A DNA stretch of 64,000 nucleotides, taken from Zingiber officinale. Its lineage: Eukaryota; Streptophyta; Magnoliopsida; Zingiberales; Zingiberaceae. Numbering within the stretch: position 1 is the stretch's first letter; each line of letters starts with the position of its first letter. Below are positions 1 to 64,000 of this stretch, piece by piece. Under the pieces are notes generated by a model. That model worked only from the letters and a program-made list of their open reading frames with translations. It was not told the origin of the DNA and made no database searches. Made by a program: the position numbers and the translations under genes. The stretch spans positions 50,190,722 to 50,254,721 of the forward strand of contig NC_056000.1 in NCBI RefSeq assembly GCF_018446385.1. The letters are read 5' to 3'.

Positions 1-807
1 CACAGCTTCGGTCTCGATAATTTCCACTTTCTGCGAAGTTTATCCCTTCGAAGGCGCCTTCAAGCTCATGGAAGGCGCCTTCCATCCAATCTCCAATGTG
101 CCTTCAAACGCTTCAAAGGCGCCTCTGTGCCACTTCCGCGCGGGCCTTCGGCCAAGCCACCCGAGGCGCCTTCGACAGCCTCGGAGGAGCCTTGGACACT
201 GTTCATCGGAGCATTTTGTGTGCTTTTCACTCCCTGCAAGATACATTAGTTCAAAATACCAACATACCCTGCAACACAAAGTTAGTACGATAAAATATGA
301 TTAATAGAACTGTTTAACAATCTTCGGACTGTCCGGTTCTGACTTTCGGATTTCCCAAAAATTCTAGGTCGAACCGACCCCTACTGTTCCCTCAACGAGG
401 AACGTGTCGTCACCTATTCCTCTCAGGAGAGTTTACCTTTTGTCAGATCAGTCGTCTGGACTTTTATTCAGTGTCAGAGACGTTAGGACTTCATATTGAA
501 CGTCTGATCTCGACCCGTCCAGTCTTCCACCCGATGTCCGCGACCCCTAAGATTTTCACCTAGTGTCCTCGACACTAAGATTTCGCCCAACGTCCTCGAC
601 CCGCCAAGGCTTTTCCCAGTACCCCGAACCATACCTAACTACAGTTAGGACCCACCTGCCTAGAATCCACTAGGACTTTTGTTTAAGATAATTTAGGACT
701 TTCCTGCAAGCTCAGTCACATTTATTAGACAATAAGACAACTTAACTTTGAACTCTTTGCCCTTATCAAAACACAAGTTTGATTGTTTGGTGCTCCCTAG
801 ACCAACA
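1..807 (-). repeat. Eroded 3'-flank/LTR fragment of a SIRE-type retrotransposon family
   Basis: This stretch is a diverged relative of the LTRs at 36882-38017 and 44952-46086. The order of landmarks is the same: AGGCGCC-rich segment, a TCCTGCAA..CAAAGTTAGT box (here near 263-288), a block ending in a GGAACG..GTC box (near 398-412), a GC-rich block of short inverted units (about 480-620), a GACAATAA box near 728, and a terminal ACCAACA at 801-807. Orientation is inferred from the intact copies, which are minus. Short ORFs here (for example 68-304) are not genes. Confidence 0.6.
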
Positions 808-869
808 GGTAGAAGTACAAGCATTAGGTGAAATATACGATAACTCTAATACAACATGGGATAAGATGG

Positions 870-2835
870 TATCAAAGTTAAATAGTAGCTAAGAGTATAC
901 TCGATGAGTCAAAGGGGCATGCACTATTAAGTAAGGAATATTGGCAGTAGAATGAGAAAGTACAAGAGAAAGTGAAAGAAAAACGAATAGCTTATAAGGA
1001 ATTATATATTTGTAAGAAAAAAGAAAACTTAAAAAAATATACAATAGCCAAGAAAGAAACTAAGAAAGTAGTGAATAAAGCAAAGAATGAAACTTTTGAA
1101 TGATTATATAAAAAATTGGATATAAAAGGAGAAAGAAACATTTATAAAATAACTAAAGTGAAAGAAAGAAAAATAAGTGATCTTATCCAAATAAAATATA
1201 TTAAAGATGAATGTAATAGAGTATTAGTAAACGATAGAGAAATAAAAGAATGATGGAAGAGGTACTTTCATCAACTTTTTAATAAAGGTTTGGGTGACCA
1301 ACTTAACTTAGGTAATTTAAGTAGGTCAAATGAGTATAGAAATTTCAATTTTTATCATAGAATTCAAACTTTAGAAGTAGAATAAATTTTAAATGGGATG
1401 GACAATGGAAAAGTTGTTAGAGCATATGATATTCTGATAAAGGTATGGAAGTGCCTAGGAAACAAGGCATTGAATGGCTTATAAAATTATTTAATATGAT
1501 ATTGAAAATAAAAAAAAATGTCTGATCAATGGAGGATAAGTACTCTAGTTCCCTTATATAAGAACAAGGAGACGTACAAAATTATACAAACTATAGGAGT
1601 ATTAAATTAATGAGTCATACCATGAAACTTTGGAAAAAAATAATAGAAAAAATTAAGGAAGGAGACCAAAGTGACCACAGATCAATTTAGGTTCATGCCT
1701 GGAAGGTCGATAATAGAAGTTATGCATCTTCTTAGACAGTTAATTGAAAAATATCAGGATAAAAACAAGATCTACACATGTTGTTCATTGACTTAGAAAA
1801 AAGCTTATGATAGAGTGCCAAGAGAAATTATATGGAGAATTATAGAAAAGAGAGGTGTTAGTGTAACATATATTGAACTAATTAAGGATATGTACGAGGA
1901 TGTAACAACCAGAGTAAAGACTTCAGGTGGAGTAATTGAAGCATTTCCAATAAAGATAGGGTTATATCGAGGATTAGCTCTAAGTCCCTATCTTTTTACA
2001 CTAATTATGGATGAATGGTACATGTTGTTTGCAGATGATATTATTTTGGTAGATGAAACACATGACAGAGTAAATGCTAAACTAGAATCTTAGCGGGAAA
2101 CACTAGAAGGAAAAGGTTTTAGGCTTAGTAGATTAAAAGCAGAATATATGGAATTTAAGTTTAGCAATATTAGAAGTAATGAGACAATTGTTAAGACAAG
2201 AGAGGACGAATTGCCCGAAACTGAGAACTTTAAATATTTAAAATCATTTTTGTAAAATGATAGAGGGATTGAGAGAGATGTCTTACATAGAATAAAAGCA
2301 AGATGGTTGAAATGAAGGGGAGCGTCGAGTGTTTTATGTAACCGTAAAGTACCTCTAAAACTTAAAGGAAAGTTTTATAAAACCGTAGTTAGACCTACTA
2401 TATTATATGGAGTTGAATGTTGAGCTATGACTCGAGCACATGAGCAGAAGATGAGAGTTGCAGAGATGAGGATGTTAAGGTGAATGTGTGGGCATACGAG
2501 GATAAGCAAAATAAGAAATGAGAGCAATAGAGAGAAAGTTGGAATTGCATCTATTGAAGGAAAACTCCGGGAGACACGTTTGAGATTGTACCGGCATGTA
2601 CTTAGACGACCAATAAATACTCCAGTTAGGCGATGTGAAACTATGACAAACACGCATATCAAACGAGGAAGAGGAAGACCAAAAAAGACTTGGTTAGCAA
2701 CAATAAAAAAAGATAAAATTTATTTAAGTATAGATGATGATATAGTAGGAGATAGAGCTCAATGACGTAAAATGATTCATATAACCGACCCCACCTAATG
2801 GGATAAGCCTTGGTTGTTGGTGGTGGTGTTGCTAG
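870..2835 (+). mobile_element. Degenerate LINE (non-LTR retrotransposon), ORF2 remnant
   Basis: Conceptual translation in shifting frames gives plant LINE reverse transcriptase blocks in the right order. These are an EKAYDRVPRE-type block (about 1795-1830), a block resembling GLYRGLALSPYLFTLIMDE (about 1965-2012), the catalytic block FADDIILV (2029-2052), then the thumb and C-terminal region with ILYGVEC (about 2401-2421) and a terminal RGRGRPKKTW segment (about 2665-2694). Many stops and frameshifts separate them. The sequence between LIMDE and MLFADD is shorter than usual, which suggests an internal deletion. No target-site duplication or poly(A) tail was identified, so the ends are approximate. 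Confidence 0.85.
1815..2093 (+). pseudogene. LINE reverse transcriptase fragment with FADD catalytic motif
   Basis: This is the longest surviving open stretch of the LINE, 92 residues. It carries the RT palm region: PREIIWRIIEKRGVS, then the GL.RGLALSPYLF block, then FADDIILVDET. The catalytic Asp pair at about residues 77-78 is retained. In related plant LINEs about ten residues lie between LIMDE and the FADD strand. Here the join is direct, so the fold is probably broken. It is a relic with no plausible start codon of its own. Confidence 0.75.
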
Positions 2836-3868
2836 AACATGAAACTATGTTTTTACTAGACCGCATGCGCCACTTCTGGAAAATGTTTACTAGGCCCTTG
2901 CAAACAATAAGTCTGGGCAGATAATTAGAAGAGTAAATAACGTAGTTGTCCATATATTTTAGTAACAAAAATTAGGACGTTTCTTACTAATTTCATTGAT
3001 CCACAACATATCAACCAAATAGTCCTTAGTACAAGCTAACTATATGGTTAAACAAACTCAAGAAAATTTAAAATTGATTAGTTAAGTTGACTACATAACC
3101 AAACCATATGTTCCCTGATTCACTTATCCAAACTATTTGACCACTTGGTGACTATGTTACTACAAAATGTTACATGCACATATACAGAGTCAATTAATGT
3201 TTCAGTGCATCATTACTTCAAGGATAATTGGATTGATGACTAGCAAAAAAAAATGATACTCAACAGAATTTGACTACAACATCTAATCTACATTTCATTA
3301 TAGATTAAACAGTTATTAGTTTGAATTTCTTACAGCTACCCTTTTTAAGAGCATAAAAACACATGAGAAATTACTAAACCACAAATTGTTTTAGCATTTA
3401 CAAGGTAATACCACAACATGGCCGGAGAAAGATAAAATGAAGAGAGCACATATGAGAGGAAAGAACAAAACAAGAAAAAAAAGAGAGTACAGGCTATGGA
3501 GAAGCAAAGTTGCACTAAAAACATAGAGATAGGGAGTAACACGATACTTTAAAAACCTCCACAGACCAATGCTTTAGAAAATTAGTTCATATTACAAAAT
3601 TGATTCTTCACAAGCAGTATCAATTGTCCAAAATATTCAGAAAGAAAAATTCAATTCTTTGAAATATCACCTACAGTAAGGAAAATTAGGACATTGACAG
3701 ATACTACACAATTAGCAAGCTAATGGAATATGAAATTGTAAAAGTTTCTCCATCCAAAATGGGTGAACCAAAGAATAGAAACTTGACTTCACAGAAATGA
3801 ATACTTAAACTTATAAGTCCAAAACCTTGTGCACAAATATGTTAGTTAAAGGAAGTTTATCAACATAC
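2836..3868. other. AT-rich non-coding stretch between LINE and UAH exon 3
   Basis: No coding signal was found on either strand. In particular, the next conserved ureidoglycolate amidohydrolase exon (the metal-ligand region expected downstream of exon 3 on the minus strand) is not recognisable here. It is best read as intron or degraded 3' sequence of that locus. Confidence 0.5.
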
Positions 3869-6491
3869 CATCTGCCAAATATGTTTCCCACATGATCTTC
3901 ACGAACAGATAGGCCAGCTTCTTTCATCAGGCTTTTTATGTAGCTGAACCACAAAATCAAGAGTGATTTGCAAAGACAATCAACATTAAAAGAAGAAACA
4001 TTCATTTGAAGACGATCAATATTTAAAGAAGAAGCATTCTTACAAGCATGGGAGCAATAGGCTATCGTAGGAGCAATTGTTATGTGAAAACCAAGATAAG
4101 GATTTCCAGAAGATAAAAGAGGAAAGGAATTTGATTTTTCCAATACATCAAACAACATCCATCGCTCATGGCTCTCAATTTTTAAATATATTGCAAGATT
4201 TTTTTTTAAGGAACTAAAAGCAATGTTATGGATCTAAGATCCAATATGTTGGTCAAAGTTCAAAAATGTTTGCAAAAAGATGTTTAAGAAGGTATAGCAA
4301 GTAGGAAAGACATCACCTGCAAAAGAGGTGTAACTTATGCAAATCCTCCTCCGGCTTATTGGCGTAGCACCAAAAATTAACATATGGAAAATATAGAGGC
4401 AACAAGTTAACTTTTAAATGTTCTTGTCCTGAAGCTGTCTTACATGGCATTTTCTTAATTAAAATTCTCATTTCCAATGAGCTCTCACACAATATAATTG
4501 GAATTCCATAACTTCATTGGTGTTGAATGCTTGAGAGTAAAGACTGTGGATGTGGGACTGGGATCTTTAAGTAATGTACATGTGGACATTAAAAATAAGA
4601 AGACACAAAAGTATGCCTTAGCCAATGAAACCTGTAAGAATAAGAAAGGATGTCAAATCATAAATGCACCCCCGAGAGCATACAAAGAACCAGATGACCC
4701 AAAGGACATAGTCAAGTTCATTTTCTTATAGAACATTATCCTACAGCTTCAGAGAAACATCCTACCAAAAATATTAGGATATCTTATGAGGGTCTGTCAC
4801 AAGGCAAACAGTTCAGTCGTCTTTCTGGTATGGTGTAACTTACATGGTTGTTCTTTCTCCTTTCTCCTTTCTCCTTTCTTCCTTGAAAGACACAACTCTA
4901 TACTAACCACCATTAATTAAGGTACATAAGTTTGCTTCAGATCAATAATATATCTCAAATAATTAAGTCAACAACTCTATTAGGTCAGATAGAAGTGCTA
5001 GAGAGAGGAGCAAGAATCTAACTTTCTTCCAAAAACTATGTTACATCATTTCCGACATGAATTTACTTGCAAAACTCTGGCATGATCTTCACAAAAGCCC
5101 ATAAAGCACAATCAACTTACTGTAGTGTAACTATATAGTATTTTTGTCTGATGTGTTTTTGAAGCAGTTGTTTTTTTAAGCAGTATATAAACAGTATCAC
5201 ACAAGGACCTCATATACCATCAATGAGTTCACTTTACAATTTACAAGGCTACCAATTTCAAAACACATGCAATTGCTAGTTCCAGAAATACCTTCTGGCC
5301 AGAACATCCTTCTCACTGTACAGAATGCGAGTCACCGATGGTGCAGGAGTATCTGAAAAGGCTGCCAGCTCATCTATCTGCAGTATTGCAGAATGCCAAG
5401 AAAATGAGTATCATGCTCCAACATTCCCAGGTGTTTCAATTTGAAATTTGGCTGAAATGGGAAGCACTGATCTAACAACATATGAAGGGAAGAAAGAAAG
5501 AGATTATTTTTCAATGTGAGGCAGAGTAATCTGTTTATAATTTATAAATTTTTTAAAGTTTTGCTTAACTTTTTATGTTGCTTAAGTGTGGGCCATAATG
5601 CTAAAAGATGTTTATTCCTTCGTCTTCATCACGATCACAGGAGAAAGAACTTCCTCAGTGGTATCACAGAGGTACAGCTATCCCACACAACGGGAAAGAT
5701 CTACCTTGGGAGAATACCTGTTCTATTCCAACTCTTTCCCTCTTCCTTTTTTGTTTTTTTTTACATTAAATGGTTGGCATATTTGATTGAATCCAGTTAA
5801 TCTGTACTCTTCTTTAAGTAAATCTCACTTGTTCAAAAGGATACTACATGGAAGAACAGAAAAGAAGATACAAGGGAAAGCATAACTCCAGCGAAAACAA
5901 GCAAAATGAAAACGCCGGTGAGACAGAAGGAAGATAAATGAAACACTATACATATGTCAAACAAGGAAGGAAAAGGGAAACTTTTTCCAATTTATATTTT
6001 GCCTGTCAAGGGCCATCCTACTAGCCATAAAAACTCGCCTAGTAAGAGCACAAAGGTAATTCTTGGTATCTGATCATCCAATGATGGGTGACTTTCTCGC
6101 CGTTCAGAAGATACTATTACCCTAAAGTAAATAGTTAGTTCGCCACTTGAAACAAATTTACCAGCAAAAAGGTTGTCCCTACCAATGGCCACGATCTGCT
6201 ATCTAAAGTGAGCTCACCTGCCTAGTTTCCTGAACTCTATGATATCGACTTGCACAGTGAGTTTACCTGCCTCAGCAATCCCGCCTCGTCGACAGAGAGG
6301 GAGGATGGTGAAAGGGAAAGCACGGAAGGGTGAGCGGCAGTCGGGTACCCGGAGAAGTCCTCCATGGTCCGCCTCGTCGATTCTTCATCATGGGTCGCTT
6401 TGGAGATCAAAGAGAGGGATGGGAAGAGGAAGACGAAGAGGAAGAGGAGAGGGTTCCTTGCAAACATTGTCGGAGAGGAAATGGGGCTCAT
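3869..6491 (-). CDS. UAH: Ureidoglycolate amidohydrolase (UAH), 5' three exons only
   Basis: Seen: three minus-strand exons with GT/AG borders and compatible phases, at 6267-6491 (75 codons), 5293-5378 and 3869-3943. Exon 1 starts at ATG 6491 (alternative ATG 6467) and has a strongly hydrophobic stretch (LLFLFVFLFPSLSLI), as expected for an ER signal peptide. Exon 2 reads IDELAAFSDTPAPSVTRILY. Exon 3 contains MKEAGLSVREDHVGNIFGRW. These are hallmark N-terminal segments of plant UAH, which releases ammonia from ureidoglycolate in the last step of ureide catabolism in the ER. Exon 3 ends in mid-codon (TG|G), so the gene must continue, but the catalytic M20-peptidase-like remainder was not found between 3868 and 1. 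Either a long intron filled with LINE/LTR debris runs off the window, or the gene is truncated. Allantoate amidohydrolase is the nearest alternative family. Confidence 0.8.
3944..5292 (-). other. UAH intron 2
   Basis: Non-coding, AT-rich, bounded by a GT donor just after 5293 and an AG acceptor before 3943 on the minus strand. An open frame at 4498-4731 on the plus strand has no family resemblance and is treated as chance. Confidence 0.6.
5379..6266 (-). other. UAH intron 1
   Basis: Non-coding. The donor is the GTAAAC after 6267 and the acceptor is the CTGCAG before 5378 (minus strand). The joined frame is phase 0. No other feature was seen. Confidence 0.6.
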
Positions 6492-6599
6492 GAGCCGTGA
6501 TCGCGGAGAGAGGACAAGACGGACAGGGTACTCAGGGCAGTGCGCATTGGTTCGGACGACGTGTCACACAACAAAAAAGGTTAGAGATTATATTACATT

Positions 6600-7179
6600 T
6601 TTTCCGGAATATTATTAATCCAAACAATCTTATAATATTTTCATTACAAATTAACAAAAGAGAATATTGAAAATATAAAGAACGTCCCTTAAAAAAATGG
6701 AAAAGGACATTTCATTTTTTTAAAAATATATGTTGTTGTAAATAGCAGTTAACATAATCTTATTATATTAATTATAATTGTTATAATAATTAATATAATA
6801 TTATTATAGTACTTAAGCTTATTGCTAGTAACAATTAGCTTATGTAATTATTTTTAAGTAATTTTAATTAATTTAAAATAATTTAAACTAAATTGATAAA
6901 AAATATTTTGATATAATAATATTGATTTAGGATTTACATTTTTAATTTAAACTTTTACCGTGACTATTTAGTAACTTCCATAATAATTTTAAAAAAATTT
7001 TAATAAAATTTAATAATTTTAATAAAATTTAATAAAGAGTATTTTAATATAATAATATTTTATATAATAACAATAATAATAATTAAAATAAAATAATTAA
7101 TTTTTTATTCTTAGTTAATTATAATTGATCTCGTCCGAAAACTGAGTCGAATAGGGGACCGATAATAAAGGCAAGAGAC
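6600..7179. other. AT-rich intergenic sequence
   Basis: Very AT-rich, with runs such as TAATAATTTTAATAAAATTTAATAA around 6990-7040. No coding potential or clear repeat boundaries were seen. It lies upstream of the UAH start, between that gene and the MITE. Confidence 0.5.
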
Positions 7180-7394
7180 TTAGGTGGTGTTTGGTAGGGT
7201 GTAATGTGTCTTGTAATGTAATCCTGATTACATTACAAGGCTAATTATTTTATTTGGTTTACTTTTAAACTTGTAATATAATGTAATCTTGATTACAAAA
7301 GGTAGTAAAGTTTTGTAATCTGGATTATAAACAAATACTATGTAATCCGATTACATTACGAGGTCATCGTTTAATCAAAATTTGAATACCGAAT

Positions 7395-7570
7395 ATACCC
7401 CTAGTTCGCAGCCGCCAACTACCGCCGACGGCCCGTCGCCCTCTGACCGTTGGCGTCCCCGCAACAGCTGTCGACCGCCTCATCGCCCGCTGGCAACAGC
7501 CGACGGTTGTCGGCGATGGCGCCCCCAAGCTTCGGCAGAAGTGCAACGATCGTCGGTAGAAGTCCCAGGA
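7395..7570. other. GC-rich core of the MITE, possible captured sequence
   Basis: A CCGCC-rich block inside an otherwise AT-rich MITE. Open frames exist on both strands (7382-7666 plus, 7364-7672 minus) but show no recognisable domain. It could be a captured exon fragment or simply the family's internal sequence. Confidence 0.35.
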
Positions 7571-7754
7571 TATTTTTATCATTTTATAATAATACGAATT
7601 ACATTCCTTAAAAAAATAATGGACACCAAACAAAAGAATATAATTACCCTTGTAATCAAAGATTAGATACATTACATTACCAAACGTAGTAATGTAATCA
7701 AAATTACATTACAAATTTGATTATATTACAAGCTCGATTACATTACACCAACCA

Positions 7755-8110
7755 TGTTGGAAATGGGGAGAGTGGGGATGTGGGAACATGGCCACGTTCC
7801 CCACTACTTTCGATGGAAAAGACCATCATGCCCCTAGGTCATTTCCCCTATAAATAGTACGTCCAAGCATCATTCAAAGGGGGTGTGCAAAAGCGTGCAA
7901 GTGTGTGCTGTGAGCAAAACGTAGAGAGAAGAGAGAAGAATATCCAAGGCAGTGGGATTTGGTTTGTGGAATTGCGGAGGGTTTTCCGATCCTGTGATCG
8001 CTCTTCCGACAGCGAGTTTCGTCATTGCCGATTGCGGATCTGCGGGAGATCGCTGTAAGTTTTTACCGCTTTAATTTTATTCTCTTTTCATGCATTTAGA
8101 ATTATATACA
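7755..8110 (+). repeat. Copia 5' LTR
   Basis: 356 bp, TG..CA termini, with a TATAAATAG box at 7849-7857 that would drive the element's transcript. Paired with 19183-19538. Confidence 0.95.
7849..7857 (+). promoter_or_regulatory. TATA box of Copia LTR
   Basis: TATAAATAG in the 5' LTR. It is conserved at 19277-19285 in the 3' LTR, where it could in principle drive read-out transcription into 19539 and beyond. Confidence 0.6.
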
Positions 8111-8111
8111 A

Positions 8112-8124
8112 TGGTATCAGAGCC
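8112..8124 (+). other. Primer-binding site, initiator tRNA-Met
   Basis: TGGTATCAGAGCC lies two bases after the 5' LTR, complementary to the 3' end of plant initiator tRNA-Met, as is standard for Copia elements. Confidence 0.85.
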
Positions 8125-9462
8125 AAGTTAGTTCTAAATGCATGATTAATCCTAAAACCTTACCTTTTCGTTGAATCAAAATTATGGCTTGGTTCTGTTC
8201 GTTTTTGTTGGGCGAAATCATGACTGAGTTGTGATCAGCGATTATCATCGCTGCCCCGAACGGAGTTTGTCTCCGTCTAGTTTTGCCGTAGGCGAGTGAA
8301 ATCGTGACGTCGTATGCCTCGAGGAACATCCACGGAGTTTATCTCCGATGATGGATGGCGGCAACGACCCAAGTCCGGCGACAACATCAAGGTTGGCCGG
8401 TGGAGTACTCATGGACACCTATGCAACCCGTGTTCGTTGCGGGCAAGGTGGCGTGCACGACGTGCGCAGCGTGCATGCAGAAGATTGAGGTGGCCTCTTG
8501 CAGTTTCTGCCCAGCATTTGTCACTCTGAGGCTGGCTGTTGCGGGTGAGACGACGTGCGGCATGGTCGGCGTGCGGTCTGTCGCGTGCAGAGTGCAACGT
8601 GCAACGTGGAATCGTGCAACAAAGAAAAACGGAAAAGATAAATATCAAGTTTCTGTTTTGACTTTTTCAAATTAAAAACGAACTGTGATATGTTCACAGA
8701 ATGAGGTGGAAGGAAATAGGATTAAGTTTTTTTTATTAAAAAAAAAACAAAAGATTGCATGAAATAATTTAAAATTTCTCGTTATTCATGCATGGTTTAA
8801 ATGCGTACATGCATGTTTAGTTATTTTTATTTAATGCAATTAATTTTATTTGCATGTGTTAATTAATTGAAAATTACTTTCAATTAATTCACCATTTATA
8901 ATAAATGATCTAGAGTAATTTTGGTCCATTTAGATCTGGTTCAGATTTAAATCATTAGTTGGTTTATCCGAACCAATTTGATCTAAACTCGAAATCATTT
9001 TGGGTTGATTAATTGGACTTGGACCAAATATGATCAAATGACCAGATTTGTTCTAATGGGTCAAATTTGATCAAAATTATTAGATTTGTTCTAATCAGTC
9101 AGACTTAAACCAATGGGCATTGGTTTGATCAAACGGACCTGAGTTTGATTAATAAGTCTGAAATTGGTAAAAATGGACTTAGATTAAAAGTAACAGAACA
9201 TAGGTATAAAAATCCCTGTCTAATTAGATTAGTTCTAATTAAGGAAAATGGACCGAGCTTAGGATCTAGATGCCTAATCAACCGATCCAATGGGTCTGAC
9301 CAATTAGAATAGTTCTAATTGTTGACTTGAACTCCTGAAAATCGAGAAGATTTGTTTTTCTTGATTAATTATGTTGGTATTATGCCTGTATAAATTGAAA
9401 TAAGCTGGTTTTGTACTGGCTAGTCGGTTTTGTACTGACTTATTTTATTTTCAATTTTTCAG
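8125..9462 (+). other. Copia leader region
   Basis: Untranslated leader between the primer-binding site and the first open frame. Short ORFs at 8314-8675 are in a GC-rich patch with no recognisable domain. The rest is AT-rich with repeated GATTTG/GGTCAAAT-type words (about 8930-9330). No gene is supported. Confidence 0.5.
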
Positions 9463-9967
9463 ATGACACGGACTATTACCACATTGACTCGTCGTGAAGT
9501 GCGACGAAAACAGCTCAAGGAGGAGATTCAGAAGATAGAGTATAACTCTACTTATGGAGTCGACGGACACATTGGACGGCTTGATGATCTGTTTTGGAAA
9601 CTTGAGCGAGAAGAGTTTCCAGTCCTGGACAATTATAGGATTTGGGCTTTGATGCGTTCATTGCCAGAAAATTCAAGGATGATAGCAGACTATATTTGGG
9701 GGTGTCATCAATGACACGTCACATATTCTGTATTATGTGAGGAACTGCTTCATCATATGACTGAAGAGGATCATGAAGAGTTCGAAGAGGACCCGGAAAT
9801 GATCAAGGAGGAACCAAAAAGAGAATCCAATTATGGATCCAATAGAGAACCTTGAAGTTGTCCTGCCTGTGTTTACCCCAAATGAGTCCAGGCTGAGAGG
9901 GATTATTTTGGCCACTGCACTAGTGTCTGTCCTAGTAGGAGTGGTAGTTGTCTATCTAGTTTACTAA
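9463..9967 (+). pseudogene. Extra leader ORF of the Copia element, gag-like with C-terminal membrane segment, degenerate
   Basis: An open frame from ATG 9463 runs 83 codons to TGA at 9712-9714, and homologous-looking coding sequence continues after it in shifting frames. The last part (ATG 9833 to TAA 9965-9967, frame +2) encodes 44 residues ending in a hydrophobic stretch (IILATALVSVLVGVVVVYLV), then YLVY and stop, a convincing single transmembrane helix. The first part has a helical, charged character, and its HIGRLDDLFWKL.. and ALMRSLPENSRM segments recall the gag UBN2 fold. It is separate from the main gag, which starts at 10408. The function is unknown. Stops and frameshifts indicate it is no longer expressed intact. 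Confidence 0.5.
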
Positions 9968-10407
9968 AGTTCTATTATTTTTATTGTCATTTTATATGAA
10001 CATATGTTAGTCCATTTCATTCATGTCAGTTAGTTATATGTTAATAATTTGCAGCATAATTTTATGTTAATGATGTGTTCATTTATCTGTGATGTTTGCT
10101 TGACATGATGCATGATTAGTTCATGAAGTATTAAATGATTAGTTCATTTAATTAAAAAAACATGATATATTAAATGATTAGTTCATTTAATTAAAAAATT
10201 CATGATATTATAAATGATTAGTTCATTTGTTTGGATGTGTGTAATAAAATTGATTAATATTGATTTGATTGGTCATACGAATGATGAGTGAAAACATGGT
10301 TATCACTTGATTTTGTAAATCAACTCAAAGTAATATTGAGTCAATGATAAATTGCATACATATGATATACACTGAATACTAAATAATGTGTTTATTTATG
10401 ATAGATT
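9968..10407 (+). other. Copia inter-ORF spacer
   Basis: AT-rich, with three near-copies of an AAATGATTAGTTCATTTAATTAAA word at about 10132-10230. No coding content was seen. Confidence 0.5.
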
Positions 10408-10672
10408 ATGACAACCAAAAACATAATAGCTGAACTCAGCAAAGGTGAAAAACTTAATGGGGATAACTATAAGATCTGATACCTCAGGATACAATATGCT
10501 CTTGAGGAACAAGAAGTTCTAGAGGCTGTAAATTAGGTTATGGAAGTACCTGTAGATGGCCTCACTGCACAACACAGACGAGATCTTGATGTCTATAAGG
10601 CATGGAAGAAAAAGGATTTCACTCAAAGGGTATATTGATTAGTTCAATGATAGACGACCTAGCTTTTGAGTA
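10408..10672 (+). pseudogene. Copia gag, 5' part (interrupted)
   Basis: ATG 10408 opens a frame beginning MTTKNIIAELSKGEKLNGDNY, the typical N-terminus of plant Copia gag. In-frame TGA after residue 23 and TAG about twenty codons later break it, and a frameshift lies near 10630. The reading is cut by the solo LTR after the TGAGT target site (10673-10677) and resumes at 14191. Confidence 0.8.
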
Positions 10673-13253
10673 TGAGTTGTAAAATACCGAAAAAGGGCAG
10701 AAAATAATAAGGGGAATTTTCTAGAATTTTTAGAAATTTTTTCGGGAATTTTTCGGAGCTCGTATGGACAAGTTTACGGAGATGAAAACTGGACCCCGGG
10801 AAAACCTGTTTGGGTTACCCCGTTTTAACGAGGAAAAGTTTTATTTCCTTTTTCTTATTTGTTTTCTCCCGTTACTGTGCTTTTCTCCTTCCCCGTGCGC
10901 GTGGCCGACGCCGATCCTCTCACGCTCGTGCCCTAACCGCCCCTAACCGGTGCCTCTTCCTTCTTCTTCTTCTCCACTTCTCATATTCTCCACCCGATTT
11001 TTTCGCTCCACTCTCCCCTGCCGACAGCCGCCCCTCGCAGAGCGATCCCGCGAGCCACCACCAGTCGAGCCGCCCTCCCGATTCTTCCTCCTCGCCGAGC
11101 GACGGCGTCGATCGCCGGCCACACCTCCCCTGTGCCCTAGCTTGTGTTCACCGTCGCTCCTCCTCAGCCAACGTCGCTGCCGCCACTTGAGGTCGCACCG
11201 CTGTGAGCCGATCGCCGCCGTGCCCTCTTGCGTCGCTGCCTTCCTTGACCCATTTTCTGCCGCGCCGACCTCCGATCACCATCAACGCTGAGCCTTAGAC
11301 CCGGCTAACCCGCGACACCCTTTCTACTTCGGCTTCCTCCTCACGGCAGAGCACCCCGGTAGAGCACCACCTCTTCCCTTACTGTGTCGTGCCCTAGTTT
11401 TAGGTTGTTGCCGCCGTCGCACTTCTGCACCTCACTGTCGCCGGCCACCAGGTTCTGCCGAGCCTTTCCTCTGTGTCCTAGGTCCCTGTTGAGGTAAGAT
11501 TAGGTTATTGTTGATGTATTTGTAATCTCTATCGTGACTTCACCTTGAACTGAATCGTAGGGAAGGATTTGCAGCAGGTTGTTGTGTGTTGTGCATCAAC
11601 ATTCAGGGGCTGTGAGGGAGAGGAAGGTTTTGTTGTGAAGTATTCCAGCAGTAAACTTTGGATTCCGGTGCAAAGCACGGCTGCGAATCGAGGTAAGGGG
11701 GTAGGGATCTGATATGTTTTGTAGTTAGACGATCATGTATAGCTTGATCAGAGGTATGGATTGAATTAGGTATGATTTGGGTTTAATTTAGGCAGGTCGA
11801 GGAGGTTGGTTTAGGGTTTTGCCCTAAATAGTTCTTAAGAATTTTATTTAGCTATTTATGTAAATTGTAGTTAAATAAAATATATTTACTTATTTATGAC
11901 TCAGGGTTTTGACGCGAGACGAGCATCTCGACGTCCGAGTTGGACCGGATTGATCTTTTCCATTTGGAGGCGGATACTTTGACTTTTTGTCATTTGATAT
12001 GTATAGTAATGTCTTTAACAAATAGCAACGATTGTGTTCTCTTATCTGCTTCGGTTGATCACTGCCTAATCTGTTACATGCTTGGTTGTTTATTTGCTAT
12101 GCACATCATGTTAGTATTTACCTGCTTATAGAGGTAGTGACACAACCATGTTATTTATCATATTCAGGACCTAGGGTTTTGATACCTTATCTGGTCTGTG
12201 TACTTTGATTTGATTCATTTTATGATGGTACACATTTTACATATATATGGATATTGCTATGCTGCTCAGTATTTTGTCATGCTTAGTATCATGCACCATT
12301 CGCATGATTGCATGTTGCGCGATAGTCTGCTCCATTATTGTTGAGCACATCGCCAGTTTCATCATTGTTGGTGCTCCGTTGGTCCGCTCATGGGAAGCGT
12401 GATACAGCGTGGTAGCACGTCAGTTTGGCTCTGTCGGTGCTCCATTGGTTCACTCATGGGTAGTGTGACGCAGCGTGGTAGCACGTCAGGGATCCCTTCC
12501 CGTTATGGTGTACCGGGAGATGAGAGCATTGTGCTCCCCCATTTATGATTTGGGGTAGGAGGACAGGTGTACTCCGACAGCATCCCGTCCACTCGGTCAC
12601 TCATCAGGATCAGTGACGGCAGAGTGCACGGTTGTCACAGCCCTACCCACTCGGTCTCACCATTGTGTGTGAGATGACTGACTGGCGTCAGGGGTGACCA
12701 TGACATTGACATCATATGCATGATGCATTTATTGTTTGTGTTTGCTGCATTTGTATGGATGCATATGATTGACATGCATACAGGATTTATGACACTCTCG
12801 GTCTGACGACCTATTGTACTTATACCCTGGTCCTGGTTAGTATAGTTTTTTCCTGCTTGTTTCAGTTGCATTTATCCTTCTTGTATCAGGAGACTGTACG
12901 CATGATTGGTGCTGGTTGTTATTTTCTTTATTATGCATATCAGTTGATCCTCCATTGTTATTTTCAGGTTGATGTTGTCCGGAGAGTTCTAGTCGCTAGT
13001 TCCCTGCAGTCCACGAAGATGAGTGTTGCTCTTTTAGTTTTTCTTGTTTAGACTGTGTTTAGACTTATTCTGCTTTTTGATATCTGGACTTGTATTAGTT
13101 TACTTTTGGATATTACCTATGAGTTTTATTGGATTTGTTTTACTACACGCCTGCCTAGACGGCAGAAGAGGTAAGTTGATTTTATCGTCGGATTTGAGCT
13201 TTATGAGTGTAGTGGAGTAGGACATCAGTTTTGTGCTTTATGGGTGTAGTTGA

Positions 13254-13961
13254 TGTAGGATCGAAAAGAATTTAGATATCTCCACAATGACATGATATTG
13301 TCCACTTTGGGCCTAAGCCCTCATGGTTTTGCTCTTGGGCTCTCCCCAAAAGGCCTCATGCCAATGGAGATATCTTTCTCTTATAAACCCATGATCTTTT
13401 CCATGTGTTTTCAATATGGGATTATGTTTGCAACCTTGCAACCCCAACAATCCCCCCCTCAAACAAAGGACCATGGGCTTCCCACGTCCGATCCTCGACC
13501 CACCAGGTCTTCCTGCCCCTCGGTCTACCCGACCTACTAGGACTTCCTGCCCCTCGGTCTACCCGACCTACTAGGACTTCCTGCCCCTCGGTCCACTCGA
13601 CCTACTAGGACTTCTTGCCTGGTGTCTGGTCCTCTTGATCCAAATATAGGAGCCCCCACTTTCTTTGTTCGAGGTCAATATTGTACTTACATAGTTCAAT
13701 CAGACCATAGCTCTTGTGCACAGTCGGCGATTAAACCTTCTGGCAGTCCGGGCTCTGATACCAATTATAGGATCGAAAAGAATTTAGATATCTCCACAAT
13801 GACATGATATTGTCCACTTTGGGCCTAAGCCCTCATGGTTTTGCTCTTGGGCTCTCCCCAAAATGCCTTATGCCAATGGAGATATCTTTCTCTTATAAAC
13901 TCATGATCTTTTCCATGTGTTTTCAATATGGGACTATGTTTGCAACCTTGCAACCCCAACA
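13254..13961 (-). mobile_element. TRIM-like miniature LTR retrotransposon
   Basis: Two 196-bp direct repeats (13254-13449 and 13766-13961) differ at only about five positions and are flanked by GTTGA on both sides (13249-13253, 13962-13966). On the minus strand the LTR reads TGTTGGGG..TA[C/T]A. It is followed by GGTATCAGAGCC (complement of 13751-13762), a tRNA-Met primer site, and the purine tract GAGGGGGGGATT sits against the other LTR (complement of about 13449-13460). Total 708 bp, with no coding capacity. The internal region includes three 34-bp tandem units (13512-13613). Confidence 0.92.
13512..13613. repeat. 34-bp tandem units in the TRIM-like element
   Basis: Three full copies (starts 13512, 13546, 13580) of a unit containing CTCGGTC, a 5-base spacer, CGACC and then CTAGGACTTC. 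Partial copies lie on each side. GGTC/GACC can pair. The GGACTTC linker and GGTC..GACC core are shared with the SIRE LTR array. Confidence 0.8.
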
Positions 13962-14190
13962 GTTGAGTAGGGTTGTTTTTGAGTTTTATTATTACTGTGC
14001 TAGTTTGTTAACTATTAAACTGCATGGATGCCTGTGTGTTGTGCTTATATTATTATTATTGTTCCGGCCGTGTTGGCCGATGTATATGTGGCCCTGGGGG
14101 CGATGTAGAAAGTTTCAGATTGTCCACCGTACAGGGGAGATGCTACCGAAATTTCTTTGGACATGGACTCCTCCAGGGCGTGACATGAGT

Positions 14191-15041
14191 CATATCTTAC
14201 GACTCATGCAGTCTGGGTAGCCCTTAAAGAAAAATACAGTGGAGTAAGTCTGAGCAAGCTTCGACAACTAACAATAAAGTTTGATAGCTACAAAAAGCGT
14301 CCGAATGTATCAATGGTTCAACACTTCAGGGAGATGTCGAATATGATTCGGGAGCTTAAAACTGTTGGTCATTAGTTGACTGATGAACAACAGGTTCAAG
14401 CAGTTATTCATTCACTTCCAGATTCTTGGGTGACTATGAAGCAGACCCTAACTCACAATGAGAGTATCAAGATTTTCACTGACGTCTCACGCCATGTAGA
14501 ATTGGAGGCGGAGAGAGTTGAATCCGCAAGGATTTCTGGACAAGTCTATGTGGCTGTAAGTTCTGCTGGATCATATGGATCCAAGAAAAGGAAATGGTTC
14601 AAGAAAGGGAAGGGAAAGAAGAGGGAAGCTCTTGTTGTGGGACAATACCTAATTAAGAAGATAGTAAAGAAGACTGGAAAGAAATCTAAAAACAAGTTGA
14701 TTTGTTTTAACTGTGGCAAAAAGGGCCACTTTTCTTGGGAGTGCACTGAGCCGAAAAAGGTAAATCCAAGTGTATCTTTTTTTCAAAAGCATTTTGTTAC
14801 TAGTTCAGTGTTGTTAGCTGATTCTTATCCTTTATTGATTATAGATTCGGGAGCAACCAACCATGTAGCTCGGGAACGAGTTACATTTGTTGAGTACCGT
14901 CGGGTACCAGCTGGCAACAAGTGGATCTATGTGGGAAACAATGCAAGAGTTGAAGTCAAAGGAGTCGACACTTGTAAACTCAACCTCCGTGGTGGTAGAG
15001 TTTTGTTTCTACATGATGTCCTGTATGCTCCTGAAATTTGA
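14191..15041 (+). pseudogene. Copia gag C-terminal part and protease
   Basis: Gag resumes straight after the duplicated TGAGT. After an in-frame TAG at 14372-14374, the open stretch 14376-15041 carries the UBN2-type region and a lysine-rich stretch. It then has one CCHC zinc knuckle, CFNCGKKGHFSWEC (about 14701-14742), and the aspartic protease motif LIIDSGATNH (about 14836-14865). It ends at a stop at 15039-15041. Nucleocapsid and protease motifs are intact, but the frame is not continuous with integrase. Confidence 0.85.
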
Positions 15042-15982
15042 CGGAATCTTGTTTCCGTTACGTGTCTTCTTAATTTAGGGTATTGTATTAATTTTTACAG
15101 TCGGTCTGTTGAACTTAAGATTAACTCAGTGTCAATTGGATATGGTTTTTTAACAAATGGTTTTATGGTTCTTGATGTAGAACAGATGTCAATTATGTTA
15201 TTGATGGTTGTTTTTCAAACATTGTTTTAACTAGTGATGTAGATATAATTGATGAGGTTTGACATGCTAGATTAGGGCACATAAGACAAGAACGTATGAA
15301 TCGGTTAGCTAGAGAGGGTCTATTGGGCACTCAGGCTAAGATTCAATTGTCTATATGTAAGCATTGTCTTGCTGGAAAAGTAACTAGGAAACCATTTGGT
15401 AAGGCTATTAGATCTGAATCAACATTGTAGTTAATTCATTCAGATATTTATGATCCAATGAATGTGAAGGTTAGACATGGAGCTTCATATTTCATTACAT
15501 TTATTGATGCTTTCTCTAGGTTCGGTCATGTGTATTTGATTTCTCACAAATCCGAAGCATTAGATTGCTTCATTCGTTATATGAACGAAGTTGAGAATCA
15601 AACGAAACGTAAAGTTAAGACTTTACGCACTGACCGTGGAGGGGAGTATTTGTCTGATATGTTCAAGACAATATGTAACGATAGAGGGATTATTAGACAG
15701 TTGACAATCCCTGAAACTCCACAGCAAAATGGGGTAGCCGAAAGAAGAAATAGGACTCTTCTTGAAATGGTTAGGCCCATGATGGTGCAAGCTAATTTGC
15801 CAATCTCCTATTGGGGAGATGCATTATTAACTGCAGCATATATACTTAACAAAGTGCCTTCAAAGTCAGTTTCATTTACCCCATATGAACATTGGACAGG
15901 CAGAAAACCAGATTTGAGTAATCTGAGACCCTGGGGTCAGCTACTTATGTTCATGATAGTTCTCACAAGTATGGAAAACTGA
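15042..15982 (+). pseudogene. Copia integrase, broken
   Basis: After the 15041 stop the frame is fragmented (15042-15457), with the gag-pre-integrase zinc-binding block still visible: RLGHIRQERM..CKHC at about 15271-15366. The open part 15458-15982 has the integrase core. The first catalytic Asp lies just upstream (HSDIYD, about 15437-15454, after a TAG at 15428-15430), the second in LRTDRGGEY (about 15622-15648), and the Glu in QQNGVAE (about 15722-15742). The frame stops at 15982. Confidence 0.85.
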
Positions 15983-16383
15983 GATCTAGGAGTAAGAAAT
16001 GTATCTTTATAAGATATCATGAGACCTTCAAAGGTTATGTTTTCATAGGTGAGCAACTAGATGGAACCATCTCCGAAATAGACTCGAGAGATGCAACTTT
16101 TCTCGAAACAGAATTCCCAATCAGAGGTGATGTTGATAAAAATATTCCTCTATTTGAGGATGATGAGATATTATCAACAAGAGAGGTGTCAAAAGAGACA
16201 CCTGAGTCTAGTCAACCGAGTGGGAGTGATATGTCGAGTCATGAGTTGACTTCTCAACAACCCAACTTACAGAGAAGTGTTCGTAAGATCAAACCTAAGA
16301 AGAGGTTTGAAATTGAGAATGAGGCATTGGTTACACTTCCAATTGACGATGACGAACCTCAATCCATTGAGAAAGCATTGTGA

Positions 16384-17922
16384 TGTAGAGTTAGAGAGAA
16401 ATGGAAAGCTGCAATGGTTGAAGAGATGGAGTCTATGATTCAAAATCATGTTTGGGACTTAGTCGATCTTCCTCCGGGCCGAAGGGCTATTGGGAATAAG
16501 TGGATTCTCAAAATAAAGAGGAAAGCAGATGGATCGATTAATAGATACAAAGCTCGTTTAGTTGCAAAAGGATATACCCAAATGGAGGGTATTGACTTTG
16601 AAGAGACATTTTCTCCCGTAGTGAAATTTGTATCAATAAGAGTTATTTTGACCTTTGTGGCACATTATGACTTGGAATTATATCAAATGGATGTAAAAAC
16701 CGCTTTCCTCAATGGTGATCTTGACGAAAAAATATATATGGTTCAACCAGAAGATTTCATTGCCGAAGGCCAAGAGCAGAAAGTATGTAGACTTAGAAAG
16801 TCTATATATGGGCTAAAGCAAGCATCAAGACAATGGAACATAAGATTTAACGAAGTCGTTTTATCTTATGGTTTCGAGATGATCAATGAGGATCATTGTG
16901 CTTTCCTGAAAAGGGAAAAAAAAGGAAAGTATGTCATTTTATCATTATATGTTAATGATATGCTGATAGTTGGAAATGACATAGTATATGTGAATGAAGT
17001 CAAGAAGTGGCTGTCATCACAATTTGATACAACAGATATGGGAGAAGCTGAATACATCTTAGAAGTGAAGATCATAAGAGATCGTCCTAAAAGACTTTTG
17101 GGTCTGTCACAAGAGTCTTATATAAATAAGATGTTAAATCATTTCAACATGTCTATTTGCAACATAGAACATACACCTATTGTGAAAGGTACTGTGTTGA
17201 GCAAAAGTATGTGTCCTAAAACTCCAGAGGAAATAGCTGAGATGAATAAAAAATCATATGCCAGTGCTATTGGTAGTTTGATGTACACTATGTTGTGTAC
17301 ACGTCCCGATATCAACTATGTTGTGGGCTTGGTCAGTCGCTTCCAGTCAAACTCAGGACCGAGACACTGGAAGGCAGTAAAAAGGATATTCAGATATCTG
17401 AAGATGACAACAGATTATTGTCTCTGTTTTCAAGGATCAGATATGAGTTTGAAAGGTTATTCAGATGCAGATTGGGTTGGAGACCTGAATGATAGAAAAT
17501 CCACATCAGGCTATGCATTCTTGCTGAATGGTGGCGCTATCTCCTGGAACAGCAAGAAACAAGCTTGTGTAGCTTTGTCGACTATGGAAGTTGAATATGT
17601 GGCATGTTCAGTGGCTGTGCAAGAAGCAGTCTGGTTAAGAAGGTTTCTGAAGCATCTGAAAATTATGGAAGATAGTTGGAGTCCAGTAACTGTCTACTGT
17701 GACAGTCAAGCTGTAATAACTTTTTCTAAGGATCCCAAATATCATAGCAAAGGCAAGCATATAAAAATTAAATATAATTTTGTAAGGGATATTGTGGCTA
17801 AAAGAAAAGTCATTCTTGAGTATGTCCCTACACGTGTTATGCTTGCAGATTCTTTTACTAAGCCAATGGCTAAAGAGTCATTTAAAGAACATGTAAAGTC
17901 TTTGGGACTTCGTAGAATATAA
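16384..17922 (+). pseudogene. Copia reverse transcriptase and RNase H
   Basis: A TGA at 16381-16383 separates this from upstream pol. The open frame (ATG 16414, 502 codons) has the RT blocks FEETFSPVVK (residues 62-71) and QMDVKTAFLNG (91-101). The catalytic block is SLYVNDMLIVGN (177-188), where YVDD has become YVND. RNase H follows, with GYSDADWVGDLNDRKSTSGY (about 17455-17514) and a CDSQAVI block. It ends with the usual ADSFTKP tail. It is probably inactive because of the D-to-N change in the metal site. Confidence 0.9.
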
Positions 17923-19182
17923 CTATATTGAAATAACAATAAGACTTTGTGTTATGATTGTGTCATTTGTCATAATTTATTCAGTGTATATGTTGTATTT
18001 GTTACATTCATATAAGATCTCGGTGAGCATGTTGGCAGGTGGAGATTGGTCCACTGACATGGACAATCATCTCTGTTTGTTAAGTACAAATAGGGGTAAA
18101 ACCATTACTTGTGGAACAACTTATGTAGCTGAAATTAGAGACATATCCATAAGTTAAGGTTGTCTTGATAATTGTGTCAAGATGAAATCATTTATGTATT
18201 AATAATGATCGAAGTAAATGAACCCACCATTTATTGAACCTGTTGAAAGTCATATTAGAATTCATATGTTGAATTTAGGATTAGATATTAGATACGTCTA
18301 AATCAAAATCTGTACGATGTTAAATTTGAAGACAACATGCGCTCTTTTTAGTAAAGAGAATAATATCATAGCATGTGATTCATACCACATATGCTATTGC
18401 GACAATAAATGTAGTAGGAGAATGAATCCTTGTTTCTCTACTATGTGAGACCTTTGAGATTATATGTTAATCTCAATTTTTTGCCTTAGTGACTATTTAG
18501 TTGTTTACTTGAAATTTTAATCAGTGTCTGCTACTTTAGCGTGTATCCTATGGCTATGTATGATTCGGTCTATGGAGCATAACTAGGAAAGTGACTGATT
18601 AAAATGAATAGATTCTAGTTAAAAAGAAAGATTAAATATATTTACATCTTTTGTTGTTATTCACTGGTCGCCCCATTTATGTTATGTATAGAAATGAATG
18701 TGAATATTGGATATGGAACATGCTCTTGACATAATGGTCATTATAAGGGATTAGAGATGTTCATATCGATGTAAATGAAAATTATTTAATCTGGGTAAAT
18801 AGCAAGACATGGATATCTCCAAAATAATGGTTATGTGTCACTTAAAGATTGGATGGATTCTGGATAAAGGCTATGTGCCACCAGGAAAGTGGCTATGTGC
18901 CATGAAGAGTATGTCTCTAATTTATTTGAGCAGCTAAACAAAGTGTAACAACTTTCTTAGCATTGATTGCTCAAGGAGCGGCTAAGTCAAGGTGTAACAA
19001 TTTTCTTAACAACTATCGCTTAGTGTGCTTATTGTCGCACGAACCATTTTCTCTAAGTATGGATTGGATGTTCTCATATGATCTATGTGGCCAAACTCTC
19101 TAATAGTCTATGTGACTTAATAAGTCTTTGTGACTTACTTGAATGAACTAGTCTTAGTAACTTACCTTGGACGAGTGGGAGA
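17923..19182 (+). other. Copia 3' untranslated region
   Basis: No coding signal beyond a weak 67-codon frame at 17954-18157. It ends in the purine-rich tract immediately before the 3' LTR. Confidence 0.6.
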
Positions 19183-19538
19183 TGTTGGAAATGGGGAGAG
19201 TGGGAATGTGGGAACATGCCCACGTTCCCCACTACTTTTGATGGAAAAGACCATCATGCCCCTAGGTCATTTCCCCTATAAATAGTACGTCCAAGCATCA
19301 TTCAAAGGGGGTGTGCAAAAGCGTGCAAGTGCGTGCTGTGAGCAAAACGTAGAGAGAAGAGAGGAGAATATCCAAGACGGTGGGATTTGGTTTGTGGAAT
19401 TGTGGAGGGCTTTCCGATCCTGTGATCGCTCTTTCGACAGTGAACTTCGCCATTACCGATTGCGGGTCTGCGGGAGATCGCTGTAAGTTTTTACCACTTT
19501 AATTTTATTCTCTTTTCATGCATTTAGAATTATCTACA
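19183..19538 (+). repeat. Copia 3' LTR
   Basis: 356 bp, partner of 7755-8110, with TATA box at 19277-19285. The AACCA target duplication follows at 19539-19543. Confidence 0.95.
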
Positions 19539-19555
19539 AACCAAACGTAGCCTTA

Positions 19556-20059
19556 ATGACGAGAGGACTGGGGTCTGGACCTAAAGTACGACATAGGCTT
19601 TTGGCTTTCAAGCGGGGCAAGGGAAGACGGTGGAAGATGATACCCACAAGCCTGCGCACACCACAAACAGATCGCGCGGGAGCGTCAAGGCCAAAAACAG
19701 GAAAGAGGTCCCTAGCGCAGGAACTCCGACACTCAAGTCAGAAACGGGGGCAAAAAGTATAGGAAGTAGATGAATAGTAATATTGTAGTAGATGCATGTG
19801 TACGAGCGCGTACTTGGCTAACGGAGAGAACCTCTTTTTATACTGCTTTCCCATAACGACCGTCATAATGAAACATTAGAAAATGTTTAGTGTCATGATA
19901 TATCGAGTAATGGAGGATGTATGACAAACTTCCATTAAGTATAGGAAAGTTCTGTGATATGCATGTAGCAGAATATCGAAATATTTCCTAACAAGTAGTT
20001 GTTATTCTTTGACAGACGATTGCGATTATCTAACAAGATTATTCCCTGGCGATGGTTCG
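19556..20059. other. LTR-like remnant
   Basis: GC-moderate sequence with a CTTTTTATACTGC TATA-like box (about 19835) and ACTCCGACACTCAAGTCAGAA. That string resembles GACGCTCAAGTCAG in the Gypsy A LTR. It is probably an eroded Gypsy LTR. The 68-codon frame at 19556-19762 is not a gene. Confidence 0.4.
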
Positions 20060-20600
20060 ACTAGTGAGAAGGCCGACCGGAAGTGGACTTGAAGCGATGC
20101 CCATGAGAAATAAGAACTGGAGAGCTGAATCCTAGGTGTTTGGCCAACACTAGGACCGATTGGGAGTCATGTCCATGAGAAATGAGAAATGGAGAGTTAA
20201 AACCTAGGTATTCAACCGACAGTGAGACCGATCAGGAGCAGATTGAGAGTCATCATGCCCATAAGAAATGAGAACTGAGGAGTTGAGTCCTAGGTGTCCG
20301 ATCGACATTGGGACCGACTAGAAGTAGATTGGGAACTATCCCCATGAGAAATGAGAACTGAGGAGCTGAGCCCTGAGTGTCCAACCGACACTAGGACTAA
20401 CCGGGAGTAGACTTGGGGTCATGTCAATAAGAAATGAGAATTTGGGAGCTGAGCCTTGGGTGTTCAATCAGCACTAGGACTGATTAAAAGTAGATTGGGA
20501 GCTATGCACATAAGAAAAATGAGAACTGTGAAACTGAACCCTAGATGTTTGATCAGCACTCGGATCAATCAAGAGTAGACAGAGAGTTTACCTCAAAGAG
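20060..20600. repeat. Six-copy tandem array, unit about 86 bp, with internal inverted motif
   Basis: About six imperfect units, each with CCCATGAGAAATGAGAACTG, then GAGCTGA, then CCTAGGTGTCCGACCGACACTAGGAC, then CGATCGGGAGTAGATTGGGA (consensus words from the copies). Markers lie near 20099, 20169, 20255, 20342, 20427 and 20512. CCTAGGTGT..ACACTAGG is an imperfect inverted repeat in most units. No reading frame runs through it. Confidence 0.75.
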
Positions 20601-21052
20601 ATGATTCGTTTGACCATGTGTATCCTGACTCAAACCATCCCTCACCTTAATTTTGATTATCACCACATCTTATCGCTTTACCTTATATCTTCTTTGGGTC
20701 GTAACATATCGTATTAATAATAATACTCAAATTAACGATATTCTTTCAATTTTTTTTCAGACAAGGAATGTTATTTGATAAATCTCTGCTCAAATATAAA
20801 AGACATTTTAAAAATATATAAATAAAATAAAAATGGGTAGACAGAAATTTTTATTCTAATTAATAAATTGAGATGTATAAAATAACAGCTGTAAAATCGC
20901 CACCACAAGCTGTAGGTCCAATTAATTAATTGGTTCTCGCATAATTAAAATTTTCCTCTTTTTTTTTCTTCCTCTCAACTCCCAAAAATTTGAGCTGCTG
21001 GATCCCTGTGGAGCAGAGGGGCGGCTGAGCCGGCGGTACGATCGACGACGAG
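20601..21052. other. Intergenic, upstream of the syntaxin gene
   Basis: AT-rich, then a T-rich tract (about 20940-20985) and a short GC-rich 5' leader next to the ATG. No clear TATA box was assigned. Confidence 0.4.
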
Positions 21053-21904
21053 ATGGACGGATCCAACCTCGATCAGATCTTGCAGGACGCTGACGCCATC
21101 GAGGAGGAGCTAGGGGAGGTGGAGCGGCTCCACCAGCGCCTGCGCGAGTCCAACGAAGCCGGCAAGGCCCTGCTGGATGCCTCGGCGGTGCGCGCCCTCC
21201 GCCTCCGCATGGACGCCGACACCACCATCGCCCTCAAAAAAGCCGGCCTCATCAAGCTCCGCCTCCAATCGTTAGAGCGCACCGATGCCTCCGGCGGCTC
21301 CGCGGACCGTTCCCGCGCCACCGTCGTCGCCGGCCTCCGGCACAAGCTCCGCGCTTCCGTGGCCGCTTTCGCGGAGCTCCGCCGCGCGGTCTCCGTCGAG
21401 TACCGGGAGATCCTGGCGCGGCGGTACTTCACCTTGACGGGGGAGGCGGCGGACGAGGCGACGGTGGAGGCGCTGGTGGCAGCAGGCGAGGGCGAACGGC
21501 TTCTGCAGCAGGTCATCGAGGAGAGACGCGGACAGGGACTGGGGGCCGACGTGGTGGCGGAGATCCAGGAGCGGCGCGGCGCTGCGGAGGAGCTGGAGCG
21601 CAACCTGGTGGAGCTGCAGCGGCTATTCGTAGACATGGCGGTGTCGGTAGGGGCCCAGGGTCTGCAGATGGACGACATCGAGGCAAACGTCGGCCGCGCC
21701 AACTCCTTTGTCCGCCATGGCGCGGAGGAGCTCGGCGCCGCCCAGCAGCAGAGGAGGAGCACCCGCAATTGGGCTTTCATCGCCGCCGTGATCCTCGCCA
21801 TCGTCATCCTCGTCGCAATCCTCGCCGTCGTGCTGACTCTCGCCGCGAATAATAGGAAAATCTTGAGCTTCTCACTCTTCTCTCTATCTGCTACTCTTTT
21901 TTAA
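21053..21904 (+). CDS. Syntaxin, plant SYP1 family (Qa-SNARE)
   Basis: Single exon, 283 codons, extremely GC-rich at third positions, typical of one class of monocot genes. It has an N-terminal Habc helical bundle (about residues 1-115) and the conserved segment RRYFTLTGE (124-132). Next is a Qa-SNARE helix (about 172-236) with the ionic zero-layer glutamine at Q202 in SVGAQGLQMDDIE, then a transmembrane helix (about 240-263). The role is target-membrane fusion, either at the plasma membrane or, in KNOLLE-type members, at the cell plate. Oddities: it starts almost at the Habc domain and lacks the 30-40 residue N-terminal extension of most SYP11/12 proteins. It also has about 20 residues after the membrane anchor (LAANNRKILSFSLFSLSATLF), where family members stop within a few. 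The long minus-strand frame here is a shadow. Confidence 0.88.
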   Translation: MDGSNLDQILQDADAIEEELGEVERLHQRLRESNEAGKALLDASAVRALRLRMDADTTIALKKAGLIKLRLQSLERTDASGGSADRSRATVVAGLRHKLRASVAAFAELRRAVSVEYREILARRYFTLTGEAADEATVEALVAAGEGERLLQQVIEERRGQGLGADVVAEIQERRGAAEELERNLVELQRLFVDMAVSVGAQGLQMDDIEANVGRANSFVRHGAEELGAAQQQRRSTRNWAFIAAVILAIVILVAILAVVLTLAANNRKILSFSLFSLSATLF

Positions 21905-22125
21905 TCTTGGCTGCTTCTGTGATTGATCCCACACTCGTTCTTCGTTTTCTTCTACTTTGTATTTTTTTTTTATCTGTTATAAATGGTTCCAATTTAATTA
22001 AAATGATTCTCGTTTTCAATATTATTAAAATTTCTACAATAGTTTTACTTACTCAACTAATCAACCACTTAACTCGAACCAACCAATCCTAACCGGTGAG
22101 ACAGGCTGGGTCCGTCCCATTAAGA
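21905..22125. other. Syntaxin 3' flank
   Basis: AT-rich, with no gene supported. The 61-codon frame at 21907-22092 has no domain. It ends at the TAA target site of the MITE. Confidence 0.4.
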
Positions 22126-22744
22126 GGGTGTTTGGCTGAGTTTATAAGCTCTCTAAAACAGTTTATAAGTTGTTTTGGACCTTATAAGCTCTTCAAATTT
22201 GTTTGGTAATTTTTTTTCAAACAGCTTATAAGCTGTCAAAATAAGCTGTTTTGGAGCTTATAAGCTGTTTTTAAAAAAGTATGGAAGATCCTACTTTTTA
22301 AAAAAAGATCTTATTTTAATAATTTGTTTCTCTAAAATATCCTTATATAATTTCATAAATCCCCATCTTATCCTCCATAAATTTTTATAAGCCTAATATC
22401 TTTTTATCTCTGTCGATTTTTCTTCCAACGTTATGTCATCTTCTCCGCCAACGCCTCTTTCTAATTTTCTCTCCCCCGGTGTAGAAATTCGCCCAAAATC
22501 CTCTATTAATAAAAATCTCAAAACCCTCTATTAATAGTATTATACCCTTTTTGGTAATTTTATTAATAAAAAGATCTTATAATACCAAACACATCAATAT
22601 CTTTAAGTTGATTATAATAAGTTCACCCAAATACTTTAACAATTTATTTTTAAAATAAGACCTAACAACTTATAAGCTCCTAAAATAACTTATAAGTTGT
22701 ACGAGCTTATAAGTAATTTTTAATAAGTTTAGCCAAATACTCTC
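22126..22744. mobile_element. Tourist-like MITE (PIF/Harbinger type)
   Basis: Left end GAGGGTGTTTGGCTGAG and complement of right end GAGAGTATTTGGCTAAAC form imperfect terminal inverted repeats. TAA lies on both sides (22123-22125 and 22745-22747). Sub-terminal ACTTATAAGCT motifs occur in both orientations, giving long hairpin potential. 619 bp, no transposase. Confidence 0.8.
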
Positions 22745-22747
22745 TAA

Positions 22748-23530
22748 ATCTACCTCACCGGTTAGATTTAAATAAACTTAACGTTCATGATAAATTTAAC
22801 ATTTGACTTAGGAAAAAATTTAAGAACATCTTCATAAATATCATTAAGAAATAATATTCGTGACTTAAATTCATCAATCAATTTTTATCAATATTTTAAA
22901 TAAATAAAAAAATTTCAAAATCAATAAATAAATTTGTATTATTAAAATTAATAACCAATCAAAAAATTTTATATTATAAAACTTTTAAATAGTCATCAAT
23001 CAGTCAATTTAGAATTAAATAATATCTAAATAAATTAATCTCAAATTAAATTTAAATCAAGCTAAAGTTCATAAAAATGAAATTAAGTTAAATTTAAATA
23101 ATTATTTTAACGACTTAATTCATTTTAGGTTCGGTATAACTTGATTACCTTATTAAATAAATTTGAACACTATAAATTTTGATTCAATTTGACTCGTTTC
23201 CAGCTCTATCATCGCTTATAAGCGACCCAGTTGCTCTAACCAGCTAAGCTAGCTAAATTATAGAATTAGAAGAATTAATTAAAGATAAATTGGACCTATA
23301 ACTATAAATCTAATAGGAAAAAGAAATGAATACCTCTCAGTTACAAAAATCGAACATGAAGGAAACCTGACCATGAGTTTAAGAATTCTGTTGTGCGTTC
23401 CCAACCAAAGAGTGCAATCCAAAGAAGAGATGACTTCTTGCCCATGCGAGGCAACCGGAGGCCCCGTAACCTTCAGAAGAGGGAATATTAACAAAGCATC
23501 GCCCTTGAAGCCAAACAACCACTATCCGGT
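22748..23530. other. AT-rich intergenic sequence
   Basis: Very AT-rich to about 23270, then an ordinary promoter-proximal region for the downstream gene. Open frames at 23279-23518 (minus) and 23373-23765 (plus) overlap the promoter and first exon and are not supported. A tRNA-like A-box motif is listed separately. Confidence 0.4.
23217..23262 (-). other. tRNA-derived A-box-like fragment
   Basis: On the minus strand the sequence TAGCTTAGCTGGTTAGAGC matches the tRNA D-arm/A-box pattern. A possible weak B-box-like TGTTCAAATTT lies about 80 bp further on (complement of about 23160-23170). No cloverleaf can be drawn, so it is a degraded tRNA or SINE head at most. Confidence 0.3.
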
Positions 23531-23536
23531 GGTACC

Positions 23537-23546
23537 TATATATAAG
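23537..23546 (+). promoter_or_regulatory. TATA box of the HSP20-like gene
   Basis: TATATATAAG, 73 bp before the ATG at 23619, at a normal plant spacing. Confidence 0.6.
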
Positions 23547-23618
23547 AGGCGACCATATCTCCCGTCTCTATCTACCGACAGTTTATTCAAGCTCACACAG
23601 GAAACAATTAGATTCACC

Positions 23619-24655
23619 ATGTCAACAACCCCATCCGCTCTTCAAGCTTCCGAGAATTTTGAGCCATCTTCGGAATGGGTTCATGAAGAAGCCTTCAGAA
23701 CACTTCTCATTTATCTCCCAGGTAAACCCCCCACAATTATGCTTTCCTTCATCCACTTGGTATAATTCAGAAGTTGACATACTAGCATGCTTTGATGGAT
23801 ATCATAGGATTCAAGAGGGAACATATCAAGGTACAAATATCTAACAACGGTTACATTAATATAAGCGGCGAACGGCCGCTAGACGGTCAACGTCGGAGCA
23901 AGTTCATAAAGCAATATCCATTGCCAGAGCACTGCAAGGTGGCACAAACCCGGGCAAAGTTTGAGAACGAAACACTGCAAGTTAGGTTCTCCATTGCTCA
24001 AGATGTGGTCACTCTTCCTCTGGTGCCAACGCCCATAATGCACAAACCGCCATCGTCGCCGATGGAGAGGACTACAACTCAGCAAGGGGAGAAGGCACAG
24101 GAAAGAAATGGTAAGAGTCAGAAAGCAGTACCTGAAGAGGAAGAGCTACGAAGGAAGAAGCAGTCTGAAGCCAAAGAAGAAATTGGTCGTAAGGGACAGC
24201 CGAAGGCAACTGGTATTCAGGAGAAAAAGCAAGAGAAGTTGCAAGACAAGGGTAAATCTGAAGAAGGCAGATCAAATAGTGACATGAAACAGGACTACAG
24301 GATGAGTCCTGCACTTAAAACTGAAGGCAGATCAAAGAGTGATGTGAAACAGGGCCAGCAGATCACTCCATCTCTTAAACCAGAAGAAGGCAGATCAAAC
24401 GGTGACAAGAAACAGGGACAGCAGATGAGTCCTGCACTTAAAACAGAGGATACATCTAGCCTGGAAAAGAAACAGGCGCTACACGAGAGCTCAAGTTTTC
24501 CCAGTTCCAACGGCAAAGGCACCGTGACGACAGCAAAGTACAGTATCGACAGCCTTTTCATGGGGCTCCCTCCAGCTAAGAAGACACTGTTGGTGAATGT
24601 GGTTGTGGCCGGTTTAGTGTGTCTTGGCATTGGATTGTATTTGAGGTACAACTAA
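23619..24655 (+). CDS. HSP20/alpha-crystallin-domain protein, RTM2-like, membrane-anchored
   Basis: Two exons, 23619-23721 and 23808-24655, with an 86-bp GT..AG intron splitting a Gly codon. The product is 316 aa. Residues about 18-115 form an HSP20-type domain: WVHEEAFRTLLIYLPGF, then VQISNNGYINISGERPL, then the strand FENETLQVRFS. The intron after LLIYLPG is at the position usual in RTM2-like genes. Residues about 120-280 are a hydrophilic, Lys/Glu/Gln-rich linker with three tandem 20-21-residue repeats (24263-24448). The last residues form one transmembrane helix (LLVNVVVAGLVCLGIGLYL) with a 3-residue tail. In Arabidopsis, RTM2 restricts long-distance movement of potyviruses from phloem. 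Most relatives are of unknown function, so only 'RTM2-like' is claimed. It is convergent with p23, 631 bp away. Confidence 0.88.
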
Positions 24656-25286
24656 GGAGACAACTAGACTTGGTTGATGTCTACAGTCAAGAACACCTCA
24701 GTTTGCATATATGTAATACAGTCAAATTAATAAGAAATGGATGAATTAAAACCAAGATAAACATGCCTAGCATATGAACTGATTTCTATCTTGATCTTCA
24801 ACGTAGAGTTGCTTGTCTTTCCAGGTCACCAGTCAACATGGCGGAGCACCCTGCTGAAAACTTTAAAAATTCCCCATCATCCAAGTGGAACAAGCCAGTG
24901 CACAAATTTAAAGTTGACAGTATATGTAAAACCATTCCATATTGATTGAGAATATTGCAAAGTGAAGTTACGTATTGATTAAGCTTTACCGAAACAGATT
25001 TGCGCTGCCAAAAGATAGTAAACTATGTTCTGCACGTAGCCAAACCAACAAGAAGCTTGGTTTCCCTTATCTACACAAAAAGTCTACCAACACTCAGGAT
25101 TAAGATAAATTTTCGTAAGTTCTCATGCAAAGATACAATAACATTTGAATTCAAGAATTACACGTAGACAAAAGCATACGAAATCCATTCTACTGCAGCC
25201 TGTGGCTAGTGGGTGAGCAAATCTTAGGCATAATGTCCTCATTGCATAAACAAGTTCCGTCATCCATCCATCCATCAGTGTCCCTG
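24656..25286. other. Convergent intergenic region (3' ends of HSP20-like and p23 genes)
   Basis: Holds both 3' untranslated regions. An AATAAGAAATGG box at about 24729 could be the polyadenylation signal of the upstream gene. Nothing else was recognised. Confidence 0.5.
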
Positions 25287-28200
25287 TCATTTTCCTCTGG
25301 CCTTCTCTAGATCAGGTAGATCTGCAACCAGACAAACATGGTTCACCATCTCAAGCTGAGGTAGAAAGAACGCACTCAGACCAATTAAAAACCATTTGCT
25401 AATGCTTGTGACTATGATCCAGTAAGCAGGAGAAAAACAAGAATCATTAGATAACTGATGCATAAATGTCTAAATGATACACCAACAGAGTCCTGAACCA
25501 AGTTCCAAAGTGGAACTTGTAGCTAAGCAACTAACAGAAACCTGATTGTTTGCATCTACAAATTGGACTTTCCGTAACCATTCAGAGTTCGTATGCCTCA
25601 GCTCAAACTATATAAAATCAATCGACTACTATTTTATGGTCTCATGAATCCTTACCCTCCTGTTCCCTAGAAGTACAGATAAATAATCATTAACTAGATC
25701 AAACTGTAATAATGTAAATGAAAAAAAGGTTGAAATTAGTAATGGGCGACCCAACAAGCCACAGAAAAAAAAGGTAACTCCAGTCTCCCACTTTAAATGT
25801 GTTACTCAACCAAGATATCTCAAATAGAATAAAAATTTGACAAACTTAATGTGGAAAAGTAGTTCCATAATTGTTCTTTCAAATTGGACATTCTTTGCAG
25901 GGAGAGAAACATAAAATTAAAAGGGAAAAAACTCTGGAGATTCTTACAGAGCAACCCATCATCGTCAGTGTCATCGTCATCGTCATCCACGCCCTGGGCA
26001 ATGAAAGCAAGAATAAGAAGTTATACACACTGCAATCCATTTGGAAATAATTTAAGTGTACAAAAGAGTGACTCACCCCATTGTTTTCATCGTCAGATGC
26101 AAACGAATCAGCTGTAAAGAGATGGATATCAGACTTGATGTGTCAAAAAAAGAAGACCTTGACACTCTTCTAAGAGATCAAGATCAATGGCATATTAGAT
26201 TCATCTGCTAAAGTCATCTACATCTAGATGCTAATGATCAGTTTACAGGTTAGGAGCCAAGGAGAAGAATTTCACTGTAAGAGCATAATAAATATTATAT
26301 AATTCACATCACTTAGCCTTCAAATTAATTAACCAGCTGGATAATTTATGATTCACATAACCCAACAAAACACAGTTTAAGTATTCTAGAGATATTAATA
26401 TCAATTATACTTATCTATTAAATATCCGTGGTACATATTATTTGGAGACGTGTTGTGCTTATTGAAGAGAATGATAACTTGAAATTAAAATTATGGAGCA
26501 AAGTTCTAAAATTCGCTAGGCGCTAGTGCTTAGGCCGCCTAGGCAGGGACTAGGTGCTACTAGATGGATTTCAAGATATTAACATAAATTACATAATAAA
26601 TCACATTCTATAACTCCAACACAGTAACATCAAATTTAAAATGAGTTCAAAATTACACAACTAATAAAATATTACAAATTTATTCTACTTCTTCTTCTCC
26701 ATAATTTTCAATAACTTGTTCTTTATCAGACACAAACTCAATATCATCATTGTGATCCTCTTCTTCTTCTTCAGATGCAAAATCATCCTCGTGAAGTTCT
26801 CACACTTTAGAGCTTCTTCGTTGTAGGTTTTCATCCAGTTGCTTCATCAACCATTTGCCAAGTGATCCTGACTTCAATATCTTCCCCACCATCCACAATC
26901 CAACCTTGCGCATTTGAAACATCTTTTGCAAGAAGCATCGATATTCCTTTCTTTCTCTCTTTTTTGTTTGTTCAACAATCTAGTATTAAATTGGATAAAT
27001 ACTAGATTATTCAAGCTGTTGATATCCAACCTATTTCTTTTTGTAGTATGAATCTTAAAAAAAAAAGAGTAAACTTAAAGTTTAAGCTTACTCCTTCAAA
27101 TGTACTTCAATTTCTTTCACACCCAAATAAACTTATAGTTAATGAAAGTATTCTCAAAGCTACTTTTAGTAAGTTGGGTGTGTGAGCACCGTAGGTACTC
27201 CACCATGCACATGGATCAGATGTATCATCATTTTTTTCACATTCTTTTGTGGTCAATATTTTCCCAAATAACTCAATCTTGTCTTTATATTTTGCATATT
27301 CCTTATTAATAATTATATCTTGTAGATCAAACTTATCGGCATGCAAAATTTCCATGCATTCAAAAATCCTCATCGCGGCCTCCTCAAAAATAGAGATTTC
27401 AACAAAAAAAAGGCAGCGATATGTAATGATGTATCAAGTCTATCCTTCATATTTGACTCAATAATCACTATGATAAGTTGATAATTTGATTTCACGTTGT
27501 TTAGAGTCACCTTGATATCTTCTATAGCTTGAAGAAGCTCCCCATATAGAAATCCCATGGATGGCCTTTTATCTCCATCTACCAATCGAGGAACTCTTAC
27601 CAAAAGAGCAAGTATTTTCAAACAAAATGTCATATCATTATAACAACTCATGCTCATCACAGTAAGTCAATTCCCTTTATTTTTAACTATTTACATTTCT
27701 CCCACATATCACTTGTAAACATGACCCTTAAACTAGATTTTTTTTAATCAAACTGTGCAATGTGGCCGACCTATGTCTCTCTTCTTTGTGAAACTTTTCA
27801 TCAACGACAAAGTCTTTCGGTGAGCATAAATGAAAATGGTAAAAGACTTGACTTGCTCAATAACCTTTTTATATCGTAGAAGTTTGCCAATACTTTCAAG
27901 TATAAGATTAACAATGTGAGTTACACAAGAACTCCCAAAGATCTCAATCCGCTTTTCTCTCATCAATTTAGTTGCAATCATATTGTTGGTGGCATTATCT
28001 GTTACAATCTAAACAATATTCTGATCTCCTACTTGTTCAACACATTTGTCAACATACTCAAAAATAAGTTCAGCTATATGCGTCTCGTCTACTACTTAGA
28101 TGGTAAAAATGTAGTATCCTCCTTGCAATTAACACACAAATTTAGCATGTTGCTTCGTTTTCTATCACTCCATGCATTTGTGCACCCATTCTTTGCCCAT

Positions 28201-31200
28201 TCTTCTTCATGTTTCTTCAGCAGTTATTTTGTTCTTTCAACTTCAACTTTCAAAAGTAGCTCCTAAGTTGATATTGAGTTGGAGGCTTGAATCTTAGTCC
28301 AAATTGACCCACTGCCTCCATTAGTTGCTTGAAGCTATCATTATCAACAGCATTGAATGGGATCCCATTTTCATAAACCTATCTCCCAATATACTATTGA
28401 ACTTGTTAAATTCTTTCTTTGAAAAGAGCCTCATTTATATTTTTTTGGTGAAGCATTTTATTCCCACTTGAACCTACAATTTATGGAGAAATCATCAATG
28501 TATATCTATCCATGGGGCCAAGTAGAAGAGGTTTTTTAAATTCATCTATCCCTTTCAATTTCATTACCTTCTTCATCTAGAGGAATATTCACCTCTTGCT
28601 CTACCACTCTCTTCTTCCATTCTTTTGTTCTTCTTTCGGTTTCTTCCTTCTAAAATAACCTGTTTGCACTTATTGCAATCTTCTTAAGATGCTTTTTGAC
28701 AACCAGATACATTTTCATGCATATTTTCAATGTGCTCCTTGATCCTATAAACTCCATCCGACATTATTTTCCCACATAATTTGCCTTTAACTTTGTCGAG
28801 GTTCTTAGGATCATTCAAAATCCTAAACTCCCATCCGATGAAATTTGACTTTCTCCAAAGCATCTCAAATTCGGGCTAAGTGACGAATGTCGTCAAAGAT
28901 GGATTGCTTGACATTATTACCTATTGTTAATCACTTCAATAATTAATTGTAATAACCCAAAACGAGATTTAAGAATAAAATTTGTAACTTTGGAAGCTAT
29001 GTGATTTAATCGGACGATTCATCTTATCCACGATTTTTCTCACAATGTTATTAAACCTTTGATATTTATCAAGTAAAAGACCACTGCTCCAACTCTAATT
29101 GAATTCATAAATCACTTTGAAATTTATTTTTGTCTCAAGCTTCAATATTATCAGCCAAACAAAATATCAAAACAAGATGCTTATGCAGAAACATATTTTC
29201 TTTTCATTAAGAAAAAAAACAGAAATGGCAAACTCATGTAGAAATCAAGTGGAGAAATCAAAGTTAAAACAATTTTTTTTTTCAATTTGCAAGTATCAAA
29301 ATTAAAACAAATTGCCATTCAACTTTAATGAATATTACGAGTGTATGATGAAATGATGTTTCTAAAGGATAAGACTTTAGCTAACCTTTAATTCAATCCC
29401 TTCCAAGTTGCCTAGCTGAGAAAAGTTCAAACCATGGTTTAAAGTGTCATGCTGAAACAATTGCAATGGGCGAAACATCTCGTTCCGCCCGGCGACAGGC
29501 ACGACCCCGGTACCAAACCCACGACAGCTACGACATGTTGCGCAACCCCGTGGCCACAGCGAAGGGATTGCTCGAACCCGCAATAGCGGCGGAGGGGCCG
29601 CATAACCCTTCTGCTGCCGCTACGGATACGTCGCGTGACCCTACGACCGCTGCAAAGGGGTTGCACGACCACCACGGTCGTGTCGAAGGAGTCACGCGAT
29701 CCTCGCAGCCATGGCTGAGGGTCACGCAACCCCACGGCAGCCCTAAGTCGCACAATTTCGCAAGTGGTATCAGATTTCGGATTTTTTTAATTAACTCCCA
29801 GCTATGATGGAAATAATCTAAAGAGGTTTTATTAAACCCTAATAAAATTATCTAATTAATTTTATATTTCATTTATTTTAATTTAAAAATTATAATAAAA
29901 TTTTTATTTATTTATTTATCTATTTTCATATCTTTTCCTTTTTTTTAAAGATTATTTTTTAGATTGGTTATTTTGTTTATTTTTTAAATATTTATGTTAA
30001 TTTTTTTAATTAATATATTTTATATTAAAATAATACCGAAACTATATCGACACGACACGATACGATACCAAAACCGTATTGTTCCGGTCCAGGACTGAAA
30101 TCTCGGCACGGATCGAACTTTTAAACCTTAGATCAAACAATAATTTTTTCTTCAAATCAATTTCTCCCTCCTTTTAACTCTATGATTTCTCCAAAATGTG
30201 AGCGCTCTGATTTGATTTCAGTACGATGAAGATGAAGTTTGGTTCTAACCACTAAGGCAAGCCAACAAATTGATTTTCTTGTTGGACCAAAGTTTAGGGC
30301 TTAAAAGCCTTAAGCCCAACACAAAATAAAAGGTTAGATTTCAATTTTTTTGTTAATTGAGTTTTAAATTTAAAAGCCCAAACTAAAAAAAATGAAAACC
30401 TATATATTATTTCTGTGGCGCCTAAACGATTCGACCGATTAGTCGGCACCTAGGGCCGCCTAATCCCACCTAGGCGCCTATGATGGTTGACTAGCATGTT
30501 TTCGGTGCGACGCCTAGCACTTGGAGGCGGTCACCTAAGCCGATTTTTAGAACATTATTATGGAGAAACATTTTAGAAACTTAAGTACGATTTGAAATAA
30601 TATAGGAAATATAATTTCAATAATAAAAACAAAGAATAAGATGAATAGTTTGAATACATATGAAATATCTATAATCAATTATTCAACAAAGAGATACTAC
30701 AAATGATATCATTATAGAAACTTAGTTAAAGCCCGCGGATGCAATATCCGCATTTCACCTCATGCTAAAAATTTCCTTTTGCAAAGTTTAACCTAGGTTG
30801 TTTTAAAATTATCAATTCCATTTTCAAAACTTTTGTTTTCGGCTTAAATATTCCAATTTTCACTTTGCACCATCAAAGGTTTCCATTCATTCCATACCCT
30901 TTTTTTTCAAATTTTTTTAACACCTAAACCCTTACTGAAAAGTAGCTGTAACAACAACCCTTTTCCAGTGGAACAAGATCTATTAAGCACAAAATACAAA
31001 GTTTCTAAAGTCTAATCTACGATCATGTTGTTTCTAGAAGCATAAACATGATAATGTTGTAATCAACAGAAATCTCAAACTCTAATGAAGAATGCAATTC
31101 GGTAAAGCCAGCTAATTAATTGCAAAACAGAAATAAGTACACATTTTCCCAACTTTATGCATTAACTAAAAAGTTTATGCAGAGATAAACCACAAGATTG

Positions 31201-32711
31201 ATTTAATGAAAATAAAGTGAATACTTAAATGTCAAAATCATATGAAAGTTAGTGAATTACTGACAGATGTCAGATTCACAATTAGTCATTGTTCTAAGAT
31301 ATTAAGTGTTAAAACCATGAACACATGAAGCTAGACATGAAAGAGGTCTAACATACAGTTTGTTTACTCATTTTGACATTTTTCATGGAATAAAACAATT
31401 GGAGGTTAATGCAAAGCATACTTTTACTCTAGATGCATACTTACAAATGTCAGACTGCTCATCTTCATCACACCATTTATTCCAATCAACTTTAATATAA
31501 GGAGCAGGTTTTTCCTCTGACTTCAGCAGCCGCTTCCACCATGCCTTTTTCTCTTTCTTGATTGAACATATTATGTTCCTCATCCCAATTTTTGTTTTAC
31601 TAGCCTGAAACAATTAAAAAGAGAGAGAGAGAGAAACAAATGAACTCCACAAAATGATATCTTAATCTGATACCTCCATGCATCAAAATCTTTGACACTA
31701 AAAGTAATTTGGTGTCTAACTCGTGGAAATTTTGCCATAGTCAATAAAAAATATATAACACCAAAAACATTCATCCCTATGTTTAAGATCAACAAAAAGA
31801 GCATATGAATTCACAGTTACTCTAGGTGAGCTACAAGCCACAGAAAAAATCATTGTAAAGTTAAGCATAATACCAAAATATATATCTTCCATGCTCCACT
31901 CTTTTATGTTCTGTTAAAGACGCCTGGTGCCTAAATATGTTTTTGATTGTCTCATGTCCAATGCAGTCATTTTTCTCACACACATGAATCATGGATAACA
32001 TAAGTAAGAAAAACCTTCATTACACATATCAGGTTGATCAGTGAGGTACTTCGACCATAAAGAAACATTAGTTCTGGATTAACAATAAATTTAATCAAAT
32101 ATATCAGTCCTTCAGAAAAGGAGCCAAATTCACTAAATATTAGTTAGCAACAAGGAAATGTACACACCTTTTCCATTTATAAAGAAAGAAACTAAGGAAT
32201 CTTACCTCAGGAACTGTGGTGTCATACAACTCGAGGTTGAAGTCAAAGAGCTCACCTTGAGCCCCAACAGCCGAGAACTGAAACACTCCCTGGGGCTGAC
32301 TCTGCACCGAAACATCTCTTGCATCGGGCAGAGAAACAGTCAAATAGATCTTATCCGAGCGCTGTGCCCACAGAACTTCGGGCTGGCGACTGTGTAATAA
32401 AAAATCCACATAATATAACCAAAAATAATCTTGGTCAAAATCTGTAACACTAACAATCACAGAATGCCTCGACGTAGACACGAAGGTCTAGGAAAAAACA
32501 AATTTACTACGGAGTGAAATCACTTTGATCGATAACTGAAATCATCGGAAAAAAAAATATGAGGTGCCAGAGGCACGTACTTGCTTCTATTTGACGAAAT
32601 CGCTGAATCATGAATCATTTAAACCTCAACGAGACGAGAAACAAACCGAATGAGGAGAAATTGAAGGCGAGTAGATAGGAGTCAAGAAGATAAGATCCTG
32701 GCTCACCCCAT
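25287..32711 (-). CDS. p23-1: Co-chaperone p23 (HSP90 co-chaperone, CS domain)
   Basis: Six coding exons on the minus strand: 32707-32711, 32206-32389, 31445-31604, 26077-26111, 25948-25993 and 25287-25321. All junctions are GT..AG, frame is kept throughout, and the product is 154 aa. The first coding exon is only ATGGG; the Arg codon is completed across the intron. Residues 4-64 read [20 protein letters not shown].. and are the CS beta-sandwich. Exon 3 holds [20 protein letters not shown] and [13 protein letters not shown], the p23 signature with the WW and KVDW..W motifs. The tail is acidic ([17 protein letters not shown]) and ends [11 protein letters not shown]. p23 stabilises the ATP-bound closed state of HSP90 in the cytosol and nucleus. 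Intron 3 (26112-31444) is 5.3 kb and holds a hAT transposon. Confidence 0.93.
25322..25947 (-). other. p23 intron 5
   Basis: Between donor after 25948 and acceptor before 25321. No feature was seen. Confidence 0.7.
26690..28915 (-). pseudogene. hAT transposase, degenerate
   Basis: Fragments in order along the minus strand. First comes an N-terminal ATG near 28915 with a BED-type region (..[24 protein letters not shown]..). Next is the DUF659/RNase H-like region in 27748-27981 ([20 protein letters not shown]), then a block with [18 protein letters not shown] (27370-27660). Last is the hATC dimerisation region in 27107-27373, with [13 protein letters not shown] and the GCERN motif. Stops and frameshifts separate all blocks. 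It shares its direction with the host gene, so it lies in sense within the p23 pre-mRNA. Confidence 0.85.
29437..30130. repeat. Possible nested insertion inside the hAT element
   Basis: GGTTTAAAG at 29437 and the complementary CTTTTAAACC ending near 30130 bracket a segment that is GC-rich at first (29460-29760) and AT-rich later. No target-site duplication could be matched, so this is tentative. ORFs at 29377-29807 on both strands are in the GC-rich part and look spurious. Confidence 0.3.
30566..31444 (-). other. p23 intron 3, remainder
   Basis: Ordinary AT-rich intron sequence between the hAT element and exon 3. Nothing else was seen. Confidence 0.6.
31605..32205 (-). other. p23 intron 2
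   Basis: GT donor after 32206, AG acceptor before 31604. Contains a short (GA)n run at about 31620-31635. No other feature. Confidence 0.7.
32390..32706 (-). other. p23 intron 1
   Basis: Donor GTGAGC straight after the 5-nt coding part of exon 1, acceptor TTACACAG before 32389. Confidence 0.7.
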
Positions 32712-32963
32712 GGATGGAGACGACGACGGAAAACACAGCGAAGATGAGAAAAGTGTTGGCGAAGAAACCCTAGAATTTGGAACAGGGAGCTCTGAATGCT
32801 TCGACGGCTCGCAGCGTAACGAACGAGGAGAGAGAGCGCGAGTATAATAAATAAAAGTAGGGAAGAAGAAGAACAAACTTATATATTAAAATTTAAATAA
32901 TTCATAAATTTTAATATTACACATTAAAAATAGTATAATTTAATTAGATGTTAAAATATATTA

Positions 32964-33751
32964 TGATCATGTCCGAACGCTGAATCAACGGACGCTGGAC
33001 ACGTGGCGCTCTCCGAACCGCTGACGTGGATCTCCGACCGGTCGTACGGACCTCCGGCGAATCTGCAAGGAAGTCGGGCCGGGAAGAGATTCCCGGAGAC
33101 GACCCTCCGACGCTCAAGTCAGGCAAGTGGACAACAAAGAAGTGGCTCTTAATCTCAGAGAATGCGTACCTCCGATGAAGTGTGAGACCCTTTATATAGA
33201 GCTGCAAAGAGGCTCACGCACACATACCGAGGTGAGTACGTATCCTCAGCCCATACCTCAGCATGGGCTTGTCATAAGAGCTTACCTGACACCATACTAC
33301 TACAGTCCGAGCACACCTCTGATGGGACAGCTGAACCCTCTGTCATAAGATCCTGCGTATGGCCTAATCGTCGGACATGCCCGCTGTCAGAAGATGTTCC
33401 CTTGTCCTTTTCTCCTTTTACCCCATGCCGAGCGTCCGGCTGGTCAGCATGTTCCCTCACGTCCGGCCGGTTGTATGTGCTGGTCCGCTCGGGAGATTCC
33501 CGGTCGTGTGCTCTGGACTGTTCGCAGTGTTGCTATTTTATGTCTTCGGCCAAGCAGGCTACCCGATCGGCCCGGCGACCTTGTTCCCCATGAGCGTCGG
33601 AGACCCGACTCCCTGTCGGGCCGTTTTTAATTCCGCTGAGACCCCCTTCTGCCGACCGACTTTCCCTTTTCCGGTCGGCCGTTTGACCCTTTGACTTCCA
33701 CGTGGCGATGACTTCCCCCAGAGGGGGGTCCCTATTCTTACTGCCGAATCA
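32964..33751 (-). repeat. Gypsy A 3' LTR
   Basis: 788 bp, pairs with 50748-51533. Frames such as 33377-33694 and 33394-33630 recur in both LTRs only because the LTRs are copies. They have no domain and are not annotated as genes. Confidence 0.93.
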
Positions 33752-33772
33752 CTTGCCTCCCCTTCAAGTCTA
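33752..33772 (-). other. Polypurine tract of Gypsy A
   Basis: Minus strand reads TTGAAGGGGAGGCAAG directly against the 3' LTR, the expected plus-strand primer site. Confidence 0.7.
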
Positions 33773-34396
33773 GTCGAAGGAGGCGATTAGTCCGACTGAC
33801 TGGACCATCAGTTGGGCCGAGCGGCGTACTGCAACTACCATCCGCTCGGAAACAAGGGGCAGCCAAAACGCCAGTCAACGCCAACATTACTCAGCATCTC
33901 TTCGAAGTTTCCGCCAATCTCCATCATTAAGGTCGAGCACGCGCTCATTAAATGCGTTCCAGTGGCTGAATGCCACGTGGCGGTGCTGCCGTCATTATAC
34001 GGCGGCAGCGTGGTGTTCTGATGGGATCGAGGCGGTTTGAAATGAACGGCGCGATGCGTGCTCCGATTCTTGCGATCTGGATCCGACGGTAGAGGCCGCT
34101 CGGGCTCCACCCTAAAAAAGCTTCTCTTCTTCCCTTCGCCTCAGTACTGCTGTCGCGTGCTCACCGCTTCTTCTCGCGTTCCAGCTTTCCGGCGATCTTG
34201 CATTTCTGTTTTCGGCGATCTCCGATGCTCTTCCCTCAATCCTCCTCTTCGTTGTAAGGTTCTTCTTCTTTCTCTCTTTGGTTCTGGCGTTTTCTTTGCA
34301 TTTCTTTCCCAAGTTTTCGTCCTCGGGCTACTGTTTCGTTGCCATCTTCTTCCTTTTATCCTCTTTCATTTTCTTTTGATTTCGTCCGTTCGGACA

Positions 34397-36640
34397 ATGG
34401 CCCATTCCTCTCAACCCGAAGACCAGACCCTCGGCCCATGGTACTCTACCATGGAGTCGCGCTTCGATCGGCGCAACGCCGATATTCTGATTAATAGTTT
34501 TGACATCCCCTCCGACCTTGAAATCATCCTCCCCACAGATTCCGCTCGGCCACACAAACCGCCGCGCGGAGCTTTCTGTGTTTTCCGCGACCAGTTTGTA
34601 GCTGGTCTGCGATTTCCGATTCATCCCTTCTTTGTAGAAGTTTGCAACTTTTTCGGCATTCCGCTCGGAAGCCTAGTCCCTAATACCTTCCGCCTCCTAT
34701 GCGGCGGCGTCGTCTTATTCAAGATCCATAACATTCCTCTCCGACCGGAGGTCTTCTATTATTTCTATTACCCTAAACAGTCCGAGCCGGGCACTTACAT
34801 GTTCCAGGCTCGGCCAGGTTTAGTTTTCTTCAATAAACTACCTTCTTCCAATAAGCATTGGAAAAAATTCTATTTTTATATTCGCCTTCCCGAGCGGCCT
34901 CCCTTCCGAACCCAATGGCAGGTCGGCCATCCTCTCTCCCCAGAACTCAAAAGGTTCAAGACCCGGCCGGATTATCTCCACGTCGCCAACATGCTTGCCG
35001 GTCTGCGGTTTGACATCAACAAATTCCTTCCAGAAGGGGTTATGTACATATTTGGCTTGAGTCCGATCAGAACCCCCCTTCCGAGCGGCTTCCGTAAAAA
35101 TTTTACTTTGTGCATTCGTTTTAATTGCTAACTGATTTTCTCTGTTTTCCTTTGCAGCGAACATCGTCATGGAGTCGGTAATGGCTGGAATTTTGAAAAA
35201 GAAGGCGGCGGCGCTCGAGGCCGCGGCGACCAAAGAGATGGAGCAATTGGGCATTCAGCCGGTCGGCTCCAACGAAGGCGAGAGCGAAACACATGCTGGG
35301 GAGTCGGTTGCCCAGGCTTCTATCCAGGAGCCAGCGGCTGGCACAACCGCTAGTCGGGAGCCTTCCGTCCGGGAGGAGGGGTCGGCGCAAGAAGAAGAGC
35401 GCCCGCTTCGACAAAAAAGACGCCGGGCTGAAACGCCACTCCGCTCGACTACTTCTGCGATCCATCCATCCGAGCGGGCCACCGCTGCTTCCCGAGGCAA
35501 AGTGCCAGAGATCGAGGCGATTTCGTCCTATCGGACTCCTTCCCAACTTGACGCGTCTGCGGACCCTCTTGAGGTCGTTCCAATCAGCATCCTTCTGCCC
35601 GCTCCCCGCTAAGTCCACCGCTCTACAATTTTGTCCTAGTTTTCTGCATCGGCTTCCGTTCCTTCTCTGGCTTCCGCCCAGACGACCCCCGGTCGGCGCC
35701 ACACCGTCTGTCTCACTCCACCTCCCACCGAAAAGTTGTTGCCCGAGGCCAATCGACCAACCGCGCCCGAGCACATGATCACAATGAAGGGGCCCTTAGC
35801 CGAAATGTGGGCCGACGCTAGGGCGCGTGTGGCGATGATTCCACTCAGCAACTTGGCCAATAGCCACATATGCAGCAGGCTACTGGGATAAGTGCGCTTT
35901 CTTCCGAGTTCTTTATGCATTCTTTCCGATCGGCCACTAACAACTTGTGTTTTCTTTTTTGTCAGAGATGGGTGGAGGAGATTGCTGTCTCCAACCGTCT
36001 GGCGATGGTGGACGAAGAATTAAAGAGATTAAAGAGTGCGGGCGGCATACCTTCTCAGGGTCCAACTTATGCCGAGCTGCAAAAAGAGCTCAAAAAGACC
36101 CAGGATTTGTTGGAGGCCGAATGGAAGAAGACGGCCGACCAGGCGCACAATCTGGCTGAACTTGATCGCGTGAATAAATCACTGGATCGCAAGATAAGCC
36201 TGGCGACCGAGCAGAAGAACACGGCTATCTCCGATTTGGAGAAGAAGAATGTAGAGGCTCGGGAGCTGGAGCAAAAAGTTAAAGAGCTGATGGAGCAGAT
36301 CGATGAAGAAAAGGCGGGCCGCTCGGCCGATGCAATTAAGCACAAGGACGAACTGAAAACTCTGCAGGAGTCCCTCGTCGCCTCCCAAGCGGCCTTTAAA
36401 GAATATCAAGAGGTTGAGTCTGCCCGAGTCGCAACCTTGAGGCTAAACTACATCCGTTCGGCCGAATTTTCAGAGAAAGTCTGCGAACGGATGTACACTG
36501 CATTTGACCTTGCTATGACCGCCACCACCACATATTTGAAGTCCAAGGGTCTTCTTCCTGACTCTGCTCTCATCCCGACCGCAGATCAAGTGGTGCTTCT
36601 TGACAACATCCCGAAGGATCTTTACGATTATCTAGAATAG
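34397..36640 (+). CDS. Antisense ORF (aORF) of Gypsy A, spliced, 'putative gypsy-type transposon' domain plus coiled coil
   Basis: It lies opposite to gag-pol, between integrase and the 3' LTR. Exon 1, 34397-35093 (ATG chosen because the conserved part MAHSSQPEDQTLGPWYSTME starts there), ends in TTCC|GTAAAA. Exon 2 starts at 35158 after TTTGCAG and keeps frame across the junction. Exon 1 carries a compact domain (GVVLFKIHNIPLRPEVFYYF, RPGLVFFNKLPSSNKHWKKF) of the type Pfam calls Transposase_28 (PF04195), known from plant Gypsy elements. Exon 2 is hydrophilic with a basic RQKRRRAE patch. It is interrupted at TAA 35610-35612, and recognisable sequence goes on in another frame to about 35882. 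Exon 3 (about 35966-36640) encodes a long coiled coil (residues rich in E, K, L) and ends IPKDLYDYLE. The function is unknown. One frame break means the present copy is probably inactive. Confidence 0.7.
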
Positions 36641-36881
36641 AAGTTTATGTGTAATTCGGCCGCTCGGCTAAAAACGGTCACTTTTTTGTAATTCAGGCGC
36701 TCGGCCTTAAGGTTTTAAATGCTATCCTTTCGCTTGCTTCTTCATTTATCAATCAGTATGTGTGCTGGCCGGTCGAACTACCAACTACCGTTCGTATTCC
36801 CTTAATTCTCCTTGGCATTCGCCTTTCCTCTCACCTTTCTCGTGTTCGAAAGGGATTTTATCAATCGCCTGGATTTCTCTG
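36641..36881. other. Tail between aORF and SIRE insertion; stub of integrase
   Basis: On the plus strand this would be the aORF 3' UTR. On the minus strand, the first codons next to 36881 continue the integrase frame broken by the insertion (TNREI), then similarity stops. The C-terminal integrase was therefore already lost. Confidence 0.5.
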
Positions 36882-38017
36882 TGTTGGACCGTTAGATTCG
36901 ATAGAGGGGGGGGGGGAGAATATCGATTCGAAAATATCGAGTATAAGCGCAGCGAAAAAGTAAAATAGACACAGTTGTTTTACTTCGTTCAGAGCCTGTG
37001 ACGACTCCTACTCGAAGGCCCGTGGTCCTTGACCACTTTCGTTGGGCAATCACTAGCAATTCGAAATAATGATTACAAAAGAACCGTACAGTGAATGCTA
37101 ATGAAAACTAAAAACAAAATACCGACAAGAAGGGAAAAGAATGGAGCGTAGTGTCGGAGCTTTGTTGGCGTCGCACTGAACGTTGAGCAGCAAGACCAGC
37201 AGTAGAAGAATTCTCAGCTTAATTGATTGATTCTGAAGCTCCTGCCTGGGGCTTCTTTTATATGCTGTTCCAGGCGCCTGGATCCCTTCCGGGCGCCTGG
37301 AATGTGACGTAACTGCACAAACCATGATGCTCCACGTGGCGACGACTCGGCTGGATAGAATTCGCCTTCCGGGCGCCCGGATCCCTTCCGGGCGACCGGA
37401 CCACCTTGTTCCAGAAAACTTCTTTTTCCTGCAAAACAAAGTTAGTCCGAGGCAAATGTATATCCTATAACACAGATTATCAGCACAGTTAAAGTTCAAC
37501 AGATAAATAAAATGAGTATGACTTAGATTCCGTCTTTCCGAGACCGGAATCTAGTCACGATCTCGACTTAGACATCCGAAATGGATCTAAGCCGGATCGA
37601 CGCCTAATGTCCCCTTCCCGGGAACGCGTCCTCACAGTCACTCCCCTCCAGTGACTTACCTCACTTACCTGCCAGACGTCCGGTCAGCCCGTCGACCCGT
37701 CTGGACTTCTCGCCAAGCGTCCGGTCAGCCCGTCGACCCGCTTGGACTTCTCGCCAGCTATCCGGTCAGCCCGTCGACCTAGCTGGACTTCTCGCCAAGC
37801 GTCCGGTCAGCCCGTCGACCCGCTTGGACTTCTCGCCAGCTATCCGGTCAGCCCGTCGACCTAGCTGGACTTCGTGCCAGACATCCGGTCAGCCCGTCGA
37901 CCTGTCTGGGCTTCTCCTGCACACTTGATCAAAGTGTCAGACAATAACAAACTAACTTAACCTGATTTGTCATTCATCAAAACCTGGGTTAAATCGTTAG
38001 TGCTAACCGCACCAACA
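36882..38017 (-). repeat. SIRE-type element 3' LTR
   Basis: 1136 bp. Contains a TATAAAAG box on the minus strand (complement of 37255-37262), GC-rich palindromic GGGCGCCCGG/CCGGGCGCC segments (37268-37400) and the six-unit hairpin array (37672-37909). Confidence 0.95.
37672..37909. repeat. Six 41-bp tandem hairpin units with covarying stems (3' LTR)
   Basis: Units start at 37672, 37713, 37754, 37795, 37836 and 37877. Each is a 7-nt arm, the constant 19-mer TCCGGTCAGCCCGTCGACC, the exact complement of the arm, and an 8-nt linker. The arms are CCAGACG, CCAAGCG, CCAGCTA, CCAAGCG, CCAGCTA and CCAGACA. Every one is matched by its own reverse complement. Inside the 19-mer GGTC and GACC can extend the stem. 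Confidence 0.95.
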
Positions 38018-39539
38018 ATCTCCCCCTTTTTGATGGAATGACAACCTGGTTAAGTTAGTGAAAACATATGCAAGTAACAACATGCATTTATGTGGTTTTT
38101 AAGTTAGTTAGTTAGTATTTTCAAATTGGTTTAGCTAACTTAACCACCTAACCCTTCTCCCCCTTTGGCATTCATCAAAAAATGAACAAAGGTAAATAAT
38201 CATAGTGAAGAGTTATTGTAAAAAAATAAGCACAGATTTTTTGAAATGTCAAGATAATCTTGGGGAATTTAAACTTTTGAAAATTTGTTTAAAGCATTAG
38301 CTTTTAGCTTTTAGAAAGCTAGCTAAGTTTAGATAGTTTCATTTACAAACATAAGTTTTCAAACACCAAAATTCCAAAACTAAGTTTGAAAAATTTATTT
38401 TTCCAAAAACTGATTTATTTTTCAACACTAAGTTTGTAAACGATTTAATTTAAAACTTAAGTTTTGACAATGATTTAAGTTTGAAAAATCTAACTTTCAT
38501 AATTTTCAACACTGAGTTTTTGCAAATCAAATTTCAGTTTACAAATGTTGATTTTGAACTTTACTTTTAGTTTTCAAAGGAGTTTGGTAGAACTAATTTT
38601 GATAAAGTAAAATAATTAAATCTAATTTTCAAAAATCAAAATTTTAAAGTTCAAAAGTACTAGTTTAAAAATCATGGTTTAAAATACTTGAAAAGTTGAG
38701 TTTTCAAGGACTAAGTAAAAAGGATAAAAAGTTTGTGATTTAAAACAAACAATTTAAAAAATTTTAAACAAGTTGATTTTGAAAATTGATTTTTAAACTT
38801 TGATTTTCAAAATTAAGGAAAATGATTTTGAGAAGCTTAGTTTGTAAACTTAAGTTTTGAAAAATCTAATTTTTTAAACTAATTTTTTTATTTTTTATTA
38901 AAATTGAGGTAGAATTTTCTAGAGAGATTTTAAAGAGAAGATTAAAAAATAGCACTTTAAGGAGATAATTAAAAAATAAACCTCCCCCTTAATTTGATAC
39001 TTAACTTTAACCAGCTGTCTAACCAATTAGGTACTAACTAGCTATCAGAAGATAGTAGCTTTCACATGGTTAGTCAGATTAAGTTGATTACAAGCAGTCA
39101 GTTTTTTTTTTTTTTTGACTTGACTGAATAACTCTAATCTGATTAATATCTGAGTTGTGTTTAACGTCCAGACTTATGTTGATGCACTGAAATAAGCATC
39201 TTAAGTCCAGATAGTTGGCCTATGCATCTCACCCCTTTCTATGTTTGTCAGACACAAGCAAGGTAAACCTAGGGTGTTGGTGAGATGCTCAAAAACTAGT
39301 CCTATGGGTACATGCTTTCTAAGGATTCAAAACTAGTCTAAGGCCAAAACTGTTTTTGAAAATCTAAAAATGGTAAGTTTTTTGAAAACATACAGTTTTA
39401 ACTTATAAGTTAAAAAAAGTTTTTAGAAAAATTATAGTCTACCGAGATAAAACATAATCAATGTAGGTCTGAAATATCACTAGATAAATCCAAAATATTT
39501 TACAAGTAGTGTAGCTACAGAAGTAGGTCATCACTAAAG
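38018..39539 (-). other. AT-rich 3' internal region with repeated polypurine-like tracts
   Basis: The purine tract AAAAAGGGGGAGAT abuts the 3' LTR (complement of 38018-38031). Similar tracts are at about 38155-38166 (AAAGGGGGAGAA) and 38985-38994 (AAGGGGGAGG). The rest is AT-rich low-complexity sequence built of AAATTTTGAAAA/TTTTCAAA words. No coding region. Confidence 0.7.
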
Positions 39540-40794
39540 CTACTGAGATGATGAAGGGGGTGGTCCAGATCCCAAGGATCGAATAAGTGCCATCAGCTCA
39601 GTGTGTCGGGTGTCTCCGGCAGCTCGTAACTCGGCAACCTCTCGCCGTATGTCTCGATGAAAATCAGAGTTCTCCTGCTGGAGACTCGCCATAGCTCTCT
39701 CTAGTCCGGTCATACGGTCGGCTAGAGTGCGGGGAGCGTGTCGTGGTGCTCGAGCTGGGGGTGGTGGTGGAGCCGGTGCGGCTTCCTCTGGAAATAGTGC
39801 GAGCATGAACTCGTCCACCTGTGCGTCTGGATCGGGCTGGTGCTGTGCCCCCCTCCGCCAAGACATAGTCCCGTCATCTCTATCTATATGGATGTCGGCT
39901 AGGGAAAAGTTCCGAGCGGCTATAACATCGAACTCGGTCATATGGGCAACGTCTCCCCTAGTGACATCAATGTGCAACGAGGACATATAAGCTGTCAGAA
40001 TGTGACCAAATGGTATATGGACTCGACTGTCAGTCACAAATCCAGCTGAATGGATGATGGTGGAGAAGATATGTAGGTTGATGTCAATGTCTAACCTATG
40101 AATCAAGGCATAAAGTAAGAACGAATGGAATGGGCGCATCACAGCGATGTCCCGAGTGGTCAGTGGTAAAATGCAAAGGACTACAACCCTATAAAGAGCG
40201 TAGTCCTGGACTCGAAGTTCTACTGACCTAAACTGTGTCATAGTGGGATCTCTCTCTCCTCCGAAAAAATACGAATAATTCGTATCGAGAGTAATATGTG
40301 AGTAGGGATCTTCGAACGGTAGATCCCTCGGAGGATAGCACAAAAAGGAGCAAGTAAATGGACGCAACTCTAAAAACTCTCGGATAGTCGTAGGGGAAAA
40401 TACGATATCAGTGCCTGCTGCCCTAGTGGTATATGTGAGATCGTCCACTCTCACTAGGTTATTGCAAAATTCGGCACACAGACTTATGTTTATTGGACTA
40501 GTACATTCGACAAGGTTCCTTAAGTTATAGTGGCCTATAACCTCTAAAGCGGAGGGACATGACCTTAGAAAGAACGATCTATCTATTTAGGTAGTCCTAA
40601 TGGCCTTATAAATAGTAGACTCAAACTTAATCCTAAGGTCGTCTATGGGAAACCTAGGGTCTGTACTAGCATTGGAGGGTCCAGCACCAGTATTTGTTCG
40701 TTTCTTACTGTTAAAAAAAATATTCTAAGAAAGTTTGCAAAAATAATTTCAATTAAAATTTCAGATAGGGGAAGAAGTTTTACCGAGGAGCCAT
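39540..40794 (-). pseudogene. Second ORF of the SIRE-type element: spliced 'putative plant transposon protein'
   Basis: Exon 1 (40784-40794) encodes MAPR minus the last base. A 76-bp GT..AG intron follows, and exon 2 (40707-39540) completes the Arg codon, so the frame is 392 codons. A single in-frame TAA (40587-40589) breaks it near residue 44; the 304 codons from 40454 onward are open. The body (VRVDDLTYTTRAAGTDIVFS, ATIREFLELRPF-like, HSFLLYALIHRLDIDIN) resembles the plant-transposon domain that Pfam names Transposase_32 (PF20167). A proline-rich hinge (APAPPPPPARAP) and a short coiled coil (LADRMTGLERAMASLQQEN) follow. It occupies the place where pol would be. The function is not known. 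One point stop is the only visible defect. Confidence 0.7.
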
Positions 40795-41109
40795 CGATAA
40801 ATATAGATCTGACGACCTCGGTTGAATCGCGACAGCGTCTTCACCGTAAGAAAATTTTAGTTAAAAGTACTTTCGCGCTGAGGTTCAAAGTGAACCTTGG
40901 CAAAAGTGAGAGTGAGTGGTGCAAAGATTGGGGGCGCCTGCTGTCCCTTATTTATAGGGGACTCTGGGCGCCCGGGGTTGATTTAGGGCGGGGCGCCCGG
41001 ATCCCCATCCGGGCACCCCGGAGGGGAATACCAGGGGCGCCCGCCCCTGGTTTTTTATTGCATTTTTTTTTTTTTGGAGTTTTAGGTTTTGGAGTTAAGT
41101 TTTAAGATT
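40795..41109 (-). other. Spacer upstream of second ORF
   Basis: Contains GGGGCGCCCGG-type palindromic words (about 40965-41045) like those in the LTR, suggesting a promoter or LTR-derived piece ahead of the second ORF. Nothing else was seen. Confidence 0.4.
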
Positions 41110-42520
41110 TTGAAATTAAAATTTTGAATTAAATATTTTGAAACTGAATTTTTTTTAAAAAGTTGAAATTAAACTTAAAATTTTGAAATTAATATTTTTA
41201 AGTTTGAAATTAAAATTTTGAAAATAATTTTTAAGTTTAAAATTAAAATTTTGAAAATAATTTTTAAGTTTTAAAATTAAAATTTTGAAATTAATTTTTG
41301 AGTTTAAAATTAAAATTTTGAAATTAATTTTTTAAGTTTAAAATTAAAATTTTGAGAATAATTTTTAAGTTTAAAATTAAAATTTTGAAATTAATTTTTT
41401 AAGTTTAAAATTAAAATTTTGAAAATAATTTTTAAGTTTAAAATTAAAATTTTGAGAATAATTTTTAAGTTTAAAATTAAAATTTTGAAAATAATTTTTA
41501 AGTTTAAAATTAAAATTTTGAAATTAGTTTTTGAGTTTAAAATTAAAATTTTGAAATTAATTTTTGAGTTTTAAAATTAAAATTTTGAAATTAATTTTTA
41601 AGTTTAAAATTAAAATTTTGAAATTAATTTTTAAGTTTAAAATTAAAATTTTGAAATTAATTTTTGAGTTTTAAAATTAAAATTTTGAAATTAATTTTTA
41701 AGTTTAAAATTAAAATTTTGAAATTAATTTTTAAGTTTAAAATTAAAATTTTGAAATTAATTTTTGAGTTTTAAAATTAAAATTTTGAAATTAATTTTTG
41801 AGTTTAAAATTAAAATTTTGAAATTAATTTTTAAGTTTAAAATTAAAATTTTGAAATTAATTTTTGAGTTTTAAAATTAAAATTTTGAAATTAATTTTTA
41901 AGTTTAAAATTAAAATTTTGAAAATAATTTTGAAAATAATTTTTAAGTTTAAAATTAAAATTTTGAAATTAATTTTTGAGTTTAAAATTAAAACTTTGAA
42001 ATTAATTTTTGAGTTTAAAATTAAAATTTTGAAATTAATTTTTTAGTTTAAAATTAAAATTTTGAAAATAATTTTTAAATTTAAAATTAAAATTTTGAAA
42101 TTAATTTTTAAGTTTAAAATTTTGAAATTAATTTTTGAGTTTAAAATTAAAATTTTGAAAATAATTTTTGAGTTTAAAATTAAAATTTTGAAAATAATTT
42201 AATAATTTTTAAGTTTAAAATTGAAATTTTAAAAATAATTTTTAAGTTTAAAATTAAAATTTTGAAAATAATTTTTAAGTTTAAAATTGAAATTTTAAAA
42301 ATAATTTTTAAGTTTAAAATTAAAATTTTGAAAATAATTTTTAAGTTTAAAATTAAAATTTTGAAATTAATTTTTAAGTTTAAAATTGAAATTTTGAAAA
42401 TAAATTTTTAAGTTTAAAATTAAAATTTTGAAAATAAATTTTAAGTTTAAAATTAAAATTTTGAAAATAATTTTTAAGTTAAAATTAAAAGTTTGAAATT
42501 AATTTTTAAGTTTTAAAAAC
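41110..42520. repeat. 33-bp AT-rich tandem array
   Basis: About 43 copies of TTTTTAAGTTTAAAATTAAA plus AATTTTGAAATTAA and close variants (AAATTAA/AAAATAA, AAGTTT/GAGTTT). The 33-bp period equals 11 codons, so open frames run through parts of it (for example 41864-42046). These are a consequence of the period, not genes. Confidence 0.95.
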
Positions 42521-43062
42521 TTTAAAATTAAAATTTAAGCCTTATTCATCTCACCCGATCTATATTATCAATCAGGGAATCCTATGATTTTGTGAGATGA
42601 AATTAGTTTGATTACAGAGTTTTGGTTTAACTTGTGTTAGATTCAGACTTAGCTTTGGTTTCCACAAATAGGCATTCTTCGGATAAACTTCTAAGCTTGG
42701 TGAGTCACAAGGACATCATTAGAAATAACCAACCTTTCGAGGTTTTCCGAATAGTCCTATCCACGGAACTTAGTACTAAATTTTGGTCTAACTGGTTAGG
42801 ATTCGTTTAAGGGTAGTTTCGGTCAGTTCCACTTGGCCAAATGCACCAGATCGAAACCATATCTTTCTAGACATGCGATGCCCAAGTTTCCCTAACGTAC
42901 TATCATCCAAAAAATTTCACCAATACCATGATTCAAGTTAAACTTGGTCTCTAATTCTAATTGCCCTGCCGGGTTTGTTAGTTTTGAGTTACCCTGTCGG
43001 GTAAGTTAGTTTTGGAGGTGCCAGCTATTCTGGAGCCTCCCCCTGAATCATTGGCCATTAAT
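42521..43062 (-). other. Region between gag and the tandem array
   Basis: No pol domain was recognised. A further polypurine-like tract, CAGGGGGAGGC, lies just after gag (complement of about 43036-43046). Confidence 0.5.
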
Positions 43063-44739
43063 TTAAGTTTTGATTTTAGGCTTGTGTCGATTCTTTTTAT
43101 AGTTATGATTAACTTGGTGATAATTTTGTTGATTTTCAAACTGTTTAGATTTTGAATTTGATTTAGGTTTGTATTTTGGATTTTGGTTTGGTTTATTCGA
43201 TTTTATATAATGTATTTTTTCTTTAGGTATATAATATTGATTAAGTCCTACTTGCGTGGTCAGACACGCTTTCGGAACCCAAGCTAGATTGGTTGATTTG
43301 TATTGGGTTATTAATGAGTTGAAGGTTTTATTTGAATTCGACTTATATCCCAGTCCGGTTTTATTATAACATGCTTTTTGATTATTTAGGATTAAGTCTA
43401 GATTTTTTGATCTTGTTGTAAATTTTTCTAGTAATTCTTTTAAATTTTTAACATCATTTTTTAACGATAGATTTTCCTCTTCAAGTGTTAGATCTTGAGT
43501 TGGATTCGAATTTTTTAATTGTTCCTTGAGGTTTTGATTTTCCTCAAGAAGTGATTTATTTTCATTTTCAACTTTAGTTAATTTACTATTCAAACAGGAG
43601 ATGATTCTAAAAAATTTTTTGTTTAAATTAAAGTATACCTCATTCGAGCCTTCGGAAACGAGTACGGACTCGTGGCTTGTTTCGGGTTCAGACCCGTCTT
43701 CATCTTCCGACTCGTCTTCTGTTTCGGCTTCGCGGGCCATCAGTGCGAGGTGGCTCTGATGTTTCTGTTCTTCTTCTTCTGATTCGTCCGAGGAGTCGTC
43801 CCACGTTGCTTTCAGTGCTTTCTTTTTGGTTGGCTTTGGTTTGTCGAACTTCAGTTTTGGGCATTCGTTCTTGTAGTGTCCCTTTTTATTGCAGCCGTAG
43901 CAAGTCACGTTCTTTTGTTCTGAGGGAGAGCTGATCTTTTGAAGGTCCTTTTTGCTGAAGCTCCTCTTTCTCCTGGTGAACATTTTTCTTACCAAGTTCA
44001 CCAGGTGTTCTTCGTCTTCGGAGTCTTGGTCAGATTCATCTTCATTTTCAGGCTTGCTTTTCTTTTCTTTGGAGGAACCTGCAAATAGAGCTATACCTTT
44101 CTCGGCTCCAGCATTAGTTTGTTCATGTAATTCTAATTCACAGAAAAGCTCATCTAATTTTAAGTTAGAAAGATTCTTAGAAATTTTGTAGGCATCTACT
44201 ATTGATGCCCACAAACTATTACGTGGAAAGGCGTTTAATGCGTACCTTATTAAGTCTCTGTTCTCCATCTGGTGGCCTATCGCATGGAGCCCGTTGAGGA
44301 TGTCCTTGATCCTCGCGTGTAGTTGATTCGCCGTTTCACCTTCCTGCATTTTTATATTAAAAATTTTATTTAAGAGAAGGTCTCGTTTTGTTACCTTGGC
44401 GTCGTTCATTCCCTCGTGCAGCTCGATCAACTTGTCCCATAGCTCTTTAGCGTTTTTGTGTGGACCGACTCTGTTCAGTTCTTCTCTTGTCAATCCACAT
44501 TGTAGAGTGTTGATCGCCTTATTTTCTGTTGATGCTTTTTTCTTCAGATCTGCTGTCCAGTCTTCAGGATCTACTAGATTGCCGGTGTTGTCCACTGGAA
44601 TTTTGTAGGGTCTCGTAATGCTCATCCACTGGTCGAAATCTGTTTTGAGGTAGACCTCCATGCGCTTCTTCCAGTACGGGAAGTCGTCCCCGTTGAAGAG
44701 TGGAGGTCGCACCGTGCTAAATCCTTCTTGTTGGGACAT
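43063..44739 (-). CDS. SIRE-type gag (capsid/nucleocapsid), intact
   Basis: 558 codons from ATG 44739 (MSQQEGFSTVRPPLFNGDDF). The open frame goes further upstream, but this is the conserved Copia gag start. Residues about 13-245 are the DUF4219/UBN2 gag region (FPYWKKRMEVYL, AKELWDKLIELHEG, GETANQLHARIKDILNGLHA, ELHEQT). One CCHC knuckle, CYGCNKKGHYKNEC, lies at about residues 318-331 and would bind the genomic RNA. Acidic stretches (DESDQDSEDEE, ETEDESEDEDGSEPE) and a coiled coil (KLTKVENENKSLLEENQNLK) follow. The tail is Asn/Lys-rich. The stop at 43063 comes before any protease, so it is a gag-only protein. No disabling mutation is visible, in line with the young LTRs. Confidence 0.9.
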   Translation of the reverse strand: MSQQEGFSTVRPPLFNGDDFPYWKKRMEVYLKTDFDQWMSITRPYKIPVDNTGNLVDPEDWTADLKKKASTENKAINTLQCGLTREELNRVGPHKNAKELWDKLIELHEGMNDAKVTKRDLLLNKIFNIKMQEGETANQLHARIKDILNGLHAIGHQMENRDLIRYALNAFPRNSLWASIVDAYKISKNLSNLKLDELFCELELHEQTNAGAEKGIALFAGSSKEKKSKPENEDESDQDSEDEEHLVNLVRKMFTRRKRSFSKKDLQKISSPSEQKNVTCYGCNKKGHYKNECPKLKFDKPKPTKKKALKATWDDSSDESEEEEQKHQSHLALMAREAETEDESEDEDGSEPETSHESVLVSEGSNEVYFNLNKKFFRIISCLNSKLTKVENENKSLLEENQNLKEQLKNSNPTQDLTLEEENLSLKNDVKNLKELLEKFTTRSKNLDLILNNQKACYNKTGLGYKSNSNKTFNSLITQYKSTNLAWVPKACLTTQVGLNQYYIPKEKIHYIKSNKPNQNPKYKPKSNSKSKQFENQQNYHQVNHNYKKNRHKPKIKT

Positions 44740-44936
44740 TCTGTGCACAGGTAAATAACCGAAAAAAAATATCCCAAGACTTGGTCTTGGATTAGTAGTG
44801 CGGGAAGAAAAAAATAGTAAAAAAAATCTAGATTGATATTGCAAAAAAAATGATAAACAAGTTTTGAGTGTAAAACTGAAAACCAAAAAAATCACCCCCA
44901 GTCTGATTGGTGGTTGCACCAAATCAGAGCAGTACC

Positions 44937-44948
44937 TGCTCTGATACC
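44937..44948 (-). other. Primer-binding site of SIRE-type element
   Basis: Complement reads TGGTATCAGAGC, three bases inside the 5' LTR at 44952; initiator tRNA-Met. Confidence 0.85.
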
Positions 44949-44951
44949 ACT

Positions 44952-46086
44952 TGTTGGACCGTTAGATTCGATAGAGGGGGGGGGGAGAATATCGATTCGA
45001 AAATATCGAGTATAAGCGCAGGGGAAAAGTAAAATAGACACAGTTGTTTTACTTCGTTCGGAGCCTGTGACGACTCCTACTCGAAGGCCCGTGGTCCTTG
45101 ACCACTTTCGTTGGGCAATCACTAGTAATTCGAAATAATGATTACAAAAGAACCGTACAGTGAATGCTAATGAAAACTAAAAACAAAATACCGACAAGAA
45201 GGGAAAAGAATGGAGCGTAGTGTCGGAGCTTTGTTGGCGTCGCACTGAACGTTGAGCAGCAAGACCAGCAGTAGAAGAATTCTCAGCTTGATTGATTGAT
45301 TCTGAAGCTCCTGCCTGGGGCTTCTTTTATATGCTGTTCCAGGCGCCTGGATCCCTTCCGGGCGCCTGGAATGTGACGCAGCTGCACAAACCATGATGCT
45401 CCACGTGGCGACGACTCGGCTGGATAGAATTCGCCTTCCGGGCGCCCGGATCCCCTCCGGGCGCCCGGACCACCTTGTTCCAGAAAACTCCTTTTTCCTG
45501 CAAAACAAAGTTAGTCCGAGGCAAATGTATATCCTGCAACACAGATTGTCAGCACAGTTAAAGTTCAACAAATAAATAAAAAGAGTATGACTTAGATTCC
45601 GTCTTTCCGAGACCGGAATCTAGTCACGATCTCGACTTAGACATCCGAAATGGATCTAAGCCGGATCGACGCCTAATGTCCCCTTCCCGGGAACGCGTCC
45701 TCACAGTCACTCCCCTCCAGTGACTTACCTCACTTACCTGCCAGACGTCCGGTCAGCCCGTCGACCCGTCTGGACTTCTCGCCAAGCGTCCGGTCAGCCC
45801 GTCGACCCGCTTGGACTTCTCGCCAGCTATCCGGTCAGCCCGTCGACCTAGCTGGACTTCTCGCCAAGCGTCCGGTCAGTCCGTCGACCCGCTTAGACTT
45901 CTCGCCAGCTATCCGATCAGCCCGTCGACCTAGCTGGACTTTGTGCCAGACATCCGGTCAGCCCGTCGACTTGTCTGGGCTTCTCCTGCACACTTGATCA
46001 AAGTGTCAGACAATAACAAACTAACTTAACCTGATTTGTCATTCATCAAAACCTGGGTTAAATCGTTAGTGCTAACCGCACCAACA
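44952..46086 (-). repeat. SIRE-type element 5' LTR
   Basis: 1135 bp, partner of 36882-38017. Carries the same hairpin array at 45741-45978. Confidence 0.95.
45741..45978. repeat. Six 41-bp hairpin units (5' LTR)
   Basis: Same order of arms as in the other LTR. Some units have acquired single changes that weaken pairing (unit 4 right arm CGCTTAG, unit 6 with a changed base beside the right arm, unit 5 loop CCGATC). This is what unselected decay after insertion would give. Confidence 0.93.
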
Positions 46087-46091
46087 CTCTG

Positions 46092-46594
46092 TTGGTTACT
46101 TCCGCTTGGCCGTTGCTTTGAGGATACGCCACGGAAGTAAAGTACTGTTCAATGCCATAACTTTTGCACCAGTCTTCGAGCTGCTTCCCGACAAACTGTC
46201 GTCCGTTGTCAGATACTAGCCGGCGAGGGATGCCGAACCGACAGATTATATGCTGCCAAATAAATTTTTTGACCATCTGCTCGGTGATCTTGGCTAGTGG
46301 CTCGGCCTCCACCCATTTGGAAAAGTAGTCGACCGCCACTAGTAGAAACTTCCGCTGACCGGTCGCCATAGGAAATGGACCCACAATATCCATTCCCCAC
46401 TGGTCGAACGGACAGGATACGGTAGCTGCTTTCATTTCCTCCGCCGGTCGGTGGGAGAAGTTGTGATACTTCTGGCAGGAAAGGCACGTCGCGACAGTCC
46501 GAGCGGCGTTTGCTTGCAGGGTTGGCCAGAAGTATCCGGCCAGCAGGATCTTCTTAGCCAGCGATCGTCAGCCCGGATGCCCTCCGCACGATCC
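46092..46594 (-). pseudogene. Gypsy A integrase, cut by the SIRE insertion
   Basis: Core domain on the minus strand, with Asp in QWGMDIVGPFPMATGQ, second Asp in RLVSDNGRQF and Glu in YPQSNGQAEVTNR. All three catalytic residues are present. The reading is cut at TNR by the TGTTGG terminus of the inserted element. Only two or three codons survive on the far side (before 36881), so the C-terminal part is missing. The zinc-binding N-terminus lies in a shifted frame around 46440-46560. Confidence 0.85.
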
Positions 46595-47245
46595 TTAATG
46601 CACTTCTTGGAGGATGTATGCCGCGTCTTCCGAGCTCACGCATTTCAAAAGCGGGCGAGAGAAAGCCTTCTTGTAGAGTTGGTCTCCAATGAGTGTGAAC
46701 CGACCGGCTCTCCTTCTTAACAGCTGGGCAGCATCCCGATCGGAAGGTGTCGCACCCGAGCGCAGAAACTCTATGATGGCTGTCCTCCAATCGCTCGGAA
46801 ACGCTAGACCCTCCATCCGGTCGACGTGTGCCACCAAAGATACTTGTCCAATTGGCTGCTGTATGACGACCGACGTTATTGAACTTGCTAGTTTGGCTAA
46901 CTTATCTACCGTCTGGTTTTCCGCTTGGGGTATCTTCTGGACAATGACTTCTCTAAAATTGGACTTGAGCTTTTCGAAGGCTTCAGCATAGAGTTTGAGC
47001 CGAGCGTTGTTAATCTCAAAAGTGCCTGAGAGCTGCTGGGCGGCAAGCTGTGAATCTGAATACAGCGTCACCCGACCGACCCCCACATGCCGGGCGGCCT
47101 GCAAGCCTGCTATAAGGGCCTCATACTCCGCCTCGTTATTTGTAGCTCTATAATCCAGCCGGACGGATAAGTGCATCTTTTCTTCTTGAGGAGAGAGTAA
47201 TAACACGCCAATTCCGCTCCCGAGCCGAGTAGACGATCCGTCCAC
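46595..47245 (-). pseudogene. Gypsy A archaeal-type RNase H (aRNH) and linker to integrase
   Basis: Open for 216 codons. It begins with DGSSTRLGSGIGVLLLSP (first Asp), then NNEAEYEALIAGL (Glu) and TLYSDSQLAAQQL (second Asp), the active-site set of RNase HI. Gypsy elements of the Tat lineage carry this extra RNase H after the normal one. The C-terminal part leads into integrase (GDQLYKKAFSRPLLKCV). It ends at a stop before the zinc-binding region. Confidence 0.85.
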
Positions 47246-47251
47246 AAAGAT

Positions 47252-47749
47252 TTACCACATCGCTTCGGGCTCTGGCCTTTGCACTTCGGTGATAAAATCT
47301 GCCAAGGACTGCGCCTTTATCGCCGAACGGGGCTGATACTGAATGTCGAATTCGCTCAACTCCGTGGTCCATTTGATTAGCCGTCCGGACGCTTCTGGAT
47401 TCAACAGCACTCTTCCCAAAGGGCTGTTTGTCCGAACGATGATAGTGTGTGCCAAGAAATAGGGGCGAAGTCTTCGAGCGGCGAGGACCAAAGCAAAAGC
47501 CAACTTCTCGAGCCCAGTGTAGCGAGATTCAGCGTCTTTTAAAATATGGCTTAAGAAATACACAGGTTCCTCTCCGCTCGCCCTTACTAATGCCGAGCCT
47601 ACTGCTTGCTCAGTTGAAGATAAATAGATACAGAGAGGCTCACCCACAGCTGGCTTGGCTAGCACAGGTAGAGAGTTCAAGTACGTCTTCAGCTCTTCGA
47701 ACGCCCGATCGCATTCTTCATCCCAATGAAACTTGGTGGCCTTGCGCAA
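47252..47749 (-). pseudogene. Gypsy A RNase H (retroviral type, degenerate)
   Basis: Tether and RNase H-like region following RT: FHWDEECDRAFEELKTYL, CIYLSSTEQAVGSALVR, VYFLSHILKDAESRYTGLEK and IIVRTNSPLGRVL. It is in a different frame from the RT fragment, and a TAA/stop separates it from the aRNH. Confidence 0.85.
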
Positions 47750-48722
47750 GATTTTGAAAAATGGGAGACTCCGGTCGGCCGTCTTCGAGATGAATCCGAC
47801 CGGTCAAGCGCTGTACTTCCCTCAGATTCCTTGGGGGCGACATATCTTGCAATGCTTTCACCTTGCTGGGATTTGCCTCGATGCCCCGCTCGGTCACTAT
47901 GTAGCCCAAGAAACGTTCGCCTTTTGCTCCGAACAGACACTTCTGAGGGTTCAGCTTAACTCCATACCCCCTCAGCGTTCGGAAAGTCTCCTCCATGTCT
48001 TTAAAGAGATTGACCGATTGGACGGACTTGATGAGAATATCGTCCACGTACACTTCCAAATTGCGTCTGATTTGCTCCTTGAACACTTTGTTCATCAAGC
48101 GCTGGTAGGTTGCTCCCGCGTTCTTCAGTCCGAACGACATCATATTGTAGCAGTAAGTACCGTCGCCTGTAACGAAGCTAACCTTCTCTTGATCTTCTCG
48201 GGCGAGCGACACTTGGTGATAGCCCTGATAGGCGTCGAGCATGCATATCAACTCGCAGCCAGCTGTGGAGTCCACCAGTTGATCGATCCGAGGCAGAGGA
48301 TAAAAATCCTTCGGGCACGCTTTGTTGAGATCCCGAAAATCTATGCACACTCTCCACTTGTTGCCCGGCTTGGAGACTAATACTACGTTCGCCAGCCAGC
48401 TCAGGAATTGGACCTCGCGTAAATGGCCGGCCTCCAGGAGCTTCTCAACCTCCGCTCGGATGATGACATTCTGTTCAGCGCTGAAATCCCTTTTTCTTTG
48501 CTTCACCGGCCGAGCGTCCGGTCGGACGTGGAGCTCGTGCTGCGCTATACTCGACGAAATTCCGGGCAGCTCATGTGTCGACCAGACGAAGACATCACAG
48601 TTTCTCTGGAGGCATTTGATCACTTCCTCTTTCTGGGTCGCCTCCAGATCGGCCGTAACGAACATGGTGGCCTCCGATCGGGTCGGGTGAATCTGCACTT
48701 CCTCTTTTTCTTCATACACCAA
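47718..48722 (-). pseudogene. Gypsy A reverse transcriptase
   Basis: 334 open codons. Motifs: LVSKPGNKWRVCIDFRDLNK, ICMLDAYQGYHQVSL (first catalytic Asp), FGLKNAGATYQRLMNKVF and the catalytic box EVYVDDILIKS, both Asp present. Then FLGYIVTERGIEANP. The last part (after RLTGRI) is a frameshift into RNase H. The upstream ELHVRPDARPVKQRKRDFS block is typical of Tat. Confidence 0.88.
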
Positions 48723-48998
48723 AGAGGGTGGTTTCTCGGTTATGACGTTTACCTCGATCCGCGGTGCCTTCCGAGCGGAATTTAGTTCAGCTCAAACCAT
48801 CTCGACGTAGCATCGCCGAGCTGCCAGCTGGTCTCCTCGCACTTCTCCCACTTTATCTTCTACCGGGAACTTGATTTTCTGGTGGAAGGTGGAGACAGCC
48901 GCTCGGAACTCGCTGAGCGCCGGTCGTCCCAAAATGACGTTGTATGCTGAGGGAGAGTCGACCACGACGAAGTTTGCTGTCCGCGTTCTTCTGAGCGG
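48723..48998 (-). pseudogene. Gypsy A protease-RT linker, frame-broken
   Basis: Homologous to the continuous part of Gypsy B (60240-60540), but shifted and carrying a stop (near 48795). Confidence 0.6.
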
Positions 48999-50012
48999 CT
49001 ATTCTCCCAGCGAAATAGCCAGTCGGACTTGTCCGACCGACAGAACTTCATTGTCCGTAAACCCGTAGAGGGGGGTTGTCATGGGCAGCAGCTCGACTCG
49101 ATCAATTTGTAATTGGTCGAAGGCCTTTTTGAATATGATATTGACTGAGCTTCCTGTATCAATGAAAACGCGGTGAATAGTGTAGTTAGCTATTACCGCT
49201 TTGATGAGGAAAGCGTCGTCATGTGGCACTTCGACTCCCTCCAAGTCCCTGGGCCCGAAGCTGATTTCGGGTCCACTCGCCCTTCCCTGGCTACAGCCGA
49301 CCGCATGGATCTGAAGCTGCATGACGCTCGCCTTCCTTGTTCTGTTAGAGTCGCCTCCGGTCGGCCCGCCAGCTATAATGTTGATTTCGCCTCGGGAAGT
49401 GTTGTTTCTATTTTCTTCTTCCCGAGCGGACGGTCTAGGCTGCTCCCTAGACATCCGGAGATTCTCACGCCTCGGAGTATGATGCCGCTCGGGAGTCTGT
49501 CTTTGTCGCCTGTCGGATATCATCCGATCGGTTTCACGAGGTCTCTGTCGCCTGTCGGATGATGGCGATCGACGGCCGCTACTCCGGGGAACGGGGTGAG
49601 CGATCAGGGGAAGGCTTCGGCAATCTCTTGTATTGTGTGTGTTCGTCCGGTGGAATGAGCAGAACATGGGGGTCCATACCTTCTTCTTTGGTTTGGGCCG
49701 CTCGGCAGCTACCTCTTGGACATGGGACCTCGCATGGTGAGAGCGGACTGCTTCGGCCCGCGGTCCTCTAGGCGGCTCCTGATGAGTGACAGGCTTCCGC
49801 TCGGCAGAGGCTAGCCGGTCAATTGAGACTTCTTTTCTTCGGGCCGCCTGGGCTTCCTCCACGTTGATATCTTCATTGGCCCGGTGTAACATATGATCGT
49901 AGTCTCGGGGTGGCTTCCGAATGAGCGAACGGAAGAAGTCAGCGTCCACTAGGCCTTGCGTAAAGGCGTTCATCATTGTCTCTGAGGTGGCCGTTGGAAT
50001 GTTCATGGCCAC
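48999..50012 (-). pseudogene. Gypsy A gag C-terminus and aspartic protease
   Basis: 337 open codons. Gag helix region (SETMMNAFTQGLVDADFFRS), basic Arg-rich region, a C/H-type knuckle (CSFHRTNTHNTRDC), and the protease with VFIDTGSSVNIIF (about residues 285-297). The N-terminal Met at 50012 is internal to gag; the true start is at 50702. Confidence 0.85.
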
Positions 50013-50702
50013 CTGGTTGAATCGCTGGATATAAGCTCTGAGCGGCTCTCTGGGCTCTTGCTTGATAGCGAACAGGCTGACGCTTGTCTTCTGATAACGC
50101 CGACTGCTTCAAAAGTGGTGGAGGAAGGTCGTGCGGAAGTCTTTGAAACTCGTGATGGATCCGTCCGGCAGCCTCCGAAACCACCGTTGAGCCGATCCCG
50201 AGAGGGCGGTAAGGAAAACCCGACACTTCACTCCATCTGTGTATTGATGAAGAGTAGCGGTGTTGTCGAACTTACCCAAATAATCGTCCGGGTCGGTGGT
50301 TCCGTTGTATTCACCGATCGCCGGGGGCACATAGTGCTTTGGTAGAGGATCCCGCAGGGTGACCTCTGAGAATTGGCGATTGACCCGCTCGAGAGAGGTG
50401 TCCGCTCGGGAGGCCTTGCCTTTTTTGTTGTCTCGCATTGGTATTTCATCTGATGAAGATCCTCGATCACGATTCACTGCTGCGGCTTCAGGAGGCGTGC
50501 GGAATAGGGCCCGATGAAATGGAACCGTGGCCTGCGGTGCTTCCGCTCGACCCCCTGATGCTGATGTTGCTTGCTGCTCAATCCGCTCGGCTTGTGACTT
50601 CTGTCTTTGTTGTTCCACAAGCTTAGCGGCTCTTGTCTCGATCAGAGCGTCGAGCTCTTCTGTGGAGAGCATCACCGAGTGCGGTCGTCCAGCTTCGTCC
50701 AT
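50013..50702 (-). pseudogene. Gypsy A gag N-terminus
   Basis: Starts ATG 50702 just after the primer site (MDEAGRPHSVMLSTEELDAL), then a Gln-rich helix, FHRALFRTPPEAA, and the capsid part EYNGTTDPDDYLGKFDN, SGSAQRWFRRLPDGSI. A stop/frameshift after 50109 (..TTFLHHF) separates it from the rest of gag. Confidence 0.85.
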
Positions 50703-50728
50703 TGCTTCCGCTCGGATGCAGGAGCGTT

Positions 50729-50745
50729 CTCACAGACGGCGCCAA
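50729..50745 (-). other. Primer-binding site of Gypsy A
   Basis: Complement reads TGGCGCCGTCTGTGAGA, the plant Gypsy (Tat) site, two bases inside the 5' LTR. Confidence 0.85.
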
Positions 50746-50747
50746 AT

Positions 50748-51533
50748 TAATCATGTCCGAACGCTGAATCAACGGACGCTGGGCACGTGGCGCTCTCCGA
50801 ACCGCTGACGTGGATCTCCGACCGGTCGTACGGACCTCCGGCGAATCTGCAAGGAAGTCGGGCCGGGAAGAGATTCCCGGCGACGACCCTCCGACGCTCA
50901 AGTCAGGCAAGTGGACAACAAAGAAGTGGCTCTCAATCTCAGATAATGCGTACCTCCGGTGAAGTGTGAGGCCCTTTATATAGAGCTGCAAAGAGGCTCA
51001 CACACACATACTGAGGCGAGTACGTGTCCTCAGCCCATACCTCAGCATGGGCTTGTCAGAAGAGCTTACCTGACACCATACTGCTACAGTCCGAGCACAC
51101 CTCTGATGGGACAGCTGAACCCTCTGTCATAAGATCCTGCGTATGGCCTAATCGTCGGACATGCCCGCTGTCAGAAGATGTTCCCTTGTCCTTTTCTCCT
51201 TTTACCCCATGTCGAGCGTCCGGCCGGTCGGCATGTTCCCTTACGTCCGGCCGGTTGTATGTGCTGGTCCGCTCGGGAGATTCCCGGTCGTGTGCTCTGG
51301 ATTGTTCGCAATGTTGCTATTTTATGTCTTCGGCCGAGCGGACTACCCGATCGGCCCGGCGACCTTGTTCCCCATGAGCGTCGGAGACCCGACTCCCCGT
51401 CGGGCCGTTTTTAATTCCGCTGAGACCCCCTTCTGCCGACCGACCTTCCCTTCTGCGGTCGGCCGTTTGACCCTTTAACTTCCACATGGCGATGACTTCC
51501 CCAGAGGGGATCCCTGTTCTTATCGCCGGATCA
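50748..51533 (-). repeat. Gypsy A 5' LTR
   Basis: 786 bp. TATATAAAG box on the minus strand (complement of 50974-50982). Ends in CGGATCA on the plus strand, followed by target duplication TATTA. Confidence 0.93.
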
Positions 51534-51538
51534 TATTA

Positions 51539-52009
51539 TATGAAAAATTCTATCAGAATTTTAAATAATGGTAAATGCACGTTTTAAATTTTTTTCACTT
51601 AACTATTTTGCATTTTATTTTAGAACTTAAATGCAACGAACAATAAATCTCTATTCTATTATATTAAGTGGGGTACATGGATTATCCTAAGATCTCCTAT
51701 ATTATTATTTATTTTTAATTAATATTATCTCATTTTATCCTTATTAATCAAGTCTTTTTTATTTTATTTCTTTGTCATATCTCTCAACTAGCTTAATTGA
51801 AATATTCATTAAATGTCTAAAAAGTATCTATCAAAATTTTCCCTTGAGGGGAATAATGAAACTAAATATTTTATAAATTTTATTATTGGTATGTCTGTTT
51901 TCACAAAGAATTCATTTTAGAATCTATCCATTTCATAGCATTCTCCTATGTCCCAAATTCAATATTTACATATACCTTAAAAATACTTGTCAAATACCAT
52001 CAAGTATCT
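51539..52009. other. Intergenic, 3' of the tryptophan synthase gene
   Basis: AT-rich. It holds the 3' UTR of the minus-strand gene. No gene or repeat boundary was recognised. Confidence 0.5.
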
Positions 52010-53729
52010 TTAGTTTTCATTCTTCCCTAAAGGAAGTGCAGCAGTTAAGCATGCCACAAAGTACTTCACATGCCTCAATCCTTCTTCTCCGGAGTTTGCT
52101 TCGCCTAACAGTTTGACGATGGCGCTACCGACAATCACGCCATCAGCTCCCCATGATGAAATCTGCAGAGCAGAGTTGATTGGTGTCCTACAAATACAAT
52201 GGATGAGTTCATCAAGTGCAATTCATTAGAGTGACCTGCTTGACGTGCTGTGGTTTTGATACTCCAAACCCCACTGCAACAGGTTTCCGAGATGTCTGTG
52301 AAAAAGGTTATAAGTTCATGTAGCATATATTCTACAAAATTACTAATTAGCAGAAGGCATTATTCTTTTCGATGATCGATCGGAGACTCACCTCTTTAAC
52401 TTCCTTGAGGAGAAACTGTACCTTACTGTTCACAATATCGCGGGCGCCAGTAACCCCAACAGAGCTTACCTGTGAGGCCAGAGAGGAAGAAAACTTGGTT
52501 ATGAATGTTGCTCCATCAATTCAATCAGTATCTTATTGATCGACCGATCAGCTTTGTATGAATGCTCACAAGGTACACAAATCCTTCAGAAGCATCAACA
52601 ATAGCCTTCATTTTCTTCTTTGGAGTGGCAGGTGTAGTTAGCAGAACCTTTTACACATTTAATTAGACTTCAATCAATCAGATGCATGAGCTTGAGGGCA
52701 TTTGAGATGAGAACCTACCATATCGATATTTTTCTCAGCAGCTTCTCTCCTTAAAGTTGCACCATCTTCAAAGGGAAGGTCTGGCACAATAAGCCCTGTA
52801 GGACAACGTACAATTTTCTTTTTCTGTATAACACAAAGCTTCAAATTTAAGGAGTGTATAAATGATCATGGCCTTTGCATCACCTTGTGCACCAGCATCT
52901 TCTAGTGCAGACAGGAACCACTGGCTTCTGGAGCTTGAAATCAGATTATAATAGGAGAACATCACAACTGGGCAAGAGATCTGTGGGACGACCTGCAGAA
53001 GATTTCTAGCTTAAAAGCTTTGCGAAATGAGATGGCTTCCTGAATTTCCTGAAACACTAGTCTGCATTACCTCCTTCAGCATGGAGATGACTGCCTTTAG
53101 ATTTGTCTTGCTAGCCAGGGCTCTCTTGTGGGATGCCTCCACAAATCAAAGCATTTAGTCAATAAAAAAGTTTCCAGAATCAATGATCTATTTGAGAAAG
53201 GATTAACTAAGAACCTGAATGACAGGTCCATCCAACACAGGGGCATTGCATGGCAACCCCAACTCAATTATATCAGCCCCACAGCAGCTCAGCATCTTCA
53301 AAGCCTTTGCTGTTGTTGAAAGATCAGGATCTCCAGCAGTAATGTAGGGAATAAATGCAACCTAAACATCATTAAAATTGCCATTAAAACTCGTCTAGCT
53401 CACTCAATCCATGGTAGCCCAATCGATCAACTCGACTAGCCAAACCTACTTGCACCACCCAACTTAGATCCGCCCAATCCATCCAAACTGACCAACCCAA
53501 ACAAAAGGAAGAAAAATTTTCAGAGTCAACCTATAATTGAGAGGGCTTAATTACTTACCCGTTTCTGTCTTCTCAGAGAGGAGAAGGTTTCAGAAATGCT
53601 GAATGCTTGAACTCTGAGTATGAGACAAGACTTTGGAGCTTGTCTCTCTGCCATGGAGTATACACAATCTGTTGAAGAAATTTTCAATCTGTTGCTAGCC
53701 ACGGCCACACTTGCAGAAGCCATTATCAT
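52010..53729 (-). CDS. TSA1: Tryptophan synthase alpha / indole-3-glycerol phosphate lyase homologue, plastid
   Basis: Nine exons on the minus strand, all GT..AG and in frame: 53559-53729, 53215-53361, 53071-53136, 52884-52992, 52719-52795, 52570-52647, 52392-52469, 52236-52295 and 52010-52162. The product is 312 aa. Residues 1-55 are a Ser/Arg-rich plastid transit peptide. The TIM barrel starts [20 protein letters not shown]. The catalytic pair equivalent to E. coli Glu49/Asp60 is present (E90 in DIIELG, D101 in VLDGP). Other landmarks are [28 protein letters not shown] (loop 6) and [15 protein letters not shown]. It cleaves indole-3-glycerol phosphate to indole and glyceraldehyde-3-phosphate. 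The loop between the catalytic residues is [10 protein letters not shown] instead of the usual P[YF]SDPLADGP, losing the Asp that in E. coli (Asp56) helps couple alpha to beta. It may therefore be a BX1/IGL-like stand-alone indole synthase. Confidence 0.92.
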
Positions 53730-53783
53730 CTCCTTCTTGTTACTAATTCTCTTCCTCTGAAATTGGATTATAGTTTCTCCAGG

Positions 53784-53792
53784 CTATTTATA
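53784..53792 (-). promoter_or_regulatory. TATA box of the tryptophan synthase alpha gene
   Basis: Minus strand TATAAATAG, 55 bp upstream of the ATG at 53729; good consensus and spacing. Confidence 0.7.
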
Positions 53793-54532
53793 GATTTATA
53801 CTCTGAAATGAGCTTGTGCTTCACATATATTATAAAATATACGCCCAAATTAGCAATAGCTTGCTCAAGCAAATAGAGGCAAACTGACGCTTCTGCCATT
53901 GAAAAGAAAAAGTCAGGCATCTAGAATTTTTATCAAGATTTTCCGCCAAATGTGAGGACAGAATTTTAGTTTAATTTTGATTGGTTACTTGCAAATCAAA
54001 TCAATCTATAAAATAAATCTTTTTCAATATATAAATTATCTTAATTTTAGAATAGATTTATGGTTCCATCTTAATTAAATTTGGTTGACAATTTAGATTG
54101 GATGCGATCCCATCAAATAATTAAAATTAGTTGGCTTGAAATTTTATTAACTTATTTAAAAATAAATTTGCGGGTTGCAAGGCCAAGCAAATCGGCCCGT
54201 TGTGGGCTTGAATTGGCCCATAGGTTCAGATGATTTTTTTTTTTTTTTGAAAATTTAAAATTAAAATGGAAACTTAATTAGTTCGTGGGTGACCCGTCTA
54301 ATCCACAAGCCAAATTTAAATTTTTTTTTATTATTTTTTTACTTTTTTAGTAGGTTTGTGAGTGGCTCGTCTAATCCGCAACCATTAGATTGGATTAAGG
54401 ATTTCCCAACTTGGCTCGTCATGAGTCATTAGAGGGTGAATTTTGGTAGGTCGGCCCATTTGATAATTCTATTAAAATATATTTTTTTATTGGTATTATT
54501 TTGAATTTATTAAAGTGATGATAGATTTGTCT

Positions 54533-54567
<35 letters not shown>

Positions 54568-54866
54568 CTATTATATTAGAGCGCGTGTTCTCGGGAGATT
54601 TTATATATTTTATATAAAATAATACTTTTATTGATATTTATTTTGAATAATTTATAATGTAATATATTATATTTTTAATATAATCTTTGCTCAAATACGT
54701 GATGTTTTGTTGAAAATTCTATTGAAACCATACTAAATCAAACAAAATATATTACTTTACACCTACTCATAAATCTGAATTAAAAAAAATTGATCCAGCC
54801 ACAAAAATTTTTCACCGAAAAATAAATTAGTAAACGTTCACATTCCTATAAATATTTTGGATTCGG
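53793..54866. other. AT-rich intergenic sequence with (TA)n tract
   Basis: Promoter-distal region of the TSA gene. It has a (TA)n microsatellite at about 54537-54567 and a GGCCCATTT/GGGCTTG-rich patch (54170-54470) that looks like an old repeat. No gene. Confidence 0.5.
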
Positions 54867-55765
54867 TGATAAACGGGGTCCACCCCATCGAAGGTCATTA
54901 TGGGGCCAAAGTCAAGACGATCAACAATCTTAGATCATCATTTGAGCGGACAACCCACTTGCCCCATTGGAATAAGGAGCATCCGTCACAGCTCGGCCGC
55001 GCACTGAGCTTCTGATGCTCAGAGAACCAAAGTATCAGCAGAGCATACACCAAGCGGATAGCCCACTCAGACCTACATCCGGTCTCGGAACCAACAATGT
55101 GGAGACACGACCGAGCGGACGATATTCAAGCATGGCACCCCGCTCGGCATCACAACGGAGCTCGGACAGTGGAAGGTTGGCCGAGCGGCCATCCCGCTCG
55201 CCCCAAAGACATTACGGCAACTGCGTGGATATAGGATGGCTAAGCGGCCCTTCCGCTTGGCCTAATAGCAGATAAAGGGAGGATATGGAGATATCCTCTT
55301 GGGAATCCGTGCCACCGACAGATGGCATGACTAGCGGCATAGTCAGACAGAGGATCGTACGACCGAAGCTTCCACTGTCTTGTTAGAGATATGCTCAGGC
55401 CGTTAAGGTATGGTGTCAGGGACGCTTTCCTGACATGTCTTTTCAGGGAAAGATTTGAGGAGCGTGCATGCCTCGAGAAGCGTACACGTGCACTCCCGGA
55501 AGCTCTATATAAAGGGTCTTAAGCTTCGACGGATGTATGCGATTTCTACTATAGCTACTGTTATTCTGCTGCGTTCGCTACTTTGCTTCCCTGCTTCCAC
55601 ATCGCCGATGACTGACTTGAGCGTCGGAGGGCCAACGCCAGGGACCCCTCCCTGATTCGACACTGACGTTTTATGGTTGCAGGATCACATCATACGGAGT
55701 CTACGCACAGTCAACAGGAGTGCCACATCCCCAGCATCCACCGCCTCGATTTTCAAACAGGATCA
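54867..55765 (+). repeat. Gypsy B 5' LTR
   Basis: Starts TGATAAACGG and ends GGATCA next to the primer site. TATATAAAG at 55506-55514. No second copy in the window, so the left border is inferred from the TG start and from the analogy with Gypsy A. Confidence 0.7.
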
Positions 55766-55769
55766 AATT

Positions 55770-55787
55770 TGGCGCCGTCTGTGGGAA
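55770..55787 (+). other. Primer-binding site of Gypsy B
   Basis: TGGCGCCGTCTGTGGGAA, the standard Tat primer-binding sequence. Confidence 0.85.
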
Positions 55788-55811
55788 CGCACCTGCATCC
55801 GAGCAGAGAAG

Positions 55812-57036
55812 ATGGAAGAAACTGGACGACTGCACACTGTGACGCTCACCCAAGAGGAGCTCGACGTGCTCATACAAGCCCGGGCGACAAAGATAGCCGA
55901 GCAGCAGCAGCAGAAAACGCTGGCCGATCGACAGGCACAGCAAGCGACTTCAACAGTAGGGGGTCGAGCAACCCATGAAGATCTACCGGAGCAATATTCC
56001 ATATGGGGACAGAATAGATTGCCGACCGGTACGCATGGGGAGGCTCCGCCCCCGTCGATACCCTTCTATCGGGCCCTATTTCAAACGCCCTCAGAGATCG
56101 TGCAAGCGAATCAAGAGCGAGGGTCTTCATTAGATGAAGCGCCCATTCGGGACGCGCAGAAGGGCAAGGCGCCCCAATGCAACGCCTCGCCCGAGCAGAT
56201 CAACAGGCAGTTCTCTGAAGAAATTCTGAAGACCCTCTGCCAAGGCACTATGCTCCTTTGGCGATCGAAGAGTACAATGGGTCGACTGATCCGGACGACC
56301 ATTTAGGTAAGTTCGACAATGTCGCTACTCTTCATCAGTATACAGATGGCATGAAGTGTCGAGTCTTCCTCGCCACACTTTCCGGCTCGGCACAATGCTA
56401 GTTCAGAAGGCTACCAGACGGATCGATCCGAAGCTTCAAGGACTTCCGAACGGCCTTCCTACATCACTTCGCAAGAAGCAGATGCTACCAAAAGACAAGC
56501 GTTAGTCTATTTTCTCTGAAGTAAGGGCCAAGAGAAGCTCTCCGATCGTACATCCAACGCTTTAACCAGGTAGACATGGATATCCCTTCGGTCTCATCTG
56601 AGACCATGATGAATGCATTCACTCAGGGGCTCGTCGAAGGAGACTTCTTCCGGTCGCTCATCAAAAATACGCCCCGGGATTACGACCACATGCTCAAGAA
56701 GGCTACCGAGTACATAAATGTGAAGGAGGCCCAGGCGGCAAGAAGGAAGGAAACGTCAGTCGAACCCTCGACGCCAAGCAAGCGCCGACTGCCGAGCAAC
56801 CACTAGCTGCCAAGGGGGCCCAGAGCTGAAGGAGTGTGACCGCACCAAGAGACGAGGGCGCACGCCATACAGCATGTGGTCTCCGTGCGGCCAAAATCAA
56901 AAGGAAAGGTATGGACGGCTATGTTATGTTCTTTCCACCAATCGGCATCGCACAACACCCACGAGTATCGCGGGTTGACACCAGTCGCCCGACTGGTGCC
57001 AAGAGGTTATCGGCTTTGATCTCCCTCTCCCAACCG
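55812..57036 (+). pseudogene. Gypsy B gag, broken
   Basis: ATG 55812 (MEETGRLHTVTLTQEELDVL, aligned with the Gypsy A gag start). A frameshift near 56220 and in-frame stops (about 56400 and 56520) split it. The continuing blocks are YNGSTDPDDHLGKFDN and, in the open stretch 56576-56806, SETMMNAFTQGLVEGDFFRS. It ends at the solo LTR insertion. Confidence 0.8.
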
Positions 57037-57041
57037 GCGAC

Positions 57042-59706
57042 TGTTGGTTGCTACTCGGAAAATCTATCAGTTCCACTGTACAAAAATTTTATACAAAGGT
57101 CTGAACCTTTTCCTAGCTACCATGTGTTCTTTTAAATTAAACTTGGATCGCCTGCGGAACTTAACATGTTTGATCTTAAGTTTAATTTATTTGTACTTTT
57201 AGGTTTAGACTTGGATCTCCTGCGGAACTTAACACGTTCGATCCAAATCACCTAGGTCACAAAGTTGATTAAATATTAATTTCCAAATTTGACTTCCAGG
57301 ACTGCATGGCGAGGCACATGACCTTCTTGGATATGGGAGCAACCACCACCGCCTAGACAAAGCCTCTTAAGGAAAGTTAATATTTAATTTCCTTAATTAA
57401 CTCTAGGTTAACCAAAAAGAACAATCGAAGCACAAGTTCGAAAAGAAAACCAAAAAAAAACAACATCAAAAACTAATTCAAAACTTAGAATCACATGCCT
57501 CTTGTATTTGGTATTTTTACAAAGAAATAAAACTAGTATGATGTGGAAAACAATTACTAGTCATACCTTTCTTTGTGAACTTTTAATTACCTCTTGATCT
57601 TCTACCGTATTCCTCTTCTAACCTTGGACATTGTGTGGGCAATGATCTTCCGAGATGAGAACCACCAAGGCACCTTCTTCTTCCTTCCTTCAAGTTTCGG
57701 CCAAGCAAAAACTTCCAAAGGATGAAGAACTTTTTCCACCAACCAAGCTCCAAGGGATGCAAGAAACAAGCCTCCTTTCTCTCCTTTTATCCAAGCAAGA
57801 TCCGGCCACTTCTATGTCTCCAAGAGGTGATGAAGTCTCGGCCACAAGAAGGAGAAGAGAGAAGGGGAAGGGGAACCTCTAGGGCCGGCCACACCTAGGA
57901 AGAAAAGAGAGGAAGAAAAAGAATAGAGTCGTTCACCATGAAGGCACCTCTACCCCCTCTTTTATAATCCTTGGTTTTGGCAAATAAGGAAAATTTAAAT
58001 AAAAATTTCCTTAATTCTTTTGCCATGAAAAAGAAAAATTATTTTAATTAAAACAATTTTCTTTTTTCAATTACAATGGCCGGCCACCTCTTTCCCCAAA
58101 ACAAAGAGAGTTTTAATTAAAACAAGAATTAAAACTTCCTAATTTGTTTCTGGAAATTTATAAAAATTTCTCCAATAATTTTTATCCCTTCATGATTGGT
58201 TAATAAAAAGGAAATTATATAAATTAAAAACTTTTTCTTAAACATGTGGATAATTTTCAAAAAGGAAAGTTATCGCTAAAAATTAAAATCTCCTTTCAAT
58301 CTACAAATAAGGAATAAAGATATTAAATCTTTTCTTAATCTTTTGTAGAAACTAATAAAAGAGAATTTTTAATTTTTAAACTTTCTTTTAAATCATGAAA
58401 AGAAAGCTAGGGCCGGCGAAATAAAGAAAGAGATTTAGCTCTTCTCTTAAACTAACAACAGGAAAGTTTTTATTAAAATCAAACTTTTAATCTATAAATA
58501 AGGAAAGAGATTTAGCTCTTCTCTTAATCTTTTGTAGAATATTACAAAAGGAAATATTTAAATTTTTAAACTCTTTTTTAAATCATGTTATCCACATAAG
58601 AAAAAATTTTAAAATTAAAATTCTTTTTTATTTTAATAGGGTCGGCCACCTAAGCTTGAGTTCAAGCTAGGGCCGACCACATGAATTCACCCATGAACCA
58701 AACCATGGCCGGCCCTAGCTTGGTCTCCAAGCTAGCTTTGCCGGCCCCTATAGGATGGGTAAGAAGGTGGGTATAGGTGGGTATAGTACTTTATAATTAA
58801 GAGACTACGATAGGGACCGAGAGGAGGAATTGGTTTTAGTCTCCCGATAAAATTAAGCATCCCGTGTTCGCCCCGAACACACAACTTAATTTTATCAATA
58901 ATAATTCATTCCACTAGAGAACTATTATTGAACTACCGCACCAATCCCAAATTACATTTTTTTGGCTCCTTTTTATTATGAGTGTGTTAGTCTCCCTGTG
59001 TTTAAGATGTCGAATGTCCACTAATTAAGTGAGTTACTGACAACTCATTTAATTAATATCTTAGTCCAAGAGTAGTACCACTCAACCTTATCGTCATGTC
59101 GGACTAAGTCCACCTGCAGGGTTTAATATGACAATCCTTATGAGCTCCTCTTAGGGACATTCTCAACCTAGATTACTAGGACACAGTTTCCTTCTATAAT
59201 CAACAACACACACTATAAGTGATATCATTTCTCAACTTATCGGGCTTATTGATTTATCGAACTAAATCTCACCCATTGATAAATTAAAGAAATAAATATC
59301 AAATATATATGCTTGTTATTGTATTAGGATTAAGAGCACACTTCCATAATAACTGAGGTTTTTGTTCCTTTATAAAGTCAGTATAAAAGAAACGACCTCT
59401 AATGGTCCTACTCAATACACTCTAAGTGTACTAGTATAATTATATAGTTAAGATAAACTAATACCTAATTACACTACGACCTTCCAATGGTTTGTTCCTT
59501 TCCATCTTGGTCGTGAGCTACTGTTTATAATTTATAAGGTACTGATAACACGATCCTCTGTGTGTGACACCACACATCATGTTATCTACAATATAAATTA
59601 ATTGAACAACTACATTTATTATAAATGTAGACATTTGACCAATGCGATTCTTATTTCTAGATAAATGTTTATACCAAAAGCTAGGCTTTTAGTATACATC
59701 CTAACA
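57042..59706 (-). mobile_element. Solo LTR (Copia, possibly Angela-like) inside Gypsy B gag
   Basis: A 2665-bp insertion flanked by GCGAC on both sides (57037-57041, 59707-59711). Termini TGTTGG and CTAACA. Read on the minus strand it starts TGTTAGGATGTATACTAAAA, which recalls long LTRs of the Angela type. Orientation and lineage are inferred. No primer site, no internal domain, no second LTR copy. Contains repeated GGCCGGCC(AC) words (58075-58745) and AT-rich AAGGAAA tracts. The frame 57655-57882 is not a gene. Confidence 0.75.
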
Positions 59707-59711
59707 GCGAC

Positions 59712-60154
59712 ATGGGCACCAACCCGCGGAGCAGCGGGAAAACATCAGAAGATCACCCAAGCGGCAACACCATCATCAGCATAGGGAAAACACTGATCAT
59801 CCCCGAGCCTTGCATGAGTGGAGCAGGTCATCCTCTAGGAAAGAGGAAAACAGGAGCAATGCTGCTCGGGGGGAGATAAACATCATCGCCGGCGGACAAA
59901 GCAGCAGTGATTCCAACCGGGCCAGGAAGTCGTACGCGCGACGATTGGAGATTCATGCGGTAGGGTGCAGCAGGAGAAGGCGAGCGGGCCCGAAATTCAG
60001 CTTCAGACCCCGGGACCTCGAGGGAGTAGAAGTCCCTCACGATGCCACCCTCATCATCCAAGCGGTAATTGTAAATTATACTATTCATCGAATCTTCGTT
60101 GATACAGGCAGTTCTATGAATATACTATTCAAGAAGGCTTTCAACCAGCTCTAA
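59712..60154 (+). pseudogene. Gypsy B gag C-terminus and protease
   Basis: Resumes after the duplicated GCGAC. ORF 59810-60154 has GEINIIAGG, PRDLEGVEVPHDAT and protease motif IFVDTGSSMNILF (about 60094-60132). It stops at 60152-60154. Confidence 0.8.
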
Positions 60155-60178
60155 ATTAACCGAGGCGAGCTGCTGCCA

Positions 60179-61879
60179 ATGACAACCCCACTGTACGGGT
60201 TTATTAGCAATGAGGTTTTGCCGATCGGCCAAACCAAACTGGCCATATCGCTCGGAGAGGAGCCGCTCCGGAGGACCAGGGCCACAAACTTCATTGTGAT
60301 AGACGACCCCTCAGCCTATAATGTCATCCTGGGCCCGCCGGCCCTGAATGAGTTCCGGGCAGCAACCTCAACTTACAGCCAAAAGATTAAATTCCCGGTA
60401 GACGACCGGGTCGAGGAAGTCAAGGGGGACCAGTTGGCCGCTCGGCGATGCTATGTGGAGATGGTCAAGACCGAGGCTAGGTCTACTCAGAAAACTCCTC
60501 GGCTAGAGGTAAGCCCCATCACTGAAAAACCGCCTACTCTAGTCTATGAAGAAAAGGAGGAAGTCCAGATCCATCCTGGCCGAGCGAAGGCAACGACTTT
60601 CATAGCGTCCGATCGGGAAGCCGGGCAAAAGGCGGAACTGATCGCCTGTCTCCAGCAAAACCATGATGAATTCATGTGGTCAACGCACGAGCTTCCCAGG
60701 ATCTCGCTGAGCGTCGCACAATACGAACTTCATGTCTTACCAGACGCTCAGTCGGTGAAGCAGAAAAAAAGAGACTTCAGCGCCGAACAAAATATGATCA
60801 TCCGGGCGGGAATTGAGAAGCTGTTAGAGGTCGGCCATATTTGGGAGGTTCAATTCCCGAGCTGGCATGCAAATGTCGTGCTGGTCTCTAAGCCGGGCAT
60901 CAAGTGGCGAGTCTGTATCGATTTTCGTGACCTCAACAAAGCATACCAGAAGGACTTCTACCCGCTACCTCAGATCGATCAGATAGTAGACTCCACTGCT
61001 GGATGCGAGCTGATATGCATGATGGACGAGTATCAGGGATACCACCAAGTGTTGCTCGCTCGAGAAGATTAGGAGAAGGTTAGCTTCATCACGACCGACG
61101 GGACGTACTGCTATAACGTTATGCCGTTCGGACTGAAGAACGTTGGAGCCACTTATCAGAGGTTGATGAATAAAGTGTTTCGATGGCAGATCGACCGAAA
61201 CATGGAGGTATACGTCGACGACATACTAATCGAATCCCTCCGAGCTGCTGACCTATGTGCAGATATCAAGGAGACCTGCCAGACACTCAGGACATGCATA
61301 ATCAAGCTGAATCCAAACAAGTGTCTGTTCGGCACAAGAAGCGGGCGATTCCTGGGCTATATCATCATCGAGCGGGGCATTGAGGCAAACCACAACAAAG
61401 TAAAGGCGCTACAGGATATACCGCCTCCTAGAAATCTGAAGGAAGCCCAGCGTCTCATCGGTCGGATAATAGCACTGTCTCGATTCATCTCCAAGTCATC
61501 TGACCAGAGCTTACCATTCTTCAAGATATTACGCCGAGCCACCAAATTTCAATGGGACGAGGAGTGCAATCGACCGTTTGAAGAACTTAAGGAATACCTT
61601 AATTCGTTGCCCATACTAGCTAAGCCAACTGTCAGCGAGCCACTTAGAATTTATTTGTCCTCAACCGAGCATGCGGTCGGCTTGACACTAGTTAGGCAGA
61701 ATGGCGAGGAACAACCGGTATACTTCATAAGTCATATATTGAAAGACGCTAAATCTCGCTATACCGGTCTCGAGAAGCTAGCTTATGCTTTGGTACTCGT
61801 CGCTCAGAGGCTTCATCCGTACTTCCTCGGCCACTCCATCATCGTGATGACCAACAGTCCCTTAGGAGAGTACTTCTAA
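60179..61879 (+). pseudogene. Gypsy B reverse transcriptase and RNase H
   Basis: Two in-phase open parts, 60179-61072 and 61121-61879, separated by a stop at 61070-61072. RT motifs: WRVCIDFRDLNKAYQKDFYP, ICMMDEYQGYHQV (Ala after the catalytic Asp is Glu here), PFGLKNVGATYQRLMNK and EVYVDDILIES. RNase H tether: FQWDEECNRPFEELKEYL, RIYLSSTEHAVGLTLVR, IIVMTNSPLG. It ends at TAA 61877-61879. Confidence 0.87.
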
Positions 61880-62020
61880 ATCCAGAAGCATCTGGACAAC
61901 TAATTAAATAGACGATGGAGTTAGCGAGTTTGACATCTAATACCAGCCTCGAACGACCATCAAAGCGCAATCCTTAGCGGATTTCGTCACTGAGGTACAA
62001 AATCCTAAGCCCAAATCCAT

Positions 62021-62875
62021 TTGGAAGATATATGTAGATGGTTCGTCTATTCGGCAGGAGAGTGGGGTCGGCATATTACTCATCTCCCCCAAAAAGAGCG
62101 GATGCAATTGTCCGTTCGGCTGGACTACAGGGCAATAAATAATGAAGCCGAGTACGAGGCACTGATAGCCGACCTACAAGCTGCTCGGCACATCAGAGCC
62201 ATCAAAGTCCTCATCCATTCAGACTCGCAATTAGCCGCCCAGCAGTTGACCAGGACGTTCGAGATAAGTAACACTCGTCTCAAGCTCTATGTCGAAGCTT
62301 TCGAAAAGCTGAAGGCCAATTTCTGGGAAGTCATCATACAAAAGATCCCCCGGTCGGAGAACCAGGCTACAGATGAGTTGGCCAAACCAGCCAGCTCGTT
62401 ATCGCCGATCGTCATCTCACAGCTGATCGAGCAGGTATCCCTAGTAGCCCATATCGACCGGATGGAGGGACTTACCTTCTTGAATGATTGGAGGACGTGC
62501 CTGATAGAATTCTTGCGGTCGGGAGTTACACTAGCTGATCAGGAGGAGGCTCGCTTATTGAGGAAAAGGGCTGGCCGATTCACCCTAATCGGGGATCAAC
62601 TCTATAAGAAGGCCTTCTCCAGGCTTTTTCTTAAATGCGTCGGATCGGAGGACGCCGACTACATACTGCAAGAGGTACATCAAGGATCCTGCAGAGAACA
62701 CCCAGGCGACCGCTCATTGGCAAGGAAGATTCTCCTGGCCGGATACTTCTGGTCGACCCTCCAGGAGAATGCCGCTCGAATGGTGGCTACATGTTTGTCC
62801 TGCCAAAAGCACAGCCTCTCGCACCGACCGACCGAGGAGATGAAGACGTCCACAGTCTCTTGTCCGTTCAACTAG
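62021..62875 (+). pseudogene. Gypsy B archaeal-type RNase H and integrase zinc domain
   Basis: The conserved Asp of the aRNH (YVDGSS) is in a different frame just at the start. The open part has NNEAEYEALIADL, IHSDSQLAAQQL, and at the C-terminus the integrase H2C2 block with CLSCQKHSLSHRPTEEM. It ends at TAG 62873-62875. Confidence 0.82.
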
Positions 62876-63495
62876 TGGGGCTGTGGGGCATGAACATTGT
62901 AGGGTCGTTTCCTGTGGCGACGGGTCAGTGGAAGTTCTTGCTGACCAGAGTTACCGAGCAGATGCCCAGAATTATCGAGCAGATGGTCATGAAAATCATC
63001 TGGTAGCATATCATCTGCCGGTTCAACATCTTACGTCGGCTCGTCTCGGACAATGGAAGACAGTTCCCCAGTCAGAAACTCAGGGAGTGGTGCGAAGGGT
63101 ACGATATCCAACAGACTTTCACCTCCATAACATATCCTCAGAGCAACGGGCAGGCCGAAGTCGCCAATCGGGAGATCTTGCTGATCCTATGCGCTTGGCT
63201 CGACCATGTCGGAGGAAGCTGGGTAGATGAACTCCCCAACGTGCTATGGGCGATCCGCACAACTCCCAAGGAGGGGACAGGAGCAACTCCTTTCCACCTG
63301 GTGTATGACGGTGAAGCGATCGTCCCCATCGAAGTCGGAGTTGAATCCGATCGAATACAACACTACAACGAAGACAACGCCGAGTGGAGGCTCTTGGAGC
63401 TAGACTTGGTGGACGAAGCACGCGCTAAAGCTGCCGTCCAGCTGATGGCATACCGGCAGAGGATGAAGCGAGCTACAATCGAGCGGCGACCTTAA
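62876..63495 (+). pseudogene. Gypsy B integrase core
   Basis: Core residues: GLWGMNIVGSFPVATGQ, where the first catalytic Asp is Asn; LVSDNGRQF; PQSNGQAEVANREIL. Then WVDELPNVLWAIRTTPKEGT and YRQRMKRATIERR. Frameshifts and a stop (about 63004) interrupt it. Sequence similarity ends just before the stop at 63493-63495. Confidence 0.82.
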
Positions 63496-64000
63496 ACGCG
63501 AGTCTCCATCAATGGTCAAGCGGCGACCTTAAACCCGGTCATCACCAAATCGTCGAGTGTTACGTATCCGCAAGTGCATGGATTCGTCGTCAGTAATAAA
63601 AATATCGATCCCACAGAGACTGGTTATAAGCACTAGCAATGATTCACTTAGGGTTAGCTAGACTACCAATGTTTGTAGTTAATATAAGTAGGGAGATCGG
63701 GAAGGAGAAACGAGAGCTAGTGAAAAGAGATCTTGGTTATGAGAAGTTCTAGGACTTTAATTTCGTTGTGGTGGTATTGATGAGTCACGCTTTATCTTAC
63801 ACTCCTCGTCCTTCAACGTGCATTCGCCGAAAGCTAAAATAACTATTCTTAACTATTAAATAGAGAAAGTTCATAAGAAGTCCTGTTACGGTTTACTCCT
63901 GTTACTAGGGCGCCTTGGTAAATCATAAGATCATAACTCTAATTGGTGTATTTGAGAATAGAGATAAAGAACTAAGCTTGGTCTCTCGCTTCCTTGAGGA
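63496..64000. repeat. Start of another unclassified repeat
   Basis: After a short duplicated phrase (AAGCGGCGACCTTAAAC at about 63518-63534, related to 63481-63496), a new element probably begins at TGTTACGTATCCGCAAGTGC (63558). Sequence of this kind (ATCGATCCCACAGAGACTGG) is widespread as plant repeat DNA. The window ends inside it. No coding region. Confidence 0.5.

Follow-up and report, generated by a model that had tools for sequence, protein, structure and literature searches.

Palindromic units with individually paired arms in the LTRs of a probable Sirevirus-type element of Zingiber officinale

How can the arms of neighbouring hairpins differ from one another while each remains complementary to its own partner? 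This question is raised by an array in the LTR of a retrotransposon lying in the 64,000-nucleotide stretch of Zingiber officinale DNA analysed in this study (hereafter, the window). The original prediction described six 41-bp units with a constant 19-mer and four matched arm forms, and this description was exact. The units begin at 37672, 37713, 37754, 37795, 37836 and 37877, and their left arms are, in order, CCAGACG, CCAAGCG, CCAGCTA, CCAAGCG, CCAGCTA and CCAGACA (types A, C, B, C, B and D). The right arm is the exact reverse complement of the left in 6/6 units and the 19-nt cores are identical in 6/6, with four 7-nt arm forms surrounding one 19-mer and GACTT standing between the units. The GGTC/GACC pair proposed as a second helix does form one in single units, where a 3-nt bulge separates it from the arms. 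The same six units recur in the other LTR of the element, with one core change in 3/6.

The array stands well above the chance level. Tandem Repeats Finder reported a period of 41 in both arrays (37679-37916 and 45748-45985), and a degenerate 33-mer pattern allowing up to 3 mismatches had 12 matches in the window versus 0 in 100 shuffles. Six non-overlapping stems of at least 6 bp were present in the array, compared with a mean of 0.71 and a maximum of 4 in 200 shuffles. Moreover, a count of 6 such stems was reached by just 4 of 1500 background windows (260 nt each), and some of these windows were themselves arrays of the same LTR family (the main family).

Table 1. Positions of the features in the window that bear on the array and its host element.
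Feature	Position	Strand	Basis or remark
LTR, 3' in element sense, 1136 bp, TG start, CA end	36882..38017	-	5-bp target duplication
LTR, 5' in element sense, 1135 bp	44952..46086	-	20 substitutions in 1135 sites versus the other LTR
Six-unit array of 41-bp palindromes (types A C B C B D)	37672..37909	-	unit listing
Second six-unit array, other LTR of the same element	45741..45978	-	5/6 units with perfect arms
TATAAAA box	37256..37262	-	~410 nt from the array, on its downstream side in element sense
Four 12-nt CCRGGCGMCYGG boxes (CCGGGCGCCCGG-type), just upstream of the TATA box	37270..37399	-	resemble the published Sirevirus RM
Polypurine tract (PPT) AGGGGGAG, AT, then LTR TG	38014..38029	-	Sirevirus-type junction
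Second, upstream polypurine tract AAAGGGGGAG	38157..38166	-	sequence inspection
Arm of an inverted repeat, within the LTR; other arm at 38027-38044	37967..37982	-	spans the PPT/LTR junction
Stop-to-stop open frame, Retrotran_gag_2 (PF14223), copia-type gag	43063..44961	-	profile match
Open frame, sub-threshold Transposase_32 (PF20167), 43.6 bits versus a cut-off of 45	39540..40586	-	profile match
Array with other hairpins (family 2), homologous LTR place	440..705	-	flank homology

The host element is oriented on the minus strand, has the PBS TGGTATCAGAGC and is flanked by the target duplication CTCTG at 36877-36881 and 46087-46091 (Table 1). Transitions make up 17 of the substitutions between its LTRs (K ~0.018). 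The array does lie inside the LTR, as originally described, at 109-346 of its 1136 nt. This position upstream of the TATA box places it in U3, so the RNA should carry it near its 3' end alone and not, as had been claimed, at both ends. The minus-strand sequence AGGGGGAG-AT-TGTTGG at the 38017 junction supplies a PPT octamer with an attachment site, and an inverted repeat surrounds the PPT/LTR junction. The PPT is repeated once, at 38157, which is the low end of multiple copies, as the published average upstream of the 3' LTR is four. Such a junction, multiple PPTs and a junction inverted repeat are described as non-coding marks of Sireviruses (Ty1/copia) in the available part of the report that also gives this average (PMC2829016). 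The CCRGGCGMCYGG boxes are perfect palindromes in 2/4 cases in the 36882-38017 LTR and in 3/4 in the other LTR.

The frames tested in the window element included a gag but no pol. The frame with the Transposase_32-like match, which occupies the expected place of pol, is perhaps a captured host or transposon gene, and an AT-rich tandem repeat with a 33-bp period (about 41 copies) lies between it and the gag frame (41169-42518). The array-bearing relatives L017 and L024 encode integrase (rve) followed by RVT_2. Together with the non-coding marks, this gene order in the relatives suggests that the window element is most likely of the Sirevirus type without a pol of its own. A frame with an rve match forms the right flank of the element, which is therefore probably nested inside another one.

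The unit proved to be very abundant. When 3.09 Gb of the genome (211 contigs) was searched, the 19-mer core with up to 2 mismatches was found at 45,464 + 45,646 = 91,110 sites, versus 2 + 2 = 4 for the reversed control. A sample of 207 units was drawn from 20 regions of C1, 13 further arrays and the window; the C1 regions were picked by a perfect core, so the sample leans to younger units. The four arm types accommodated 193/207 units, and the 14 units dropped before the type counts comprise about 7 that resemble real units with indels, one real unit (L033) with 6/7 matched pairs, and others that resemble chance matches. The order of units was largely A (B C)n B D or A C B C B D, with partial deviations in L011, L015, L017, L018, L019 and L023, and 8 contiguous units were present in L011, L017 and L019. 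Adjacent units were of the same type in 15/145 cases versus 32.9 in order shuffles, a comparison in which shared ancestry was left in. The order A B C B D (L009-L041 arrays) is nearly palindromic, A and D being one pair apart; this symmetry, which is absent from the window order A C B C B D, is retained by longer arrays such as A B C B C B D (L027). It was also observed that two main-family LTRs adjoin the array region of another LTR of these related families (L014:8219-8230; L030/L063), which may reflect preferred nesting.

Young copies were sampled at 20 places on 13 contigs, picked from the 40 most window-like. All 20 followed the A C B C B D order, in that one or both arms of nearly every unit agreed with it, with the exceptions of one array lacking A as found and one L061 unit changed on both sides at different positions. 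In these copies, 106/119 units were perfect and 13 imperfect, and matched two-sided changes numbered 0. The inherited order and the lack of paired changes in the young copies rule out the four arm forms as a record of recent independent paired changes; they are old unit types common to relatives and not fresh paired changes in the window array.

The decay of genomic copies was mostly one-sided. Among the typed units, 124/193 had perfect arms, and the 1351 pair cells contained 105 one-sided changes (52 left, 53 right) and 9 both-sided changes, all of them matched. Independent sides would give 4.4 both-sided changed cells. When right arms were shuffled within type, 3.2 matched cells were obtained and 0.12% of 5000 shuffles reached 9, although three of the nine paired changes share one form and relatedness was left in. 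One one-sided arm change, CTAAGCG/CGCTTGG with a 1-nt insertion, was common to four insertions. Perfect arms were found in 16/53 units where the flank was less than 90% window-like and in 107/138 units of the other arrays; L014, whose listed flank is that of a neighbouring LTR, was counted among the latter, L016 was left out, and flank identity was measured to the window, so that age is mixed with subfamily distance. Poor arms also occurred in close relatives (2/5 perfect in L022, 3/7 in L038).

Covariation across types was much stronger. It was computed on 111/112 distinct units with relatedness left in. Over the 111 distinct units, 92.1% of cells paired versus 82.5% in shuffles, 175 cells were changed on both sides versus 74.5, and the covariation was 0.366 versus 0.187, with 0/500 shuffles as high. 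Sliding the partner abolished this signal. Weaker counts were given by pairs (8 versus 5.7, reached in 28/500 shuffles) and by pair types (19 versus 17.1, 46/500). Covariation was strong across types and weak within single positions and types, and the across-type signal mostly re-expresses the existence of four matched types. Further matched arm pairs, which the original prediction had named as support for selection, were found: the main family has nine matched arm forms, all linkable by single base-pair steps, and others occur in two related families. Four of the nine are common and five rest on 1-2 units (1-2 insertions) each, so some of the latter could be chance double decay. The claim that the arms differ as matched pairs beyond simple duplication is upheld, and the interpretation as a whole is supported in part. 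The stronger claim, that pairing is selected or that arms are replaced as pairs, is favoured by the matched forms and weakened by the one-sided change of the copies and the age of the forms. Unmatched changes and descent from one ancestral block had been named as evidence against it; one-sided changes do prevail and the order is largely inherited, yet the forms differ by matched pairs.

Between the array and the LTR end, relatives with 73-77% flank identity were found in which homology resumes beyond the array. In family 2, represented by L014:8425-8775, window 440-705, the minus strand of L013 and 39 further arrays (from 41 listed rows, of which one was the query itself and another lay next to a place already included), the homologous place holds different units: CCAG...GGTC-CTCCA-GACC...CTGG; CCTAGAGTC-CCC-GACTCTAGG; CCTAGGG...CCCTAGG; and CCTAAG-ACAA-CTTAGG, with GACTT or similar as spacer. 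For both this family and family 3, the templates of the units were chosen by eye from listings. Stems beat shuffles in 4/11 segments of L014 (9, 7, 7 and 6 bp) and in 1/4 of L015. Family 2 arrays (260-350 nt) carry 3-4 stems versus shuffle means of 0.6-0.7, but at least 3 stems were found in 182/1500 background windows, so this density alone is not unusual. Paired changes in family 2 were close to chance (U1, 4 versus 4.3; UL, 3 versus 1.2 in shuffles). The clear paired cases are U5 arm position 6, which is A:T in 26/39 rows and T:A in the window copy, and UL, with C:G and A:T for G:C (L083, L066). A count of 14 paired changes in U5 was rejected as evidence, since 13/14 came from eight rows with a neighbouring CCTAGGGTTACC-type unit, and one of the 3 UL cases (L013) was actually another unit. 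The partner LTR of the family 2 window copy (the 696 copy) was absent from the 9.7 kb left of the window.

Family 3 was represented by L015:7335-7505, L063 and 20 of 40 listed places. Its four positional units follow the window plan, arm7-TCN-GGTC-loop-GACC-arm7'-GACTT, with other arms, nearest to CCAGTTG, CCAGCTG, CCAGATA and CCAGCTA, and other loops, mostly of 4, 5, 7 and 5 nt. Units V1-V4 were found in 18, 14, 18 and 21 of 22 copies and paired in 154/198, 104/154, 151/198 and 165/231 cells, respectively. Perfect arms were present in 5/18, 0/14 (V2), 2/18 and 2/21 units (9/71 in sum), and matched two-sided changes numbered 8, 9, 9 and 9 versus 5.3, 6.1, 7.1 and 8.5 in shuffles (35 versus 27 in sum). 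The arm forms CCAGATA and CCAGCTA are shared by family 3 and the main family, but the loops are not. The arms therefore appear to predate the common core, and this core may have spread between units without taking the arms with it. Outside these counts, several family 3 copies (L103-L122) have a fifth hairpin-like unit, CTTGGTG-TCA-GGTC-CTCCA-GACC-CGTCAAG, with two G-T pairs, preceding the TCCTGCACACTT flank. Relatives with similar flanks at L015:249, L015:3147 and near 1119 on the minus strand of L022 have CTTCTCG-like spacers and, by eye, no clear hairpins, and these LTRs are perhaps a family that lost or never had them. Elsewhere in the window, 13254-13960 is a small element that has PBS-like and PPT-like sites and a pair of similar LTR-like repeats (about 180 bp each); between the repeats lies a 34-bp tandem array (13496-13619) with units that resemble the hairpin units (GGTC...GACC, GGACTTC) and have no 6-bp arms.

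Predicted folding of LTR RNA, which the original prediction suggested as a check, gave a divided result. For four single units, the folding energies ranged from -14.9 to -15.7 kcal/mol (sense) and from -14.4 to -15.2 kcal/mol (antisense). The whole-array sense RNA folded no better than shuffles (z -0.40) and was dismissed as support for structure; the antisense strand of the whole array did better than its shuffles (z -3.41). When the window array was folded as a whole, a unit paired with its own arm with a mean probability of 0.19 (sense) or 0.51 (antisense), and most other tested arrays gave a lower antisense value. For structure in the sense RNA, G-U should be tolerated over A-C; G-U mispairs occupied 37 cells and A-C 34, so there was no sign of RNA-level pairing tolerance in genomic copies.

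Any explanation has to account for what was observed directly, namely the architecture, the arm forms, their sharing among sampled copies and the mostly one-sided decay. We tentatively favour the view that this is a Sirevirus-type palindromic repeat array in U3, kin of the RM boxes, with pairing kept in the source elements. That pairing is probably kept by selection or by template switching, and selection for shape is placed first among the readings, with some reserve. The unit would be a two-storey hairpin in which a constant inner GGTC/GACC dyad with its loop is joined through a 3-nt bulge to unit-specific 7-nt outer arms. A few source elements would generate new copies, and the unit would act in a cis-regulatory region. 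If the dyad or hairpin shape mattered and not the arm sequence, arm changes would survive mainly as pairs; each burst would stamp the current set of arm pairs onto many copies, which would then decay one side at a time. Candidate readers of the pairing are a cruciform, single-stranded cDNA, RNA or a dimeric protein. Loops and cores have seemingly been exchanged between units with the arms undisturbed, which fits a module defined by shape. Any paired history beyond what chance and inheritance give would belong to the source elements and to the differences between families. A bolder form, in which RM boxes are position-coded hairpin modules whose arms selection keeps complementary and unlike those of their neighbours so that units self-fold, with loop and core swappable wholesale, is improbable.

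Complementarity could also arise without selection, if a polymerase, of the genome or the element's reverse transcriptase, copied one arm from the other and so erased or doubled a mutation. The available parts of two reports describe template switching as maintaining stems and homogenising arms (PMC8794818, PMC8604942), and transversion pairs such as A:T to T:A fit a one-step copy. The same process can invert spacers, yet of 317 cores (up to 4 mismatches, 56 loci) none lay within 300 nt of a core in the opposite orientation; in addition, steps of one base pair each suffice to join all the matched arm forms, and one-sided changes are frequent in genomic copies. On this balance, template switching as the sole cause is rather unlikely. 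The dyad might instead be a repeated enhancer box that a dimeric protein recognises in double-stranded DNA, with complementarity stemming from half-site symmetry, a reading that overlaps with the favoured one. The U3 position upstream of the TATA box and the inner GGTC/GACC common to the main family and family 3 agree with it, as do the Sirevirus RMs, dyad-symmetric boxes upstream of the promoter that have been likened to cis-acting activators (PMC2829016, in the part available). With a single factor the half-site letters should be fixed, however, whereas 4/7 outer arm pairs have two to three common complementary forms, and loops of mostly 4 to 8 nt alter the half-site spacing between families; we therefore regard dimeric sites by themselves as a fairly unlikely account. 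Finally, a few ancient hairpins may have been duplicated and shuffled without any maintenance, all arm forms being old unit types. The largely inherited array order, the dominance of one-sided changes (105 versus 9) and the near-chance paired changes of families 2 and 3 are what plain inheritance would give, but the differences among the old arm forms are matched pairs, the intermediates being matched too, and arms of other sequence, mostly paired, stand at apparently homologous positions in family 3; as a full account, plain inheritance is doubtful. Arrays with varying but paired arms, in a very abundant repeat that has several related LTR families in one genome, make it possible to ask whether shape or sequence counts and whether paired change stems from selection or template switching, a question that bears on covariation-based structure inference generally.

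Sequence searches placed the array in no catalogued class: the literature search by core sequence returned 0 papers, Rfam gave 0 matches at the gathering threshold, the translated array had no protein match at 1e-3 among 1256 candidates, and scans of viral and genome contigs gave 0 matches in a collection from which records of the source genome were possibly excluded. The original statement that no LTR feature of this form had been described was nevertheless wrong, since palindromic motifs of Sirevirus LTRs are known and 3 of 13 have the same CGGTC...GACCG dyad. According to the available part of Bousios et al. 2010 (PMC2829016), Sirevirus LTRs carry dyad-symmetric, palindromic repeated motifs (RM boxes) upstream of the promoter or TATA box, which the authors compared with cis-acting activators and proposed in 2010 as regulatory boxes; 3/13 consensus RMs are CGGTC(N)GACCG dyads, CGGTCTGACCG, CGGTCGACCG and CGGTCAGACCG (Osr10, Vitis and Osr8), and the RMs measure 10-20 nt, with one consensus and at least 8 copies per element, starting 200-400 nt inside the LTR. 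The present array resembles them as a palindromic LTR repeat upstream of the TATA box, and their CGGTC-GACCG dyad equals the inner stem here. With respect to the CGG-CCG signature of RMs, units A and C read CGGTC...GACCCG, whereas B and D read CGGTC...GACCTA or GACCTG. In contrast to RM boxes, the window array begins 109 nt inside the LTR and has six units, fewer and nearer the LTR end, and its units add 7-nt outer arms, a bulge, several arm forms per LTR and GACTT spacers.

Template-switch hairpins are a further point of comparison. The accessible portions of the two reports state that template switching creates and maintains perfect stems and yields multi-base compensatory changes (PMC8794818), and that it homogenises arms and inverts spacers (PMC8604942); the likeness lies in arms changing together, and the difference in spacer inversion, which is absent here. 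In maize, palindrome clusters of Sirevirus LTRs are small-RNA hotspots and have been treated as cis-regulatory (Bousios et al. 2016, as cited in the parts seen of PMC10760457 and PMC5311732). These share with the present array the LTR cis-region, a predicted structure and a high variability; the maize motif is CACCGGACNNNGTCCGGTG, and the parts seen of the two citing papers do not mention unit-specific paired arms. No mechanism reading the palindromes was found in the portions of the Sirevirus literature examined, and those dealing with LTR hairpin or palindrome arrays contained no description of unit-specific outer arms that stay complementary. Judged against these sources as far as they were available, the palindromic LTR arrays of Sireviruses are known, and the outer arms that vary by unit yet remain complementary appear to be new.
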